This document shows, one piece after another, positions 1 through 64,000 of a stretch of DNA of 64,000 bases; the first letter of the stretch is position 1; every line of letters starts with the position of its first letter. Where the stretch lies: contig JAATGJ010000021.1 of the NCBI GenBank assembly GCA_015654695.1, forward strand, positions 1 to 64,000, read 5' to 3'. This DNA is from Chitinophagales bacterium. GTDB taxonomy: Bacteria; Bacteroidota; Bacteroidia; Chitinophagales; Chitinophagaceae. The notes below the pieces were generated by a model. That model ran no database searches, was not told the origin of the DNA, and saw only the letters and a list, made by a program, of their open reading frames with translations. The position numbers and the translations under genes are program-made.

Positions 1-159
1 ACACACAATGCCTCCTTTGCTTTTGCAACATAAAAAAGGGGTTGCTACCCCCAATATTGAAACAAAGAATTTTTAGCCTGTAACCTTGAGCCATAAAGTG
101 TTACAGCATTTTTAAATCTGATTTTAGTCGGACAACAATAAATTTTAATAGCTTTTATC

Positions 160-1266
160 TTGTTGTCTTCTCGTACATTGGCACATCAGGACGTAATTTA
201 TTCGGTTAATAAAGGCAACATTCATTTACAATACTTATCAGGTTGGGGACAGTTAGAAGTAGGTAATAAAATAGGAATATTTCTTGAACTTTCAGACAAG
301 CTGATTAAGGAAAAGTTTCCCAATTCAGAGCAACTCTATATTTATTTCGGACACGACTATACAAAAAGCGACACCTCTTACTACGCTATAGGGTATGGAC
401 AGTTTTCATTTTGGGGTTATGAAAAATACAAAACATCAAATGATGTAAAAGCAAATGGTCTTAAAATATTAATCAGGGATAGAGACTTTGACATAAAAAA
501 AGTGCTGTTGCTTGTCAATTCCGCTTTTTTAAATATTGCTTCTATAAAAAACAATCAGTCCGAGTACATCATAAAAACAAGATATTACAATGCAGACACT
601 TTAAATTCAATTCAGTTTAGCCAAGTTGCAAAGTACTTATCCTCCTCTGACATTACAGTTGAAAAACTATTGAAAGAGAAATATTACCGAAATATAAAAA
701 AGACAAAAGAGGAAAGTGATATTGACTATTATTTTCAAAACAATAAATTTCACTTTTACAATACGAGAAAGCCCGAAGAAGAATGGTCGCAAACAAAAGG
801 AAAATATGTTGTTCCCAAAACTTTTGGAGAAGATATCTTGACAATAGATAACATTTTTGAAATTTTTGGAAGTATTAATGACGGACTCTTTGTTTTTATT
901 AATGACAGCACTTTTTATTTCATACCACAATTAAAAGACTCAGTTCGTGGTCCATTTAAAATTGACAGTATAATAGCAGGAAGACGGCCAATTACTAAAT
1001 ATTATCACGAATATAAACCGATTGAAAAATTTATTTTATTTATTGACAATTATAGAACCCATGAAAAAGCCTTGTTCGTTCCAGACAGCAATTTTTTAGT
1101 TTCAAACTATGACCAAATTGAGAATAATTTTATCAATAGTCTTTTTAAGAAAATAGACAACAAGAAAATAAACAGTAAGCCGAGTAAGACAGTCATAATT
1201 CTACTGGCACTTTTAGGTTTCTGCTTTGTGACAATTATTTGGTTGATAAGACGACAAAGAAAATGA
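160..1266 (+). CDS. Hypothetical secreted or membrane-anchored protein
   Basis: I do not recognise this 368-residue protein. It is rich in Lys, Asn, Tyr and Phe, and ends in one hydrophobic segment (about residues 344-363) followed by a basic tail, suggesting a C-terminal membrane anchor. The only standard start is TTG at 160. In frame upstream, back to a TAA at 139, the codons read ILIAFI before LLSSRTLA, which together look like a signal peptide cleaved near TLA-HQ. The true N-terminus may therefore begin at a non-canonical codon near 142, or the gene may be damaged at its 5' end. It is followed 56 bp later by a retropepsin-like gene. Function unknown. Confidence 0.6.
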   Translation: MLSSRTLAHQDVIYSVNKGNIHLQYLSGWGQLEVGNKIGIFLELSDKLIKEKFPNSEQLYIYFGHDYTKSDTSYYAIGYGQFSFWGYEKYKTSNDVKANGLKILIRDRDFDIKKVLLLVNSAFLNIASIKNNQSEYIIKTRYYNADTLNSIQFSQVAKYLSSSDITVEKLLKEKYYRNIKKTKEESDIDYYFQNNKFHFYNTRKPEEEWSQTKGKYVVPKTFGEDILTIDNIFEIFGSINDGLFVFINDSTFYFIPQLKDSVRGPFKIDSIIAGRRPITKYYHEYKPIEKFILFIDNYRTHEKALFVPDSNFLVSNYDQIENNFINSLFKKIDNKKINSKPSKTVIILLALLGFCFVTIIWLIRRQRK

Positions 1267-1322
1267 CAACAGTGTTTGACAATAGAAGGCAAGCAGTAAC
1301 CATATAAATAATAAGAATAGAA

Positions 1323-1796
1323 ATGGATCAAAAACTAACCAGCACAGAAAACATAACTCAATTTCTTGCTTCGGTGGGATATATAGCCATTCCATTTCGC
1401 CAGAATGTAGCCGGGCAATTGCTTATAAATGCTAAAATAAACGATGTGGATGGTGTTTATATTCTTGATTCCGGGGCGGGCCAGACTGTTGTTGACGCCA
1501 AACAATCGGATACTTTAAAATTAAAGCTTAACTACGATGAAACTGCATTAACAGGAGGAGGAGTCGGCGTACATAGCATTGAGAACGTACCGTCTTATAA
1601 TAATACAATAGAAATTAATAATTTTAAAACAGGCAACATCGTTGTCGCTGTAATGTCGCTGGAGAGTGCGTGGGAATCATTAGCACAAGTAGGCGCACAT
1701 GATGAACTATTTGGTATAATCGGTATTGATATTCTAAAAACAGGCAAAGCCATTATTGATTTCAGCACAATGACACTTTATTTGATGCAACCATAG
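1323..1796 (+). CDS. Retropepsin-like (clan AA) aspartic protease domain protein
   Basis: A 157-residue protein with the hallmark DSGA motif at residues 49-52, preceded by a hydrophobic strand (VYIL), and the paired motif GIIGIDIL at 131-138. These match the single-domain retropepsin-like or gag-polyprotein-type putative aspartyl protease families found in many bacteria. Such proteins act as homodimers, with the DSG aspartate as catalytic residue. No signal peptide is visible, so it is probably cytoplasmic. The substrate is unknown. The fold call is good; catalytic activity is inferred. Confidence 0.75.
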   Translation: MDQKLTSTENITQFLASVGYIAIPFRQNVAGQLLINAKINDVDGVYILDSGAGQTVVDAKQSDTLKLKLNYDETALTGGGVGVHSIENVPSYNNTIEINNFKTGNIVVAVMSLESAWESLAQVGAHDELFGIIGIDILKTGKAIIDFSTMTLYLMQP

Positions 1797-1868
1797 TGAT
1801 AAATAACAATATTCAGAAACAATACCCGGAAAGTAAAAAAAACGAAAGTTATAAGAGGTTAAAAAATT

Positions 1869-1889
1869 CGGCTAATTTTGAATTAGCCG
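1869..1889. other. Perfect hairpin between genes
   Basis: A 9-bp inverted repeat (CGGCTAATT / AATTAGCCG) with a 3-base loop lies 72 bp after the retropepsin-like gene. There is a T-run only when read on the minus strand, where no gene would need terminating, so its role is unclear. Confidence 0.4.
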
Positions 1890-1950
1890 CAATGATTTGG
1901 CCACAGTACAATTATTAACCGGCAATGTCACGCTGGCAACAAACAACTAA

Positions 1951-2757
1951 ATGAAATTGAAAACCTATATACCTTGCGACATCTTAAAACCATATGTGAA
2001 GTCGTTTGCCATTCAGGAGACGGAAGACGCAAAAACGTATAAAGTTTTGCCCGGCACGGGTTTGGTAATTGGCTTTCAATACAAGGGTAAACTTTCCCGG
2101 CTTGACAATCAAAAAGAAATTGTTCTTTCAGCTTCAGGCGTTTCAGGTTTAGCCGACCATTACAAAGTTTTTAAAAGTTCAGCCAATATCGGGAGTGTTT
2201 TAGTTTTCTTCAAAGAGGCTGGCGCATCAATCTTTTTCCGGCAACCCCTGCATGAACTTTTCAGGGAGAGTATTTCATTAGACAACTTCATGCTTCGCTC
2301 CGAACTTTTATTATTAGAAGAGCAGTTGGGCGGGGCAAAATCAGATTTTGCAAGAATTGAAGCTGTTGAAAAATTCCTGGTCGCAAGAATGACCTTACAG
2401 GAACCGGACAAATTAGTATTAGCCGCCCTTGCACTCATTCATAAAAACAAAGGCAACATCAGGATTAAAGAGTTAATAAAGGAATTGCATACCAGCCAAA
2501 GCCCCCTGGAAAAAAGATTTCGCCAGGCAGTTGGCGCATCGCCTAAAAAGTTCGCCTCCATTGTCCGCTTAAAAAATGCCATCCTGCAATACGATCCCGC
2601 CGTCTCTTTAACCGGATTGAGCTACGAAGCAGGATTCTATGACCAGGCTCATTTTATCAAAGAGTTTAAAACTTTCACGGGCGATACGCCCGAAGCTTTT
2701 TTGCTGCAAAAGACAGGTAAACGATTTTTTACAATTACACAAACCCGGTTTGATTGA
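1951..2757 (+). CDS. AraC family transcriptional regulator
   Basis: A 268-residue regulator with the Bacteroidota layout: an N-terminal DUF6597-like sensor region (LKPYVKSF..., about 1-140) and a C-terminal AraC-type double helix-turn-helix (about 160-260). The second helix region shows the family signature SYEAGFYDQAHFIKEFKTFTGDTPEAF. It overlaps the TTG alternative start of the next gene, and the two are probably co-transcribed, making the DUF1398 gene a candidate target. The ligand is unknown. Confidence 0.88.
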   Translation: MKLKTYIPCDILKPYVKSFAIQETEDAKTYKVLPGTGLVIGFQYKGKLSRLDNQKEIVLSASGVSGLADHYKVFKSSANIGSVLVFFKEAGASIFFRQPLHELFRESISLDNFMLRSELLLLEEQLGGAKSDFARIEAVEKFLVARMTLQEPDKLVLAALALIHKNKGNIRIKELIKELHTSQSPLEKRFRQAVGASPKKFASIVRLKNAILQYDPAVSLTGLSYEAGFYDQAHFIKEFKTFTGDTPEAFLLQKTGKRFFTITQTRFD

Positions 2758-2789
2758 ACTTCGCCCCATCAATCAAAAATAAAAACAGC

Positions 2790-3197
2790 ATGTTTACTAT
2801 CACACAAATCAGGGAAGCTCACGCCAAAGTAAAAAGCGGTGCAGATTTTCCGAACTACGTCCAGGATCTTATTAAATTAGGGGTTGAGCGTTACGAAAAT
2901 TATGTGTCGGACGGGCACACTTTATACCAGGGCGGTAATGGGTTTAATACGCAATCAGGCGCGAAGTATGCCACCCTGGAAATTGCGGACCCAAGCGACA
3001 AGTTGCAATTTCAAAAAGATTTGAAAGAACATCAGCAGGGTAAAACCGATTATGTGACTTTTTGCGAAATTAGTGCAAGATCAGGTGTTGAGAAATGGGT
3101 GGTTGACATGTCAAAAATGACTTGCACCTATTATGACAAAACAGGTAATGAAATGTTGCTGGAAACAATACCCGTTGCCGGGGTTAATATACAGTAA
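2790..3197 (+). CDS. DUF1398 family protein
   Basis: A 135-residue protein beginning MFTITQIREAHAKVKSGADF, which matches the start of the DUF1398 family (YbcV-like). That makes ATG 2790 a better start than the TTG at 2754 overlapping the AraC stop. The characteristic VSDGHTLYQG segment follows. The family has no established function; it is small and soluble. The 32-bp gap to the AraC gene suggests one transcript. Confidence 0.8.
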   Translation: MFTITQIREAHAKVKSGADFPNYVQDLIKLGVERYENYVSDGHTLYQGGNGFNTQSGAKYATLEIADPSDKLQFQKDLKEHQQGKTDYVTFCEISARSGVEKWVVDMSKMTCTYYDKTGNEMLLETIPVAGVNIQ

Positions 3198-3280
3198 CAA
3201 AAAAGTCCGGTACGTGTCTAACGCCTCCGGATTCAAAAAATTTCTACTTGATACTATTTATCGCTAGTACAATGAAAGAA

Positions 3281-4288
3281 TTAATTATTAAATTTCATTA
3301 CTTCAAAATCGGAGCCGTGTACCTGTCCAAGTAAACGAAGATCATCATTGTTCCATCTTTCATCAGGCACACCTGTGATATAAAGATGGCTGCCGATATC
3401 GGCGAGTATTAATCCATATTTTTTCATGGCCGTTAATATGATCTTATTCGTAGCCGAATAACTGCTAATATCAAAACCTGGTTTCAATCTTATCCTGGCA
3501 CCAAAAGGTAAGGATGAAAATTGTCCGCCGCTGCTGTTCACTTTATGACGGGCAGGCGAAATATAGGCAGGCTTTACTTTAGCCGAAGGCAATGTAAACC
3601 GTATGGGATGATCTACCACCCCTTTCAGTATTTCTTCATATCTCACCAGGCCGGGAAAGATGGGAAGACCAGCCGCATCAGCGGATGTCCATCCCTCCGT
3701 GCGGAGCGTATTTGTTTTCAGATCGAAGATAGCACCCGATGAGGCTTCCCAGTGACCATTATTTACAGACGCATTATAGAGTTCGTATAAAATTTTATTC
3801 TCTTTATCAACAGCAATAACGTGGCTGTCGCCATTGCCATTTCCTTCGATGGGTGCATCCAGGGGAACCGGGTAGGGACCCGCATCACTTTCATCACCAT
3901 AATTACCATCATAGCTATTGGCGCGGAATGTTACTGCATATTTAGTTTGACTACCGCATACAACAGTATAGGGGATACCAATAGGCGCGCCATCCCACAG
4001 GCCGCTTCCAAAATCCGCTTTAATAACATTGGATGAAAACCCTGCGATGATCTGTGCACTATAAGGATCAGCAGGCGATGAAGATATGTCAAGGTTCCAT
4101 GCATTTCCTGCTGGAAATACCTGTATGTTTTCAGCATCCGTCTTTGTTGCTGTACAGTTTATTCCTGCCGGGGGATTATTGTTCCCGGTACCGGCAGAGA
4201 GGTTTTGCTTCTTACAGGAAGGCATCAGGTACAGGTAAACAACTGCGAAAAGTAAAATTAAAAAAGCACGGAATGTTTTATTCTTCAT
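3281..4288 (-). CDS. Secreted lipoprotein of a conserved family of unknown function
   Basis: 335 residues with a lipoprotein signal (hydrophobic stretch ending LMPSC, Cys25). The mature part resembles a widespread secreted family that I know only as hypothetical: an AWNLDISSSPADPYSAQI-type opening, then FGSGLWDGAPIGIPY, GPYPVPLDAPIEG, DSHVIAVDKENKILYELY, AIFDLKTNTLRTEGWTSADA, and the end DERWNNDDLRLLGQVHGSDF. The mature region appears full length. Activity is unknown and no catalytic motif can be assigned. It is convergent with the DUF1398 gene. Confidence 0.72.
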   Translation of the reverse strand: MKNKTFRAFLILLFAVVYLYLMPSCKKQNLSAGTGNNNPPAGINCTATKTDAENIQVFPAGNAWNLDISSSPADPYSAQIIAGFSSNVIKADFGSGLWDGAPIGIPYTVVCGSQTKYAVTFRANSYDGNYGDESDAGPYPVPLDAPIEGNGNGDSHVIAVDKENKILYELYNASVNNGHWEASSGAIFDLKTNTLRTEGWTSADAAGLPIFPGLVRYEEILKGVVDHPIRFTLPSAKVKPAYISPARHKVNSSGGQFSSLPFGARIRLKPGFDISSYSATNKIILTAMKKYGLILADIGSHLYITGVPDERWNNDDLRLLGQVHGSDFEVMKFNN

Positions 4289-4453
4289 ACGGACTGCTTT
4301 GCTACAAGATAAAATTTTACACGCCTTATATCAATAGTAGTTCACCCTGTAAATTTACCTCTCGTCGTACCGCAGGGACGCTTATTAAAATAACCGTTTT
4401 GAATTCCGGAATTAAAAAGTAAATTAGTTTTCCCGTACCAACCAATACTAACT

Positions 4454-5035
4454 ATGGATACTACTATTACATCATCCGCCATTCAACAACAGGAGCAAGA
4501 TATGTTCAGAACCATTTCACTCACTGCATTGCTAACCGGTATACTGGATATTACAGCAGCCATTATTAAATTTTACATAGATACAAACCGGGGCGCTGTT
4601 TTAAAATTAACAGGCGACCAGGAACCCGGGCCTGTATCTTTCATTACATTTTTAACACATGGCGGGCCTGACCGTATCTTTAAATTTATCGCCAGGGGTG
4701 TTTTTGGCAATGATGGCGCCACCGACGGCACGTTAATGATTATATGGGGGATCGTTTTTCATTTCATGATCGCCTTTTTGTTTACAGCATTTTTATTTCT
4801 TGTTTACCCGGCAGTAGTGAAGTGGATAAAAAATAAATTTCTTACTGGCATCCTTTACGGGCTTTTTATCTGGGCTGTCATGAACCTGGTAGTATTGCCA
4901 TTAAGCCGGTTACCCAATCCAAAAAGTTTTGATATGACGCAAGCAGTCATAGGCGCATTGATACTTATTTTTATGATCGGCATACCCGTGGCGCTGATAG
5001 CTAACCGCTATTATTCCAAAAAATCAACCCACTGA
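4454..5035 (+). CDS. Small multi-pass membrane protein
   Basis: 193 residues with about four predicted transmembrane segments (about 18-38, 95-117, 128-148 and 165-187). A soluble loop of about 55 residues separates the first from the rest. The GILYGLFIWAVMNLVVLPLSRLP region resembles the DUF1440/YagU-like integral membrane families (tentative). No transport or catalytic motif is evident. Confidence 0.7.
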   Translation: MDTTITSSAIQQQEQDMFRTISLTALLTGILDITAAIIKFYIDTNRGAVLKLTGDQEPGPVSFITFLTHGGPDRIFKFIARGVFGNDGATDGTLMIIWGIVFHFMIAFLFTAFLFLVYPAVVKWIKNKFLTGILYGLFIWAVMNLVVLPLSRLPNPKSFDMTQAVIGALILIFMIGIPVALIANRYYSKKSTH

Positions 5036-5085
5036 TTTTCTATACTGGCTATGGGGAAATTATCATTCTGTTAATCCATTAATTG

Positions 5086-5116
5086 CAACAGATCATTTGC
5101 CAATCCCCTACTTTTG
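5086..5116 (+). promoter_or_regulatory. Bacteroidota-type promoter of the phosphatase gene
   Basis: A perfect -7 box TACTTTTG (5109-5116) has a TTG -33 element (5086-5088) 20 bp upstream. It lies only 15 bp before ATG 5132, so transcription starts very close to the start codon. This argues against the in-frame TTG at 5114 as the start. Confidence 0.6.
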
Positions 5117-5131
5117 TTGAAACATTTATTG

Positions 5132-6757
5132 ATGAAAAAATTGACTGGTTCTATTCTTGTTCTATTCTCTGTTCTGAACACTGCTGCGCAAACACCATCT
5201 GTTATACCCCGTCCCAAACTGGTAGTGGGCATCGTGGTTGACCAGATGCGCTGGGATTATCTTTACCGGTATTATGAACGTTATTCCGATGATGGCTTTA
5301 AACGATTTTTATCAAAGGGCTTTAGTTGCGAAAATACTTTCATCCCTTACACACCCACTTATACCGCCGCGGGACATACTTCTATTTATACCGGTTCTGT
5401 ACCCGCTATTAATGGCATCATTGGTAACAACTGGTACCGGCGCGACCTGAAACGAAACTGGTATTGTACAGATGATTCTGTAGTTTCATCAGTAGGAAGC
5501 ACTTCATCCGCCGGGAAAATGTCGCCAGTAAATATGCTGACAACCACGATAACGGATGAGCTAAGGCTTTCAAATAATTTTCAAAGTAAAACAATTGGTA
5601 TCGCTTTAAAAGACCGCGGCGCTATACTGCCTGCCGGCCATGCCGCTAATGCCGCATACTGGTTTGACAATGCTACCGGCGGATGGATCACCAGTACGTA
5701 TTATATGAATGACCTGCCTGGCTGGTTAAAAAAACTCAATGATAAAAAACTGCCCGACCAGTATTTAAAACAAAACTGGAATACGCTCTATCCCATTAAT
5801 ACGTATATATTAAGTACGGCTGATCAAAAAAGTTATGAAGGCGAACTGAGTGGTGAGGATGACAGCTTCCCGCACAAGACAGATACGATCACCAGCAATA
5901 AATATGATATATTCAGGAATACACCTTATGGCAACAGCATCACGTTCGACATGGCGAAAGCCGCTATTGATGCAGAAAAAATGGGACAAAGAGGCATCAC
6001 TGATTTCCTGGCCGTTAGTTTTTCTTCTACTGATTATATCGGCCACACATTTGGTCATAATTCCATAGAAGCAGAAGATACCTATCTGCGTTTTGACAAA
6101 GAACTGGCTGATTTTTTCAGCTACCTCGATACAAAGATCGGGGCCGGGCAATACCTTGTTTTTCTCACAGCTGATCATGGCGTGGCGCATATTCCCGCGT
6201 TCATGAAAGAAAATAAAATACCGGCCGGCACTTTTGATGATGCAGAAGTATTGAAATGGCTGAACGAAAACGCTGAAAAAAAATTCGGTATAAAAAGAGC
6301 CATTGAACAGGTGATCAACTACCAGCTCTATTTGAATTATGCTGCATTGCAGGAAAATAAAATGGACAGGGAAGAATTTAAACGCTGGGCGATCAGCGAA
6401 CTAAAAGATCACCCCGCCATCATGAGCGCTTTTGATCTGCATGAATTACCCGGAACACCCATACCCGTTAAGATCAAAGAAATGGTGGCCAATGGCTACA
6501 ATCAAAAACTCAGTGGCGATATCCAGTTTATATTCAAACCGCAATGGTTTGATGGAGGGCCTACCGGCACCACGCATGGCGCATGGAACCCCTATGATTC
6601 GCATATACCGCTGATATGGTACGGCTGGGGCATAAAACCCGGAAAAATGAACCGGGAAACCTACATGACAGATATCGCTGCTACTGTGGCGGCGCTGCTT
6701 CATATTCAAATGCCTAACGGTTGTGTGGGTCATGTAATAGAAGAAATTACGAAATAA
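5132..6757 (+). CDS. pafA: PafA-type alkaline phosphatase
   Basis: A 541-residue secreted phosphomonoesterase of the alkaline phosphatase superfamily, closest to the Bacteroidota PafA group. A signal peptide (1-20) precedes the metal-binding VVDQMRWD (Asp37). The nucleophile region PTYTAAGHTS carries a Thr (about 78) instead of the E. coli PhoA Ser. GIIGNNW supplies the PafA Asn (about 99/100), and ALKDRGAILPAGH supplies the Lys160/Arg162 pair that binds phosphate in PafA. Further metal ligands are in STDYIGHTFGH and LTADHGV, and the last in THGAWNP. The length matches the family. It probably releases phosphate from organic esters in the periplasm. Confidence 0.9.
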   Translation: MKKLTGSILVLFSVLNTAAQTPSVIPRPKLVVGIVVDQMRWDYLYRYYERYSDDGFKRFLSKGFSCENTFIPYTPTYTAAGHTSIYTGSVPAINGIIGNNWYRRDLKRNWYCTDDSVVSSVGSTSSAGKMSPVNMLTTTITDELRLSNNFQSKTIGIALKDRGAILPAGHAANAAYWFDNATGGWITSTYYMNDLPGWLKKLNDKKLPDQYLKQNWNTLYPINTYILSTADQKSYEGELSGEDDSFPHKTDTITSNKYDIFRNTPYGNSITFDMAKAAIDAEKMGQRGITDFLAVSFSSTDYIGHTFGHNSIEAEDTYLRFDKELADFFSYLDTKIGAGQYLVFLTADHGVAHIPAFMKENKIPAGTFDDAEVLKWLNENAEKKFGIKRAIEQVINYQLYLNYAALQENKMDREEFKRWAISELKDHPAIMSAFDLHELPGTPIPVKIKEMVANGYNQKLSGDIQFIFKPQWFDGGPTGTTHGAWNPYDSHIPLIWYGWGIKPGKMNRETYMTDIAATVAALLHIQMPNGCVGHVIEEITK

Positions 6758-6819
6758 AAACCACCCTTTGTCATTATTCATTATCACAGATTCGTTACAT
6801 TCGCAGTAAACCTACCACC

Positions 6820-7077
6820 ATGCAACTAACCGCTCAATTCGAACAGGCCGTAGAAGAAAGCAAAAGTTTATCTGTAAGACCCAGCAATGATACATTGCTT
6901 CAATTATACTCCTTATATAAGCAGGCCACTGAAGGCGATGTGAATACGGATCCCCCTTCCAACCCCTTCGATTTCGTCAGCAAAGCGAAATATGAAGCAT
7001 GGGTAAACCTGAAAGGAAAATCAAAGGAAGAAGCCATGCATGACTATACTGACCTGGTAGATAAATTGAAAGGATAA
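6820..7077 (+). CDS. Acyl-CoA-binding protein
   Basis: An 85-residue single-domain ACBP. Residues 5-85 carry the family pattern: FEQAVEESKSL, then LLQLYSLYKQATEGDVN, then KAKYEAWVNLKGKSKEEAMHDY. The YKQAT and KAKYEAW stretches are the conserved acyl-CoA-binding helices. It is a soluble carrier for long-chain acyl-CoA esters. ATG 6820 gives exactly the family start; longer in-frame starts run into the phosphatase gene. A strong terminator follows. Confidence 0.92.
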   Translation: MQLTAQFEQAVEESKSLSVRPSNDTLLQLYSLYKQATEGDVNTDPPSNPFDFVSKAKYEAWVNLKGKSKEEAMHDYTDLVDKLKG

Positions 7078-7105
7078 ATAAATTTTAAAGATACCTCATT
7101 CTGAT

Positions 7106-7130
7106 GCCCCGGGTCGTACCGGGGCGTTTT
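7106..7130 (+). terminator. Rho-independent terminator after the ACBP gene
   Basis: A 7-bp GC stem GCCCCGG/CCGGGGC with a 6-base loop, followed by GTTTTTC, 28 bp after the stop codon. Confidence 0.85.
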
Positions 7131-7150
7131 TCGTTAAAGGGCGCAAATAA

Positions 7151-7178
7151 AAAAAGCCCTGCTCCCGCAAGGCTTTTC
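7151..7178 (-). terminator. Terminator of smc
   Basis: Stem AAAAGCC/GGCTTTT. Read on the minus strand it is followed by a T-rich run (TTTTTTTATT), about 50 bp beyond the smc stop codon. Confidence 0.75.
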
Positions 7179-7226
7179 AAATTTATTGACTCCCCCCACT
7201 TCCAACTTTCCTTTCACCACTATTTT

Positions 7227-10200
7227 TTAATTCTGGTTCTGCTGCAAATTCCTGAAATCCACACTCACTAATTTACTCACTCCCGGCTCCTGCATCGTCA
7301 CGCCATAGATCACATCCACCGTACTCATCGTCATTTTATTGTGGGTAACAATGATGAACTGTGAGTTCTCACTGAACTGCCGTATCATATTGGTAAACTT
7401 GCTTACATTGGCGTCATCCAATGGCGCATCCACCTCATCAAGGATACAGAACGGTGCAGGTTTGATCAAATAGATCGCAAACAACAATGCCGTGGCCGTC
7501 AATGTTCTTTCTCCACCGCTCAACTGCGTCAATGAAGAGGGGCGTTTACCCTTTGGCTTGGCAATTACTTCTATTCCTGTTTCCGCCAGGTTCTCCGGGT
7601 TTTCCAATACAAGATCGCATTGATCATCTTCCGTGAACAATGTCTGGAATACCTTATGAAAATGCGTTCTTACTAAATTGAATGTATCCAAAAACTTCTG
7701 GTTAGCTGTAGCTTCCACCTCTTCTATCGTTTTCATCAGGCTTTCTTTCGCATTCACCAGGTCATTTTTTTGCTCTACTATGAACTCATACCTTTTCTTC
7801 ATTTCAGTGAATGCTTCAATAGCCGTCGGGTTCACTTCACCAAGATTTTCCAAACGCTTTTTCATCCGGTCTGCTTTCTCTTGTAACTCTTCCAAAGAGA
7901 CTTCTGTTGTTCTTGCCTGGTCCAGTATATCTTCCAGCTTGATGCGGAATTCAACATCCAGTCTTTCTTTTGTCCCTGCCAGTTGCAGTTTCAATTCATT
8001 CAGCTTGTCTTTGATCGCCGCCAGCAAATGTTCGACCTGCTCTTTATCTTTCACTTTATGACGCAGCTCGCTTTCTTTTTCGCTGAGTTGGTTACGCAGG
8101 TTATAATAAGCCTGGTCGGTTTCCTTCAGTATCCTTTCTTCTTCCTCTCTCCTTCTCATCATATCCAGCAAACCTTCTTCTATTTCTTTCAACGAGGCGG
8201 ATGACTGCTCAATACTCACCGCCGTATCTGAAAGACTGGTTGTATTATTTTCTATCTGCTGTTGCAGGTCGTTCAGTTGATTCTTCTTGAATTCCAGTTC
8301 CTGTTTCAACGCAGCGATCTTGCTTTGCTGTTTCGTTACGCTCAGGTTAAACTCATTGTACTGCTGTGTCGCTTCATTATAGCTGGCTTCAGCGGCTTTA
8401 AAGTTCTCATCCGCTTCAGCCAGTTTGGAAGTGTAGGATTGCAACTCTTCATTTAATTGCACTAACTGGCTCCTCACCTCTTCCACAGAACTATGCGTCT
8501 GCTGCATTTGCAAACCAAATTCTTCCAGCCTGCGCTGGCTGTTGGTCTGCATGGAGTGCAGGTTCTCTAATTTATTTTGCAGGGAATAAACCTGGTTCGT
8601 CAGTTGCTGTATCTCTTTTTCTGTTTCGCGGACCACTGTTTCCCTCAGGTCTTCGTTGAAAGCGATCACTTCATTATGTCTTGCCTGTATCACGCTGCGC
8701 AGGTTCTCTACTACGGTATCCTGTATGGCAATTTCTTCCTGTAGTTTCTCCAAATTCTTAGCACGTCCGATCTTCTTTCCTTCGATCATGCCCACACTCC
8801 CACCGGTCAGCGAATATTTTCCTTTTACATACTTTCCATTTTTTTCTATCACTACAAATCCATTGCTGTTCTGCAGCGCATCTTCACTATCCGCAATAAA
8901 CACATTACTCAAAAGATGTTCGGCCAGTTTCCTGTATTTCTCTTCCACATCCACCACGCTCAACGCCGCTATCGCACCTCCCAATCTGTGTTCATCCATT
9001 ACATCTGTCTTATCCGTGTTCTGATTCACTTTATCCAGCAAAAAGAAATTCGCCTTCCCTTTTTTATTCTCATCCAATAAATGAACAGCCTGCAAACCTT
9101 CGGGCAGATCATTCACCACATAATAACTCAGGTAAGGTTCCAGTACATTCTCCAGCGCCGTTCTGTATTCTTCTTTTACATAAAGTATATCAGACAATAT
9201 CGGAGATTCATGGCTCCAGTTCGTATTGTTGTGCAGGAACTTCACGCTGTCAGGATAACCTTCCATCGAGTCTATCATGCTCTTCAGCAGGTCATGCTCA
9301 TTCTTCTTCGCATCGAGCTTGCGTGTTTCTGCCGCCAGTTCATTGCGGAGAGATTCAACAATAGACTGTGTTTGTAATATCTGTTCTTTGGTATTGTCCT
9401 GGTGCTGCTGCAATTGTTCCAGGTCAATCTTCTTAATGTTCAGTTCTTTTTCTTTCAGTATTCTTTCCTGATCCAGGTGGTGCTTTTGTTCTTCCCGTTG
9501 TTTTCTTTCTTCTTCTATCTGCGCAATAGCCCTTTGCAGGTTCTGCACCGATGTATCAGCCACCGCTACTTTTTTCTCCGCATCAAACTGGCTACGCTGT
9601 ACCTGCTGGTATTCGCTGCGCAAAGAGTCCAGGGTCCGGCGTTTTTCATCCAGCACTTCTCTTTTCTGCGCCGCTTCATTATTGAATTGCTGTAGTTGCT
9701 CATTCAATCCTTCTAATGCAGTGGATTCTTCCTGCACCTGCTGTTGCGTAAAACCAATACTCTCATCAATACCCTTCAATTGCCCTTCCGCTTTTTGCAA
9801 AAATTCTTTCAGGCTTCCTTCTCTTTCTTTCAAATATTCTAAGCGCTGTGCCGCAAGGTTCTTATCATTCTCTTTCGTTCTTACCTGTTGCACCAGGTCG
9901 TTGAACGAATGCTGCATGCTCTGCAACTGTCTTTCTTTTTCTATAAAGCCCATCTTCTCCTGCTCCAAAGCCGCTTCCTCTGTCGCTATCTCAGCCTCCA
10001 TTCTTATCTTCTTATCTATTTCCGCATCATGTTGTTCGTTTAATTCTTTATAGGTAAGGTTAAACCCCTCCAGGGCTGCTTTCGCCAGTTCAATACTCAC
10101 TTCACGGTAATCTTTTTTGATCTCATGGTATTTCTCCGCCTTCTTTGCCTGGCTTTCGAGTGACTTCAACTGGTTGTTGATCTCGAACAACAGATCCTCA

Positions 10201-10772
10201 ATACGGGCAAGATCTAGCTCGGTAGCGTCCAGTTTCAGCTTCGCTTCTTTCTTACGGGTTTTATAGATAGAGATACCGGCAGCCTGTTCTAACATTCGGC
10301 GGCGGCTATTGTCCTTGTCTTTGATCAGGTCGTCCACCATGCCCAGCTCAATGATGGCATAACTGTCCGTACTGATACCCGTATCCATAAACAGGTTTTG
10401 GATATCCTTCAGGCGGCATTGTACATCGTTAAGGCGGTATTCACTCTCGCCGCTTTTGTAGAATTTGCGGGTGATGGTGACGGTGCTGAACTCCGTAGGT
10501 AGCAGGTTCTTCGTGTTCTCAAAAGTCAGGCTTACCTCGGCAAGACCGCTGGCAGACCGGGTCTTAGAACCATTAAACACAAGGCTGTCGAGGTTCTCAC
10601 TGCGCAGGTGACTGATCTTTTGTTCGCCGATCACCCAGCGGATGCTATCCACTATATTGGATTTGCCGCAACCATTGGGCCCTACGATGCCCGTGATATT
10701 ATCGTCAAAGTTGACAATCGTTTTGTCTGCGAAACTTTTAAATCCCTTGATCTCTAAGCTCTTTAATCTCAC
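7227..10772 (-). CDS. smc: Chromosome segregation protein SMC
   Basis: The SMC ATPase of the condensin-like complex, which organises and segregates the chromosome with ScpA and ScpB. From GTG 10772 it has 1181 residues: Walker A GPNGCGKS (31-38) in the N-terminal head, a long coiled coil, a hinge (about 500-650, containing GGAIAALSVVDVEEKY), a second coiled coil, and the C-terminal head with signature LSGGERTLTA (from 1084) and Walker B FCILDEVDAPLDD. The family normally begins M/VRLKSLEIKGFKSFADKT, which fits GTG 10772. A GTG 26 codons upstream (10850) lies right against a TTCCTTTG box resembling a -7 element, making it a poor start. Confidence 0.96.
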   Translation of the reverse strand: MRLKSLEIKGFKSFADKTIVNFDDNITGIVGPNGCGKSNIVDSIRWVIGEQKISHLRSENLDSLVFNGSKTRSASGLAEVSLTFENTKNLLPTEFSTVTITRKFYKSGESEYRLNDVQCRLKDIQNLFMDTGISTDSYAIIELGMVDDLIKDKDNSRRRMLEQAAGISIYKTRKKEAKLKLDATELDLARIEDLLFEINNQLKSLESQAKKAEKYHEIKKDYREVSIELAKAALEGFNLTYKELNEQHDAEIDKKIRMEAEIATEEAALEQEKMGFIEKERQLQSMQHSFNDLVQQVRTKENDKNLAAQRLEYLKEREGSLKEFLQKAEGQLKGIDESIGFTQQQVQEESTALEGLNEQLQQFNNEAAQKREVLDEKRRTLDSLRSEYQQVQRSQFDAEKKVAVADTSVQNLQRAIAQIEEERKQREEQKHHLDQERILKEKELNIKKIDLEQLQQHQDNTKEQILQTQSIVESLRNELAAETRKLDAKKNEHDLLKSMIDSMEGYPDSVKFLHNNTNWSHESPILSDILYVKEEYRTALENVLEPYLSYYVVNDLPEGLQAVHLLDENKKGKANFFLLDKVNQNTDKTDVMDEHRLGGAIAALSVVDVEEKYRKLAEHLLSNVFIADSEDALQNSNGFVVIEKNGKYVKGKYSLTGGSVGMIEGKKIGRAKNLEKLQEEIAIQDTVVENLRSVIQARHNEVIAFNEDLRETVVRETEKEIQQLTNQVYSLQNKLENLHSMQTNSQRRLEEFGLQMQQTHSSVEEVRSQLVQLNEELQSYTSKLAEADENFKAAEASYNEATQQYNEFNLSVTKQQSKIAALKQELEFKKNQLNDLQQQIENNTTSLSDTAVSIEQSSASLKEIEEGLLDMMRRREEEERILKETDQAYYNLRNQLSEKESELRHKVKDKEQVEHLLAAIKDKLNELKLQLAGTKERLDVEFRIKLEDILDQARTTEVSLEELQEKADRMKKRLENLGEVNPTAIEAFTEMKKRYEFIVEQKNDLVNAKESLMKTIEEVEATANQKFLDTFNLVRTHFHKVFQTLFTEDDQCDLVLENPENLAETGIEVIAKPKGKRPSSLTQLSGGERTLTATALLFAIYLIKPAPFCILDEVDAPLDDANVSKFTNMIRQFSENSQFIIVTHNKMTMSTVDVIYGVTMQEPGVSKLVSVDFRNLQQNQN

Positions 10773-10849
10773 TGTGTACGAGTTTTTAGTAGCGGCGAAT
10801 TTACACCAACTACCGGATAAACCCGGTTTGATGGGTGGGAGGTTATTCA

Positions 10850-10857
10850 CAAAGGAA
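10850..10857 (-). promoter_or_regulatory. Possible -7 element upstream of smc
   Basis: TTCCTTTG on the minus strand differs by one base from TAnnTTTG and lies about 78 bp before the preferred smc start. No convincing -33 element is seen. Confidence 0.3.
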
Positions 10858-11020
10858 GATATGGAATGTGAGTAAGATAATATGGCTTGGTCAGCTTCAG
10901 CATTTCATGACATCGCCTGTTGTGTCACTCACTTATAGGTACGTTTTCATGGCGTCAGATTGCTATCAGAAATAGAATTCATTAGTAAATTAGTTTCAAC
11001 TTTCTACCTTTATTATCCTA

Positions 11021-11710
11021 ATGAATAAGATAAATAACAACAGGCTTTTAATTCTTTTATCTGTTATCTGTCTGCTATCTGCTGGTTGTAATTCAAAAAA
11101 AATGAAAGAGATAAATTCTGTTATTGATTTTTATGAGCTGATAGAGGGCACCAAGGTTGTTACGGATAATTTTAGCCGGGCGCAACTTATTACCAAAAAG
11201 CTTACAGGTTTAAGTGAAAAGTCAATTATCAACTTTGAAAAATATCTTCGAAAAGAGCTCATCCATATATGCCACTATAATATTGCTTTACTTTTTGAGC
11301 TAAGTTATCCAAGTCCTGTATTTACTAAAAATGGTAAACCAATTGAATTACCCGGAGAGCCTTATTTATCAACTGACGGTTTCATTTATTTTAGATGCGG
11401 TATCATTCTTCTTGGAAAGGAAGCTGTTAATCAACTTTTGGAAGATCCGAATAATATAATAATGCTAAACAAGTCTTCTGCTGAGATAGATGCAGAAGGG
11501 CTGTTATACTGTGCGACAGATGCACTTAAAAACAAAAGATCAACAATTAATCTTGATGATTCCCTTGACAGATCAGAACATTATGATTGGGGCAGTTACA
11601 GCATTTTAGGGGAAAAAATAAAATGGTATGCCCCCGAAGAAGAGTATCCTGAACTAGTTAAATACTATAACTACAAACGCACAACAATGGAGTTACCGGA
11701 CTCCAAATAA
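11021..11710 (+). CDS. Hypothetical lipoprotein
   Basis: 229 residues with a lipoprotein signal ending LLSAGC (Cys23). The mature protein is soluble and mixed in character, with no recognised motif. It includes FDYELI-like helices and an acidic C-terminus (WYAPEEEYPELVKYYNYK). A weak -7-like TACCTTTA lies just upstream at 11005. It stands alone before a repeat-rich gap. No function can be assigned. Confidence 0.65.
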   Translation: MNKINNNRLLILLSVICLLSAGCNSKKMKEINSVIDFYELIEGTKVVTDNFSRAQLITKKLTGLSEKSIINFEKYLRKELIHICHYNIALLFELSYPSPVFTKNGKPIELPGEPYLSTDGFIYFRCGIILLGKEAVNQLLEDPNNIIMLNKSSAEIDAEGLLYCATDALKNKRSTINLDDSLDRSEHYDWGSYSILGEKIKWYAPEEEYPELVKYYNYKRTTMELPDSK

Positions 11711-12426
11711 TTATTTCTCTTCCGTTGTTCGGGGCCCTTACTTCCTGACGAGTGTCCGGCTACCTTCTATAAGCGGTCCGGGCCAGCAGACTCTGCAAAT
11801 AAAAGGAATCCAACGGCCGGGCTGCTGCCTGCGTTGTCCTGTGCGTTCCGAACTAAAGAAAATAAAACTATAGGTTGTTATCAGATTGCTTCGGCCGGTC
11901 AGCAACTTTCCATTCCATTCAGCAATCTTTTACCGGCCTCGCAATGACGGAGACTCCGGGTGTTGCAAGAGTTGCTAAAGGATTGAAAACCCAAGCTACA
12001 AACCGTTAGTGTCATCTCCACCCCGCAGGGTCTCCGTCATTGCGAGGCTTGTCAGTTGTACCTTCTTAATTAATAAATCTACCGACAAGCCGAAGCAAAC
12101 TAAATCCATCGAAGCGAAAAGATCACTACGAAGAAACCGATACAACAGACTTAAACGAGCCTTAGCAAGCCAGCAGATTGCTTCGGCCAAGGGGCAACCA
12201 ATTCCAATTCATCATCATCGGCCTCGCAATGACGGTGTTCAAGAGAGTTGCAAGAGTTCCTAAAGTATCGTAGACCTAAACCACAGACCAATAGAGTCAC
12301 TCAACACCCCGCAGTGCTTCGGACTACCAGCAGTAACTTCGTATTTTGGCGGCAAACCGATATCATTGCAACTGCGAACAAAACGAAGCAGGAAGCAACA
12401 AACTAAAAATCAGAAAGCCCTATAGC
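11711..12426. repeat. Repeat-rich gap: core repeat, two direct hairpin copies and one inverted copy
   Basis: This 716-bp stretch has no convincing gene. It holds a core repeat (11844-11879, GTTCCG then AAAGAAAATAAAA then GGTTGTT), two direct copies of a roughly 145-bp element (11882-12030 and 12175-12318), and one inverted copy of the hairpin part (12031-12105). Each hairpin has outer arms close to TTGCTTC and TCGCAATGACGG, and inner arms that differ between copies yet still pair: GGCCGGT/ACCGGCC in the first, GGCTTGTC/GACAAGCC in the inverted one. The two direct copies also share a tail with TTGCAAGAGTT and CACCCCGCAG-like sequence. Confidence 0.7.
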
Positions 12427-12726
12427 ATGGAAAAAGGCGGGTACGTTTACATCATGTGCAGTATGAATCATTCTACTCTCTATACCGGCGTCACTTCCGG
12501 CATTGGAGCAAGGGTAAGACAGCATAAAGAAAAATTTTATCCCAATAGCTTCTCCGCAAAGTACAATTGCATAAAACTTGTCTATTACAAATGGTTTGAC
12601 ACCATCATGGAAGCTATCGCCGAAGAGAAAAGAATAAAGGGTGGTAGCCGCAAGAAAAAAGAAATTCTCATCAATAGCATGAATCCTGAATGGAATGACC
12701 TGTATGAACAGATAAGGCTTTTGTGA
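12427..12726 (+). CDS. Small GIY-YIG nuclease superfamily protein
   Basis: A 99-residue single-domain GIY-YIG protein. The diagnostic strands are GYVYIM (5-10) and LYTGVT (18-23), followed by a conserved Arg/His segment (ARVRQHK, 28-34), KYNCIKLVYYKWF and the catalytic-Glu helix AIAEEKRIKGGSRKKKEILI, ending NPEWNDLY. This is the YhbQ/UPF0213-like class, often multi-copy, whose cellular role is not settled; relatives cut or bind DNA using one divalent metal. ATG 12427 matches the family start. It lies 108 bp after a hairpin repeat, an association explored in the findings. Confidence 0.87.
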   Translation: MEKGGYVYIMCSMNHSTLYTGVTSGIGARVRQHKEKFYPNSFSAKYNCIKLVYYKWFDTIMEAIAEEKRIKGGSRKKKEILINSMNPEWNDLYEQIRLL

Positions 12727-12860
12727 TTTCTACCTTTGCGGGTGTTTCGATGAAAGAAGCAGGCCGCGGTTAGCTTTTTTCGTCCACCAGCCGCATGAAT
12801 AGCGGAGTTCAATTATTTATAAAAGTATAGAAGCTAACTACAGATCAGAACGCATCCTGC

Positions 12861-13880
12861 TTATATCAATTGTATTTTTTTCATCACCTCTGCAAATACT
12901 TTATACGAATACACTCTTGCGGCATGGTCATAGATATGTGAAGTTACCATTACTTCGTTCACCTTTGTTTGTTCCAGGAATAACTGTAACTGTTTTTCTA
13001 TCGTGGCAGGGCCGCCAATAAATGAATAGGTCAGCATCTGCTGTACGGCGAAGGCTTCACTTTCATCCAATATAGTCTCCATACTATCAACGGGCGGTTG
13101 CAGCAATTTTCGTTTACCACTAATGACACCTAAAAACAATTGCTGAACCGATGTTGCCAATCGTTGCGCTTCTGCATCTGTATCAGCAGCCACTACATTT
13201 ACACATGCCATTACATAAGGTTCTTTTAACCGGGCGGATGGCTGAAAATTTTGCCTGTACAAACGAATAGCTTCCAAAAAGTAAGTAGGTGCAAAATGAC
13301 TGGCAAAAGCATAAGGCAAACCCATAGCAGCAGCTATCCTAGCACTGTCAGTACTGGAACCTAATACCCATATCGGTATATCAAGACCTTCGCCCGGGAT
13401 GGCCCGCAGGCTACTGGTACTATTTTCTGACGAAAAGAAGTTTTGAAGCTTTTGAATATCACCGGGAAAATTATAGGCCACCCTGAAATTTTCACCACGG
13501 ATCGCCAGTGCGGTTAACTGGTCGGTACCAGGCGCCCTGCCGAGCCCAAGGTCTATGCGACCGGGATATAATGATGCCAGCGTACCAAACTGTTCTGCCA
13601 CAATAAGCGGTGCATGGTTGGGCAACATAATACCACCCGAGCCTACTCGTATAGTTGCAGTCCCTCCTGCTACATAACCAATCAAAACCGATGTAGCCGA
13701 GCTTGCCACACTTGCCATGTTATGATGTTCAGCAAACCAATAACGGGTATAACCCAGTTGCTCTGCTGTTTTTGCCAGTGCAAGACTGTTATGAAAACTA
13801 TCTGAAGGTGTTTTTCCTTCTATAACTGTTGCCAGGTCTAATACTGAATATAAAACAGGGCCGAAATGGTTAACAGGCAT
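12861..13880 (-). CDS. LLM class flavin-dependent oxidoreductase (luciferase-like)
   Basis: A 339-residue single-component bacterial luciferase-like monooxygenase, close to the MsnO8 subgroup. Conserved blocks are [14 protein letters not shown] (substrate/flavin pocket), [37 protein letters not shown] and [27 protein letters not shown]. It uses FMNH2 supplied by a partner reductase; the substrate is unknown. ATG 13880 gives the normal N-terminus ([12 protein letters not shown]); a TTG at 13916 would add 12 unlikely residues. It stands alone. Confidence 0.9.
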
Positions 13881-13993
13881 ATTTGTTTCTTTCTCCAATA
13901 AACGTTCGCTAAGCAATAAAGTTTACTAAACTATCAATAATGTCTTTGGCGAGATGATTGCTTTACATGGCGGTGTTCTTCCGCTCTCCTGAG

Positions 13994-14030
13994 TGTTCCT
14001 GCTTAAAAAAGAAAATAAAACTTTTGTTGT
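13994..14030 (+). repeat. Copy B of the dispersed core repeat
   Basis: GTGTTCCTGCTTAAAAAAGA continues into AAATAAAACTTTTGTTGT, matching the GTTCCG / AAAGAAAATAAAA / GTTGTT pattern of other copies in this region. It lies between the oxidoreductase start and the PIN toxin 3' end. Confidence 0.5.
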
Positions 14031-14051
14031 GCTGAGAATCTGATAGATTTT

Positions 14052-14475
14052 CTATTTATTGTAAATTACCTGAAATTCCTCCGGCGTAAATATTTTAACT
14101 GAAGGAAAAGAAATTTTCTTTAAAATGTTAAAATGCGCATCACGGGTAATGATACATTCCGCACCGGCATTGATAACACAATCAACAAACTTATTGTCAT
14201 CTTCATCAATAATTATCAAGCTCCAGTTGATAAATGGCTGGATAAATCTTACAGAGGGGGATAGTTACCAGGAAATTGGCAATATTATCTGCGATCTCGG
14301 GAGTGGTCTGCTCATCCAATACTTCCCAGTATTCATAAAATATCTCATTACTGATACATAATGTAAATTCACCGGAAATGATTTTATCAAATATCCAGCG
14401 GTAAGGAGAGATTTTGCCTATAGCATTGATGAACACATTAGTATCAACTACGATTTGCACGGCGATGGTGTTCAT
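14052..14475 (-). pseudogene. PIN-domain toxin, frameshifted
   Basis: A VapC-like PIN toxin in two frames. From ATG 14475 the first frame encodes VVDTNVFINAIG (first acidic residue) and EIFYEYWEVL (second), then stops at 14206 after an abnormal tail. The missing half is in the next frame: SVRFIQPFINWSLIIIDEDD, NKFVDCVINAGAECIITRD and AHFNILKK..., ending at a TAG at 14052, with the third and fourth acidic residues in place. The frames join at a run of five Gs (14256-14260); four Gs would restore a continuous protein of about 140 residues. Either the toxin is inactivated, it is phase-variable, or there is a sequencing error. The antitoxin gene overlaps upstream. Confidence 0.85.
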
Positions 14476-14677
14476 TTGACTTTTCGATAATATCCTGCGG
14501 ATCCAATCCTTTCTCTTTGATAAAGCTGTCCATTCCTGAAGTTGCTTTTTCAGCAAAGTATTTTCCCAGCAGCCATTTAATTTCTGTTAACTGTTCATCA
14601 GAAACACCATTTGCGTAGAGCTTTAATAATTCTAACTGAAGGTTACTGAAACTGGGTTTTAAATCTTGTGTTGCCAT
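14444..14677 (-). CDS. Antitoxin partner of the PIN toxin
   Basis: A 77-residue protein upstream of, and overlapping by 32 bp, the PIN toxin reading frame, which is the usual order of an antitoxin-toxin pair. The sequence FSNLQLELLKLYANGVSDEQ then LTEIKWLLGKYFAEKA is the pattern I associate with small antitoxins found with PIN toxins in Bacteroidota. The helical N-terminus is probably for DNA binding or dimerisation, and the charged C-terminus (IIEKSNEHHRRANRS) may bind the toxin. It appears intact although the toxin is frameshifted. Confidence 0.75.
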   Translation of the reverse strand: MATQDLKPSFSNLQLELLKLYANGVSDEQLTEIKWLLGKYFAEKATSGMDSFIKEKGLDPQDIIEKSNEHHRRANRS

Positions 14678-14968
14678 ATTTCAAATTTACAAAAATTATC
14701 GGGTGGCGCAAATAACGGAGAGTCTTCTTCTGCCATTGTCCTCAGTTTTTCGGGCTAAAAAAGAAAATAAAACCACAGGTTGTTGCGCGGAGTTTGCGTC
14801 GGGCTGCTTGCAACTATCTATCAATTCAGCCATCTTTCAGCAGGCCCTGCAATAATGGGGATCATGAAAGAGTCATGAGTTTATATGCATGAAGACTCAA
14901 ACCTGTAAAAGAATTTTCAGGGTTGCAACGTTTTTACCTGGTAAGTTGTCAGCTTTTAAAATTGCTTT
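14678..14968 (+). repeat. Copy C of the dispersed repeat with hairpin
   Basis: This gap contains a long copy (about 14746-14868): core CTAAAAAAGAAAATAAAACC then AGGTTGTTG, followed by a hairpin with outer arms TTGC/GCAA and inner arms GGGCTGCT/AGCAGGCCC (one bulge). The segment between the arms (CAACTATCTATCAATTCAGC) aligns with the copy at 11901-11925. No gene is seen. Confidence 0.6.
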
Positions 14969-15397
14969 ATGAAAAAAATAGTTGTTTTCTTTTGCTTTGG
15001 AATATTACTCCTTTTCATAATTAGTTGCAAAAAAGAAACCCGTGTTGTATCAATTTCTATTGAAGGTTCATGGGAACTCAGGCAAACCAACGGAATGCTT
15101 TCAATTACATATCCTCCCGGCAACGGTCATATAATAAAATTCAACTCCGGCAATTACGAGAGATCTTTGAACGGGCAAATAACGCAAAGCGGCCGCTATA
15201 GGATAGTACAGGATACAACAGTATCTTCAGCAACATGTCTCGTAATTCCGGCCGGTCAATACACGCACAGGATAATCTATGATAATAACATGGCTTCCGA
15301 AAAAGTATTCATAGAATTTTCCGCCAATAAGCTCACCTTTCTTTCCGGTTGCTTTGCTTATGATGCAGGCAGCTTTGCAGACTACGCCAGGCAATAA
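14969..15397 (+). CDS. Small lipocalin-like lipoprotein
   Basis: 142 residues with a lipoprotein signal ending FIISC (Cys20) and a mature domain opening ISIEGSWELRQTNG, a pattern common to Bacteroidota lipocalin-like (DUF-type) lipoproteins. Alternating beta strands follow (IIKFNSGNYERSLNGQ, YTHRIIYDNN, VFIEFSANKLTFLSGC). Probably outer-membrane attached and ligand binding, but this is only fold-level inference. Confidence 0.65.
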   Translation: MKKIVVFFCFGILLLFIISCKKETRVVSISIEGSWELRQTNGMLSITYPPGNGHIIKFNSGNYERSLNGQITQSGRYRIVQDTTVSSATCLVIPAGQYTHRIIYDNNMASEKVFIEFSANKLTFLSGCFAYDAGSFADYARQ

Positions 15398-15475
15398 CGC
15401 GAATGCTGTTTCATGTTGCGTCAGTAATAACGTTTACTTCCGCTGTAAATGTGATCTCACAGATACATCATGTAT

Positions 15476-15928
15476 TTATGGACTGGCGGGCAGCATATTC
15501 CGGATAGCACTGATCTTCCATATTTTCTTTTCGGCAACAACAAAGAAAGTGCTCCACATTTTTCGGATCGCGCCATCTGTATTTTGTATTTCGTACCGGC
15601 AATCAACGATAGCAGTGGTGGGATTGAACATTCGTATGTTTTCAATACGGAGAGTTCGGGTACCCGGGTTGTTGCCCGAGCTCTTCAGCATCCCCTGCAC
15701 CGCCGCGCCGATACCGTTACGCCATTCACCCGTTGAAACCAGTTGATCCACATCAGTAGTCAGTATGATTTTCAGCAATACCGTATCGCTTTTTTCCCTG
15801 GCTTCAGAATACTGATCAATTAAAGAAGTAATAGCTTTTCGCTGATTATCACCCGATGTGCCATGCTGGCCGTATAAAAACGGCACACCGGTTATATTCA
15901 ATAAGAGAACTAAGGCAATAGTTTTCAT
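15476..15928 (-). CDS. Secreted SnoaL/NTF2-like (DUF4440-type) protein
   Basis: 150 residues from ATG 15928, with a signal peptide (MKTIALVLLLNITGVPFLYG, cleavage before QHG). The remainder has the NTF2-like pattern: helix AITSLIDQYSEAREKSDTV, VDQLVSTGEWRNG, then strands TRTLRIENIRMFNPTTAIVD and MWSTFFVVAEKKIWKISAIR. Such domains bind small molecules or act as isomerases; the role here is unknown. A longer in-frame start at 15967 would mask the signal peptide. Confidence 0.72.
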   Translation of the reverse strand: MKTIALVLLLNITGVPFLYGQHGTSGDNQRKAITSLIDQYSEAREKSDTVLLKIILTTDVDQLVSTGEWRNGIGAAVQGMLKSSGNNPGTRTLRIENIRMFNPTTAIVDCRYEIQNTDGAIRKMWSTFFVVAEKKIWKISAIRNMLPASP

Positions 15929-16052
15929 TCGCTTATTTTTTATTGCTTTTGGGTCAAGTGAATACAATGGCTCCTGGGTTCGCCATAAATAATCATCACG
16001 GTTTGGGCACTCAGACCTTGAGAGTCATGAAACCAACTCTGACTTTAGTAAG

Positions 16053-16493
16053 TTATTTCTTTTGCTGAGCTTCATTGAAACTTACCATCCAGCTCACACC
16101 GAATTTATCGGTGAACATTCCGAAATAATCTCCCCAGAATGTTTTATTCAGTGGCATGGTAATCATTCCGCCTGCAACAAGACCATTAAATAACCGGTCG
16201 GCTTCATCTTTACTGTCCGTAGTAATAGATATGGAAAAATTATTCCCCAGTGAATAGCTGGCGGCCCATTCACCACCGGTATCACTGCCCATTAACATCG
16301 TTTCTTTACTTATCGGCAAAGAAACATGCATTATTCTTTCTCCATCCTTCCCGGTCATTGTTTTCCCTTCTTCCGCCGGCATGTCCTTAAAGCGGCCCAG
16401 GTAGGGAAACTCTCCGCCAAATACAGATTTGTAGAAATTGAAAGCTTCTTCGCAGTTACCATTAAAAGTCAGGTAAACATTTACGGTTGTCAT
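16053..16493 (-). CDS. VOC family protein (PhnB-like)
   Basis: 146 residues with the glyoxalase/bleomycin-resistance (VOC) fold of the PhnB / 3-demethylubiquinone-like type: VNVYLTFNGNCEEAFNFYKS at the N-terminus, HVSLPISKETMLMGSD, SISITTDSKDEADRLFNGL, then WGDYFGMFTDKFGVSWMVSF. The full single VOC module is present. Function is not predictable; relatives include antibiotic-resistance and dioxygenase-like proteins, and many are uncharacterised. Confidence 0.88.
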   Translation of the reverse strand: MTTVNVYLTFNGNCEEAFNFYKSVFGGEFPYLGRFKDMPAEEGKTMTGKDGERIMHVSLPISKETMLMGSDTGGEWAASYSLGNNFSISITTDSKDEADRLFNGLVAGGMITMPLNKTFWGDYFGMFTDKFGVSWMVSFNEAQQKK

Positions 16494-16584
16494 ATAGCAA
16501 AAATTATTAGTGGAAGAATTTTATTGACTGTCCAAATGTATTTTTTTTATGGTAATAATTCTATTTTACTTCTCCGTTGACCCG

Positions 16585-16620
16585 GTGTTCCAAACCAATA
16601 AAGAAAATAAAAGCCATAGT
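16585..16620 (+). repeat. Copy D of the dispersed core repeat
   Basis: GTGTTCCAAACCAATAAAGA followed by AAATAAAAGCCATAG. It keeps the GTTCC and AAAGAAAATAAAA blocks but lacks a clear hairpin; it runs up to the 3' end of the SUKH-like gene. Confidence 0.5.
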
Positions 16621-16627
16621 ATAGCCA

Positions 16628-17239
16628 TCAGGAAAAACCAAATTCCAGTTTCCAGTTATCCTGTGCAGATATCCTGTAGATACCTTTCTCCATATTCTGT
16701 TGTAAAAGACTGTCTCTGCTTAACCAGTAATCGCTGCTGGAAAGAATAGCGGCAATATTATTCTCCATACCCGCAGACAATATGTTTTCTGCTAATGCCA
16801 CCAGGTTCTTTAAGAATTCACCAAAACCGGAACCAATTATAATAAACTTTCCCGCCCCTGGTTTGGGCAGGTAAGCGACAGGATATTGTTTTGCACCCTT
16901 GTAATTCGTAAGGCTTCCGATGATCTCACCTGAAACTCCATTGGAAAACACCAGGAAATATGGAGTAAGGGCATGATTTAATTCCCAGCAATCCTGCGAG
17001 AAACGATAGAGATCCCGTACATTATCGCCGTCCCCGATACCCATAAACGAATAACCGAATAATGAAATACGGTTGAACGTTAAAAGGAACTGTAGCAAAT
17101 GTTCATCAACCGGGCAAAGAAACTTACCTATGTATTTATACACCCGTTTGCGGTCATGCCATTGCGGCTGAATACTGATCGTTCCAGGATAGTGTCTTGC
17201 CAGTTCTGTTATCTTGTTCAGCGTTTCACCAATATCCAT
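16628..17239 (-). CDS. SMI1/KNR4 (SUKH)-like protein
   Basis: 203 residues. The central part (LLQFLLTFNRISLFGYSFMG then IGDGDNVRDLYRFSQDCWEL and YFLVFSNGVSGEIIGSL) resembles SUKH superfamily proteins, which often act as immunity proteins against contact-dependent toxins. No cognate toxin is seen nearby, so an orphan immunity or regulatory role is possible. The call rests on pattern resemblance only. Confidence 0.5.
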   Translation of the reverse strand: MDIGETLNKITELARHYPGTISIQPQWHDRKRVYKYIGKFLCPVDEHLLQFLLTFNRISLFGYSFMGIGDGDNVRDLYRFSQDCWELNHALTPYFLVFSNGVSGEIIGSLTNYKGAKQYPVAYLPKPGAGKFIIIGSGFGEFLKNLVALAENILSAGMENNIAAILSSSDYWLSRDSLLQQNMEKGIYRISAQDNWKLEFGFS

Positions 17240-17633
17240 ACTGAAAGATATAGCAGAATATTCTATTCTCCTTTGTACTGTATGTTCCGGAAAAAAGGAA
17301 AATATAAATTACAAGGTTATTGTGCGGAGTTCCGATAGCTATCCGAACTCCGCATGAGTCCGCAACAGTGGACTGACCAAACTTCTGATATAAGACTATG
17401 CAAGCTGTAAACCGAAATGTGGATGAAGTTTAGTTTTCTTATTATTTGATGGCCTCACTAAAGTCTTTGTTACAATATTTATCCCCAACAACGGTCTGGA
17501 CGAAGCATAACAACTCTATGATTTTTATTCGCTTACTGACCCGAAGAGCGGAACACTAAAGAAAACGGGCAAACTTCAACATTTGAAATTATGAATCCGG
17601 AATTGTATATTTGATCGCGAAAATCCGAGTGAA
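17240..17633. repeat. Gap with copy E of the dispersed repeat and a long palindrome
   Basis: No gene is seen in these 394 bp. A core copy (17283-17320, GTTCCGGAAAAAAGGAAAAT then AAATTACAAGGTTATT) is followed at once by a near-perfect palindrome (about 17321-17353) with arms TGCGGAGTT/AACTCCGCA around GATAGCTATC. The remainder shows nothing clear, except a weak core-like GGAACACTAAAGAAAA near 17552-17567. Confidence 0.55.
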
Positions 17634-19100
17634 ATGCAATTTAAAAAAACCCTATCCCTCCTAAAGTATCTTTTCCTGGCAAGTATATTTTTTTTGACTT
17701 CGTGCAGTAAGAATGAACAGAACTCCGATGATACGAATCCCAATCCAAACCCGCCTACTCCAAATCCGGTCACCCCACTGGATAAGTCACGCCTTAAAGG
17801 ATGGTGGTCCTCCTACAAGAATGGTACTTTGAATACACCCGTTCCTAATCCCGGGTACCCGCTTATTTATCTCGGTAATGATAGCTTTTACCTGCAAAAA
17901 TTTCTTGGAAATTTTATGCCAGGCGAGTGGGTACTGAACAATGATTCAATTCTTATTGACAATGCTTTCAGGTCAAAAGTGACGTTAACCGGAGATACTT
18001 TATTAAAATTATCAAGCGGGATTTACAATCAATATTATATTAAAAAAGATTCTGCTCTGATTGTCAACAATTCTCCCAGGATAATTACTATAGCAGGAAC
18101 CGGAACAGTAACATTTAACGGGGATAATATAGCTGCAATCACCGCCAACATTAATTCTCCTTCAGGAGTTGCTGTTGATAATGCAGGTAATATATTTATT
18201 ACAGAGCCTAATCAAAACAGGATAAGAAAAATAGCTGCCTCTAACGGGATAATCTCGATAATAGCAGGAACCGGCACTCCGGGATTTGGCGGAGATGGAG
18301 GGCCTGCGGTTTTAGCTACATTGGATTACCCTACAAGCATAGCTACCGACGTTTCAGGAAACGTATATTTCAGCGATGCATATAATAAACGTATCCGAAA
18401 AATCTCTTCTGTTACCGGCACAATAACTACAGTAGCAGGAACAGGTAATGTCGGATATAGTGGCGATGGTGGCCCCGCCACTTCTGCCCAGATAAGAATT
18501 CCCGGCGGATTAGCAGTTGATAACACCGGCAATATATATTTTGCAGACTCCTACAATCATTGTATCCGGAAAATTTCTTCTGCTGGTGGTATAATAAGTA
18601 CTATAGCAGGAACAGGTGTTGCGGGTTACAGTGGGGATAATGGGCCTTCCCTTGCCGCTCAGCTTAATCAACCTGCCGGTCTTGCGCTGGATAATACCGG
18701 CAACATTCTTATTGCTGACAACCTGAATCACTGCGTAAGAAAAATAATACTCAGTACTAACCAGATAATAACTGTAGCAGGAACAGGCGTAGCTGGTTTT
18801 AACGGGGACAATGGGCCGGCTGTTTCAGCCTGGTATTATCAGCCAGAAGGCATTGCCTGTGATAATGCAGGAAATATTCTTATTGCGGACACAAAAAATA
18901 ATCGCATCCGCAGGATTTCCGTAAGTGATGGAACTATAAACACTATCGCAGGAAATGGTAATGTTGGATTTAATGGTGATGGTGTTTACGCCACTTTCTT
19001 CAGTATGAATGTACCGGTTGCACTGGCTAAAGATAATACCGGAAATATTCTCATTGCAGATAAAAATAATAACCGGATCAGGAAACTAATCAACAGGTAG
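17634..19100 (+). CDS. NHL-repeat beta-propeller lipoprotein
   Basis: 488 residues. A lipoprotein signal ends FLTSC, followed by a Pro/Asn-rich linker (NPNPNPPTPNPVTP) and a domain of about 100 residues, then five to six NHL repeats (about 150-488). Each carries a variant of AGTGxxGxxGDGGPA, then a NxxG(N)I/V stretch and a RIRKI end. This extracellular propeller is likely to bind ligands or surface partners. Repeats are similar at DNA level, so recombination could change their number. Similar architecture recurs at 36325-37380. Confidence 0.85.
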   Translation: MQFKKTLSLLKYLFLASIFFLTSCSKNEQNSDDTNPNPNPPTPNPVTPLDKSRLKGWWSSYKNGTLNTPVPNPGYPLIYLGNDSFYLQKFLGNFMPGEWVLNNDSILIDNAFRSKVTLTGDTLLKLSSGIYNQYYIKKDSALIVNNSPRIITIAGTGTVTFNGDNIAAITANINSPSGVAVDNAGNIFITEPNQNRIRKIAASNGIISIIAGTGTPGFGGDGGPAVLATLDYPTSIATDVSGNVYFSDAYNKRIRKISSVTGTITTVAGTGNVGYSGDGGPATSAQIRIPGGLAVDNTGNIYFADSYNHCIRKISSAGGIISTIAGTGVAGYSGDNGPSLAAQLNQPAGLALDNTGNILIADNLNHCVRKIILSTNQIITVAGTGVAGFNGDNGPAVSAWYYQPEGIACDNAGNILIADTKNNRIRRISVSDGTINTIAGNGNVGFNGDGVYATFFSMNVPVALAKDNTGNILIADKNNNRIRKLINR

Positions 19101-19122
19101 CTCAATGTCTCATGCGTCCCGG

Positions 19123-19189
19123 GTGTTCCGCACAAAAAAAGAATATATAAATTATAGAGTTGTTGTACTTAGACAATACCAACTGGTAT
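19123..19189 (+). repeat. Copy F of the dispersed repeat
   Basis: GGTGTTCCGCACAAAAAAAG, then AATATATAAATTATAGAGTT and GTTG, followed by a small hairpin ATACC/GGTAT (19176-19189). It lies between the NHL lipoprotein and the AraC gene. Confidence 0.45.
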
Positions 19190-19290
19190 AGTTAATTACT
19201 CAATTCATGACAGGCAATTAACAGCACGCCGGTTTTCTGCCAGGAAGACGATAACCACTGTTTATCTTCACCTTTTAACTGCCGGTTCGT

Positions 19291-20097
19291 TTGAAAAGCA
19301 ACTTTTACACACCACAAACATTGCATTTAAAAAATGTAATTCATTCCATCTGGCAGACCGAGGGGTTTACCTCCTTTCATAATGAACAGATCATACCGAA
19401 GGGCGTTATTGAAATCATTTTTAATTTTAGCGGTGGTCCTCCTATACGCGGTCATGCGGGCAACAAGCCCTATCATTTATCCGATTGTTTTATTAACGGT
19501 TTCAACACAAGACCTGTACAACTTCAGCTTCCCGAACAACAAAAGTTTTTTGGGGTTCAGCTTCAACCATTAGCCGTAAAGAAGATCTTTGGAACACCCG
19601 CTTGTGAATTTACAGACAGGGTCGTTGATCTGGCCCTGCTGGATACAGCCTTCCACTCACTCTGGCATCAATTGGCTGAACAAACCAGTTTTGACAGGAG
19701 AGTTGCTGTTTTTTCCGGCTGGATGGAAAGAAAACTTCCGGAGTGGCAGCCGCAGGAAAAAATGATAAATGAATTCTTATCCGCTATTGATCAGCATGAT
19801 CTGTCGGTGAAAGAATTGGCCGGGTCATTATGTTATTCGCCAAGACAATTATCAAGAAAAATGGCTGAAGCGACGGGAATGAATACCGAAGAAATGCTGC
19901 TTTACAAAAAATATCTTCATGCCGTTCATTTAATTCATCATACTGACCTGTCGCTGACTAAAATTGCTTATCAAAGTCATTTCTCCGATCAATCGCATTT
20001 TATCAAATCATTCAGGACATATACTAACATGACACCCGGCGAATACAAAAAAAGTAAGGGTTATGTGAAAGGACATATTTATGAGAATGTCCGTTAA
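19291..20097 (+). CDS. AraC family transcriptional regulator
   Basis: 268 residues starting at a TTG (no nearby ATG fits). The N-terminal sensor region (IPKGVIEIIFNFSG, GFNTRPVQLQLPEQQKFFGV) is DUF6597-like. The C-terminal AraC HTH (about 165-262) contains DLSVKELAGSLCYSPRQLSR and IAYQSHFSDQSHFIKSFRTY with MTPGEYKK at the end. The next two genes follow within 47 and 38 bp, suggesting an operon or that this regulator controls them. Confidence 0.88.
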   Translation: MKSNFYTPQTLHLKNVIHSIWQTEGFTSFHNEQIIPKGVIEIIFNFSGGPPIRGHAGNKPYHLSDCFINGFNTRPVQLQLPEQQKFFGVQLQPLAVKKIFGTPACEFTDRVVDLALLDTAFHSLWHQLAEQTSFDRRVAVFSGWMERKLPEWQPQEKMINEFLSAIDQHDLSVKELAGSLCYSPRQLSRKMAEATGMNTEEMLLYKKYLHAVHLIHHTDLSLTKIAYQSHFSDQSHFIKSFRTYTNMTPGEYKKSKGYVKGHIYENVR

Positions 20098-20144
20098 ATA
20101 CAATTTTCTGCATAACGCTGAAGCCATCTTTGCAGAAAAAAATC

Positions 20145-20624
20145 ATGAAAAAAATTATCTTATTCTCATCAATCGTTCTTGCCAGCGGCTTGCTGCTTGC
20201 CAATCTCTACACTTCCCTAATAGATGCCCAATCATGGGGAAGTGACATCCCCCATTCTATTGCTACCGCAAGGGAGTATTTTAAATCAGTTAATCCCGGA
20301 AATTTCTTCAGGATATTTTCTCCTGCGAACCAGGCACTGGGATTAATAGTCCTCGTACTCTTCTGGAAAACTTCTCCTTCCATACGACTCAGTTTGGGCA
20401 TTGCCCTTGCGTTGTACCTTCTGGCAGAAGGGTTGACCTTTGGATATTTCTTTCCCCGGAATGATATTATGTTCAGGAATGCTCAACTGACCGATATTAA
20501 TCTGCTTAAAAAAACATGGTCTGAATGGAATAGTATGAACTGGGTACGTACGGGTATCCTGATTATTGGAGTCTCTTTCTCTTGCTTGTCGCTGCATAAG
20601 ATATATTCACTTAAACAGAAATAA
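20145..20624 (+). CDS. DUF1772-like membrane protein
   Basis: 159 residues from ATG 20145 with about four transmembrane segments: 5-25, about 65-80, 88-108 and 135-152. LLLANLYTSLIDAQSWGSDI and the later RNAQLTDINLLKKTWSEWNS MNWVRT stretch resemble the DUF1772 / anthrone oxygenase-like membrane family. Function unknown. It is the second gene of a likely three-gene operon. Confidence 0.65.
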   Translation: MKKIILFSSIVLASGLLLANLYTSLIDAQSWGSDIPHSIATAREYFKSVNPGNFFRIFSPANQALGLIVLVLFWKTSPSIRLSLGIALALYLLAEGLTFGYFFPRNDIMFRNAQLTDINLLKKTWSEWNSMNWVRTGILIIGVSFSCLSLHKIYSLKQK

Positions 20625-20662
20625 AAACAACAACAATTTATTCAAATTAAAAACTTATCAGA

Positions 20663-21217
20663 ATGAAAATCACTTATCCCCACGTAATTGAAAATTGCAT
20701 AGGTGAAAAAATAATATTTAAAGAACTGCAAAAAGAACCCGATGGTGACAGGCTGGTGGGAGAAAACTATGTGGCGCCCGGTGATGGCCCCGTCATGCAT
20801 ACACATTGGTTGCAGGATGAATCATTAACTGTAATAAACGGAAAGATTGGATACCAGGTGAAGGGGCAACCTGCACAATATGCAAACGAAGGTGAAACGG
20901 TATTATTCAAAAGGGGCGTACCGCATCGTTTCTGGAATGCAGGACAGGAAGTGTTGCATTGCACCGCCTGGATAAAACCTGCCAATACTTTTGTATTCTT
21001 TATTTCTTCCGTTTTCGCCGCACAGAATAAGTCGGGCAAAGCACAGCCCGAAATGTTTGACGCCGCCTACCTGCTTAAACGTTATTCGGCGGAATATGAT
21101 CTGACGGAGATTCCTAAATTTGTCAAAAAGGTCATTATTACCCTTACTTATTATACAGGAAAGCTTTTAGGAAAGTATAAACATTTCAAAAATGCACCAG
21201 AGCCGGTAAAAGGATAA
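20663..21217 (+). CDS. Cupin-domain protein
   Basis: 184 residues with a single cupin barrel (about 30-110). Motif 1 is GDGPVMHTHWLQDESLTVING, with His and Glu ligands; motif 2 is FKRGVPHRFWNAG. The C-terminal 70 residues are helical with a hydrophobic stretch (VIITLTYYTGKLLGKY). The metal-binding His and Glu residues are present, so it may be an enzyme or a small-molecule sensor. Last gene of the AraC operon; a clear terminator follows. Confidence 0.85.
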   Translation: MKITYPHVIENCIGEKIIFKELQKEPDGDRLVGENYVAPGDGPVMHTHWLQDESLTVINGKIGYQVKGQPAQYANEGETVLFKRGVPHRFWNAGQEVLHCTAWIKPANTFVFFISSVFAAQNKSGKAQPEMFDAAYLLKRYSAEYDLTEIPKFVKKVIITLTYYTGKLLGKYKHFKNAPEPVKG

Positions 21218-21241
21218 TACTATTGGCAAAATGGCTATATC

Positions 21242-21267
21242 AACCGCCCTGATTATGGGCGGTTTTT
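21242..21267 (+). terminator. Terminator of the AraC-cupin operon
   Basis: 8-bp stem AACCGCCC/GGGCGGTT with a 7-base loop, followed by TTT; 25 bp after the cupin stop. Confidence 0.85.
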
Positions 21268-21496
21268 CCATCTTTGCTAAGCTAAAGAAATAATTTTAAT
21301 ACAGTATAGCTATGCTTACAAAGATTGCTGATCTGTTCCAAACTTAAAATGTTGAGCAAGCATTACTACTCTTCCTGCTGTCTCCTTTGCAGGTGATGCC
21401 GGGCCAGCAACGCCCGGGAATAAAATAAATCCTTCAGCCTCCTCCAACATATCTATTTTCTTTCCGATGTTGTAAATTGAGCTATAATTATTTGCT

Positions 21497-21886
21497 ATGC
21501 CAGCTACCTCTTCTATTATGAGTCTTCATCTGCGTTTGCGTTTATGGATCGCTGAAATGAATTCAGATATCAATGTCCTAAGGATATTCTCCGATTACCT
21601 GGTGGAACTGCATGGTAAACGAAATATACCGGAAGTAACAAAAGGGATTGATCATTTTAAGCAGCAATTTACCATCCTTAGAAAAGAAATAGATGAATTA
21701 AGACATGAGATGCAGCTCAGTAAAATGAACCTGGCGTCAACAACCAGGGGAAGTAAGTCCACCGCCAATAAAAATTCCCCGCCGGATGATCAATATGCTT
21801 TACAAAAACGCTACACGGCTTTCAAAAAGACATTTAATAAAATAAAGAAAGAGTTTGGCCTGTTTGAAGCCAAATGGTCAAACTGA
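21497..21886 (+). CDS. Hypothetical coiled-coil protein
   Basis: 129 residues, soluble and highly charged. Helical stretches with heptad character run from about 15 to 75 (EVTKGIDHFKQQFTILRKEI, DELRHEMQLSKMNL) and from 98 to 126. ATG 21518 (MSLHLRLR) is an alternative start. I do not recognise a family; four-helix-like packing is plausible. Confidence 0.55.
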   Translation: MPATSSIMSLHLRLRLWIAEMNSDINVLRIFSDYLVELHGKRNIPEVTKGIDHFKQQFTILRKEIDELRHEMQLSKMNLASTTRGSKSTANKNSPPDDQYALQKRYTAFKKTFNKIKKEFGLFEAKWSN

Positions 21887-21976
21887 TCTTTGCAGTTGCT
21901 CTTTAGTATTGTCCTTCAGTTTTGCTGAATGTTGCTGATGCTTTGAGATATCCCTTTCCTGCCTTTGAAAAAAACT

Positions 21977-23401
21977 TTACCTCGTATAACCCAGTATCTT
22001 AAGCATGCTCTGGGCAGTTTGTTGCTTAGCATACAGCCAGTCTGTCAATTTTCCGTTGCGGTCATAGCCAACGATCACATGTTTCGGAGATGGTATCAGA
22101 CAGTGTTTAATGCCGCCATACCCGCTGATCTGGTCCTGGTAGGCGCCGGTATGAAAAAAACCGACATACAAAGGTTCACCATTATTGACTTTGGGAAGGA
22201 ATACTTCATTGATATGTTCTTCGGAGTCATAATAATCATGGCTATCGCAGGTGATGCCACCCAATACTACCCGCTGGTAATCCACATCCCATTTATTGAT
22301 AGGTAACATCAGGAATTTTTCTCCAATACCCCAGGTATCGGGAAGCGTAGTGATAAATGATGAATCAATCATATACCAGGTTTCCCTGTCGTTCTGCACT
22401 TTTTCTCCAATAACGCTGTAAATATGCGCCATACTTTCCCCTACTGTATAACTGCCGAACTCTGTATAAATGTTGGGCATCTGCACTTTGGCCTTTTTAC
22501 AGGCTACCTTAATATTACGGACGATCTCATTGATCATGAACTGGTAGTCATACTCAAATCCTAATGAATGCTTGATGGGAAATCCCCCGCCTATATTAAT
22601 GGAGTCCAGTTCCGGGCATATCTTTTTTAACTGGCAATACAGGTTGATGATCTTATTCAATTCGCTCCAGTAATAGATATCATCTTTAATTCCTTTATTC
22701 AGGAAAATATGCAGCATCTTAAGCTGGAACTTGCTTTCATAACCTTCTATCCTGTCCACATAAAATTCCAAAATGTCTTTTGCCCTGATGCCAAGACGTG
22801 ATGTATAAAAAGGGAAAGTAGGTTCTTCTTCCGCTGCTACACGGATACCAAGCTTAAACGGGACTTTTACCGTCTTCGCGTATTCCTTTAATTCTTCCTT
22901 ATTATCCAGTATTGGAATGACATTAGTAAAACCGGTATTCAGCAGGTTGGCGATACGGCGGGTGTAGCCTTTTTGTTTATACCCGTTGCAGATGATATGG
23001 ATGTCCTTTGTTATCTTCTTCTTTTCATATAGCTTCTTGATGATCTCGATATCATACGCATAGGATGTCTCGAGATGAATTTCACTTTTCAGCGTTTCTT
23101 CTACAATAAATGAAAAGTGGGAACTTTTAGTGCAATAACAGTAAAAATATTTGCCTTCATACTTGTGCTTTTTAAAAGCGTTGGCAAACATGGTTTTCGC
23201 CTTTTTGATCTGCATCCCTATTTTAGGCAGGTAAGTGAGTTTTAGCGGCGTACCATATTTAGCGATCAGGGCGTTTACATCAATACCATTGAAATAAAGA
23301 TTTCCTTCGTCAACTTCAAAACCTTCCTGCGGGAAATTAAATGTCTGCTTTACCAGTTCATGATAGGAATTTGTCATTAGCGGGTTATTCGGTTGTGCCA
23401 C
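21977..23401 (-). CDS. speA: Arginine decarboxylase (PLP, alanine-racemase fold)
   Basis: 474 residues, the shorter Bacteroidota-type biosynthetic arginine decarboxylase of the fold-III family, converting arginine to agmatine for polyamine synthesis. The PLP lysine is Lys92 in FYCYCTKSSHF. The glycine-rich phosphate site is SINIGGGFPI, and the catalytic Cys motif ITCDSHDYY (Cys385) is intact. It begins at GTG 23401; ATG 23377 is an alternative. A TATTTTTG -7 box lies about 20 bp upstream. No agmatinase gene is adjacent; the HutG-like gene at 48.8 kb is of the same superfamily as agmatinase but far away. Confidence 0.85.
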   Translation of the reverse strand: MAQPNNPLMTNSYHELVKQTFNFPQEGFEVDEGNLYFNGIDVNALIAKYGTPLKLTYLPKIGMQIKKAKTMFANAFKKHKYEGKYFYCYCTKSSHFSFIVEETLKSEIHLETSYAYDIEIIKKLYEKKKITKDIHIICNGYKQKGYTRRIANLLNTGFTNVIPILDNKEELKEYAKTVKVPFKLGIRVAAEEEPTFPFYTSRLGIRAKDILEFYVDRIEGYESKFQLKMLHIFLNKGIKDDIYYWSELNKIINLYCQLKKICPELDSINIGGGFPIKHSLGFEYDYQFMINEIVRNIKVACKKAKVQMPNIYTEFGSYTVGESMAHIYSVIGEKVQNDRETWYMIDSSFITTLPDTWGIGEKFLMLPINKWDVDYQRVVLGGITCDSHDYYDSEEHINEVFLPKVNNGEPLYVGFFHTGAYQDQISGYGGIKHCLIPSPKHVIVGYDRNGKLTDWLYAKQQTAQSMLKILGYTR

Positions 23402-23420
23402 GATATTTTTTTAATGTATG

Positions 23421-23428
23421 CAAAAATA
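23421..23428 (-). promoter_or_regulatory. -7 promoter element of the arginine decarboxylase gene
   Basis: TATTTTTG on the minus strand, a perfect TAnnTTTG, 20 bp before GTG 23401. The -33 element is not obvious. Confidence 0.4.
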
Positions 23429-23674
23429 TAGGATTGGTAAATTTTAAGCGTAAATTTTTCTGAAGGGTGGATCCCTGCCTGTTAACTTGTTTTCTGATAT
23501 GGGCAAAGAATCAGAAAAGTAATGTAATAACGCTCAGTTTTCAGGATGGGTGACAGTCAACTATTCGTTAACACCAGTTAAGCCACAGTTAAGCAGAACT
23601 TCCGTGAAAAGATAACGTTCCGCTTTTACGTCTTAAGACAGGATATCAATTTCATCATCTTAAAATTAAAAACC

Positions 23675-24235
23675 ATGAAAAAGATTTTTTTGACAACTTC
23701 AGTTGCCCTCATCGCAGGTTTGTTCATTTCAGCAAAGGCTACTGTTAACCCTGCTAAAATGGATAAAGAAACAAGAAAACAAATACGGAAAGAAAAAAGA
23801 GAAGAAAGAAGAGAGTTATGGCTTCATTCGGTAAATACAATAACCGAAATACATTTCTATACCGACTTTCCGAATGCAAAAGATGTTAGCTGGACAGAAG
23901 GCAATTTTGCAGAAGCAACTTTCCTTGATGCCGGCACACTTAAAACAGCCTACTATGATTTTGACAATAACCTGGTAGGAACTACCACCCTTGTTGATGT
24001 TGCAACGCTTCCCGAAAAAGCAAAACAATTTATTGCTAAAAAATACCCCGATTACAGTGTAAAAAAAGTAATACTATTTGATGATAATGAAGCCAACGAC
24101 ACAGACATGATTTTATACTCCGGCTCATTTAAAGATGAGGACAACTATTTCCCCGTTCTTACTAATGGCACAAAAGAACTCATCCTGAAAGTAGCTATGA
24201 ACGGCGATGCATCATTTTTTAAACAGGTTAAATAA
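23675..24235 (+). CDS. Secreted PepSY-like protein
   Basis: 186 residues with a signal peptide (1-22, ending ISAKA), a very basic stretch (KMDKETRKQIRKEKREERRE), then a duplicated PepSY-like fold. The repeats carry DFPNAKDVSWTEGNFAEATF and LPEKAKQFIAKKYPDYSVKKV. This matches the Bacteroidota putative beta-lactamase-inhibitor-like PepSY family. Periplasmic; function unknown. Confidence 0.75.
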   Translation: MKKIFLTTSVALIAGLFISAKATVNPAKMDKETRKQIRKEKREERRELWLHSVNTITEIHFYTDFPNAKDVSWTEGNFAEATFLDAGTLKTAYYDFDNNLVGTTTLVDVATLPEKAKQFIAKKYPDYSVKKVILFDDNEANDTDMILYSGSFKDEDNYFPVLTNGTKELILKVAMNGDASFFKQVK

Positions 24236-24260
24236 TTTCTCAAGCAGACAATTAATAAAA

Positions 24261-24289
24261 AATCCGTCCCGCCTGAGGCGGGACGGATT
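24261..24289. terminator. Bidirectional terminator between the PepSY-like gene and rplT
   Basis: 13-bp perfect stem AATCCGTCCCGCC/GGCGGGACGGATT with a 3-base loop. It is flanked by an A-run on the left and CTGTTTTT on the right, so it serves both convergent transcripts. Confidence 0.85.
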
Positions 24290-24310
24290 ACTGTTTTTAG
24301 CAACTGCCAT

Positions 24311-24655
24311 TTATTTTACTGACCCAACGAGGGTCTTAAAAGTTTCAGGGTTGTTCATAGCAAGATCGGCCAGCACTTTGCGGTCCAGTTCTATTCCCTT
24401 CTTATGTAGCTTGCTGATGAACTCAGAATAGGTCATTCCTTCTTCACGTACAGCCGCATTTATACGGGCGATCCACAATGAACGGTATTCTCTTTTCTTC
24501 AGTTTACGGCCTACAAACATGTAGGTCATCCCTTTTTCTACTACGTTTTTGGCAACGGTCAGTACATTTTTACGTTTGCCATAAAAACCTTTGGCTTGTT
24601 TTAATATTTTTTTTCTGCGTGCTTTGGAAGCGACAGCATTTTTTGAACGAGGCAT
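24311..24655 (-). CDS. rplT: Ribosomal protein L20
   Basis: 114-residue bL20. The N-terminal extension [20 protein letters not shown] then [20 protein letters not shown] and the globular C-terminus ([20 protein letters not shown]) match the family over its whole length. Binds 23S rRNA early in 50S assembly. Follows rpmI by 88 bp; that gap contains AAGTC/GAAGT-type short repeats (24697-24754). Confidence 0.97.
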
Positions 24656-24743
24656 ATTTTAAGAAGTTTAAAGTTGAAAGATTAAAATTGATGTGGAGGC
24701 CTGAAGTCCGAAGTCTGATTTCCGACTTCATACTTCTGACTTC

Positions 24744-24941
24744 CTACTTCAGTCTCAGGAGACGTTTTACAAAATCCACATGAGATTTTGCAACTGTTCC
24801 GTCTTTCCGCATGTTACGTTTACGCTTTTTGGATTTCTTTGTCAGAATGTGACGCTTGAAAGCTTTCTGGTGCATGATCTTCCCTGTGCCTGTTACTTTA
24901 AAACGTTTTTTGGCACTGGAATTTGTTTTTACTTTAGGCAT
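24744..24941 (-). CDS. rpmI: Ribosomal protein L35
   Basis: 65-residue bL35: [20 protein letters not shown], then [20 protein letters not shown]; full length. Component of the 50S subunit, transcribed with rplT from the promoter at 25075-25104. Confidence 0.96.
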
Positions 24942-25074
24942 TTTACCCAGTATTAAATATTACACCCTTGAGGCGTTCCCCACAGGGGGATCCTTGTCGA
25001 ACCTCTTCAGGTAATAGTTAACCCTTTATGCAAAGGATTAATTAGAAAAGAACTTCCGTTTTTTTAACGGGAGG
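24942..25074 (-). promoter_or_regulatory. Long 5' leader of rpmI-rplT
   Basis: About 130 nt separate the promoter from the rpmI start. On the minus strand the leader contains a hairpin CCGTT/AACGG around an A-run, and GGATCCCCCTGTGGGGAACG, which can pair internally. Autoregulation by L20 through a leader is known in other phyla; here it is only a suggestion. Confidence 0.3.
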
Positions 25075-25104
25075 CAAAGATAAGGCAGGGAAGCTTACCG
25101 GCAA
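25075..25104 (-). promoter_or_regulatory. Promoter of rpmI-rplT
   Basis: Minus strand: a TTG -33 element (25102-25104), 19 bp spacer and a perfect -7 box TATCTTTG (25075-25082). It lies just downstream of the terminator at 25121-25149, so rpmI-rplT is transcribed independently of the metalloprotease gene. Confidence 0.65.
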
Positions 25105-25120
25105 GGCTTGATAAAAATAA

Positions 25121-25149
25121 AAAATGGGCCAATTCAGTTAGCCCATTTT
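25121..25149 (-). terminator. Terminator of the metalloprotease gene
   Basis: 9-bp stem AAAATGGGC/GCCCATTTT with an 11-base loop, followed on the minus strand by a T-rich tail; 27 bp after the stop codon. Confidence 0.75.
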
Positions 25150-25175
25150 ATAAATACATTCTTAAACAAACAGTC

Positions 25176-27710
25176 TTATTCTTTAGGATTCAGTGCGTTA
25201 TCTATTCTTTTTGCTACATCCTGCAAATGGTATTTAGTCATGCTATCCGCTGTTCCGGCCGCGGCTGCGCCAACCTCTGTCCTTAATGCGGCTAAATGGG
25301 CTCTTACCACACTCTTAATATCCGATTTGTCACCGGACGAAGAAATTATAGTTATGGTAATTCCACCACCAAAAGAAGCAGAGCCCGGAGTAGCCGGATT
25401 TAAAATATTGCCAAGCATATTGACATAAGCCTTTTGCAAATTGCGGCGATAAATATCTATTGGCTTTTTCCCGGCTAATTCAGTCCATATTCCTTTCTTC
25501 AGATCACTTAGTAATTCAGTTACCTGGTAAGCATTGTTGCCCAGGGAGGCCTCGGCATCTACCAGTTTATTCAATGTGCGGGTACTGAGTAAACGGTTTA
25601 GCGCATTATCCTGTATGCTGCCAATAGCTGATAACCCGCTTAAGCCAGTCCTGTTAAAAACATCCGGGTTGATCAGCCAAGTGGGCGTGGCAAACAATTG
25701 CTTATTGATAAATTCAACAGCTTCTTTTTGCTTCCCTTCGGATACAATTTCATAAACGGGTCCCTGCTCTTCCACCGTTTTTGGTGTTTCCATGATGCCG
25801 CCTACATATTTTGCCACATGTCCTATATATCTTGAAAACTGGCTTGTCACCTGTCCATACATCTGTCCCAGGTTAGAATAATCCTCATTCGGTTCTTTTG
25901 TCCACTCCAGCAAGTTCGGTACAATACGTTGCAGGTTTTTGATACCATACATGCTTCCTTTCATAGCATCATCACCCACCTGCTCGCTCTGGCTGCGCGG
26001 ATCATCAGGATTGATCTCTGTTCCAAACCAAAGACGCTTATCTTTTAATTTTTCGATCACCCATTTATTCAGCATGGGTTTTTCCGCATCGGCATCCTTG
26101 TACAGGGGAAGTGATTTGTATCCCCATTCAATAGCCCATTTATCATAATCCCCAATGCGGGGGAATAAACCGACCTCGCTGATATTATCTTCCGGCTGCG
26201 CTACATAGTTAAACCGGGCATAATCCATAATAGAAGGCGTATGGCCATTGGCTTCTACCCAGGCCTTATTGCGTAAATTTTCTACCGGTACACTGCTGCT
26301 TGATCCATAATTGTGGCGTAGGCCGAGCGTATGCCCCACTTCATGTGAAGAAACAAATCGTATAAGCTGTCCCATCAGTTCGTCATCAAAAACCATCTTC
26401 CTGGCTTTAGGATCAAGAGGCGAGCATTGTACAAAATACCAGTCACGCAACAATTCCATTACGTTATGATACCAGTTGATATGGCTTTCCATTATTTCTC
26501 CGCTGCGTGGATCAGCGATACTTGGGCCGCTGGCATTGGCAATATCAGAAGGTTTATAAACGATCGCGGAATGGCGGGCATCATCAAGGCTCCAGGTGCT
26601 GTCTTCTTCTTTTGTGGGAGCTGCTTTTGCCATAATAGCATTTTTAAATCCCGCTTTTTCAAAAGCCGTCTGCCAGTCATTAACTCCCTGCAATAAGAAA
26701 GTCACCCATTTTTTGGGCGTAGCGGGATCAATATAAAAGACGATTGGTTTCTTAGGTTCTACCAGCTCGCCTCTTTTATATTTCTCCATATCTTCTTCCC
26801 TGGGTTCAAGCTTCCAGCGCTTTACCATGGTAATTGATTTGACACCCTGGGGATTAGCATCATAATCAGTATAGCCTACAGCAAAAAAACCAACCCGCGG
26901 ATCAAAATATCTTGGTTGCATGGGATTTTTGGGCAGCATTACCATTGAACTATTGATCTCTATTGTCAGGTTACCGGCGGCTCCGGCCTGTCCTCCCCCA
27001 CCAAAACCAGCAATAGGAGAAGCAGGAGACCTTCCATAGGTTTTTACCGCTTTGATCTCAATATTGATAGGATATGATTTTACACTAACTACATACGATT
27101 TATCAGACTGGATGCCTGATAACCGCAAAGAATTTTTTATCCCGCTGTTGAAATGTAAAACATCGTTGTCACCGTTAATATAGTCCGTCATTTCAATTAC
27201 AACACCGGTAGAATCTTTTCCAGGTGATTTTATATCAAATGATGCTGCGATGGGCTGTATATTGGAATTATTCACTGCGGTGAACATGGGCGAGGTAGAA
27301 TCCTTGGTATATTCTGCGAAAGAAAGATTGCGCAGAAAGACTTTATTATTAGGACCTTTTTCAAAACGAATTACATTCTGCCCTACCTGGTCGCCGGCAT
27401 AGCCAAAAAAACCGCCGATGCGCATGCCTGCTGCAGCTTTGGATATACGGTTTACTACAAGTATATCCCTGCCAAGTAATGAATCAGCTATTTCAAAATA
27501 ATATTTGTCCTCTACTTTATGAACGATGAATAAACCGGCATCGGTGACTGCTTTCGCAGTGATCACTTCCTTATAGGGTTTTGGACCTGCAGAAGTAGTG
27601 CGGCCACCAGCCCTGGCTGTATCTGTCCGGGGTTGTGCCGAGGCGGAGATACAAATAACCAACAGCGTTAAAACCATTATATATGGCGCGAAAAAGTAAC
27701 GTTTATACAT
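25176..27710 (-). CDS. Giant secreted zinc metalloprotease (DUF5117/DUF5118 type)
   Basis: 844 residues with a signal peptide (about 1-25, ending ISASA-QP). The N-terminal half corresponds to DUF5118/DUF5117 (PYKEVITAKAVTDAGLFIVH; DRVGFFAVGYTDYDA-like PRVGFFAVGYTDYD). The catalytic region has SSHEVGHTLGLRHN (about residue 455), a metzincin-like HExxHxxGxxH site, followed by SIMDYARFNYVAQPED, containing the Met-turn. Secreted zinc peptidase of unknown substrate. A paralogue of the same layout lies at 55801-58371. It sits between infC and rpmI. Confidence 0.87.
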   Translation of the reverse strand: MYKRYFFAPYIMVLTLLVICISASAQPRTDTARAGGRTTSAGPKPYKEVITAKAVTDAGLFIVHKVEDKYYFEIADSLLGRDILVVNRISKAAAGMRIGGFFGYAGDQVGQNVIRFEKGPNNKVFLRNLSFAEYTKDSTSPMFTAVNNSNIQPIAASFDIKSPGKDSTGVVIEMTDYINGDNDVLHFNSGIKNSLRLSGIQSDKSYVVSVKSYPINIEIKAVKTYGRSPASPIAGFGGGGQAGAAGNLTIEINSSMVMLPKNPMQPRYFDPRVGFFAVGYTDYDANPQGVKSITMVKRWKLEPREEDMEKYKRGELVEPKKPIVFYIDPATPKKWVTFLLQGVNDWQTAFEKAGFKNAIMAKAAPTKEEDSTWSLDDARHSAIVYKPSDIANASGPSIADPRSGEIMESHINWYHNVMELLRDWYFVQCSPLDPKARKMVFDDELMGQLIRFVSSHEVGHTLGLRHNYGSSSSVPVENLRNKAWVEANGHTPSIMDYARFNYVAQPEDNISEVGLFPRIGDYDKWAIEWGYKSLPLYKDADAEKPMLNKWVIEKLKDKRLWFGTEINPDDPRSQSEQVGDDAMKGSMYGIKNLQRIVPNLLEWTKEPNEDYSNLGQMYGQVTSQFSRYIGHVAKYVGGIMETPKTVEEQGPVYEIVSEGKQKEAVEFINKQLFATPTWLINPDVFNRTGLSGLSAIGSIQDNALNRLLSTRTLNKLVDAEASLGNNAYQVTELLSDLKKGIWTELAGKKPIDIYRRNLQKAYVNMLGNILNPATPGSASFGGGITITIISSSGDKSDIKSVVRAHLAALRTEVGAAAAGTADSMTKYHLQDVAKRIDNALNPKE

Positions 27711-27831
27711 TATATCAGAGTTTATAATTTTTCAATGTAAGAAAAACAATGCGGCAGCAGGAGAATAATGATGTTTTTTATACGAGCGGTATTCTCAAAC
27801 CGGGTAAAAGGAAATCATCCAGGTATGCCTG

Positions 27832-28284
27832 TTATTTTTTATTTTCCATTTTCAATCCCAGCTTCATAATAGAAGCAGTAAAACCACATCCATTTTTTGA
27901 TTCAAGCTCCTGTACTATTTTATTACCAAGTATCTTTTTATCCCGGGTGAAATTGTTACCGTACTTCTTTTCAACGCCTTTCATACAGCGGCCCATGTCC
28001 GATTTTTCATCTCCTAATTCGCCAAGCGACATTAGCTCCTGTCCAATGGCCATCTGGTCTTCCTGGTCAAGTTTTACTATTTCTTCCTTCAGTACTTTTT
28101 GGGGATTACTATCATTAGCGGCTTTGGCGAGCAGGGCCTTTGTTTCTTTGCTAAAATTTTTTTCTATATCAGAAAAACAATTGCAGACATCCGCCGCTAT
28201 TTCAGGCACTTTATTGTCAGCCGACTTACACGCAACAAGTGATAAAGCAATAGCAATGATAAAAAAACTGAAAGGTTTTCTCAT
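27832..28284 (-). CDS. Hypothetical Cys-containing lipoprotein
   Basis: 150 residues with a lipoprotein signal ending SLVAC (Cys19). The mature part is helical and charged, with conserved-looking cysteines in ADVCNCFSDIEKN, GRCMKGVEKKYGN and KNGCGF. This resembles small Bacteroidota lipoproteins of unknown function in which paired Cys form disulfides. It is 121 bp upstream of the metalloprotease gene and in the same orientation, possibly co-transcribed. Confidence 0.65.
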   Translation of the reverse strand: MRKPFSFFIIAIALSLVACKSADNKVPEIAADVCNCFSDIEKNFSKETKALLAKAANDSNPQKVLKEEIVKLDQEDQMAIGQELMSLGELGDEKSDMGRCMKGVEKKYGNNFTRDKKILGNKIVQELESKNGCGFTASIMKLGLKMENKK

Positions 28285-28353
28285 ATACTAAATAGTTTTG
28301 GTTTGATAAATGAAAACTAAAATAGGCCGATACATTGATACCAAAAAATTAAA

Positions 28354-28378
28354 AACGTTCCGGCTGATCCGGAACGTT
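28354..28378 (-). terminator. Terminator of infC
   Basis: 10-bp stem AACGTTCCGG/CCGGAACGTT with a 5-base loop, followed on the minus strand by TTTTTAATTTTTT; 25 bp beyond the infC stop. The arms share AACGTTCC/GGAACGTT with palindromes of the array at 52.9-54.0 kb. Confidence 0.82.
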
Positions 28379-28403
28379 ACTATAAAAAATTAATCAGAAC
28401 GTA

Positions 28404-29042
28404 TTAAGATTTTTTCTTTCCTTTCGGTGCAAACATAGCCAGCATTCTTCTCCCTTCCATCTTTGGCATATTTTCAAGGATAGCTATTTCGGCGAGGCGC
28501 TCGGCGAATTTTAATAATAATAACTGCCCTCTTTCCTGGAACTGTATTGCACGGCCTTTGAACTGTACATACGCTTTTACTTTATTACCGTCTTTTAAAA
28601 AGCCTTCCGCATGTTTGGCTTTAAAATCAAAATCATGATCATCCGTATTAGGAGTAAACCGGATTTCTTTCACTTCGGAGACCTTGCTCTTCGCCTTCAT
28701 CTCCTTTTCCTTTTTCTTTTTATCGTACAGGAATTTATTATAATCAATGATCTTGCAAACCGGCGGATCTACCTGTGGCGAAATCTCTACCAGGTCCAGT
28801 TGCTGATCCTGGGCCATCCTCAATGCATCCTGCAATGAATAGATGCCAACTTCTACATTTTCGCCTACCAGCCTCACTTGCTGAGCCCTGATAAAATGAT
28901 TGATACGATGTTCCGCTTCTTTACGGGGAGCAAACCTGCCCCTGAATCCGCCTTTGTTAAAACCTCCTCCACCGCCGCCGGGTTTATAACCGCCGCCGGG
29001 TGGCCTGCTGAACCCGCCTCCGGGTTTTTGTGGTACTGCCAT
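28404..29042 (-). CDS. infC: Translation initiation factor IF-3
   Basis: 212 residues. An unusual Gly/Pro-rich N-terminal tail (1-40, PGGGYKPGGGGGGFNKGGF) precedes a normal IF-3: N-domain (HRINHFIRAQQVRLVGENVE, VDPPVCKIIDYNKFLYDKKK), linker, and C-domain (VKEIRFTPNTDDHDFDFKAK, NKVKAYVQFKGRAIQF, ending MEGRRMLAMFAPK). IF-3 binds the 30S subunit and proofreads initiation. Gly-rich tails occur in other Bacteroidota IF-3 proteins. Transcription ends directly downstream instead of continuing into rpmI. Confidence 0.96.
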   Translation of the reverse strand: MAVPQKPGGGFSRPPGGGYKPGGGGGGFNKGGFRGRFAPRKEAEHRINHFIRAQQVRLVGENVEVGIYSLQDALRMAQDQQLDLVEISPQVDPPVCKIIDYNKFLYDKKKKEKEMKAKSKVSEVKEIRFTPNTDDHDFDFKAKHAEGFLKDGNKVKAYVQFKGRAIQFQERGQLLLLKFAERLAEIAILENMPKMEGRRMLAMFAPKGKKKS

Positions 29043-29387
29043 TTACTATTTTTGGTTAAGCTTCCAACCCTGAAAGGAAGCAATTTTTTTATTTTATAAA
29101 ATTCCTCATACAGGGATTTGAGGAAGAAATTTTTTACCAGCGACATTAACACGGATCTTTGTTGCGACGCACTCTTCAACTTTCTGTTCTTTGTTCAGCA
29201 GGCCTCATCCTCCATCTCCTCCTCCAAAAGAGAAGGAGCGGTGCTTCATCTCTGTACTGATCTTTAGAACTACCACATCAACTTCGGTTCTCTATTCACC
29301 ACTTTCGGAAATGCTAATAACTATGAGTATCTCCGAAAAGCGTGGGCTGTGCGTGGTTCCTCTCCTTTAGAGAGGCAAAGTGAGCCC
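29043..29387. repeat. Gap between infC and thrS with two small hairpin repeats
   Basis: 345 bp without a gene. Two short elements rich in CCTC/GAGG are seen: around 29215-29240 (CTCCTCCTCCAAAAGAGAAG) and 29358-29374 (CCTCTCCTTTAGAGAGG, a perfect 6-bp hairpin). They resemble the family of the palindromic element spliced into hutI. Confidence 0.45.
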
Positions 29388-31322
29388 TTACTCACTTCTC
29401 CTATCCTTAATCTCGGCCACCACATCACTCAAAAATTCATCCAAACTTTTTACACCCGCATCTCCTTTGCCTTGTTTTCTTACTGCAACTTTGTCTTCAT
29501 TCATTTCCTTTTCACCCACTACAAGCATATACGGCACTTTCAACAGCTCGGTATCACGAATTTTCTTACCAATCTTTTCATTACGGTCGTCAACCTCTGC
29601 ACGAATATCCGCTTTTTTCAGTTTCTGCGAAACTGTTTTGGCATAATCCAAAAACTTATCGCTGATTGGCAGCACTTTTACCTGCACCGGGGCCAGCCAC
29701 AGGGGGAACTTACCTGCGTATTGCTCCAGCAAGAAGCCAATAAACCTTTCATGGGTACCAAGCGGTGCCCGGTGTATGATCAGAGGAGTGTCTTCTGTGT
29801 TGTCCTGCCGGGTATATTTCAGTTTAAAGCTTCTGCCCTGCGAAAAATCCACCTGGTTGGTAGCCAGTGTAAATTCCCGCCCAATCACACTGTATATCTG
29901 TACATCAATCTTCGGTCCGTAGAATGCGGCTTCATCCTGCACTTCTACAAAAGGGATGTTTGATTCCTTCAATACATTCCTGACCATTTCCTCCGTTTCA
30001 ACCCACAACTCAGGTTCATTCACATACTTGATGCCCAGCTTTTCCTTTGAATGTAATGAAAGCCTCATCACATACTTATCAATACCAAAAATTTTAAAGT
30101 ATTTAAGGTACATATCATTCACTGCCCTGAACTCATCATTGAACTGTTCTTTGGTACAATAAATATGCGCATCATTCATGTGCAGGCAACGGACACGCAT
30201 TAGCCCGAATAACTCACCGCTTTGCTCATAACGATACACCGTTCCATATTCCGCTATGCGGTACGGCAGGTCACGGTAGCTTTTGGGTTCAGCCGCATAT
30301 ATCTTATGATGATGCGGGCAGTTCATGGATTTGAGATAGTACTTCTCTCCCTCCAGTTCCATCGGCGGGTACATACTATCAGCATAATAAGGCAGGGGCC
30401 CGCTGGTGATATACATACTTTCTTTTGCGATATGAGGAGTAACGACTCTCTTATAACCTGCTGCAGATTCCGTTTCCTTTGCCAGCTTTTCTAATTCTTC
30501 AATCACCACGGTTCCATTCGGCATCCACATGATCAGGCCCTGTCCTACATCATCGTCCATTGTATAAATGCCTAATTCTTTTCCCAGCTTACGATGATCC
30601 CTTTTCTTCGCTTCTTCCAGCATTTGCAGGTGTTCATCCAACTCCTTTTGAGAAGGGAAAGTGACACCATACACTCTCGTAAGCATTTTATTTTTTTCAT
30701 CACCTTTCCAATAGGCGCCGGCAATGTTTGTGAGTTTGATGGCTTTTATAAGACCGGTAGCAGGGATATGCGGCCCGCGGCAGAGATCAGTAAAATTTCC
30801 CTGGGTATACAAAGTGATCTCACCATCATGCAATCCGCTTAAGAGATCGAGTTTATATTCATCCCCTTTTTTATAAAAATATTGAATGGCTTCCGGCTTG
30901 GAAATCTCCTGTCTTATAAATGAATTATTCTTTTTCGCCAGTTCATTCATCTTTTTTTCTAAAGTCCGCAGATCTTCTTCCGTTATTTTTTTATCACCCA
31001 GATCCATATCATAATAAAAACCATTATCCACCGGCGGGCCTACCCAGAATTTTACACCCGGAAACAATGACTCCACCGCCTCCGCCATCAAATGCGCTGA
31101 TGAATGCCAGAAAGTGTTTTTGCCATCGGCATCACTCCATGTTAAAAGTTTCAGCGATGCATCTTCATTGATAGGACGTGAAGCATCCCATACCTGGCCA
31201 TTAATAGTAGCCGCCAGCACTTTCCGGGCAAGTCCTTCTGAAATTGATTTCGCTACATCCAGTGCAGTAGATCCTTTTTCGTATTGCCTGACAGCGCCAT
31301 CCGGTAATGTAATATTGATCAT
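29388..31322 (-). CDS. thrS: Threonine-tRNA ligase
   Basis: 644 residues, full length. The N-terminal TGS domain (1-62, INITLPDGAVRQYEKGSTAL) is followed by the editing domain (SAHLMAEAVESLFPGVKFWV, and the later GAYWKGDEKNKML), the class II catalytic core with motif 2 (YRIAEYGTVYRYEQSGELFG; LMRVRCLHMNDAHIYC), zinc ligands in NCPHHHKIY, motif 3 (RAPLGTHERFIGFLLEQYAG), and the C-terminal anticodon-binding domain. Charges tRNA-Thr and edits Ser. Confidence 0.97.
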   Translation of the reverse strand: MINITLPDGAVRQYEKGSTALDVAKSISEGLARKVLAATINGQVWDASRPINEDASLKLLTWSDADGKNTFWHSSAHLMAEAVESLFPGVKFWVGPPVDNGFYYDMDLGDKKITEEDLRTLEKKMNELAKKNNSFIRQEISKPEAIQYFYKKGDEYKLDLLSGLHDGEITLYTQGNFTDLCRGPHIPATGLIKAIKLTNIAGAYWKGDEKNKMLTRVYGVTFPSQKELDEHLQMLEEAKKRDHRKLGKELGIYTMDDDVGQGLIMWMPNGTVVIEELEKLAKETESAAGYKRVVTPHIAKESMYITSGPLPYYADSMYPPMELEGEKYYLKSMNCPHHHKIYAAEPKSYRDLPYRIAEYGTVYRYEQSGELFGLMRVRCLHMNDAHIYCTKEQFNDEFRAVNDMYLKYFKIFGIDKYVMRLSLHSKEKLGIKYVNEPELWVETEEMVRNVLKESNIPFVEVQDEAAFYGPKIDVQIYSVIGREFTLATNQVDFSQGRSFKLKYTRQDNTEDTPLIIHRAPLGTHERFIGFLLEQYAGKFPLWLAPVQVKVLPISDKFLDYAKTVSQKLKKADIRAEVDDRNEKIGKKIRDTELLKVPYMLVVGEKEMNEDKVAVRKQGKGDAGVKSLDEFLSDVVAEIKDRRSE

Positions 31323-31365
31323 TGTTATAAGTAGTCCGGCTTTTTAGTCCTTAAACTTCGGGATG

Positions 31366-31373
31366 CAAATTTA
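31366..31373 (-). promoter_or_regulatory. -7 promoter element of thrS
   Basis: Perfect TAAATTTG on the minus strand, 43 bp before the thrS start. Only a weak TTTC is seen at the -33 distance. Confidence 0.45.
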
Positions 31374-31507
31374 GCGAAGTCCGGTTAAAGATGAAAGAGT
31401 ATTAAGTAGCTGTGCTGGTTCATTTTCGGGTGCATTTTTTTCAACCGGCAGGTTTAAAATTAACAAACTATTGCCCGCCACTGAACTATCAATACGGACT
31501 TATTCAT

Positions 31508-31515
31508 TAGATTTG
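31508..31515 (+). promoter_or_regulatory. -7 promoter element of the 31523 gene
   Basis: Perfect TAGATTTG, 7 bp before ATG 31523; the transcript would be nearly leaderless. No clear -33 match. Confidence 0.4.
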
Positions 31516-31522
31516 AACTCCA

Positions 31523-32647
31523 ATGAAAAGGATTGTACGACAGACCGCCTTGCTTCTATTAATTCTTGCCTGCCTTTTTCCCGGTAATTCTTTTTCTCAA
31601 AATGTAACCGGTATCTGGAAAGGTCATTTTACTTCGGATAATGGACAACAATACAGGTTAGAATTCCAGGTTAAGCAAAATAAAGATGGTACTCTTTCAA
31701 CAATGGGAGTTTCTTATTCCTGGCAGGATGATATCCGGTTTTATGGCAAAGCCACTATGACGGGGAATTTTGTAAAAAATTCTACCAGCTTAAGAATCCG
31801 GGAAATAAAAACTATCGAATTGCAAAACCCCGGTGGCATCACCTGCATCATGAATTATAGTCTTGCTTACAGCAAATCAGGAAAGGAAGAGTTTCTTGAC
31901 GGCACTTACCTGGGAAAGTATGAAATAAAGGACGGGCCTAATCTGTCCAAATGGGGCGATTGCGGAGGCGGCACTGTTTTTTTACGTAAAGTACCTACTT
32001 CGGATTTTTATATCGAACCCTTTCTACGTAATAAAAATGCACTGATAGCCGCACCCAAAAAAGATACAGTAGCGAAAAAGACAGATCCCGCATTGGTAAA
32101 GAAACCCCCTGTAACAACCAACCCGACTGTTAAAACCGGGACAAATCCTGTTATTAAACCTCCGGCTAAGCAAACCACTATCACAAAAACCAATACACCT
32201 GCAAAAATAAAACCAGATACCGCTGTAAAAAAAGATCTGCCCGTGGTAAAAAATCCTGTCCGGCAGGTGATAAATATTCCGGCCATTTTAAAACAAAGGC
32301 AGAACGAACTGATGAAATCGCTGGTAGTAACAGACGTTGATGTTACCGTGAAATTGTATGACAATGGAGAGATAGATGATGATACCATTTCTGTTTTTTT
32401 TGATAAAAAATTAATAGCCTCCAATAAAAGGCTCAGCGCCTCTCCTATTACCATCAAACTTAAACTGGATGATGAGGATACCGATCATGAACTGGTAATG
32501 GTAGCGGAGAACCTGGGACGCATTCCCCCCAATACTTCACTGATGATCGTAGAAGCCGGGGATCAGCGATTTGATATCCGCATTACTTCTACCGAACAAA
32601 AAAATGCACTGGTGCGGTTCAGGTATCAAAAACCTGCGCAACCATAA
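31523..32647 (+). CDS. Secreted hypothetical protein, paralogue of the next gene
   Basis: 374 residues with a signal peptide (about 1-25, ending SFSQ). An N-terminal beta domain opens NVTGIWKGHFTSDNGQQY. A Lys/Pro/Thr-rich linker (about 180-250, full of KKP, PAK and TNP) follows, then a C-terminal beta domain with VTVKLYDNGEIDDDTISVFF and LVMVAENLGRIPPNTSLMIV. The C-terminal domain is shared with the gene at 32738-33559. It probably forms a secreted binding protein; no enzyme motif is visible. Confidence 0.7.
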   Translation: MKRIVRQTALLLLILACLFPGNSFSQNVTGIWKGHFTSDNGQQYRLEFQVKQNKDGTLSTMGVSYSWQDDIRFYGKATMTGNFVKNSTSLRIREIKTIELQNPGGITCIMNYSLAYSKSGKEEFLDGTYLGKYEIKDGPNLSKWGDCGGGTVFLRKVPTSDFYIEPFLRNKNALIAAPKKDTVAKKTDPALVKKPPVTTNPTVKTGTNPVIKPPAKQTTITKTNTPAKIKPDTAVKKDLPVVKNPVRQVINIPAILKQRQNELMKSLVVTDVDVTVKLYDNGEIDDDTISVFFDKKLIASNKRLSASPITIKLKLDDEDTDHELVMVAENLGRIPPNTSLMIVEAGDQRFDIRITSTEQKNALVRFRYQKPAQP

Positions 32648-32737
32648 TGTTTTTCCCGGCAACTTACTGTATGGAAAATTGACCGCTTCTGTAATTTTTT
32701 TGAACGCTTCGGTTATTTTCTTCTATTTTCATTCATC

Positions 32738-33559
32738 ATGCAGCGGATTCTGGTTATAGTTATACTTCTTTGTACATTTTTCTTTGCCAGTGCGCAGAAT
32801 ATAAACGGCATCTGGAAGGGTAAATTAGTCATGGAGCCCGGCGGCTGCTTCCCCGTTTATAATATTGAACTACAGGTACAGGTCAGCGGAACAAAAATTA
32901 TCGGCACATCGTACCATTATTCCGATACCAGTAATTATGTAAGAGAAGTTTTTGAAGGTGTCTATGATAGCGCAGCAAAGAACATGCTGATAGAAGAACA
33001 GAAAGTAGCTACTTTTCATATCCCGCCTGACTGTATTCCCTGTATAAAAAGATATTCACTGGCCTTTCATACTGATGGAAGAGAAGAACAACTGCGTGGT
33101 TCATGGACAGGTAAAACGATGGATAATAAGAGTACCTGCCCACCCGGAAGCATCGTGATGACCCGGATCCAGCAGTCGGCATTCAAGCCCCCTACACCGC
33201 CTATCCTTGAACTGCGGAAAAATGAACTGGTAAAAGAAATATTTGTGGACACCGGAAGTATCAAGCTGGATTTTTATGACAACGGGCAAATTGATGGCGA
33301 TACGATATCTGTATTCGTAAATGGCACTCCGGTTGTATCTGGTAAAATGCTAACTACCAAACCTATCACAACCTATATAAGAATTGACCTGAGAAAAACG
33401 CAGCAGGAAGTGATCATGGTAGGTGAAAACCTTGGTTCTATTCCTCCTAATACCGCATTGATGATCGTAAATGCCGGTGATAAGCGCTACCAGTTATACC
33501 TTACATCTGATGAAAAAAAGAATGCATTGGTCAGGTTTATATACGAAAAACCGAAATAA
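32738..33559 (+). CDS. Secreted hypothetical protein, paralogue of the previous gene
   Basis: 273 residues with a signal peptide (1-19, FFASAQ). It has the same two-domain plan as its neighbour without the Lys/Pro linker: INGIWKGKLVMEPGG at the start, and KLDFYDNGQIDGDTISVFVN with VIMVGENLGSIPPNTALMIV at the end. Both proteins finish KKNALVRFIYEKP or close to it. Tandem duplication followed by divergence is evident. Function unknown. Confidence 0.7.
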   Translation: MQRILVIVILLCTFFFASAQNINGIWKGKLVMEPGGCFPVYNIELQVQVSGTKIIGTSYHYSDTSNYVREVFEGVYDSAAKNMLIEEQKVATFHIPPDCIPCIKRYSLAFHTDGREEQLRGSWTGKTMDNKSTCPPGSIVMTRIQQSAFKPPTPPILELRKNELVKEIFVDTGSIKLDFYDNGQIDGDTISVFVNGTPVVSGKMLTTKPITTYIRIDLRKTQQEVIMVGENLGSIPPNTALMIVNAGDKRYQLYLTSDEKKNALVRFIYEKPK

Positions 33560-33601
33560 ATAATTATACAAACCATTAACCTGAAAAGCCGACAGTAAAT
33601 C

Positions 33602-34567
33602 TTATTGTTCATATTTCAGGACCAATCCTAATGTTCCACATGCCCAGCCATGTGAAGCATTTGTAAAATGTAGTTCCATCAAATTATTCTCTCGCTTAAG
33701 TGCTACATCCTTTGTCCAGGTCTGACCACCATTTATTGTTTTCATGATATATCTCCCATCACCTGCATACCCTGATTGCGGGCTTACAAAATGGAGGTCG
33801 TGTAAACCTGAGTGATAGGTTTTAAAGATTTTGTTCCATGTATTTCCTCCATCAATGGTCTTGGCCAGTGAATCCGTGGACGAAATATATCCTGTACTAG
33901 CATCCGGGAAAAACACAGAACCTGGATATCGCAAGCTTTGCCCCAGGCCAGCTAATGGTAAATTTTCCCAGGTGTTACCACCATTACTAGTTTTTAAAAG
34001 CCCGTTGCCTGTCACCCATCCGGTTTGTTCGTTAATAAAATGGAGGCTTTGATAGTATTGACCAGGAGAATAATTAAGGCTTGAATAGCTGGTCCAGTTA
34101 ACACCAGCATTGGTAGTTTTCCAGATCTTCTCCCCTACTGCATAAGCTACAGTTGAACTGACAAAGAAGGCGTCGAAAATATAATTATCAGTTAATGAGA
34201 CACTATCAAAACTTACACCACCGTCACGGGTTAGTATGATCAGGTTCGATCCCCCTCCGCCGGCATTAAATATTGCATTATTTTCATCTCCCATCGCTAT
34301 ATTCACAATAATTCCACGAGACCGGTAAACCTTCTGCCAATTATTTCCACCATCAGTGGAGCGGTAAATAAAATTGCCTGCCACTAAATAGCTCATACTA
34401 TTATTGATAAAAAAAATATCAAGAACATTTTCCGAGGTTCCTATCGGAATTTTTTTCCATCCGGTACCTAAGGAATCGTTCGATTCTTGTGGAGGTGTAA
34501 CCTGATCATTAGGTTTTGAACAGGACATAATAGAAAAAGAGAAAAGCAAAAAAAAGAGAAGTTTCAT
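33602..34567 (-). CDS. Ycf48/BNR-like beta-propeller lipoprotein
   Basis: 321 residues with a lipoprotein signal ending SIMSC (Cys16). Repeated sialidase-type Asp-box-like motifs are seen: RSTDGGNNWQKV, LTRDGGVSFDS, KTTNAGVNWTS, KTSNGGNTWENL, KTIDGGNTWNKI and KTINGGQTWTKD. Together they indicate a propeller related to Ycf48 and BNR-repeat proteins. No sialidase catalytic residues are recognised, so a binding role is more likely. First of three consecutive propeller lipoproteins. Confidence 0.85.
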   Translation of the reverse strand: MKLLFFLLFSFSIMSCSKPNDQVTPPQESNDSLGTGWKKIPIGTSENVLDIFFINNSMSYLVAGNFIYRSTDGGNNWQKVYRSRGIIVNIAMGDENNAIFNAGGGGSNLIILTRDGGVSFDSVSLTDNYIFDAFFVSSTVAYAVGEKIWKTTNAGVNWTSYSSLNYSPGQYYQSLHFINEQTGWVTGNGLLKTSNGGNTWENLPLAGLGQSLRYPGSVFFPDASTGYISSTDSLAKTIDGGNTWNKIFKTYHSGLHDLHFVSPQSGYAGDGRYIMKTINGGQTWTKDVALKRENNLMELHFTNASHGWACGTLGLVLKYEQ

Positions 34568-34746
34568 AGAGGTAGTTTGGGTGAAGATATAGTATTGCTC
34601 TATACAAGTATATCTTTATTAGAAAAAGGAATTCTTTTCTTGCCGATATTAACTTGGATCAATAAGTTCAAACTACCTACTGTAATCAGTTTAATAAGTC
34701 TATCATTGCATTAATCAAAGATTTCTGCAACCGTACAAACTACCCT

Positions 34747-36267
34747 ATGTTCCTTAAGTTATTCACCTCTTATTGCTTAATTCTATTTTTCCTGATCAGT
34801 TGCCAAAGAGATCCAGTCAGCAATTCCCCGGTTCCATCCTCTTCCGGGGCTGTTTTTAATATGTCTGGAATGTGCGACTTGAGTCGTTTGTATGGAAAAT
34901 ATGTAAGGGATAGCTTGCTTAATGATACTCATTATTTTTATACAGTAATAAATGTAATAATTCCTGGCACTTATGAAATTTATACAGATACGGTAAACGG
35001 AATTTACTTTCGCTCCACTGGGACCTTTGACTCTGTGGGCCGGAAACCTGTCAAACTCATGGGTTATGGCAAACCACTATCGACTGGGGTTAGCGAGTTT
35101 ATTGTTCACTATGATTCATCCGCTTGCATGTTTAGGTTAACCACTCTTCCCAACCCTTTTGTCCCAACAAATACCGGCGATAGTACAACATTATTTTTTG
35201 GAAGCCGGGATGGATATTTTTATGCTGTTAATGCCACAAGTGGTACAGTGAAATGGCGGTATCCTATGGGCCTAACGACTACTCCTGCATTATCCGATAC
35301 TGTAGTATATGCCCCTAGTTTGGACCACAATCTGTATGCACTCAATGCAAAAACCGGAAGGTTTAAATGGACTGTTTATACAGGGGGCTGGAACGGGAAT
35401 GAAGTCCAGGCGCCGTTTGCTGACAATGGAAGGGTATATTTTACCTGTAACAACATGAAAGCTTACTCTATTGATACAACGCTTAGTTGCAATACTAATA
35501 TCTGTTTCCCACAAACAAAATGGATTTTTACCGCCAGTAATGAGTTTTCAGGTCAAATAAACGCATCAGTTGTTAAAAATGGAACGATGTTTTTTGGTGT
35601 TGACACAACATTTTATGCAATAGAAGCTCTTTCAGGCATTGTAAAATGGAAAACCATAATTCCTGAATGGTGTGCAGGCAACAGCCCTTCAGTAATAGAT
35701 GGTGTTGTATATCTAACCGGTGGTGTAAACGCAGTATATGCGCTAAATGCCCAGACCGGCCATCAAATTTGGAAATATACTATTCCTTTAGCCTTAAACG
35801 GAGGTACAAAATTTTCATCCCCTACAGTAGCCAATGGTACCGTTTATTTCGCATTGGATTCGCTTGCGTTTGTCACTGGCCAGCTATGTGCCTTAGATGC
35901 CGCGAGTGGCATGCTTAAATGGAAATCTAAGATTGAGTTTTTAGAATCAACTCACAGATTTTATCCTGTAACCGGGAATGGACTGGTTTATTGTCCTAGT
36001 TATGATGGCTACATAAACGCATGGGATGCAACCAATGGCAGATTAATGTGGCGGCATCCTATACCAGAAGGCGCTAGCAATCCTGTTGTCGTTAAGAATA
36101 TAATTTATGTTGGTTCTCATCTGGGTCACATTTATGCAATAAATGCAGTATCAGGGAATTTAATTTGGAAAAAGAAGATAGCAGGTGCAACCAACACTTC
36201 TGGTATAGCAGTAACTGATTTTAGAGGCAATGTATATCATTCAGGAGAATCGGGCCATCAGGATTAG
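34747..36267 (+). CDS. PQQ-like (WD/BamB-type) beta-propeller lipoprotein
   Basis: 506 residues with a lipoprotein signal ending FLISC (Cys19). After about 130 residues there are seven or so PQQ-enzyme-type repeats: FYAVNATSGTVKWRYPMG, LYALNAKTGRFKWTVYTG, FYAIEALSGIVKWKT, VYALNAQTGHQIWKY, LCALDAASGMLKWKS, INAWDATNGRLMWRH and IYAINAVSGNLIWKKKIAG. The tryptophan-docking motif is clear. No catalytic residues of PQQ dehydrogenases are seen, so this is a binding or scaffold propeller. Confidence 0.87.
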   Translation: MFLKLFTSYCLILFFLISCQRDPVSNSPVPSSSGAVFNMSGMCDLSRLYGKYVRDSLLNDTHYFYTVINVIIPGTYEIYTDTVNGIYFRSTGTFDSVGRKPVKLMGYGKPLSTGVSEFIVHYDSSACMFRLTTLPNPFVPTNTGDSTTLFFGSRDGYFYAVNATSGTVKWRYPMGLTTTPALSDTVVYAPSLDHNLYALNAKTGRFKWTVYTGGWNGNEVQAPFADNGRVYFTCNNMKAYSIDTTLSCNTNICFPQTKWIFTASNEFSGQINASVVKNGTMFFGVDTTFYAIEALSGIVKWKTIIPEWCAGNSPSVIDGVVYLTGGVNAVYALNAQTGHQIWKYTIPLALNGGTKFSSPTVANGTVYFALDSLAFVTGQLCALDAASGMLKWKSKIEFLESTHRFYPVTGNGLVYCPSYDGYINAWDATNGRLMWRHPIPEGASNPVVVKNIIYVGSHLGHIYAINAVSGNLIWKKKIAGATNTSGIAVTDFRGNVYHSGESGHQD

Positions 36268-36324
36268 AAATCTTATTCTATCCATATTAATAAATTTCTC
36301 AAAATTTCGAATCAAAATAAAACA

Positions 36325-37380
36325 ATGAGAAGATTGAAATGTATCGTAAAAGTCATGGTAGTCGCTGTACTTATACCGACAACCTTCTGCTGCAATAAAG
36401 TTAATGATACCCAGAATCCAACAATTACAGTAAGTACTATGGCAGGAAGCACAAAAGGCTTTGCGGATGGCAGTGGGAACATCGCACAATTTTATTCCCC
36501 TGCTGGTGTGTGCGTTGATGCGTTGGGAAATGTTTACGTGGCAGATAAGGATAATGACATGATTCGAAAAATCTCCCCATCAGGTATGGTCAGCACTCTT
36601 GCAGGTAGTTCCAGAGGCTATGCAGATGGCAGCGCAAGTACTGCAAAATTTTTTGCCCCTACAGGGGTATGCGTGGATCTAGATGGAAATGTTTATGTGG
36701 CAGATATGTCTAATCACAGAATCCGCAAAATCACGCCAAACGGTGTAGTGAGTACCCTGGCAGGCAGTTCACCGGGCTTCGCGGAAGGCAGTGGAAGCGC
36801 TGCTAAATTTTATTATCCAGTCGGGTTATGTGTCGATCTGCTGGGTAATATATATGTTGCAGAGGAGTTTAATAACAGGATACGCAAAATCACGCCGGCC
36901 GGTGTGGTAAGTACGTTTGCAGGAAGCGGCGGAGGAAATGCAGACGGTAATGCAAGCACCGCAAAATTTAATAATCCTACAGGGATATGCATAGATCTCC
37001 AGGGGAATTTCTATGTGACAGACTACTCCAGTAACAGAATCCGTAAAATAACCCCTGCCGGTATGGTCAGCACTCTTGCAGGCAGTACAGAAGGGTTCGC
37101 AGATGGAACCGGAACCGCTGCACTCTTTGACCATCCCTTCGGACTTTGTGTAGATAAACAAGGGAATATTTATATCGCAGATATGTGGAATTCAAAAATC
37201 CGAAAAATCACTCCAGTTGGCGAGGTAAGTACATTTACAGGGAGCGTATCCGGTTCCGTAGATGGCAACTTAAACACTGCGCTATTTGGTAGTCCCTGTG
37301 GCATCTGCATTGATTCTAACGGAGATCTTTATATAGTAGATGCTACTCACCACAAAATCCGCAAGATTGATTTTAAATAG
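36325..37380 (+). CDS. NHL-repeat beta-propeller lipoprotein
   Basis: 351 residues with a lipoprotein-like signal ending TTFCC (adjacent Cys). Six NHL repeats of about 55 residues follow, each with STLAGSxxGxADGxG or similar, then a PxGVCVDxxGNVYVAD variant and NxRIRKITPxG. The repeats cover the whole mature chain. A surface propeller of unknown ligand, related in plan to 17634-19100. It follows the PQQ-like lipoprotein by 57 bp. Confidence 0.85.
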   Translation: MRRLKCIVKVMVVAVLIPTTFCCNKVNDTQNPTITVSTMAGSTKGFADGSGNIAQFYSPAGVCVDALGNVYVADKDNDMIRKISPSGMVSTLAGSSRGYADGSASTAKFFAPTGVCVDLDGNVYVADMSNHRIRKITPNGVVSTLAGSSPGFAEGSGSAAKFYYPVGLCVDLLGNIYVAEEFNNRIRKITPAGVVSTFAGSGGGNADGNASTAKFNNPTGICIDLQGNFYVTDYSSNRIRKITPAGMVSTLAGSTEGFADGTGTAALFDHPFGLCVDKQGNIYIADMWNSKIRKITPVGEVSTFTGSVSGSVDGNLNTALFGSPCGICIDSNGDLYIVDATHHKIRKIDFK

Positions 37381-37435
37381 AGGTTTTAATGGTGGCAAAA
37401 AATGTAATTCGAATTTTTTAATTTAATCCATAATA

Positions 37436-37573
37436 ATGCGTACCCCTGATCTTCGTCTTTGCCTGTTGGCATTGTCTTTCATTCCAGTTTTAGCTTCAGC
37501 CAAAAAAATTACAAAATCCACACAGGAATTTGAGTGGAGCACGGCAAGATTAACTAACGGCGCCAGCCTCTAA
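37436..37573 (+). CDS. Possible small secreted peptide or gene remnant
   Basis: A 45-codon ORF starting ATG: MRTPDLRLCLLALSFIPVLA, then SAKKITKSTQEFEWSTARLT, then NGASL and a stop. The first 22 residues form a credible signal peptide with an ASA-K cleavage site. It could be a tiny secreted peptide or the 5' remnant of a larger secreted protein. No homologue is recognised. Confidence 0.3.
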   Translation: MRTPDLRLCLLALSFIPVLASAKKITKSTQEFEWSTARLTNGASL

Positions 37574-37678
37574 TTGCATACTTAATAAGGTGGAGACATA
37601 GTATTGACTGAGAATCAGGCTTTCAAAATCATGCTTTAATTGATTTTACGTTGCCGCGTATCCCCACCAGGACAAAAA

Positions 37679-37708
37679 GAACCCGTCAAACTTATGTTTG
37701 ACGGGTTC
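37679..37708. terminator. Bidirectional terminator after the M28 peptidase gene
   Basis: 13-bp perfect stem GAACCCGTCAAAC/GTTTGACGGGTTC with a 4-base loop. It is followed by TTTTTA on the plus strand and TTTTTG on the minus strand. Confidence 0.88.
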
Positions 37709-37732
37709 TTTTTATAGTTGCAATTTTTTATG

Positions 37733-39319
37733 CTAAAATCCCCGCTGCTGTGTTCCTCTTGGTTGCGGCAATTCTTTTCTCGGTAGTTTTTCATCCCGTT
37801 GTGCCGTGTTATAAACAAAAGCCGCAACAATAGTAGCGATCTGCTTCAGGTCATCTGCTATCAAGTGATCATACGAATCCATATTGGTATGGTGTGTACG
37901 GGTATCATATTCTATCTCATCCTGTATAAATTGAAAACCCGGAAGCCCCACTGCATCAAATGACTGGTGATCGGTGCCACCCGTATTGGATATAGTTATT
38001 GTTTTTGCACCAAGATCATTGAACGGCTGCAGCCATTGAGCAAAAATATCTTTTACCTTATCATTACCCTGCAGGTAAATACCCCTTACTTTTCCCGTAC
38101 CATTGTCTATATTAAAATACGAGGAGAATTTTGCATGTTCCGGTTTTAGTTCCATCGTAGCCGGATCAGCAAAATGATTTTTTACATATCCCCTTGAACC
38201 CAGTAAACCCTGCTCTTCACCATTCCACAATGCTATGCGGATAGTACGGCGGGGTTTTATTCCCAGTGTTTTTAAAATACGGATAGCCTCCATCATTACC
38301 GAACAGCCTGCGGCGTTATCAGTAGCGCCGGTGGCTCCCTGCCAGCTATCCAGGTGTCCGCCGAGCATAACGACTTCTTCCTTTAAAGAAGGATCTGTTC
38401 CTTTTATTTCCGCGATCACATTATACCCTTTTGTATCCCTGGCACTCAGAGATGTTTTTACTTCCGTTTCTATCTTTACGGGTATGCCTGCTTTTGCTAA
38501 CCTGCAAATGGTCATGTAATCTTCAAAAGCCACCATGATATCTAAAAAGTTATCGGGTGATGTGGCAGCATAAGCACCGCCGCCCTGTACAAATAAAGTT
38601 CCGTCATGTCCTCGCGGGCTTGTGCTTAAAACGGCAACAGCTCCTTCTTTATCCGCCATTTCTTTTAATTTATTAACGAGTTGTGCGGGTCCCTGGCTGC
38701 GTTGAAACTGTTCACGCCGCCGACGCATTTCGGCTGTATCGCCTCCGCCTTGCTGGCGTGGTTGCTGTGGTTTTGCGTTAGCCATTTTATCCAGCTCTTC
38801 ATCTGTATAGCGGCCGGCATCTGCTTTGAAAGTTTGTTTCAGCGTATCCGTTCTGTTCATGATAAGTATTTTTCCTTTCAGCTTACCACGGTATTGTTCC
38901 AGTTCAACAGAATCTTTAGCTGTGATCAGCAATACTTCCGCATTCTGCAAACCATTGGTTCCCTTTGTCCATGTTTTGGGAAATGCTATCAATGGACGAT
39001 AGTAAGGCGCTGTCATGGCAACATAGCTTTTTTGCAGTTCCCAGCTTTTGCCAAATTCACCCCATGGTTCCAGCGATGCATTTTCTAAGCCCCATTTTTT
39101 TAATTCGGTGATAGCCCAGTTGGCTGCGCGGTCATAACCGGGAGATTTGGTAAGTCTCGGACCGCTAACATCAGTAAGTTGAAAAGCGATGTCCATTACT
39201 TTGGAATTGTTCAGCCCTTCATTCCTGATCTTATTCATCATATCTGTGTCCACTTTTTCCTGTGCGGATACAAAACCGGCAATAAAAATTAATAAAAGAA
39301 CAATAGCAGATTTTCTCAT
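37733..39319 (-). CDS. Secreted M28 family aminopeptidase
   Basis: 528 residues with a signal peptide (1-19, FVSAQ). A PA domain is inserted (about 105-290) and carries a charged Gln/Arg-rich loop (QPRQQGGGDTAEMRRRREQF). The M28 core has all five zinc ligands: His in LGGHLDSWQG, Asp in GATDNAAG, the catalytic Glu plus Glu ligand in WNGEEQGLLGS, Asp in FNIDNGTGK and His in NTGGTDHQSFD. Probably a broad zinc aminopeptidase or carboxypeptidase acting on periplasmic peptides. Confidence 0.9.
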   Translation of the reverse strand: MRKSAIVLLLIFIAGFVSAQEKVDTDMMNKIRNEGLNNSKVMDIAFQLTDVSGPRLTKSPGYDRAANWAITELKKWGLENASLEPWGEFGKSWELQKSYVAMTAPYYRPLIAFPKTWTKGTNGLQNAEVLLITAKDSVELEQYRGKLKGKILIMNRTDTLKQTFKADAGRYTDEELDKMANAKPQQPRQQGGGDTAEMRRRREQFQRSQGPAQLVNKLKEMADKEGAVAVLSTSPRGHDGTLFVQGGGAYAATSPDNFLDIMVAFEDYMTICRLAKAGIPVKIETEVKTSLSARDTKGYNVIAEIKGTDPSLKEEVVMLGGHLDSWQGATGATDNAAGCSVMMEAIRILKTLGIKPRRTIRIALWNGEEQGLLGSRGYVKNHFADPATMELKPEHAKFSSYFNIDNGTGKVRGIYLQGNDKVKDIFAQWLQPFNDLGAKTITISNTGGTDHQSFDAVGLPGFQFIQDEIEYDTRTHHTNMDSYDHLIADDLKQIATIVAAFVYNTAQRDEKLPRKELPQPRGTQQRGF

Positions 39320-39491
39320 GTGTATAATTTTTTGGAAGCCGGAAGTTAATGGTTTTCCTGTTTGACAGTCCGGAGAAATGATGAATGGGGTATGGTTTTA
39401 TCAAAACAAATACCTTGTTGCGGGTATTTCATGATAACTTAATGATGTTCACCTTTACCAGTCAGCCAACTACTCATTTAAAATTTTATTC

Positions 39492-40028
39492 ATGCAAAAC
39501 AAATATTTTTTCACTGCGATGATCATCTCTATGACTTTACAGGCCTGTGATTCCAAAACGAAATCCATTTCCCTGCCCCAGCCGCCCGCTTCAGTAAAGG
39601 CAGTGCTTGATGAACTAAAAGGTAAAAAATACCAGGTTGAAAAAGCAGGTACTCATAGTGTTTTTGAAAACGACAAAGGAATTGAATGGCTGGAACCGAA
39701 AGAGGAAAATAAATTCGAAAAACAAATAGTTGATGAAGAAAAGACCCTCCAGCTTGATTTTGTAAATGATACCGCTGTTACAGTCACCGCCAAAGACAAA
39801 ACATACAGTGGCACCTACAAAGCGGATGATATAGTAAAAGAGGACGAGAAGCCCGGTATTAAACTCCGTATCTCCTATATAAATGAAGAATTCAAATTCG
39901 GTGATGGCCCGGCCACGGAAGTTACTTATACTTACCTGGTGGAAGGCATCAGCGACAAGAGCCTTCTACTGGAAACGCCAAGAAGTATGAACAGGCGAAA
40001 GATTGTGGTGTTGATGAATAAAATGTGA
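39492..40028 (+). CDS. Hypothetical lipoprotein
   Basis: 178 residues with a lipoprotein signal ending TLQAC (Cys19). The mature part is charged, with beta strands (KTLQLDFVNDTAVTVTAKDK) and no recognised motif. It converges with the DUF3347 gene, with only 10 bp between them. Function unknown. Confidence 0.65.
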   Translation: MQNKYFFTAMIISMTLQACDSKTKSISLPQPPASVKAVLDELKGKKYQVEKAGTHSVFENDKGIEWLEPKEENKFEKQIVDEEKTLQLDFVNDTAVTVTAKDKTYSGTYKADDIVKEDEKPGIKLRISYINEEFKFGDGPATEVTYTYLVEGISDKSLLLETPRSMNRRKIVVLMNKM

Positions 40029-40038
40029 TAGTACGACA

Positions 40039-40677
40039 TTACTTTTTGCCCGTAGTATCTGCCTGTACAAAGTTGATGGTATCCCTGGGTCCGCCACATT
40101 CCAGCATCTTGCTTTTATATTTAGGGTGCATAGTACCCAGGTAAGGGTTGCGTACCGCGTTACTGGAGCTGAGCCAATAACCTGGAATTTCGTCATTAAA
40201 TGCCATAGGACATTCCTGGTAATATATCTTTCCCTGGTCATATTTCACCGTAATGAAAAGTGTGCGGAGATTGTCTGTAAGGCTATTTAATGCTTCCCTT
40301 TTTTTATCAAGAGCGGGTTGCTGAAGTATATTATCTGTCTCAGCTTTTGAATTGGCCAGGAAGGCTAAAGATGTTTCATAGATCAGGGTGTCTTTTTGCA
40401 ATTCATTTATCCTTAGATGATCAAGGGTCGTCTTTAGTTGTGACGCATATTTATTTACCAGGGAAGTATCCCAATTGACAAAAGCTTCTGTCATGCTGTA
40501 ATACGCATGTAAAACTGAATCTATAGACCGGTTGAAGTCGGGGCTATGCTTACTTACAGAAACAGGCACGGGCTTAGGCCCCTTATCAGGACTCTTTCTG
40601 CCCCGGAAGTAAAAGAACCAGATATACCCAATAAACAGTAACAGTAAAATGCCGAGAATGCCTAAAATCTTCTTCAT
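40039..40677 (-). CDS. DUF3347-domain protein, membrane anchored
   Basis: 212 residues: an N-terminal membrane segment (4-25), then a helical domain (about 45-140). It ends with the signature IYYQECPMAFNDEIPGYWLS, SSNAVRNPYLGTMHPKYKSK, ML ECG. This C-terminal CPM...YW...NPY...M..CG pattern is typical of the DUF3347 family, often found with copper/heavy-metal efflux proteins; Cys and Met residues may bind copper. No efflux genes are adjacent. Confidence 0.75.
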   Translation of the reverse strand: MKKILGILGILLLLFIGYIWFFYFRGRKSPDKGPKPVPVSVSKHSPDFNRSIDSVLHAYYSMTEAFVNWDTSLVNKYASQLKTTLDHLRINELQKDTLIYETSLAFLANSKAETDNILQQPALDKKREALNSLTDNLRTLFITVKYDQGKIYYQECPMAFNDEIPGYWLSSSNAVRNPYLGTMHPKYKSKMLECGGPRDTINFVQADTTGKK

Positions 40678-40733
40678 TTAGTTAAAAAATTTCATGCTAA
40701 GATAATCATCAATGGCCGCAAGTTTTAATCCTT

Positions 40734-40741
40734 TATTTTTG
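40734..40741 (+). promoter_or_regulatory. -7 promoter element upstream of the four-helix-bundle gene
   Basis: Perfect TATTTTTG about 100 bp before ATG 40844; no good -33 match. The inverted repeat at 40754-40780 lies between it and the gene. Confidence 0.35.
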
Positions 40742-40753
40742 CGGTCTGAAAAC

Positions 40754-40780
40754 GTGAATAGTGAATGGTCAAAAGTGAAT
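40754..40780 (+). repeat. Left inverted repeat flanking the four-helix-bundle gene
   Basis: GTGAATAGTGAATGGT then CAAAAGTGAAT. Its reverse complement (ACCATTCACTATTCAC) nearly recurs at the other side of the gene. Confidence 0.6.
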
Positions 40781-40843
40781 ATGAGACTCCAAAAAAACAG
40801 ATTTTCTTTTAACTAAAAACTTGTTACCCATATAACCTATGTT

Positions 40844-41194
40844 ATGTTCTTGCAATTAAATCATCAAAAATTACAGATTTATTCTGTATCCCGGCAATTT
40901 GTGCTGGAATGCTACAAGCTTACCAAATCACTGCCTTCGGATGAAAAATTTGGCATGATAAGCCAGATAAGAAGAGCGGCTTTATCAGTTCACCTAAATA
41001 TTGCTGAAAGAGCATCAAGAAAGTCAGAAGCGGAGCGAAAAAGGTATTTTGAGATTTCAAGAGGCTCAGTTGTAGAAATAGATGCCGCCTTAGATGTAGC
41101 TAATGACCTGGAATACCTGTCAGTAATTGATACAACCAAATTGGGTGAAACCATGATCTCTTGCTTCAAATTACTTACAGGCCTGATCAAATAA
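40844..41194 (+). CDS. Four-helix-bundle protein (S23/23S rRNA intervening-sequence family)
   Basis: 116 residues of the S23 / Avd-like four-helix-bundle family. Signature segments are LKIYSVSRQFVLECYKLTKS-like at the N-terminus (QIYSVSRQFVLECYKLTKSL), LPSDEKFGMISQIRRAALSV, HLNIAERASRKSEAERKRYF and EISRGSVVEIDAALDVANDL. Members are basic, form pentamers and are known from 23S rRNA intervening sequences, where their role is unclear. Here there is no rRNA or retroelement nearby; instead the gene is bracketed by inverted GTGAATAG-type repeats. Confidence 0.88.
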   Translation: MFLQLNHQKLQIYSVSRQFVLECYKLTKSLPSDEKFGMISQIRRAALSVHLNIAERASRKSEAERKRYFEISRGSVVEIDAALDVANDLEYLSVIDTTKLGETMISCFKLLTGLIK

Positions 41195-41204
41195 GACTCT
41201 AAAC

Positions 41205-41238
41205 ATTCACCATTCACTATTTACTATTCACTATTCAT
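41205..41238 (+). repeat. Right inverted repeat (ATTCACT series) flanking the four-helix-bundle gene
   Basis: ATTCACCATTCACTATTTAC then TATTCACTATTCAT, an imperfect tandem of ATTCACT/ATTTACT units ending 3 bp before the ABC-F start codon. It is the inverted partner of 40754-40780. Confidence 0.6.
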
Positions 41239-41241
41239 TTT

Positions 41242-43287
41242 ATGCTGGCAGGATTTCAAAATGTAACATTCGAATTTGGTGCGAGAGCTATTGTGGAAGA
41301 AGCCACATGGCATATTCAACCTGGTGAACGGATTGGCCTGATCGGCTACAACGGGACGGGAAAATCCACTTTATTAAAGCTATTGGTAGGCGAATACCAG
41401 CCCTCAAAAGGAACGGTAGAAAGAAGCCGTACCACCAGCATCGGGTATTTGCACCAGGACCTGTTAAGTTTTGATACTAATGATTCTATCCTACAGGTAG
41501 CCATGAGTGCTTTTGAAAGGGTACTTCAACTAGAAAAAGAAATTGAAGAGATCGGCAAAGAGTTAGAAAAAACAGGTGATGAAAAAACCCTGCATGAATA
41601 TACTGATCGCCTGCATGAATTAGAAACGCTTGGCGGTTATAATATTCATCATAAAACAGAAGAAGTATTGCAGGGGCTGGGCTTTGAGAATGCTGCTTTG
41701 CAAAGGCCTTATAAAGAATTCAGCGGTGGATGGCGGATGAGGGTGTTGCTGGCGAAAATGATATTGCAGCAGCCTGATCTTTTGTTGTTGGATGAACCTA
41801 CCAACCACCTTGACCTTCCTTCTATCGAATGGCTGGAAAAATATTTATTGCATTACCAGGGATCGGTGGTGATCGTAAGCCATGATAAATATTTCCTGAA
41901 TCGAATGGTGACCAAGATCGTTGAAGTGTACCAGCAGGAATTACATATCTACAATGGCAACTATGATTATTATGAAAAAGAAAAAGCCATCAGGGTAGAA
42001 ATGCAGCAAAAGGCGTATGAAAACCAACAGGACTATATTCGCCAGAATGAACGCTTGGTAGAACGATTCAGGGCAAAAGCCAGTAAGGCAGCCATGGCGC
42101 AAAGTATCATGAAAAAATTAGACAAGCTGGATCGTATAGAAGATGCAGAAATAGAGCGACCGAATATCAGGATCAATTTCCGTGTGGATAAAACACCGGG
42201 AAGGGTGCTGGTAGAATTGAAACATGTTTCCAAAGCATTTGGAGAAAATGTGATCATTGAAAATTCATCTGTTGAAATTGACAGGGGCGATAAGATCGCG
42301 TTGATCGGCGCCAACGGAAAAGGTAAATCAACATTGCTCCGCATTATCGCCGGCGTAGAAAATTTCAGCAAAGGCGAAAGAAAATGGGGACATAACGTTG
42401 AAGAAAGTTTTTATGCGCAACACCAGTTGGAAGCATTGAACGTAAACAATACCATTCTTGATGAAATGAAAGAATGTGGCAGCCAGATGAATGAACTGGA
42501 ACTACGTGGCCTGCTGGGTTGTTTTTTATTCAGTGGTGATGATTCGGATAAAAAGATCAAAATATTAAGTGGTGGAGAAAAAGCAAGAGTAGCATTGGCA
42601 AAAACGATTGTCAGCAAAGCCAACTTCCTGATGCTGGATGAACCGACCAACCACCTTGACATGCACAGCTGCGACCTGCTGATAGATGCGTTGACCAAAT
42701 ATGAAGGCAGTATGATCCTTGTAAGCCATGATCGTTACTTTGTTTCTAAAACAGCCAATAAAATATGGGAGATCATTGATCATGAAATAAAAGAATTCAA
42801 AGGCGGCTATGAGGAATATGTAGCATGGAAAGAAAGGATGGCGAAACAGGAAAAGGAACAAGCAGCAAAGGACAAGGCACAAGGAACAAGGGACAAGGAA
42901 CAAGGAGGAAAGAATAAAAAATCAGAAGCCGGAAGTCAGAAGCCGGAAGTCGGAAAGCAGAAGACCGAAAAGCCGAACGAATCAAAGGGTTCAAATCAGG
43001 CATCCGGTATCCGGCATCACTCTTCTCCTCCTATTAATAAAGACGATAAAAAAGAACTGCAAAAGCAGCAAAAAATATTTCAGCAACTGGAAGAAAGAAT
43101 AGCAACACTGAATAAAAAGAAAAGTGAACTGGAGGCCTCGTTGGTTGATCCGGCTATTTATTCTGATAAAACAAAATTCGTACAGGCCGAATCAGATTAT
43201 AAAAAGTCAGGTGATGAGTTAGCTAAACTTAATGCTGAATACGAAAAAGTATTTGAAACCATTATGCAACTGGAGGCCAAACAATAG
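41242..43287 (+). CDS. ABC-F family ATPase (Uup/EttA-like)
   Basis: 681 residues with two ABC domains and no membrane part. Domain 1: Walker A GYNGTGKS (35-42), signature FSGGWRMRV, Walker B LLLLDEPTNHLD. An inter-domain helical linker includes YDYYEKEKAIRVEMQQKAYE. Domain 2: GANGKGKS, LSGGEKARVALA, FLMLDEPTNHLD. A C-terminal coiled coil (about 600-681, QKIFQQLEERIATLNKKKSE) is Uup-like. ABC-F proteins act at the ribosomal E/P site or, for Uup, in DNA/translation quality control. Residues about 538-594 are an unusual low-complexity linker that appears to derive from an intergenic-type repeat (see findings). Confidence 0.93.
   Translation: MLAGFQNVTFEFGARAIVEEATWHIQPGERIGLIGYNGTGKSTLLKLLVGEYQPSKGTVERSRTTSIGYLHQDLLSFDTNDSILQVAMSAFERVLQLEKEIEEIGKELEKTGDEKTLHEYTDRLHELETLGGYNIHHKTEEVLQGLGFENAALQRPYKEFSGGWRMRVLLAKMILQQPDLLLLDEPTNHLDLPSIEWLEKYLLHYQGSVVIVSHDKYFLNRMVTKIVEVYQQELHIYNGNYDYYEKEKAIRVEMQQKAYENQQDYIRQNERLVERFRAKASKAAMAQSIMKKLDKLDRIEDAEIERPNIRINFRVDKTPGRVLVELKHVSKAFGENVIIENSSVEIDRGDKIALIGANGKGKSTLLRIIAGVENFSKGERKWGHNVEESFYAQHQLEALNVNNTILDEMKECGSQMNELELRGLLGCFLFSGDDSDKKIKILSGGEKARVALAKTIVSKANFLMLDEPTNHLDMHSCDLLIDALTKYEGSMILVSHDRYFVSKTANKIWEIIDHEIKEFKGGYEEYVAWKERMAKQEKEQAAKDKAQGTRDKEQGGKNKKSEAGSQKPEVGKQKTEKPNESKGSNQASGIRHHSSPPINKDDKKELQKQQKIFQQLEERIATLNKKKSELEASLVDPAIYSDKTKFVQAESDYKKSGDELAKLNAEYEKVFETIMQLEAKQ
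42855..43025 (+). repeat. Low-complexity repeat within the ABC-F coding sequence
   Basis: A run of (CAAGGGA/CAAGGAA/CAAGGCA) units, then GAAGCCGGAAGTCAGAAGCC and GGAAGTCGG units, then CATCCGGTATCCGGCATCAC. Similar GAAGTCGGA / GAAGTCAGA units are intergenic between rplT and rpmI (24697-24754, minus strand). Confidence 0.55.
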
Positions 43288-43366
43288 CCACTTAATTACC
43301 TTAATAAGGATTTCATCGTCATACAATACCTTGCTCCGGTAGAAACGTGATTTTTTATTTAAACGG

Positions 43367-43397
43367 CCGTTCCCATTAATTTGGAACGGTCTTTTTT
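43367..43397 (+). terminator. Terminator after the ABC-F gene
   Basis: Stem CCGTTCC/GGAACGG with a 9-base loop, followed by TCTTTTTT; 80 bp after the stop. Confidence 0.8.
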
Positions 43398-43492
43398 ATA
43401 TAAACCTTATTCGCTGCAACAAAAGGGTTGTAAATTGTGTTAATTCAGCAATCACAACTATTCTCCATTTACTAAATAAAGTTATTGACCTG

Positions 43493-45727
43493 GTGAAAAT
43501 TCGGATATTCATTTTCCTGCTCTTTTTTCCTTTTTTTACAGCGGGCCAGTCTCCGGCTGGCCGGCCAAAGATTGGTCTTACATTGAGCGGTGGAGGCGCC
43601 AAAGGCCTGGCTCACATGGGCATTTTGAAAGCGATTGATTCAGCAGGATTAAAAATAGATTACATTACAGGCACCAGCATGGGCGCCATTATCGGAAGCC
43701 TCTATGCAGTGGGTTATTCTGCAGACACACTGATCACCATTTCCCGTGTATTTGAGTGGGAGTCTTTGTTACGCAACCAGGACAATCTTCGCACACTTTT
43801 AATGGAAGAGAAAGACGAAGCTTCCAAATACGTGATAGAGCTCCCATGGATCAACCATCGCTTTAATTTATCAACCGGTCTTTTGGAAGGACAAGAGCTA
43901 TGGTTCAAATTCGCAGAATTGTTTTTTCCTGTTTATAACATCAAAGATTTTTCGAAATTCAGTATTCCCTTCCGCTGTATCAGTACAGATGTAGGTAGCG
44001 GTGAAGCCGTGGTGATGCAAAACGGCGAGATCATCACCGCAGTCAGGTCAAGTATGGCCATTCCTTCTGTTTTTACTGCTGTTGACTATGATAACCAGCA
44101 GTTGGTTGACGGAGGCATTGTGCGGAATTTTCCTGTCAAAGACGTAAAAGAGATGGGCGCTGATTTTGTGATTGGCAGTAACGTAGCACAGGGACTGCTG
44201 CCTTCGGATAAAGTAAAAAATATATTCCAGATATTACTACAGGTCGCTTTCTACCGCGAAGGAGAAGATGCTAAAAAAGAAATACCTCTTTGTGACATAT
44301 ACATTCCCTTTGACCTGGATAAATACAATATGGGCAGTTTTGGTGATGCGGAAGAAATAGTACAAAAAGGACTGGAAGAAGGCAGGAAATTATACCCGCG
44401 TTTTAAAGCGCTGGCTGATTCACTGGATGCCTTATATGGCAAACAAACAGTAATCAAAGATCGCTTACCGCAGGTCGGTAAGCTGACATTGTCTTCCATA
44501 GATATAACCGGATTAATGAAAACTACCCGTAGCTTTTTTATTCATACCATGGACCTTGAGACCAATATACCTTATACTGCTAAAGAACTGGCAGATAAAG
44601 TAAGAAGGGCTTTTGGTACACGTTACTATAAAAGAATTACCTATACATTGCAGCCAAAAGAAGATGGCACCTGCCATATTAATTTTTATGTACAGGAAAA
44701 TGCATTGACGTTTGCCAAGATCGGGTTGCATTACAGTCGTTTTTCAGGTATCGGGCTAATCGGCAATTTTACCAGCAGGAACCTGCTGACAACTAATTCG
44801 CGTAGCCTGGTCAGCATTAACCTTGGTGAAAGTTTCCGGCTGAAGGCTGAACATCTGCAATACATAGGCCGCCTGAAGAATTTTGCCCTGACAGTAAAAA
44901 CGCAATTTGACCGTTTTGATTTTATCACTTATAATCAATTTAAGCAGAACGGTATTTACAAACAGAATTACTGGATAGTGGATGAACGCCTTCATTATTC
45001 CTCCAACCGGAATTTCACAATAGGGATCGGCCACCGCTTTGAATGGCTGAAATATAATCCAACGATAACACCTGAACTCGCCGTTAAAGGAAGAAGCCAG
45101 TTCTCCACCATGTTTGCTTATATTAATCATCATACACTTGACCGGAATATTTTTCCGACCAGGGGTATTAAGATAGAAGCGGAAGGGGGACGTACAGCCC
45201 GCCAGCATCTGAAGATAAATTTTTTGATCAATGGCCTGCCGCCAACCGATCCGGATTCCATCAAGGCTGGCAATAAACCATTTTTTTATACTACGTTGTC
45301 GGCAGAAGGTTACCTGCCCGTCAATACAAAGACAACCGCTTTTTTGATGGGACAGAGCGGGATCAACTTTAATTATTCTAATAACCTAATCAATGAATTT
45401 GTGGTGGGAGGTATGGTAAAACTTTTCCGGCACCAGGTTGTATTTGCCGGTTTACAGGAGGGTTCAGTATATAGTGCGGCCTACGCCTCCGTGCAGGCGG
45501 GAATACGCAGACAGTTATTCAATAATGTTTACCTTACCGGCAGGGCAAATGTGTTGTTCAATAACTTTATCAGCAAGAGTGTTTTTTTTAATGCCCGGGA
45601 TCTCTATTCAGGCTATGCCCTTACTTTTTCTTATAATTTCGCATTGGGGCCGCTCGATCTGAGCTTAATGTACAGTGACCAAACAGGCAAAATCCAGACA
45701 TTTATAAATCTGGGGATACCATTTTAG
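43493..45727 (+). CDS. Patatin-like phospholipase fused to an outer-membrane barrel (type Vd autotransporter-like)
   Basis: 744 residues from a GTG start, with a signal peptide (1-19, FFTAGQS). Patatin domain about 25-310: oxyanion-hole LSGGGAKGLAH (31-41), nucleophile GTSMG (Ser62) and catalytic Asp in LVDGG (about 206). A POTRA-like module follows (LTLSSIDITGLMKTTRSFFI, LADKVRRAFGTRYYKRITYT), then a C-terminal 16-strand Omp85-type barrel ending FINLGIPF with the terminal Phe expected of barrel proteins. It resembles PlpD-type secreted lipases, except that the passenger may stay attached. Likely hydrolyses phospholipids at the cell surface. Confidence 0.9.
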   Translation: MKIRIFIFLLFFPFFTAGQSPAGRPKIGLTLSGGGAKGLAHMGILKAIDSAGLKIDYITGTSMGAIIGSLYAVGYSADTLITISRVFEWESLLRNQDNLRTLLMEEKDEASKYVIELPWINHRFNLSTGLLEGQELWFKFAELFFPVYNIKDFSKFSIPFRCISTDVGSGEAVVMQNGEIITAVRSSMAIPSVFTAVDYDNQQLVDGGIVRNFPVKDVKEMGADFVIGSNVAQGLLPSDKVKNIFQILLQVAFYREGEDAKKEIPLCDIYIPFDLDKYNMGSFGDAEEIVQKGLEEGRKLYPRFKALADSLDALYGKQTVIKDRLPQVGKLTLSSIDITGLMKTTRSFFIHTMDLETNIPYTAKELADKVRRAFGTRYYKRITYTLQPKEDGTCHINFYVQENALTFAKIGLHYSRFSGIGLIGNFTSRNLLTTNSRSLVSINLGESFRLKAEHLQYIGRLKNFALTVKTQFDRFDFITYNQFKQNGIYKQNYWIVDERLHYSSNRNFTIGIGHRFEWLKYNPTITPELAVKGRSQFSTMFAYINHHTLDRNIFPTRGIKIEAEGGRTARQHLKINFLINGLPPTDPDSIKAGNKPFFYTTLSAEGYLPVNTKTTAFLMGQSGINFNYSNNLINEFVVGGMVKLFRHQVVFAGLQEGSVYSAAYASVQAGIRRQLFNNVYLTGRANVLFNNFISKSVFFNARDLYSGYALTFSYNFALGPLDLSLMYSDQTGKIQTFINLGIPF

Positions 45728-45785
45728 TTGCATTGCAAAGCAGCTTTGTGTAAAAAGAAGAACAGTCAAAAGTTGAAAACTTTTC

Positions 45786-45818
45786 TTGCAACGCGGTAGT
45801 AAACATTCGTAACTTTTG
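45786..45818 (+). promoter_or_regulatory. Promoter of the TPR gene
   Basis: TTG (45786-45788), 21-22 bp spacer, then TAACTTTTG (45810-45818), close to the Bacteroidota -7 consensus; 20 bp before ATG 45838. Confidence 0.45.
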
Positions 45819-45837
45819 TGCTTACAAAACGAAGTCC

Positions 45838-47577
45838 ATGAAATCAAAATTGTCTGCACTTACAGGCCTGGCATTCCTGGCCGCTTTGCTTGCTTTTAGG
45901 GTTAAACAGAAACATGAACTATCATCCCGCTTTTCTGTTACTTCACCAATAAAGAAGAATATTATCCGGTGCAGTCCCGACTGGGAATTACTAAAAGACT
46001 GGATAGAAGAAGTTGACATACCCCCTATTCCAGGCGCAGGTATTTATAAATGGACCATTAGTACAAATGCTGACAGTGCCCAGTTTTATTTTGACCAGGG
46101 CATTAATATGTACTATAGTTTTCACATCATTGAAGCAATGGCCTCATTTAAAAAAGCAGCGCGGCTTGACCCGGCTGCTGCGATGCTGCCATGGGCACAG
46201 GCACTGGCGTACGGGCCCAATATCAATGATCTTGGATATGCTGCCTCTCCTGATGCACTGGCGGCTACTGCCAAAGCCATTGAATTATCTGATCGCTGTT
46301 CCGATAAAGAAAAGGCATTGATAAAAGCGATGGAAGTTCGTTATTCTGCCGATTCAACACAAAGCAGGGAAAAACTAAACCAGTTGTATGTTGATAAAAT
46401 GAAAGAAGCTCATGATAAATATCCTGATGATGCTGACATCACTGCATTATATGCCGATGCACTGATGCTCCAGCATCCCTGGGATCTTTGGAAAATTGAC
46501 GGAACACCAAAACCCTGGACACCGCTTATTCGTGAAGTATTGGAAAAGCTATTAGCCGAAACGCCCAATCATCCCGGCGCCAATCATTATTACATTCATG
46601 TGATGGAGCCATCTCCTTATGCAGCCAAAGCATTGCCGAGTGCCGATCGTCTGGGCAATTTGACTCCCGGTCTTTCTCATACCGTTCACATGCCTTCGCA
46701 TATTTATTTGCGTACAGGCTTGTATGATAAAGGAACCAGGGTGAATGAAAATGCAGTCAACAGTTATAAAAAAACCATTCCACTATTTGCACCGGTTACC
46801 GGCGCTGATTTTCTTTATATCATTCACAATCTTCACATGCAAACGAATAATGCCATGCTTGGAGGAAGATCAGCCTATTCTGTTAAGTCCGCATTGGAAA
46901 CGGTTAATAGCATCCCCAAAGATTACCTGGCCATACCCGGGGCTATGGGCAATTATATCCAATACATTTATATGACTCCTGTATTAGTGGATATTCGTTT
47001 TGGAAGGTGGGATCATTTATTACAAGTCCCGAAACCGGAAGCATTCATGATTTATGCAAATGTGCTGTATCATTTTGGCAGAGGCATAGCGTTGGCGCAA
47101 CAGTCAAAACTTACCGAGGCCCGTCATGAACTGTTAAAAATACAGGAGCTGATGAAAGACAGCATTCTTGCAATACCATTTATTCCATTTTCACCTGCAA
47201 TAGATGGTGCTGTTGTAGCCGAAAATATTTTATCAGGAACTATTGCGTTAAACGAAAAAGACTATTTTTCAGCTATAACTGCTTTTGAGAAGGCTGTAAC
47301 AAAGGAAGAGAATATGGTTTACAATGAACCCCGGGACTGGATATTAAATCCCCGTCATTATTTCGGCAATGCATTATTGAAGGCGGGCAAATGGAAAGAT
47401 GCGGAGAAAGCATTTTTAGTTGACCTCAAAAACAATAATGAAAATGGATGGGCTTTGTATGGATTGTATCAAAGTCTGACAAGTCAAAATAAAAAAATGG
47501 AAGCGGATAAGCTGTTGCTGAGGTTTAAGAAAACATTTGGTAAGGCAGATGTGAAATTAAAGGGTTCTGTTTTTTAA
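45838..47577 (+). CDS. TPR-containing protein
   Basis: 579 residues. The N-terminus has one hydrophobic segment (about 5-22, LTGLAFLAALLAF), suggesting a membrane anchor or uncleaved signal. Several TPR-like helix pairs are visible: FYFDQGINMYYSFHIIEAMA SFKKAARLDP near 80-110, ALLADKLNQ-type in the middle, and HYFGNALLKAGKWKDAEKAF LVDLKNNNENGWALYGLYQS near the end. HPGANHYYIHVMEPSPYAAK and LSHTVHMPSHIYLRTGLYDK carry conserved His residues, typical of a Bacteroidota TPR family of unknown function. Confidence 0.75.
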   Translation: MKSKLSALTGLAFLAALLAFRVKQKHELSSRFSVTSPIKKNIIRCSPDWELLKDWIEEVDIPPIPGAGIYKWTISTNADSAQFYFDQGINMYYSFHIIEAMASFKKAARLDPAAAMLPWAQALAYGPNINDLGYAASPDALAATAKAIELSDRCSDKEKALIKAMEVRYSADSTQSREKLNQLYVDKMKEAHDKYPDDADITALYADALMLQHPWDLWKIDGTPKPWTPLIREVLEKLLAETPNHPGANHYYIHVMEPSPYAAKALPSADRLGNLTPGLSHTVHMPSHIYLRTGLYDKGTRVNENAVNSYKKTIPLFAPVTGADFLYIIHNLHMQTNNAMLGGRSAYSVKSALETVNSIPKDYLAIPGAMGNYIQYIYMTPVLVDIRFGRWDHLLQVPKPEAFMIYANVLYHFGRGIALAQQSKLTEARHELLKIQELMKDSILAIPFIPFSPAIDGAVVAENILSGTIALNEKDYFSAITAFEKAVTKEENMVYNEPRDWILNPRHYFGNALLKAGKWKDAEKAFLVDLKNNNENGWALYGLYQSLTSQNKKMEADKLLLRFKKTFGKADVKLKGSVF

Positions 47578-47725
47578 AATCGGTTGCCCCTAAAAATTGA
47601 ATACCGAAATCTATCTTTTCTGGTATCGGAGTATAAACTGCAATGGTCAGACCTGATTCATGAACTCATACTGACATATACAATTTTATTCCGTTTTCTG
47701 TTGAACCTATTTACTAGAGTTTTTA

Positions 47726-48682
47726 TTACTTTTTATCAGCATTAAGCCAAACTACTTTCTGTTCCGACTTGTGATCTTGCCCGATAATATCCTTGTATAA
47801 TTCTGGTCTTCTCGCTTTTATATATCGGCGCCCGCCTGCCTGGAAAAGTTTTTCAGGGATAATCGTAGCCGTTACGAAACTGTCATCGAAAGAACGGCAT
47901 TCAGCAAGTACATCTCCAAAAGGATCAATAATCATTGAACAACCATTTTTTACCTGGTCATCGTCCATCCCTATTGGATTTGAAAAAATTGCATAGATAG
48001 CATTGTCGTAAGCTCTTGCCGGCAACCATTTCATCAACCACTCCCGTCCTTTCATACCATCAAATTCCAAACGTAAAGAAGTGGGATCATTTTCGCGGTT
48101 TTTCCAAAGTTCAGGATCAACAAAACCAGCCCCCGGACGTGTGGAGGGTGTACACATAGTTACGTGTGGCATGAAAATAATATCCGCTCCCAAAAGAGCA
48201 GTAGCTCTTACATTTTCGATAATATTGTTGTCGTAACAAATAAGAATTCCGCATTTCCATCCATAGATTTCAAAAACACAGTACTGATCCCCTGGAGTTA
48301 AATAAGGATTAATAAAAGGATGCAACTTTCTAAACTTTGCAACCAGCCCGTTTTTATCAACGCAGACATACGCTTTGAACAAATTACCGTTGCTGTCTTT
48401 TTCAAAAAGTCCTGCTAAAATAACTATAGTATGCCTGCCAGCGATCCTGGTAAGTTCCCGGATACTTTCTCCCCCTGGTATAAACTCTGCCAATTCCAGC
48501 ATTTGTTCTTTTGAAAGATGCCTCGCAAATGTATAACCGGTAATAGAACATTCGTGAAAAGCGATTATGTCTGATCCCTCACTTGCTGCTTTTTGAGAAA
48601 GGCTTTCAATAACAGAAAGGTTATAGGCTTTATCACCACTCCTGTTTTCAAATTGAGCTGTTGAAATTTTTATTTTATCCAT
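47726..48682 (-). CDS. Carbon-nitrogen hydrolase (nitrilase superfamily)
   Basis: 318 residues with the nitrilase triad Glu44 (AFHECSITGY), Lys119 (KFRKLHPF) and Cys149 (GILICYDN). Remaining blocks are typical: VILAGLFEKDSNGNLFKAYV, ADIIFMPHVT and MIIDPFGDVLAECRSFDDSF. Hydrolyses a non-peptide C-N bond such as an amide or N-carbamoyl group; the substrate cannot be read from sequence. It lies upstream of the hutG-like gene and in the same orientation with about 160 bp between, but there is no evidence they share a pathway. Confidence 0.88.
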   Translation of the reverse strand: MDKIKISTAQFENRSGDKAYNLSVIESLSQKAASEGSDIIAFHECSITGYTFARHLSKEQMLELAEFIPGGESIRELTRIAGRHTIVILAGLFEKDSNGNLFKAYVCVDKNGLVAKFRKLHPFINPYLTPGDQYCVFEIYGWKCGILICYDNNIIENVRATALLGADIIFMPHVTMCTPSTRPGAGFVDPELWKNRENDPTSLRLEFDGMKGREWLMKWLPARAYDNAIYAIFSNPIGMDDDQVKNGCSMIIDPFGDVLAECRSFDDSFVTATIIPEKLFQAGGRRYIKARRPELYKDIIGQDHKSEQKVVWLNADKK

Positions 48683-48847
48683 TTCTGGTTTCTTAAAAGA
48701 GATAAACTTTTCGCATCGGCGATGGAAGAGAATTTCTGTTTCTACACGGGGTGGGCATTAAGAATTCAAAGCTGGTTTCGTACAGTAATAATTTGTATGG
48801 GTTATGCCCGTTGCTGATCTTTAAGAAATTAATCTCGTGTTAGATAA

Positions 48848-49948
48848 TCACACATGACTCCCTTTCACAAAATCACTTACCAGATAACTGATCAGTTTTC
48901 CACTGGTCGCGTCTGTTCTTCCATCAGATAATCTTGTAGCTCCTTCGCAGATATGGAGATAAGCGGGTTTAACATCCGCAGCAGCAAAAGAAACGTATTG
49001 CCGCGCATGTATTGGCAGAATACCTACGGGTGTCATAGCGCTGCTGAGTGTATTCTGGATGCCATCAATGTCTATATCTATACCGGTCAATGTATCTTCT
49101 GTAAAACCGGTGGCATGCGCGACAGCCTGGATAAATGTTCTTTTTTCATGCACAAATATGTCTTCAAACGTAATGCAATCAATAAAAGGATTATTCACCA
49201 TATCCACCCACACATTCTGTGGCAAATAATTTTCATGCAATCCAACTATGCAATACTTCTGCAAATAACCATCCTCTTCCGCATAGCGAAAAGCATTGCC
49301 GCTATGTCGTCCTTCCATGGGGCGATAATCAGCATGGGCATCCAGGTTGATGCAATTGATCTGTGCTAAGGAAGTGATACCTGCCTTATACCATCCTTTA
49401 GCGGCACCTTTTATTAATGGATATGAATTGTTATGTCCGCCACCAACAACGATAGGTATTTTCTTCGCTGCCGTGATCAGTTTCGCCAAATGCTCCACTT
49501 CATCATCAATCGCATTGACCGCATGGCGATAGGCTTCTATTTTCTCCTCCTCTCCCCTTGCCGTAGTATCTATCAGGTATTCGATATCACCAAAATCAAA
49601 ATGCCCGATCAGTAATACTTCACCTCCGTCAAAAAAATCATTGCTCTGGATATTCAGAAAGCTTTGCAGGAATGGAATCCATAATGTATCCGTGCCGCCA
49701 ATACCAAAATTTCCTTTGGCGCCAAGGTCTTCCGGTATGCCAAATAAAACATATTTGGCCGCAGATACTGCCAGCGACTTTTCAATATTGCCGGAATCAA
49801 TCACAGTAAGTAATCTTTCTCCCAGCTTTGTTTCAAAACGGCGAAGTTTGGTTAGTGAAAGCACATCCTGTTTGGTATATATCTTCAGGTGTTGCATGGC
49901 ACTTATTTTCGGTTCACCTGGCTGAACCATTGTGGTAGTATTTTCCAT
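48848..49948 (-). CDS. hutG: Formimidoylglutamase-like (arginase/ureohydrolase superfamily)
   Basis: 366 residues from ATG 49948. It has manganese-binding motifs of the arginase family: VVGGGHNNSYPLIKG, NLDAHADYRP and GIDIDIDGIQN, with metal-bridging Asp/His intact. The family includes agmatinase, arginase and formimidoylglutamase. Neighbouring FTCD and distal HutI favour formimidoylglutamase in histidine breakdown, but agmatinase acting after the arginine decarboxylase at 22 kb is an alternative. ATG 49897 is another possible start. A longer in-frame start runs into a hairpin repeat at 50026-50053 and is unlikely. Confidence 0.75.
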   Translation of the reverse strand: MENTTTMVQPGEPKISAMQHLKIYTKQDVLSLTKLRRFETKLGERLLTVIDSGNIEKSLAVSAAKYVLFGIPEDLGAKGNFGIGGTDTLWIPFLQSFLNIQSNDFFDGGEVLLIGHFDFGDIEYLIDTTARGEEEKIEAYRHAVNAIDDEVEHLAKLITAAKKIPIVVGGGHNNSYPLIKGAAKGWYKAGITSLAQINCINLDAHADYRPMEGRHSGNAFRYAEEDGYLQKYCIVGLHENYLPQNVWVDMVNNPFIDCITFEDIFVHEKRTFIQAVAHATGFTEDTLTGIDIDIDGIQNTLSSAMTPVGILPIHARQYVSFAAADVKPAYLHICEGATRLSDGRTDATSGKLISYLVSDFVKGSHV

Positions 49949-50025
49949 TGGCAATGGGTTATTGTTTTCTAAAGTTATGGTTTTGTTTTTGACTTTTAGC
50001 GCAGAGAAATGAGCTAATAAGTTTT

Positions 50026-50053
50026 CGCAGAGAATCTCAGCGTTAACTCTGCG
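50026..50053. repeat. Short hairpin between hutG-like and alpha/beta hydrolase genes
   Basis: CGCAGAG...CTCTGCG hairpin within a Bacteroidota-type intergenic stretch (CGCAGAGAATCTCAGCGTTA). Only the sequence signature supports it. Confidence 0.45.
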
Positions 50054-50143
50054 TTCTCCTGTTCTCTGCAATAGAATATTCGCATGCCAATCTTTTTATT
50101 CACAATTTTCAGAATATCGTTCTCTAAAGCTATGAGATTATTT

Positions 50144-50989
50144 TTATTCCAAGCCAAGCAAAATATTTTTAAATTTCTCTCTCCTTTTCCAGGGAACCTG
50201 GTGGTCGGCTCCTCTCAGCGTATCAGCAGTAAAGGAAGCGGCATTCACCATCATCTTTTTACCATAAGCGATATTCTCAATAGACACCCAGGTGTCTTTA
50301 TCTCCATGAACGAACAGCACATTAGCAGTGATTTTGTCCAGGTCTTTCGCCAATGGCTTCAGGTCTTCTTTTAAATACAGCAGTTCCGTATTAGATGGCT
50401 GAAAGGACCCGGGCAGAAACCAAAATAATGGCTTTTTATCCATGATATGCCGCCAGGTTTCTTTCTTTTCCAGCGCCGGATCAAGGGCGCCTGATGCAAT
50501 CATTACTATTTTAAAAAGCCCCGGAGCATCCGCTGCCAGTTTAGCTACCATCGGTCCACCATAAGAATGTCCGCATAAGAACATAGGCTGATCTGTCTTT
50601 AGCTTTTGCAAAACAGGTAAAATAAGTTTGCATTGTTCCTGCAGGTGCATGGCATCACCAAAATCACTATAGCCGAAACCGGGCCTGTCAAAACTGATGA
50701 TCCGGAATTTTTTTCGCAGATCTTTATCCCACATGTACTTCATATAATGAAACCAGCTACCGGGAGAACCATGTATAAAAACAAGTGAAGGAAGCGTATC
50801 GCTTCCGGTCATAGCATAATGAATATGACGGTTATCAATTAGTGTATCAACTATCTGCAGCGGTACATTTTTACTTTTAAAAACCCGTTCCGCTTTTTTA
50901 TCACTCCATCGCATTTTTGAAATAACGCAACGACAAAGTAACAAAGTAATAAAAATGACAACCAGCGAAATTATAACTACTTTCTTCAT
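50144..50989 (-). CDS. Alpha/beta hydrolase
   Basis: 281 residues with an N-terminal membrane segment or signal anchor (3-22). The fold is complete: oxyanion HGSPGSW, nucleophile elbow GHSYGG (Ser142), acid in VHGDKDTW and His in RGADHQVPW. It is probably membrane-tethered and acts on a small ester or amide; substrate unknown. Hairpin repeats lie on both sides of the gene. Confidence 0.87.
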   Translation of the reverse strand: MKKVVIISLVVIFITLLLCRCVISKMRWSDKKAERVFKSKNVPLQIVDTLIDNRHIHYAMTGSDTLPSLVFIHGSPGSWFHYMKYMWDKDLRKKFRIISFDRPGFGYSDFGDAMHLQEQCKLILPVLQKLKTDQPMFLCGHSYGGPMVAKLAADAPGLFKIVMIASGALDPALEKKETWRHIMDKKPLFWFLPGSFQPSNTELLYLKEDLKPLAKDLDKITANVLFVHGDKDTWVSIENIAYGKKMMVNAASFTADTLRGADHQVPWKRREKFKNILLGLE

Positions 50990-51012
50990 TACTTATTATT
51001 GATATTTTTTTC

Positions 51013-51085
51013 ACGCAGCGTTCGCAACGATCAGGTGGCACAACGTAATTTGTTTGCGTTCGCCGCTTCTTTGCGAACGCTGCGT
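51013..51085. repeat. Perfect 15-bp inverted repeat between alpha/beta hydrolase and ftcD
   Basis: ACGCAGCGTTCGCAA (51013-51027) pairs with TTGCGAACGCTGCGT (51071-51085); loop 43 nt. It may act as a transcript-end hairpin for ftcD or be a mobile repeat. Confidence 0.6.
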
Positions 51086-51095
51086 AAAACCGTAC

Positions 51096-52748
51096 CTACA
51101 ATCCTATCTTCTCATTCACCACTTTTAGTATTTGTTCTTCCAGTACTCTTGTTTTATCCTCTATCTCTTTACCCTTTGCTATAACATTTCCCACGAACGC
51201 CTTATCATTGTAACCCGCAGCATTGATCCGCACATTCATAAATGCCCCCATCACTGAACTCCTGGCACATAGAGCGCCGACACCTGCATCCGAAACAGAA
51301 TTAGGATTACCCGTTTCTGCCATTGCTTTGATCACTTCCATGCTACCATAAGCGGCCTGCATTACTTTAAACGGAATCTCAATGGCGAATTTAGTAGCGT
51401 CCTGTATCGCTTTTAAACGAATAGTTTTTTCTTCCTCCGTTGATTTTGGTAAACTAAAAGCCAGCATGATCTGGTTGAAAGCTTTTGTATCCTGGTCAAC
51501 TAATCGTAATAATTCATTTTTGTACTGCTCCCCTTTCTCCGCCCAGTTACTGAACTCTTCCCATCTTTCATCCCATCCCTTTTTATGCGAAGAAAGATTG
51601 GCTACCATATTTGCTAATGAAATACCCAGCGAACCAACATACGCCGCAATAGAACCGCCACCGGGAGCAGGGCTTTCGCTGGCAGTCTCATCCGCAAAAT
51701 CACTTAAGCTCATACTTACTAATTTTCTATCCGCTTTATCTTTCAATAAATATTCAATGATTCTTTCTTCCGGTCTGAAAGTCGCCAGTTCATCCAGCCC
51801 CATTGACTTCACGGCTATCTTGACCAGTTCTTTTTCTGATACGCCGGTTGAGCGTTGCTGTTTGCGTAAAAAGTATTTACCTGCATCCGTTAATGACTTT
51901 AAGGGAACCAACCCTACCAGTTCACTACCAGTAACACGGATACCTCTTGCTTCCGCCTTCCTGCATACTTCATCAAATGCGACATGAACAGGTGTTACAT
52001 TGATATTAGTAAGGTTGATACTTATCTGTGCAATACCATATTCTTCAATATACCAACCGATCGCTTTCACGGATTTCAGCGAACCGGGCTTATTCACCTT
52101 CACCCCATTCTCAACAATATTTCTTCCCGCTTCCCGCACATCAAAGGCGATCGCATTAGCTCTTCTAGTAGATGTAGTATTGAGATTAACGTTGTACGCC
52201 ACGAGAAAATCTCTCGCACCGATAACCGTGCCGCCGCGTTTGGCATCAAACTCCGCCGGACCAAAATCAGGTTTCCATTGCGGGTCTTTTATTTTTTTGA
52301 AAAAACCTTCATACTCTCCCGCCCTGATGACGGATAAATTATTGCGGTTCTTATCTGGCTGCGCCGCTTCATATAAGTAAACAGGCAATTGCAATTCTTC
52401 TCCTACCCTTTTGGCTAACTGCTGAGCATACTTTGCCGTTTCTTCCATGGATATATTTGAAATGGGTATCAGCGGGCAAACATCCGTTGCGCCCATTCGT
52501 GGATGTTCGCCTTTATGTTTGCTCATGTCAATCAACTCACCTGCTTTTTTTATCGCTAAAAAAGCAGCATTAACTACTGCTTCGGGATTACCGACAAAGG
52601 TGACGACAGTACGATTGGTGGCTTTGCCCGGATCTACATTCAGTAACCTCACGCCTTCTACTGATTCTATCTGGTCGGTGATCTGTTTAATAACATTCAG
52701 GTCATTCCCTTCGCTGAAATTGGGAACACATTCGATGATCTGTTGCAT
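51096..52748 (-). CDS. ftcD: Glutamate formimidoyltransferase / formimidoyl-THF cyclodeaminase
   Basis: 550 residues, a bifunctional FTCD. Residues 1-300 are the formimidoyltransferase (VPNFSEGNDL, NRTVVTFVGNPEAVV, HPRMGATDVCPLIPI, TNINVTPVHVAFDEV, GSELVGLVPLKSL). Residues about 340-545 are the cyclodeaminase (ADETASESPAPGGGSIAAYV, SDAGVGALCARSSVMGAFMN VRIN). It moves the formimino group from N-formimidoylglutamate to tetrahydrofolate and then releases ammonia. Its 5' end is duplicated downstream of the transposase gene (see 54541-54642). Confidence 0.93.
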   Translation of the reverse strand: MQQIIECVPNFSEGNDLNVIKQITDQIESVEGVRLLNVDPGKATNRTVVTFVGNPEAVVNAAFLAIKKAGELIDMSKHKGEHPRMGATDVCPLIPISNISMEETAKYAQQLAKRVGEELQLPVYLYEAAQPDKNRNNLSVIRAGEYEGFFKKIKDPQWKPDFGPAEFDAKRGGTVIGARDFLVAYNVNLNTTSTRRANAIAFDVREAGRNIVENGVKVNKPGSLKSVKAIGWYIEEYGIAQISINLTNINVTPVHVAFDEVCRKAEARGIRVTGSELVGLVPLKSLTDAGKYFLRKQQRSTGVSEKELVKIAVKSMGLDELATFRPEERIIEYLLKDKADRKLVSMSLSDFADETASESPAPGGGSIAAYVGSLGISLANMVANLSSHKKGWDERWEEFSNWAEKGEQYKNELLRLVDQDTKAFNQIMLAFSLPKSTEEEKTIRLKAIQDATKFAIEIPFKVMQAAYGSMEVIKAMAETGNPNSVSDAGVGALCARSSVMGAFMNVRINAAGYNDKAFVGNVIAKGKEIEDKTRVLEEQILKVVNEKIGL

Positions 52749-52782
52749 GTGGTTCAGATTTGGATGCTAAGATATTGTTTGT
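52681..52782. repeat. Left copy of a ~102-bp direct repeat (ftcD 5' end)
   Basis: This stretch contains the first 22-23 ftcD codons, the start codon and about 34 bp upstream. The same sequence, about 90% identical by eye (10 differences in 102), recurs in the same orientation at 54541-54642. Confidence 0.85.
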
Positions 52783-52900
52783 AAAGGGAAATTGAATAAC
52801 GGTGATTTTTATTTGCCGGCTGCATTATTACTAGCATCGGCTGTTGTGTCACTCACTTCATCGTTCTGTTCTCTATTCAGCAATTATCAAACACTCCGTC

Positions 52901-54034
52901 ATGTCCCATCGGGACATCTCGTGGTAACCAATCATAATGAATGTTCAAAACGTTCCATCGGAACGTTTGGTGCTATCCTTCGTCTGAATAAAATGCACCA
53001 TGCGTTCCTAAGGAACGCTCCTAAAACCGAAACATTCATTCTACCCACGAGGCGTTCCCATGGAACGCAGATAATCTGTGATTATTAATAAAGACGCCAT
53101 CGGTGCCGGTAAAATGTCCCACCAGGACATTTCGTGGGTAACTATCAATAACGAATGCTGAAAACGTTCCATCGGAACGTCTCGTGCTATCCTTATCCCG
53201 AACTATTTGCACCATGCGTCCCTATGGGACGCTCCCCAACCCGAAACTTTCATTCTACCCACGAGGCGTTCCGATGGAACGCGGACAAAATCCCTAACTA
53301 TTTTATCTACACACGATGTGTTCCGCTGGAACGCAGATAATCTCTGATTATTAATAAAGATACCGTCGTTACCGGTACAATGTCCCATCGGGACATCTGG
53401 CGGGTAACTATCAATAACAAATGTTCAAAACGTTCCAGCGGAACGTTTGGTGCTCTTCTTCACTCGAACAACATGCACCATGCGTTCCTAAAGAACGCTC
53501 TTTAATCCGAAACGTTTTTTCTACCCACTACCGACGAGGCGTTCCGATGGAACGCAGATAATCTCTGATTATTAATAACGACTCCATCGGTAACGGTACA
53601 ATGTCACATCGGGACATCTCGTGGGTAACTGTCAATAACGAACGTTCAAAACGTTCTGTCGGAACGTTTGGTGCTCTTCTTCACTCGAACAACATGCACC
53701 ATGCGTTCCTAAGGAACGCTCCTGAACCCCATACATCCATTCTGCACACGAGGCGTTCCGATGGAACGCAGATAATCTCTGATTATTAATAAAGATACCA
53801 TCAGTACCGGTACAATGTCCCATCGGGACATCTCGTGGGTAACCGATCCTAACGACTGTTCAAAACGTTCCATCGGAACGTCTCGTGCTATCCTTATCCC
53901 GAACTATTTGCACCATGCGTCCCTATGGGACGCTCCCCAACCCGAAACTTTCATTCTACCCACAAGGCGTTCCGATGGAACGCTGACAACATCCCTAACT
54001 ATTTTATCTACACACCATATGTTCCGCTGGAACA
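52901..54034. repeat. Array of 22 short palindromes in five superunits
   Basis: Twenty-two palindromes of 15-19 bp are spaced 48-62 bp apart centre to centre. Their cores are GTTCC..GGAAC or GTCCC..GGGAC with 1-5 bp loops, for example ATGTCCCATCGGGACAT (52901), AACGTTCCATCGGAACGTT (52949), GCGTTCCTAAGGAACGC (53002), GCGTCCCTATGGGACGC (53216) and GCGTTCCGATGGAACGC (53266). The order repeats with a period of about 214-266 bp: units start at 52901, 53114, 53380, 53601 and 53815. Spacers are conserved between units, so it is not a CRISPR. Units 2 and 5 share an extra GTTCCGCTGGAAC palindrome at the end. Confidence 0.92.
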
Positions 54035-54075
54035 CAAAACATCATTTCGTATATTTAATTATTAAACCTTAGTCC

Positions 54076-54537
54076 ATGTCCAACACCTATACACAACTCC
54101 ATATTCAATTGGTATTTGCTGTAAAATACCGGGCTGCTCTCATTCAGAAAGGATGGAAAGAAAGATTACACCAATACATTACAGGCATATTTCAAAAGAA
54201 TGAACACAAGATGCTGCAGATAAACAGCATGCCCGACCATATTCATATTTTCATTGGTCTGCGGCCACAACAATCCATATCCGCATTGGTGCAAAACGTA
54301 AAGTCAGAAAGCAGTAAATGGATCAAAGACAATAAACTTTGCAAATCTTCATTTGCCTGGCAGGAAGGCTTTGGCGCATTCTCCTATTCCAAAAGTCACG
54401 TGGACAGGGTGATACGTTATATCCAAAACCAGGAAACCCATCATAAGAAAGAAATATTTTTAGATGAATACCGGCGGATGCTGAAAGCTTTTGAAATTGA
54501 ATATGAGGAGCGATATATTTTTAAAGAACCCGGGTGA
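54076..54537 (+). mobile_element. IS200/RAYT-like Y1 transposase gene
   Basis: 153-residue single-domain HUH transposase of the Y1/TnpA type. The HUH motif is HIH (His55, His57) in SMPDHIHIFIGL; the catalytic Tyr is probably Tyr115 in DRVIRYIQNQETHHKKEIF. Other family positions are TQLHIQLVFAVKYR at the start and GFGAFSYSKSH. It lies 42 bp after the last palindrome of the array, and no second ORF (TnpB) accompanies it. This is the arrangement of REP-associated tyrosine transposases; a classic IS200 remains possible. It nicks single-stranded DNA at hairpins. Confidence 0.9.
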
Positions 54538-54540
54538 GTA

Positions 54541-54642
54541 ATCTGCTTATTAATGTTCAGGTCGTTCCCTTCGCTGAAATTGGGAACCTATTCGATGATT
54601 TGTTGCAGGCGGTTCAGATTTGGATGCTAAGATATTGTTTAC
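54541..54642. repeat. Right copy of the ~102-bp direct repeat (degraded ftcD 5' end)
   Basis: Second copy of the ftcD start region. The ATG has become CTG on the minus strand (CAG instead of CAT on the plus strand), so it cannot be translated from its normal start. Together with 52681-52782 it brackets the palindrome array and transposase. Confidence 0.85.
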
Positions 54643-54738
54643 ATAATCAACAAAATTTAAGATTTTCTTCAAAAATAAATTCACTAACTATGTATTAGCT
54701 TCAGACATTCCATCTATTTTGTCACCAAAACCCGAATT

Positions 54739-55713
54739 ATGAAAAAGCTCATCTTCCTATTAACAGCTACCTCTTTTTCAGCTCATCTTTTTGCATATCC
54801 TATTTCTCCGAGGCCTTTACGTAAGCTAATTGTCGAAAGTGAATATATTGTCTGGGCACGGGTATTAAACGTTGGCAGTATAAAATCCACAAAAAAAAAT
54901 GAAAACATCTGGGAAAAGGATTTCGCCCTAATCGTCATAACAGAGCTATTACAGGGCAAATTACAGACAGACACAATACGTGTATATTTCTGTTCGGGAA
55001 TGATTTGTCCGGCACCCGGTGTTTTATTTAAAAATGAGGAAGCTCTTATTTTCCTGGATAAACGTGAGAAAATGGAAGGTTATGAAGTTCATGCTTTGTC
55101 TTATGGGGTAAAACATGGTCTTAACCAGGATGAATATGAAACTTACAAGTCAAGGATAAAGGAAATGCAGACAATATTAAAAACCTATAATAAAAAAGAA
55201 TGTAGTGATATGGTTTTAGACTGGCTTGTGAAATGTGCTTCGGAGAAATGCACAAGGTGGGAAGGAATTTATGAATTATCACCTGAAAGCGATTTTATGT
55301 CTTATTATGACGGAGATGAAACAACCCGTAAGGATATTTTTCTAAGTAGCCAACACCGCAAAAGTTTATTTACTATCCTGCTTGCGATTGACACCTTGAA
55401 TTACTCTGATATGGGACTTGCTGATATTACAAGAGGGACTAACGATTCTTTGTTACTTGATTTTCTGAAATCAAGACTTTGTAGGTTCAACGAAGAATCT
55501 TTTTGGGAAGCGAAAAGTATAATGAAACGGATTGTCGATTTGACTGACGACAACGAACTAAAGAACATACTAAAAAAAGGAGATGACCTTTATTTTGGTT
55601 ACACAGACAAAGAAAAGGAAAAGATAAAAAAAATATTATCTGATTTTATTACAAACATGAAAGACAAAGGCTTAAAACAAAATCTGAGTAGTTTTGATAA
55701 GAACAACGTCTAG
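54739..55713 (+). CDS. Hypothetical secreted protein
   Basis: 324 residues with a signal peptide (1-19, HLFAYP). The N-terminal half (LIVESEYIVWARVLNVGSIK, IVITELLQGKLQTDTIRVYF, CSGMICPAPGVLFKNEEALI) is beta rich and resembles proteins with a Cys-x-Pro-type metal or redox pocket. The C-terminal half is helical and acidic. No family recognised. Confidence 0.6.
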   Translation: MKKLIFLLTATSFSAHLFAYPISPRPLRKLIVESEYIVWARVLNVGSIKSTKKNENIWEKDFALIVITELLQGKLQTDTIRVYFCSGMICPAPGVLFKNEEALIFLDKREKMEGYEVHALSYGVKHGLNQDEYETYKSRIKEMQTILKTYNKKECSDMVLDWLVKCASEKCTRWEGIYELSPESDFMSYYDGDETTRKDIFLSSQHRKSLFTILLAIDTLNYSDMGLADITRGTNDSLLLDFLKSRLCRFNEESFWEAKSIMKRIVDLTDDNELKNILKKGDDLYFGYTDKEKEKIKKILSDFITNMKDKGLKQNLSSFDKNNV

Positions 55714-55754
55714 AAGTTTTCTTTCGCCTTGTTTTGTGTCCGTTTAAAAAATAA

Positions 55755-55781
55755 CCCCGGCACACGAGATGCGAACCGGGG
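55755..55781. terminator. Bidirectional terminator
   Basis: Stem CCCCGG/CCGGGG with a 15-base loop, extended by AATA/TATT-like pairs. T-rich tails are seen on the minus strand (TTATTTTTTAA) and weakly on the plus strand. It lies between two convergent genes. Confidence 0.65.
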
Positions 55782-55800
55782 CTATTGAATTAAAAACAAT

Positions 55801-58371
55801 CTACTTTATCACCAACGCCTTGTCAATTAAAAATTGCAAATTAGCCCTATGAGCTTTTGTTTGTTCATTGGATGAACTGGCTTTGTTTAATTTCTCTTTT
55901 ATGTTCCTAAGTGTACTTAATGCAGCCGCTTTGGACGGATCATCATAACTTCCTCTTAACAAAATTGCTGCTACCGTTTTTACATACTCCGTCTGCAGGT
56001 TTTGCCGGTACAGGTTCACATCGCTTTTGATATCCGCATCAAAGACCATCGCCGTTACATCATTCATGATATTGGCGGAGGAATAGGTATTGCCGTACAA
56101 GGTTGTCCGGTTCGCTCTTGCCAGTGTAAATTCATTTAATATACAATCCAGAATATACGATTGCAGATAATAAACAGTCAGCTCCGGTTTGGGATCTTCA
56201 GAACGACCGAAGAAGTTAAAACCTCTTCTCTGCATTTGCAGGTAAGGGAAAAGATAACTGTCTGCGTCAAATGCATTGGGTGAAAAAATATAAGTATTCA
56301 ACACATCCAGTGCTTTTTTCTGGTATTCTACCGGAACAGGTGTAAATGGCGCTACGGAAGGATTCTGCCCGACAAAACTCCTGTCAATATAAATGCCGCC
56401 TATATACATAGCGATTGGAACAGCCATAGAATAACGCTGGTTGATCAGCATATTGTATTTCCAGCGCATATCAGCATAGGTATTGCCGGGTTTAGCATAT
56501 TTATCTTTTAATTTTCCCATCAGTTCATTCACCAATTTAAAACGGTCAGTGCCGTAAATAACCATATCACTACTCATATCCCAGGTATTCACACGGGGAT
56601 CAATACCGCCACCGATGAAGGCGATATCCGCATCATTGCCGAAAATGAGCTTGGGATCAGTGCTCCGGCTGAGTATTTTCTCCAACCCTGCCTTTTCATT
56701 TGCCGGGGAAAATGGTGTATATCCATACTCAATAGCCCAATTGTCATAAGGACCCGGCCTGGTCGTATAATAATCCGCCTGTTTGCTGTGATCAAGCGCT
56801 GCATTTACTGTAGAATAATCCATCACAGAACCGGTAACGCCATATTGCCTTGTCATATTCTTATCATTCAGTTCAGCGGGACTGAGCATGTGACTTGATT
56901 TCATATTATGATTGAGCCCCATCGTATGGCCCATTTCGTGCAGCACCAGTTCTGTATAGAATTGTTCTTTTAATGTAGCGAGTTCTTCAGGTGATGCGTC
57001 AAAGCATTCTGCAATAACATTGCCGGCTGCATACTGCATCTGCATACCTTTCGCCATATCGCAGTTCATAAAATGGTTGCGCATGGCTATCCATGACTTT
57101 GCATTACTTAATGAAGGATACCCGGTTGGTTTAAATACTTCCTGCTCACTCATGATAGCGCCTAAAAAACCAAAATCAATCGTAATATCCGAGCCGAGTA
57201 TCTGCCCTGTTCTGGGATTAACAAAGCTTGGCCCGATAGCATAACCAAGATCAGAAGAAACCCATCGTATTACATTGTAACGTATATCAGCAGGATCCCA
57301 CGTTGCAGTGTCGGGCATCATCTTCATCACTACTGCATTCTTAAAACCGGCTTTTTCAAATGCTTCATTCCATTTGTTACCTGCATTAAGAACAATTTGT
57401 CTTAACTCAACCGGTGTGGTGTTTTCCACCCACCATACAATGGGCTCTACTGGTTCGCTCATCGCAGCATTCGGATCTTTTTTGACGAGATGCCACCTGT
57501 TGATCATATCATAATAATAAATGGCTTTGGTGGAAGTCATATTATCCATTTCCTGGGTAAAATAACCAACACGGGGATCATCAAAGCGTGGCTTGTAATC
57601 ACTCTTCGGCATCTCTATAAAACTATGCTGCATTTTTACCCGCACATATCGTGCATCGGTGATGGATTTATCACCATAGTTAAGTGGTGTGGGGTTATCA
57701 TACGCCAATGAGACTACCACATCTGTATTATTCGGAAAAGAACGGATCTTTTCATAACCGGATTTGTCTGCCACAAAACTGCCTACGTTAAAGATGGCGC
57801 CGGGAGGAATGTTCGGAGGAAAATTGGGTTTCACCGGGTCTAATTTTTCACTCAGGAATAAACCATCCGCTTTTACCAGGTAACCCAGTGAATCTTCCGC
57901 CCCCACCTTATCCGCATAAAAAACCGCATCACTCACATCTACATTGGCCGCTTTGCTGATCGCATTGGCCGGATCGTAATAAAAATTGGTATTGCATCGT
58001 ATAAAATCCAGCCTGTTGTAATTTTTCGTAATCTTGAATACCCATGTTTCTCTTAGCATATTCTGGTTGAGAAAAAGACTACCGGGGCCGCCCATGGAAA
58101 AACTCTGGTAAATAACTTCTTTGTTCAACTGATCTTTCTTTATATACAGTTGCAGGCTGCCTGACACCGTATCCTGGTAAAGAGTGAACATGCCATCTAC
58201 TTTCTTTTTATCCTTAACAGCATCTTTCCAGAGGGAATCCCGTTTAGCAGCAACAGAATCCACTTTGACTTTTGGTTTTACCGGAACAGGCTTTTTAACC
58301 TGCGCGAAGATGGTACCCGAACAAGTGATGCAAAGCATGATGATGACCGGGATGCAGCGTTTTAATTTCAT
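55801..58371 (-). CDS. Giant secreted zinc metalloprotease (DUF5117/DUF5118 type), paralogue
   Basis: 856 residues with a signal peptide (1-23, GTIFAQ) and a basic Lys/Pro segment. The layout matches the gene at 25176-27710. The N-terminal region has PRVGYFTQEMDN. The catalytic site is LVLHEMGHTMGLNHN (about residue 476), with HExxHxxGxxH ligands, and VMDYSTVNAALDHSK after it. Sequence identity to the first copy is not obvious outside motifs, so the split is old. Substrate unknown. Confidence 0.87.
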   Translation of the reverse strand: MKLKRCIPVIIMLCITCSGTIFAQVKKPVPVKPKVKVDSVAAKRDSLWKDAVKDKKKVDGMFTLYQDTVSGSLQLYIKKDQLNKEVIYQSFSMGGPGSLFLNQNMLRETWVFKITKNYNRLDFIRCNTNFYYDPANAISKAANVDVSDAVFYADKVGAEDSLGYLVKADGLFLSEKLDPVKPNFPPNIPPGAIFNVGSFVADKSGYEKIRSFPNNTDVVVSLAYDNPTPLNYGDKSITDARYVRVKMQHSFIEMPKSDYKPRFDDPRVGYFTQEMDNMTSTKAIYYYDMINRWHLVKKDPNAAMSEPVEPIVWWVENTTPVELRQIVLNAGNKWNEAFEKAGFKNAVVMKMMPDTATWDPADIRYNVIRWVSSDLGYAIGPSFVNPRTGQILGSDITIDFGFLGAIMSEQEVFKPTGYPSLSNAKSWIAMRNHFMNCDMAKGMQMQYAAGNVIAECFDASPEELATLKEQFYTELVLHEMGHTMGLNHNMKSSHMLSPAELNDKNMTRQYGVTGSVMDYSTVNAALDHSKQADYYTTRPGPYDNWAIEYGYTPFSPANEKAGLEKILSRSTDPKLIFGNDADIAFIGGGIDPRVNTWDMSSDMVIYGTDRFKLVNELMGKLKDKYAKPGNTYADMRWKYNMLINQRYSMAVPIAMYIGGIYIDRSFVGQNPSVAPFTPVPVEYQKKALDVLNTYIFSPNAFDADSYLFPYLQMQRRGFNFFGRSEDPKPELTVYYLQSYILDCILNEFTLARANRTTLYGNTYSSANIMNDVTAMVFDADIKSDVNLYRQNLQTEYVKTVAAILLRGSYDDPSKAAALSTLRNIKEKLNKASSSNEQTKAHRANLQFLIDKALVIK

Positions 58372-58703
58372 AACAGTTTATTTTTTTAAATATACAGGAA
58401 AATACAGATTTGTATTTATCAAAAAATAGTTGTCTTGCCGGCAGTGCCTCCATTTGGCTTTTCCCATTCTTGAAACACGACAGGAATAAACACCACAGAT
58501 TTTTGTAGTACTATAAAAAAACCATGATAAAATTAATTAACCCGCAAATGTTTTGGGCTAAGCCCATTTGTAATCTAATTGATTTGCCCCGGCCTTAAGG
58601 CCGGGGCAAATGATAACACTATCTGGGCTGGGCTTTAGCCCCCAACATTTGATCTGATTATTTTAATACAAAATATTTAACGGGAAGGTATGGCTATGAA
58701 TGG
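58372..58703. repeat. Gap with a nested cruciform repeat (58545-58651)
   Basis: No gene in 332 bp. The repeat has a perfect 30-bp palindrome (58582-58611, arms ATTTGCCCCGGCCTT). It is flanked by inverted arms: CAAATGTTTTGGGCTAAGCC at 58545 and GGGCTTTAGCCCCCAACATT at 58630, differing at about three positions. Confidence 0.65.
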
Positions 58704-60875
58704 TCATTCTCCTGTTTCTGCCTCGGAAGATTTAGTGCCGCCAACAAATATCTTCTTCACGGCTTTTCCAAACTTATTGAGGTTATCAATTTGTTCCTGT
58801 ATAGGTGTAAGCGTAAGGTCCTGTGACTGCATACCGCTTTCCAGGTTTTCCGCCTGTTTTTGTTCAGGGTAAAGTAGAATACAATTGTTTCGGGGAAAAT
58901 GCCTGATAAGTTTTGAAGGCAATGTATCCATATAGGAGTTATAAGACAGCGTTCCTTTCCTGGCACTGATAGCAACAATAAGATCATCGCCGCTTATCTC
59001 CCTAGACAGGATAAGAAAATCCTCCATGTCCTCGAACGGCCTGTAGGTTACTTCTACATAACTCCTGTTGATCTTTAATTCTTTTTGAAAAGCTACCCGG
59101 GTTTCTTCTGAACAGCAAACAAGCAATTTCGCGCCTGCCTGTTTGGATAACATCACGATCTTTTTTACCCAATGCTTAAAGCCAATTTCATATTCCGCAT
59201 TTTTGGCCAATGCCAATACTATCTTTTTTGTTGTATTCACCGGTTGGTTTAAGCGGCATACATATACAGTCTCCCATGTACTGTCCAGAATATTGCGGGT
59301 GGCAGTACCAAACAGGCTATTGAATAATATGTTAGTAGTGCTTCCTGCCTTTTCATCCCATTCAATGACCACATCGGAGATCAGTATTTCTTTTACCGCC
59401 CTTGCTACTCCATTCGTCATATTCAGATCCACACGTGTAAGCAATTGTACCCTTGTTTCGGTACCCGCAGCATGTATGATGGCCCGCTCCATATTCTGGT
59501 TATTCAGCAGCACCTTCTCCCTTACACGATCAGCCTGGTCTGCATCCTGCACCACAGTAAGCAAGTAAACGGGTGTACGCTCCCTTTCATTGATCATTAC
59601 CGCAAAGTCAATCAATCCTTCAATTTTCTCAGGGTCGTTCACAGGTATCAGTATCCGTTCGTGTATGTTAATTACATCAGGCAGCTTTCCTGTTTCGGTG
59701 ATCGCTATTCTTTTGCCCGCATTGGCTGTAACAAATGAACCCACCATACAGGTAACCAGTATAAGAATTACAGTTCCGTTCAGTACATGCTCGTCAACAA
59801 TGCCGAGGTTATACCCGATCAAAATGATAGCAATGGTAGCAGCAGCATGAGAAGTGCTTAATCCGAAAATCAGTTTACGCTGGTCAGCGGAATAACGGAA
59901 TATCTTTTGGGTAAAAAAAGCGGCTACCCATTTTGAAGCAAGAGCCATCGCAGTTAATGCGCCGGCAATGATCAATGCCTGCGGCCCTTTTAATAAAACC
60001 CGCAGGTCAACCACCATACCCACGCTGATCAGGAAAAAAGGGATAAAGATAGCATTACCGGTAAATTGTATCCGGTTCATCAACGGAGATGTATGAGGTA
60101 TCAGTTGGTTCAATGCCAACCCGGCAAGGAAGGCCCCGATGATTCCTTCTACTCCGGCTAATTGTGCTAAAAAAGCGGCGAGAAAAACCATCGCCAGTAC
60201 AAATACAAAATGGGTGGTCTGGTCATCTTTTATTTTCTTAAAGAACCAGCGGCCAATCATGGGAAATCCAAAAAGGATAAATAACGCAAATACCAAAAAC
60301 GAAAGGCTCAGACGTATCCAGAATTCCTGTGTCAGGCTTCCCTGTGCTGAGCCTACAATAATGGGCAGCATTAACAGAACAGCCGTATCAGTAATGATAG
60401 TACCCCCGACAGTAACCGTTACGGCTTCATTTTTGGTAATACCCATACGGCTGGCCAGCGGATAAGCCACCAGGGTATGAGTAGAGAACATACTGGATAC
60501 AAGTAATGATGCCAGCAGGTTAAAATGCAACACATAGTAACATAATGCAAAACCAAGCGCTAAGGGAATAGCGAAAGTGAAAAACCCAAAGACAAGACTT
60601 TTGTAGGTGTTTTTTTTAAATTCCGCCATGTCCAGTTCAAGACCGGCAAGGAACATGATGTAGAGTAAACCGGCCTTTCCAAAAAGATCAATACTTCCTT
60701 TGGCTACGATATTAAATCCATGATCGCCAATTGCCATACCGGCCAGTATTAACCCTATTATACTTGGAATCCGCAGCTTTCGCAGTAGTATGGGCGCCAG
60801 TAAAATAATAAACAGTACGATGGTGAAGATCGGTACCGGGTCCTGCAAAGGGAATATGATCTTCAGTAATGACAT
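58704..60875 (-). CDS. Cation:proton antiporter (CPA2) with universal-stress-like domain
   Basis: 723 residues. The first 400 hold about 12 transmembrane segments of a CPA2 Na+/H+ or K+/H+ antiporter: LLRKLRIPSIIGLILAGMAI, AGLLYIMFLAGLELDM, LVAYPLASRMGITKNEAV, GIIGAFLAGLALNQL. The C-terminal 300 (about 415-690) form universal-stress-protein-like repeats (ERILIPVNDPEKIEGLIDFA; KIVLALAKNAEYEIGF), as in Bacteroidota antiporters. Ion specificity is not readable. Confidence 0.9.
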   Translation of the reverse strand: MSLLKIIFPLQDPVPIFTIVLFIILLAPILLRKLRIPSIIGLILAGMAIGDHGFNIVAKGSIDLFGKAGLLYIMFLAGLELDMAEFKKNTYKSLVFGFFTFAIPLALGFALCYYVLHFNLLASLLVSSMFSTHTLVAYPLASRMGITKNEAVTVTVGGTIITDTAVLLMLPIIVGSAQGSLTQEFWIRLSLSFLVFALFILFGFPMIGRWFFKKIKDDQTTHFVFVLAMVFLAAFLAQLAGVEGIIGAFLAGLALNQLIPHTSPLMNRIQFTGNAIFIPFFLISVGMVVDLRVLLKGPQALIIAGALTAMALASKWVAAFFTQKIFRYSADQRKLIFGLSTSHAAATIAIILIGYNLGIVDEHVLNGTVILILVTCMVGSFVTANAGKRIAITETGKLPDVINIHERILIPVNDPEKIEGLIDFAVMINERERTPVYLLTVVQDADQADRVREKVLLNNQNMERAIIHAAGTETRVQLLTRVDLNMTNGVARAVKEILISDVVIEWDEKAGSTTNILFNSLFGTATRNILDSTWETVYVCRLNQPVNTTKKIVLALAKNAEYEIGFKHWVKKIVMLSKQAGAKLLVCCSEETRVAFQKELKINRSYVEVTYRPFEDMEDFLILSREISGDDLIVAISARKGTLSYNSYMDTLPSKLIRHFPRNNCILLYPEQKQAENLESGMQSQDLTLTPIQEQIDNLNKFGKAVKKIFVGGTKSSEAETGE

Positions 60876-60980
60876 GAATATAAATTAAGCAAAAAACGTC
60901 CGGGAAAAATAAGGCTTGCTCTTGACATGATTCGGTGAAAGCTTACCATCCTGCAAAATTCGTCAATAAAAGCCTAAATA

Positions 60981-62249
60981 TTATGCCATATTTCCATTTA
61001 TCATCACTTTATCAACCAGGCTGGAACCGAATGCATAAGGGATATACGCCAATGAAGGAATCGCTTTGGTAAAAATAAGGTTTGCTTTTTTACCCACCAT
61101 GATACTGCCCACTTCATTTTGTAATTCCATAGCATAAGCCCCGTTAATGGTGGCGGCATTAATAGCTTCTTCCGGCAGCATCTTCATCTGGATGCAACTC
61201 ATCGCGATCACCAGGTTCATATTACCGGATGGTGAAGAACCGGGATTATAGTCAGTAGCTAATGCAATGGCACAACCGGCATCAATTAATTTTCGCGCAG
61301 GTTGAAATGGCATCCGGAGAAAGAAAGCAGCGGTCGGCAATAAAGAACTAATACCCCTCCAAACCTCCCCTGAAGGGGAGGCTTTCAAGCCTCCTAAAAT
61401 TGAAATGTCATTCTCTGTCAGTGTTTCTAAATGATCTAATGAAATAGCATTTAATTTAATTCCGGTTTCAATACCACCAATAGAATTAAGCTGGTTGACA
61501 TGCAATTTTGGCTTTAGGCCATAACTCATTCCCGCTTTACAAATAGTCTCGGTTTCCCCCGGTGAGAAGAAACCAGTTTCACAAAACACGTCAATATAAT
61601 CAGCCAGTTTTTCTTTGGCGATCACCGGCAGCATTTCGTTTATGATGAGATCAATATATCCCTGGTGGTCTTCCTTATATTCCAGGGGATAAGTATGTGC
61701 GCCAAGAAAACTTGCTTTAATAGAAAGATTGGATTTCTCTTTCAGCTTTTTAATCACACGAAGCATTTTCAGTTCACCTTCTACAGTCAACCCGTAACCG
61801 CTTTTTATTTCAATGGCGCCAGTACCGAGTTGACGAACTTCTTCCAGTCTTTTCCAGGCAAGATTGAATAATTCGCTTTCAGAAGCCGCATGTAGTTTTT
61901 TTGCTGAATTAAGGATGCCGCCACCCTTTGCCGCTATATCAGCATAGCTTAGTCCTTTTATTTTATCTATGAATTCATCTTCGCGGCTGGCAGCAAAAAC
62001 AAGGTGTGTATGTGAGTCACACCAGGCAGGCAGTATTGTTTGACCCGATGCATCAATAGTATTTACAAAGTCTGAAATACGATATTGTATCTCCGCCATT
62101 TTACCATAAGATGCTACCAGACCATCCTGCACGACCAGGTATGCGTTTTCAATACAAGGAAGTTTAGCCAGTTGTTTTCCCCTTAATAAAGAATTTTCTT
62201 CCCGTACACCAGCCAGTAGTTTAATATTAGTGATCAGTAGCGAAGCCAT
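60981..62249 (-). CDS. hutI: Imidazolonepropionase
   Basis: 422 residues from ATG 62249. Amidohydrolase fold: metal ligands HTH in WCDSHTHLVFA, EIKSGYGLTVEGELKM, FLGAHTYP, KLHVNQLN, and the Asp in ALATDYNPGSSPSG. It hydrolyses imidazolone-5-propionate to N-formimidoyl-glutamate in histidine degradation. A 14-residue stretch GGLKASPSGEVWRG near residue 290-305 is not expected; it corresponds to a palindromic repeat inserted in frame at about 61356-61397. It lies between otherwise conserved NDISIL and SSLLPTAAFFLRM. Confidence 0.93.
   Translation of the reverse strand: MASLLITNIKLLAGVREENSLLRGKQLAKLPCIENAYLVVQDGLVASYGKMAEIQYRISDFVNTIDASGQTILPAWCDSHTHLVFAASREDEFIDKIKGLSYADIAAKGGGILNSAKKLHAASESELFNLAWKRLEEVRQLGTGAIEIKSGYGLTVEGELKMLRVIKKLKEKSNLSIKASFLGAHTYPLEYKEDHQGYIDLIINEMLPVIAKEKLADYIDVFCETGFFSPGETETICKAGMSYGLKPKLHVNQLNSIGGIETGIKLNAISLDHLETLTENDISILGGLKASPSGEVWRGISSLLPTAAFFLRMPFQPARKLIDAGCAIALATDYNPGSSPSGNMNLVIAMSCIQMKMLPEEAINAATINGAYAMELQNEVGSIMVGKKANLIFTKAIPSLAYIPYAFGSSLVDKVMINGNMA
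61356..61397. repeat. Palindromic element within hutI
   Basis: On the plus strand: CCCCTCCAAACCTCCCCTGA, then AGGGGAGGCTTTCAAGCCTC. Two overlapping hairpins are formed, CCTCCCC/GGGGAGG (61364-61381) and GGAGGCTT/AAGCCTCC (61377-61394). The insert keeps the frame. Confidence 0.75.
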
Positions 62250-62338
62250 AAGCAATATTACAAAAAGCTTTCAGAGGATAAAACAGGATTACTGCCGGCT
62301 GGTCATTGGTTTTATTGCGTGCGGATCGGGCATAAAAA

Positions 62339-62360
62339 AAGAGCCTTCTTTAAGGCTCTT
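62339..62360 (-). terminator. Terminator of the RNA-binding protein gene
   Basis: 9-bp stem AAGAGCCTT/AAGGCTCTT with a 4-base loop. On the minus strand it is followed by TTTTT; 23 bp after the stop. Confidence 0.85.
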
Positions 62361-62383
62361 AGAATTATTTTAGATCTGACTTA

Positions 62384-62653
62384 TTACCATCTTTTATTAT
62401 CAGAACGGGGAGCTTTCTCTCTCGCTACAGAAACAGACATCGCCCTGCCTTCCACTTCTTTATTGTTCAGATTTTTGATAGCTTCTTTAGCTTCAGCATC
62501 TGTTCCCATTTCTACAAAACCAAAACCACGGCTGCGGCCTGTTTCCCTGTCCATAATTACTTTAGCTGAGCTTACTGCACCAAACTGGCTGAATAAGGTT
62601 TTTAAGTCTTCATCAGAAGTGTGAAAACTCAGATTCGAAACGTACATGTTCAT
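62384..62653 (-). CDS. RRM-domain RNA-binding protein
   Basis: 89 residues from ATG 62653, one RRM domain. RNP2 is MYVSNLSF and RNP1 is RGFGFVEM. Between them, TSDEDLKTLFSQFGAVSSAK VIMDRETGRSRG matches the family. A basic tail follows (AREKAPRSDNKRW). The long AT-rich leader (62654-62700) is typical of cold-responsive small RNA-binding proteins. Binds single-stranded RNA; targets unknown. Confidence 0.92.
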   Translation of the reverse strand: MNMYVSNLSFHTSDEDLKTLFSQFGAVSSAKVIMDRETGRSRGFGFVEMGTDAEAKEAIKNLNNKEVEGRAMSVSVAREKAPRSDNKRW

Positions 62654-62692
62654 AACAAAAAAATTAAAATTAACAATTAAAATACCTGTGAT

Positions 62693-62700
62693 CAAAGCTA
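62693..62700 (-). promoter_or_regulatory. -7 promoter element of the RRM gene
   Basis: Perfect TAGCTTTG on the minus strand, 40 bp before ATG 62653; a weak TTT at about 22 bp upstream may be the -33 box. Confidence 0.4.
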
Positions 62701-62869
62701 ACAGCTAAAAGTAAAGAGGAGGAAATGTTACTGAGACGAAGAGTAAAAATTTGCACTGATCTAATACTAATGTTTGCACAACCTGCAATCACGGCGTGAA
62801 GGTAAACTAATAAATCAATACGGGGTTATTTTTTATTACGCAGGATCCATGGGTAATTTTTTGCTGCGT

Positions 62870-63343
62870 TCACTGTAATTTTTCCATATCCCGTAAGTAA
62901 TCATACTGCAGGTCTTCATGCAGGGTAGCCAGCACAGCATTGACTTTTTTTAACTGGGAAAGAAACAGGTTATTGATGACCGGGTTTCGTTCAACAGGTA
63001 TTCCTGACTCCTTCAATTGGCTGCAGAAATATATACGCAATTCCACTTCCGTCTGTTTGGAGCCGCTATAGCGGCAGTATTTATTGATGATCCTGGCGAT
63101 TTTTCGAAGGCTTTTTTTGGCGAAATATAACTGGGATAAATTGATCGCGGCAAAGTTCTCGTCTATTTCGTGTTTAATGGCGGCAATATATGCCTGTTCA
63201 TCATTGGCTTCAAACAACAAATAGGTCAGCAGTTCCTTATTTTCTTTTTTAAACCTTGCAAGGCGGAGACAAAGCTCAACTAACTGAGCCGGCTTAACAG
63301 TTGACAGCTCTTGTTTTATTTCGTGAATAGTGGCGGATTTCAT
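62870..63343 (-). CDS. Conserved hypothetical protein
   Basis: 157 residues, helical and basic. No motif is recognised. TVKPAQLVELCLRLARFKKE and NKELLTYLLFEANDEQAY at the N-terminus and SQLYFAKKSLRKIARIINKY in the middle suggest all-alpha packing. I have the impression that it is widespread in Bacteroidota, but cannot name a family. Confidence 0.7.
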   Translation of the reverse strand: MKSATIHEIKQELSTVKPAQLVELCLRLARFKKENKELLTYLLFEANDEQAYIAAIKHEIDENFAAINLSQLYFAKKSLRKIARIINKYCRYSGSKQTEVELRIYFCSQLKESGIPVERNPVINNLFLSQLKKVNAVLATLHEDLQYDYLRDMEKLQ

Positions 63344-63547
63344 GGCCGTGAAGATATTTTATATTGAATTTAAAGCTCATCTTCCGTAAAGAATTATTAT
63401 CTTAGTAGCCAGCTCCTCCCCCCTGAAATACTCCATTGTAAGATTTTTTACTTTTCCTCCTGAGATTCATAAGATTCAATTTTGTAAAAGCCGTTTGGAA
63501 ATATCCTGGTACTGGTATTTGTTCCTGTCATTTTCAAAATGTTGCTT

Positions 63548-64000
63548 ATGAAATTTAATTCTACCGAAAGACAGTTTCTTATTTTTTTATTTATTAATAG
63601 CTTTATTGCAGCATCCTATAGCCAGGCGCCCAATCAGCCAGTGAACCCGGCTCCTGCCAATCAAGCTGGCTCAGTTTCAATAAACCCTAATGTATGTGCT
63701 ACAGTCAGTGACCCCAATGGGGGAACACTGCAGGTAAGATACTATGGACGACAAGCCCCGGCTAATGGTTCGGAAAAATTTACCATTGTACTATTACCCG
63801 ATACACAATACTACACCGAAGAACCCCAGGGAAATCACCAGGGAGGTATTGCTGCCATGTTCAATGCTCAAACTGCCTGGATAGCCAATAACAGGCAATC
63901 TATGAATATTGTATATGTGGGTCAATTAGGAGATTGCACACAAAACGGTGATAATCCTCCCGGTTCAAATGATGATATAGAATGGCAAAGAGTTAATACA
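63548..64000 (+). CDS. Metallophosphoesterase-like protein (5' part, runs off the window)
   Basis: The 151 codons to the window end are open from ATG 63548. A signal peptide (about 1-25, IAASYSQA) is followed by a linker and the start of a calcineurin-like phosphoesterase: TIVLLPDTQYYTEEPQG, with first metal ligands Asp and Gln, then AQTAWIANNRQSMNIVYVGQ and LGDCTQNGD (second Asp). The C-terminal part is not in this window. Likely a secreted phosphodiesterase or nucleotidase. Confidence 0.8.
   Translation, partial: MKFNSTERQFLIFLFINSFIAASYSQAPNQPVNPAPANQAGSVSINPNVCATVSDPNGGTLQVRYYGRQAPANGSEKFTIVLLPDTQYYTEEPQGNHQGGIAAMFNAQTAWIANNRQSMNIVYVGQLGDCTQNGDNPPGSNDDIEWQRVNT

Follow-up and report, generated by a model that had tools for sequence, protein, structure and literature searches.

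A family of small GIY-YIG nuclease genes and the CGTC-tagged hairpin repeats that lie beside its members in many bacterial phyla

The window analysed here, a stretch of 64,000 nucleotides from a Chitinophagales bacterium, carries a small GIY-YIG nuclease gene with a cluster of hairpin repeats ahead of it, and so raises the question of whether the gene and the hairpins belong together and, if they do, what the enzyme might do to them. The question has a wider background, as repetitive palindromes with a CGTC tag (CGTC-tagged REPs), among them the dRS3 repeat of Neisseria and the RPE-4/6 repeats of Rickettsia, were described from five phyla without a dedicated transposase, and it was suggested that their REPtrons had vanished or that a variety of transposases mobilise them (Di Nocera et al., 2013; PMC3733652).

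Hairpin elements and nuclease gene of the window

Three elements of 57-65 nt, all within 11884-12233, share the layout 5'-CGTC / ATTGC / GA / inner arm ... inner arm' / GAA / GCAA(T)-3', in which the CGTC tag is unpaired, the outer stem (TTGC/GCAA) and the asymmetric GA/GAA internal loop are fixed, and the inner stem varies in sequence from copy to copy, both arms changing together (Table 1). The original prediction of three copies with conserved outer arms and differing paired inner arms was thus correct, down to the inner arm sequences that it gave. Mismatch-free CGTCATTGCGAGG occurs at three sites in the whole window, all of them in these elements, and the flank of element 3 resembles that of element 1 (75% over 81 nt). 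The fourth copy that had been proposed, at 14790-14845, did not stand as such: its tag is gone, its arms are one base out of register and its predicted fold is not better than that of shuffled sequences (z 0.09), and it is a decayed relic or relative.

Table 1. Positions of the hairpin elements and the nuclease gene in the window, and contigs of related doublets elsewhere in the genome.
Feature	Position	Strand	Description
Element 1	11884-11948	(-)	GTC tag 11946-11948; outer stem TTGC/GCAA; GA/GAA internal loop; inner arms GGCCGGT 11893-11899 / ACCGGCC 11931-11937
Element 2	12036-12099	(+)	anatomy as element 1; inner arms GGCTTGTC / GACAAGCC
Element 3	12177-12233	(-)	shorter inner stem, GGCC/GGCC
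Doublet, elements 1 and 2 head-to-head	11884-12099	n/a	spacer ends partly complementary, GGAGACTCCG / CAGGGTCTCC
Fourth element, decayed	14785-14858	(-)	tag lost, arms offset by 1 base
GIY-YIG nuclease gene	12427-12726	(+)	intact, 99 aa, single domain; conserved Y8, Y19, G21, R29, H33, E67, N86
REPIN-like doublets, own genome	contigs C7, C26, C58, C97, C116, C157, C167, C168, C177 (L021, L028, L033, L183-L188)

The folding energies of single copies were only weakly significant against shuffles (z -1.6, -2.6 and -0.6 for the three of them), and consequently the case for the hairpins rests on covariation. This was scored over 28 distinct arm pairs taken from the genome of the window and one congener, and gave a value of 0.300, compared with 0.133 in shuffles (0/500 as high) and at most 0.130 when the partners were slid out of register. 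Seven of the nine inner-stem pairs had two-sided changes, against a nearly invariant outer stem and internal loop; the proposal that pairing is kept as the inner arms change is therefore borne out. Rfam covariance models gave no match above the gathering score in window positions 11000-15400.

The product of the nuclease gene matches PF01541 (E 9e-13), and this match sets its fold. Among 43 sequences Y8, Y19 and R29 were invariant and E67 and N86 nearly so, which places in this domain the two tyrosines, arginine, glutamate and asparagine that mark the GIY-YIG superfamily. Differences from the gene of the congener were distributed over the three codon positions as 18/11/51, and by this comparison the gene looks to be under purifying selection. 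The nearest solved relatives by sequence, PDB 1zg2 (E 0.007) and 1ywl (E 0.26), are UPF0213 GIY-YIG proteins, a separate family. Small GIY-YIG genes had been expected to be multi-copy, but here the gene is the single member of its family in the genome. No clear repeat was seen downstream of it, a point against its partnership with the hairpins.

Repeats were counted genome-wide with arm patterns; a strict full-element pattern, limited by mismatched copies and by its maximum gap of 40, gave only two matches. Elsewhere the genome has about nine doublets, each 170-174 nt long, that combine GTCTTTGCGAGG arms with complementary spacer ends (GGAGACTCCG/CGGAGTCTCC) and share the architecture of the window doublet. 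These dispersed doublets are not near a nuclease-family gene, and that most are far from the nuclease gene and carry GTCTTT rather than GTCATT counts against a partnership. The same is true of two genomes that contain CGTCATTGCGAG (48 copies in G065 and eight in G070) and no gene of the nuclease family. Repeats without an enzyme are expected of non-autonomous leftovers, but they would also fit independent repeats or a different enzyme.

Repeats beside nuclease homologues and their stem sequences

If gene and hairpins are partners, the repeats should accompany the gene in other genomes. Within 99 genomes of the same taxonomic family, all 12 of the closest homologues (L053-L064, from twelve genera) had repeats within 1.5 kb, often inverted with one on each side of the gene, and genomes with close homologues were richer in the repeat (at least three copies in 10/13, compared with 13/86 of the others; Fisher p 1.4e-5). 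The flanks of 30 homologues contained 159 palindromes, where shuffled sequences gave an expectation of 3.8. Remoter homologues have other outer stems (TG, CA, TT, GT, CT, CC, TC and GC), which differ by locus and are still paired, and plasmid and megaplasmid records extend the link to Alpha-, Beta- and Gammaproteobacteria, a cyanobacterium and Spirosoma. The Neisseria homologue (L083) sits in an array of CGTCATTCCCGCG...GGGAATC, which is of the dRS3 type. Enrichment near GIY-YIG genes, as the original prediction would have it, holds for this family but not for the eight other GIY-YIG matches in the genome of the window, none of which has such repeats nearby; a link to GIY-YIG genes in general is thereby ruled out.

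A broader sample consisted of 80 homologues from about 20 phyla, obtained by a contig scan with alignment A4 (A3 being too diverse) and picked without regard to repeats, and their surroundings were examined for the palindrome GTCAT-NNN...NNN-AT. The palindrome was found within 700 bp of the gene for 74 homologues, and on both sides for 56. Its density was 3.08/kb near the gene compared with 0.36/kb beyond 2 kb, falling steeply from 5.85/kb in the first 250 bp to about 0.2/kb past 500 bp, with a median distance of 43 bp on the upstream side and 32 bp on the downstream side. The tags of the nearest copies mostly point outward from the gene (47/59 upstream, 46/67 downstream). When every combination of tag and stem start was scored without prior choice, GTC|AT had the highest enrichment near the nuclease family genes (9.9-fold), and 324 of 533 5' arms found their own partner arm, as against 85 with permuted triplets. 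Chance hairpins are excluded by this partner-arm result together with the excess of palindromes over shuffles, the enrichment of the tag and the covariation.

The stem itself appears to be matched to the enzyme. The nearest copies on either side of the gene had the same stem triplet at 37 of 52 loci (14% by chance), and when the triplets were mapped on a tree of 124 nucleases, 34 changes were required, compared with 64 when the labels were shuffled freely (minimum 57) and 59.5 when shuffling was confined to each phylum (minimum 52). One group, with a TCC stem, mixes Chloroflexota, Omnitrophota, Bacteroidota, Calditrichota, Nitrospirota and Pseudomonadota, and another, with TGC, brings together Cyanobacteriota, Nitrospirota and the clade of the window. 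By this measure the stem triplet follows the nuclease tree across phyla, a statement that is statistical because the tree has few well supported forks, and it is what an enzyme that reads sequence and its own target would give. Comparison of these loci therefore establishes the association, the preferred orientation, the stem common to both sides of the gene and the tracking of the enzyme phylogeny by the stem.

Gain, loss or relocation of the gene

In Azospirillum lipoferum the gap between sufB and sufC measures 618 bp and contains a REP pair, the gene and a second REP pair, whereas in A. oryzae, A. ramasamyi and strain B510 the gap is 88-130 bp and has neither gene nor REP. The gltA-lpxB interval of S. 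meliloti Ak57 holds a nuclease gene and a truncated second copy amid REPs, and at the same site in Sinorhizobium K101 the REPs are present and the gene is absent. In the congener of the window species the nuclease gene lies in a different neighbourhood; when an empty site corresponding to the window locus was sought in congener G087, synteny ended at smc and a clean junction was not found. As read from the sequences, these three comparisons show gain, loss or relocation, which does not in itself give the mechanism, and since neither a target-site duplication nor an exact target junction was found at any of the compared loci, mobilisation is unproven. The presence and absence seen in Azospirillum and Sinorhizobium may also bear on a homing endonuclease cassette, which would cut a gene-less site and be copied into it.

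A nuclease-family gene also lies within the suf region of Shinella sp. PSBB067 (near 1539146 of NZ_CP069303.1), as in A. lipoferum, and the two may possibly be independent insertions in the same operon.

Candidate functions and relation to known REP systems

The window elements resemble CGTC-tagged REPs in the unpaired CGTC tag (with a TGTC variant), a stem starting with AT, head-to-head dimers and intergenic dispersal (PMC3733652); the unpaired 5' tag is found in all three elements, and the dimers are represented by elements 1 and 2 and the nine doublets of the genome. They differ from the classic form, which has an uninterrupted 8-9-bp stem and a 4-5-nt loop, in having an outer stem of 4-5 bp, the GA/GAA internal loop, a variable inner stem of 4-9 bp and a loop of tens of nucleotides; the short form does occur at other members of the nuclease family. 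RAYT/GTAG-REP systems (REPtrons, REPINs) are similar in that an enzyme gene is flanked by its own tagged palindromes and gene-less doublets are dispersed, but at the window locus the enzyme is a GIY-YIG protein and not an HUH tyrosine (Y1) transposase, and the tag is CGTC and not GTAG.

There is also a likeness to small single-domain GIY-YIG enzymes each with its own repeat. Chenal et al. reportedly described, in Nature Communications in 2025, GIY-YIG 'Ssn' nucleases with thousands of homologues, whose cuts in single-stranded DNA fall at specific repeats, the one from Neisseria being said to act on a repeat and on transformation. That study presumably covers the nuclease family of the window. 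Here too the gene is accompanied by its own repeated sequence, the Neisseria homologue belongs to the family tested, and cutting is predicted. A literature search for GIY-YIG proteins linked to REPs found no paper, the Chenal et al. study lying outside the scope of that search; what may be new is the equation of the nuclease family with CGTC REPs, the co-variation of stem and enzyme across phyla, and mobilisation.

We consider it probable, with good confidence, that the product of the window gene is a stand-alone, sequence-specific GIY-YIG nuclease, and that the hairpins, a variant of the CGTC-tagged REPs, are its own recognition sites. The original prediction that the nuclease could act on the hairpins is strongly supported as to a partnership, and their cutting, mobilisation or processing by the enzyme is inferred. 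In single-stranded or extruded DNA the nuclease would recognise the GTC tag, left unpaired, together with the outer stem and fixed internal loop, and would then nick or cut near the tag of its own REP, with pairing but not sequence being required of the inner stem. Less certainly, repair or recombination at cut REPs might carry the REP-gene-REP cassette, and also gene-less REPs and doublets, to new sites, and such spread would make the system a parallel to RAYT/GTAG-REP built on an unrelated enzyme. More tentatively, and at somewhat under even confidence, the family could serve CGTC-tagged REPs throughout bacteria as their dedicated enzyme, in a second, HUH-independent REP-mobilising system whose outer-stem sequence would be set by the nuclease lineage and whose cassette would spread through cuts at its own hairpins. 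A single family of tiny intact enzymes beside CGTC-type repeats in about twenty phyla is a candidate for their missing enzyme, and the finding may identify the enzyme behind a class of repeats that is widespread in bacteria. The many natural pairs of enzyme and stem make the question directly testable, and they are a large set from which to learn how so small a nuclease, with about 95 residues, recognises a hairpin.

The main alternative is that the nuclease recognises and cuts the REPs, and by doing so controls DNA uptake or recombination (natural transformation, genome shaping) and not the spread of the repeats. This we regard as possible and rather doubtful. The position of the Neisseria homologue inside a dRS3 array would suit it, as would the effect on transformation in Neisseria that the 2025 Ssn study reportedly describes, but cassette-like gene units ending in repeats, presence and absence between sister species, and the joint passage of an enzyme and its stem type from phylum to phylum are features more often associated with a mobile unit. 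One role is in any case compatible with the other.

It is unlikely that RAYT or other transposases move the REPs and that the GIY-YIG gene is a passenger landing in REP clusters. The genome does have 14 Y1_Tnp matches, one of which (L043, on contig C26) has two GTCTTT elements within 1.5 kb, and other elements are known to insert into REPs (PMC1525189). However, the remaining RAYT-like loci are without such elements within 1.5 kb, so that a RAYT was rejected as the partner of the repeats, no RAYT flanked by CGTC repeats was reported by Di Nocera et al. (PMC3733652), and a passenger would explain neither the tracking of the GIY-YIG tree by the triplet nor the match on both sides of the gene. 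That the hairpins work in transcription or as RNA, for instance as terminators or mRNA stabilisers, with no tie to the gene is highly improbable, for although they are intergenic, the lack of an Rfam match, the weak folding of single copies, the fixed unpaired tag and the inverted copies that in many phyla flank the gene on either side speak against it, and flank enrichment, the stem-tree match and the steep distance decay already make it hard to keep.

Two of the dispersed doublets lie near Y1_Tnp (RAYT-like) genes, at about 0.6 and 2 kb (that at L043 on C26, and one on C97, 56048-56114 relative to 58090-58431), which is possibly chance or possibly a second partner enzyme. The window also contains a RAYT-like Y1 transposase gene at 54088-54432 (+), the best match in the genome to PF01797 (E 8e-30), and the 1.5 kb around it lack a CGTC element. 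Three intergenic sites in the window (11826-11871, 13976-14021 and 14728-14773) carry copies of a short motif that ends in AAAGAAAATAAAAC, two of which directly precede elements 1 and 4. Finally, a PIN-domain toxin gene at 14052-14677 (-) looks to be split by a frameshift into ORFs 14206-14556 and 14052-14219, and a small ORF adjoining it may be its antitoxin.
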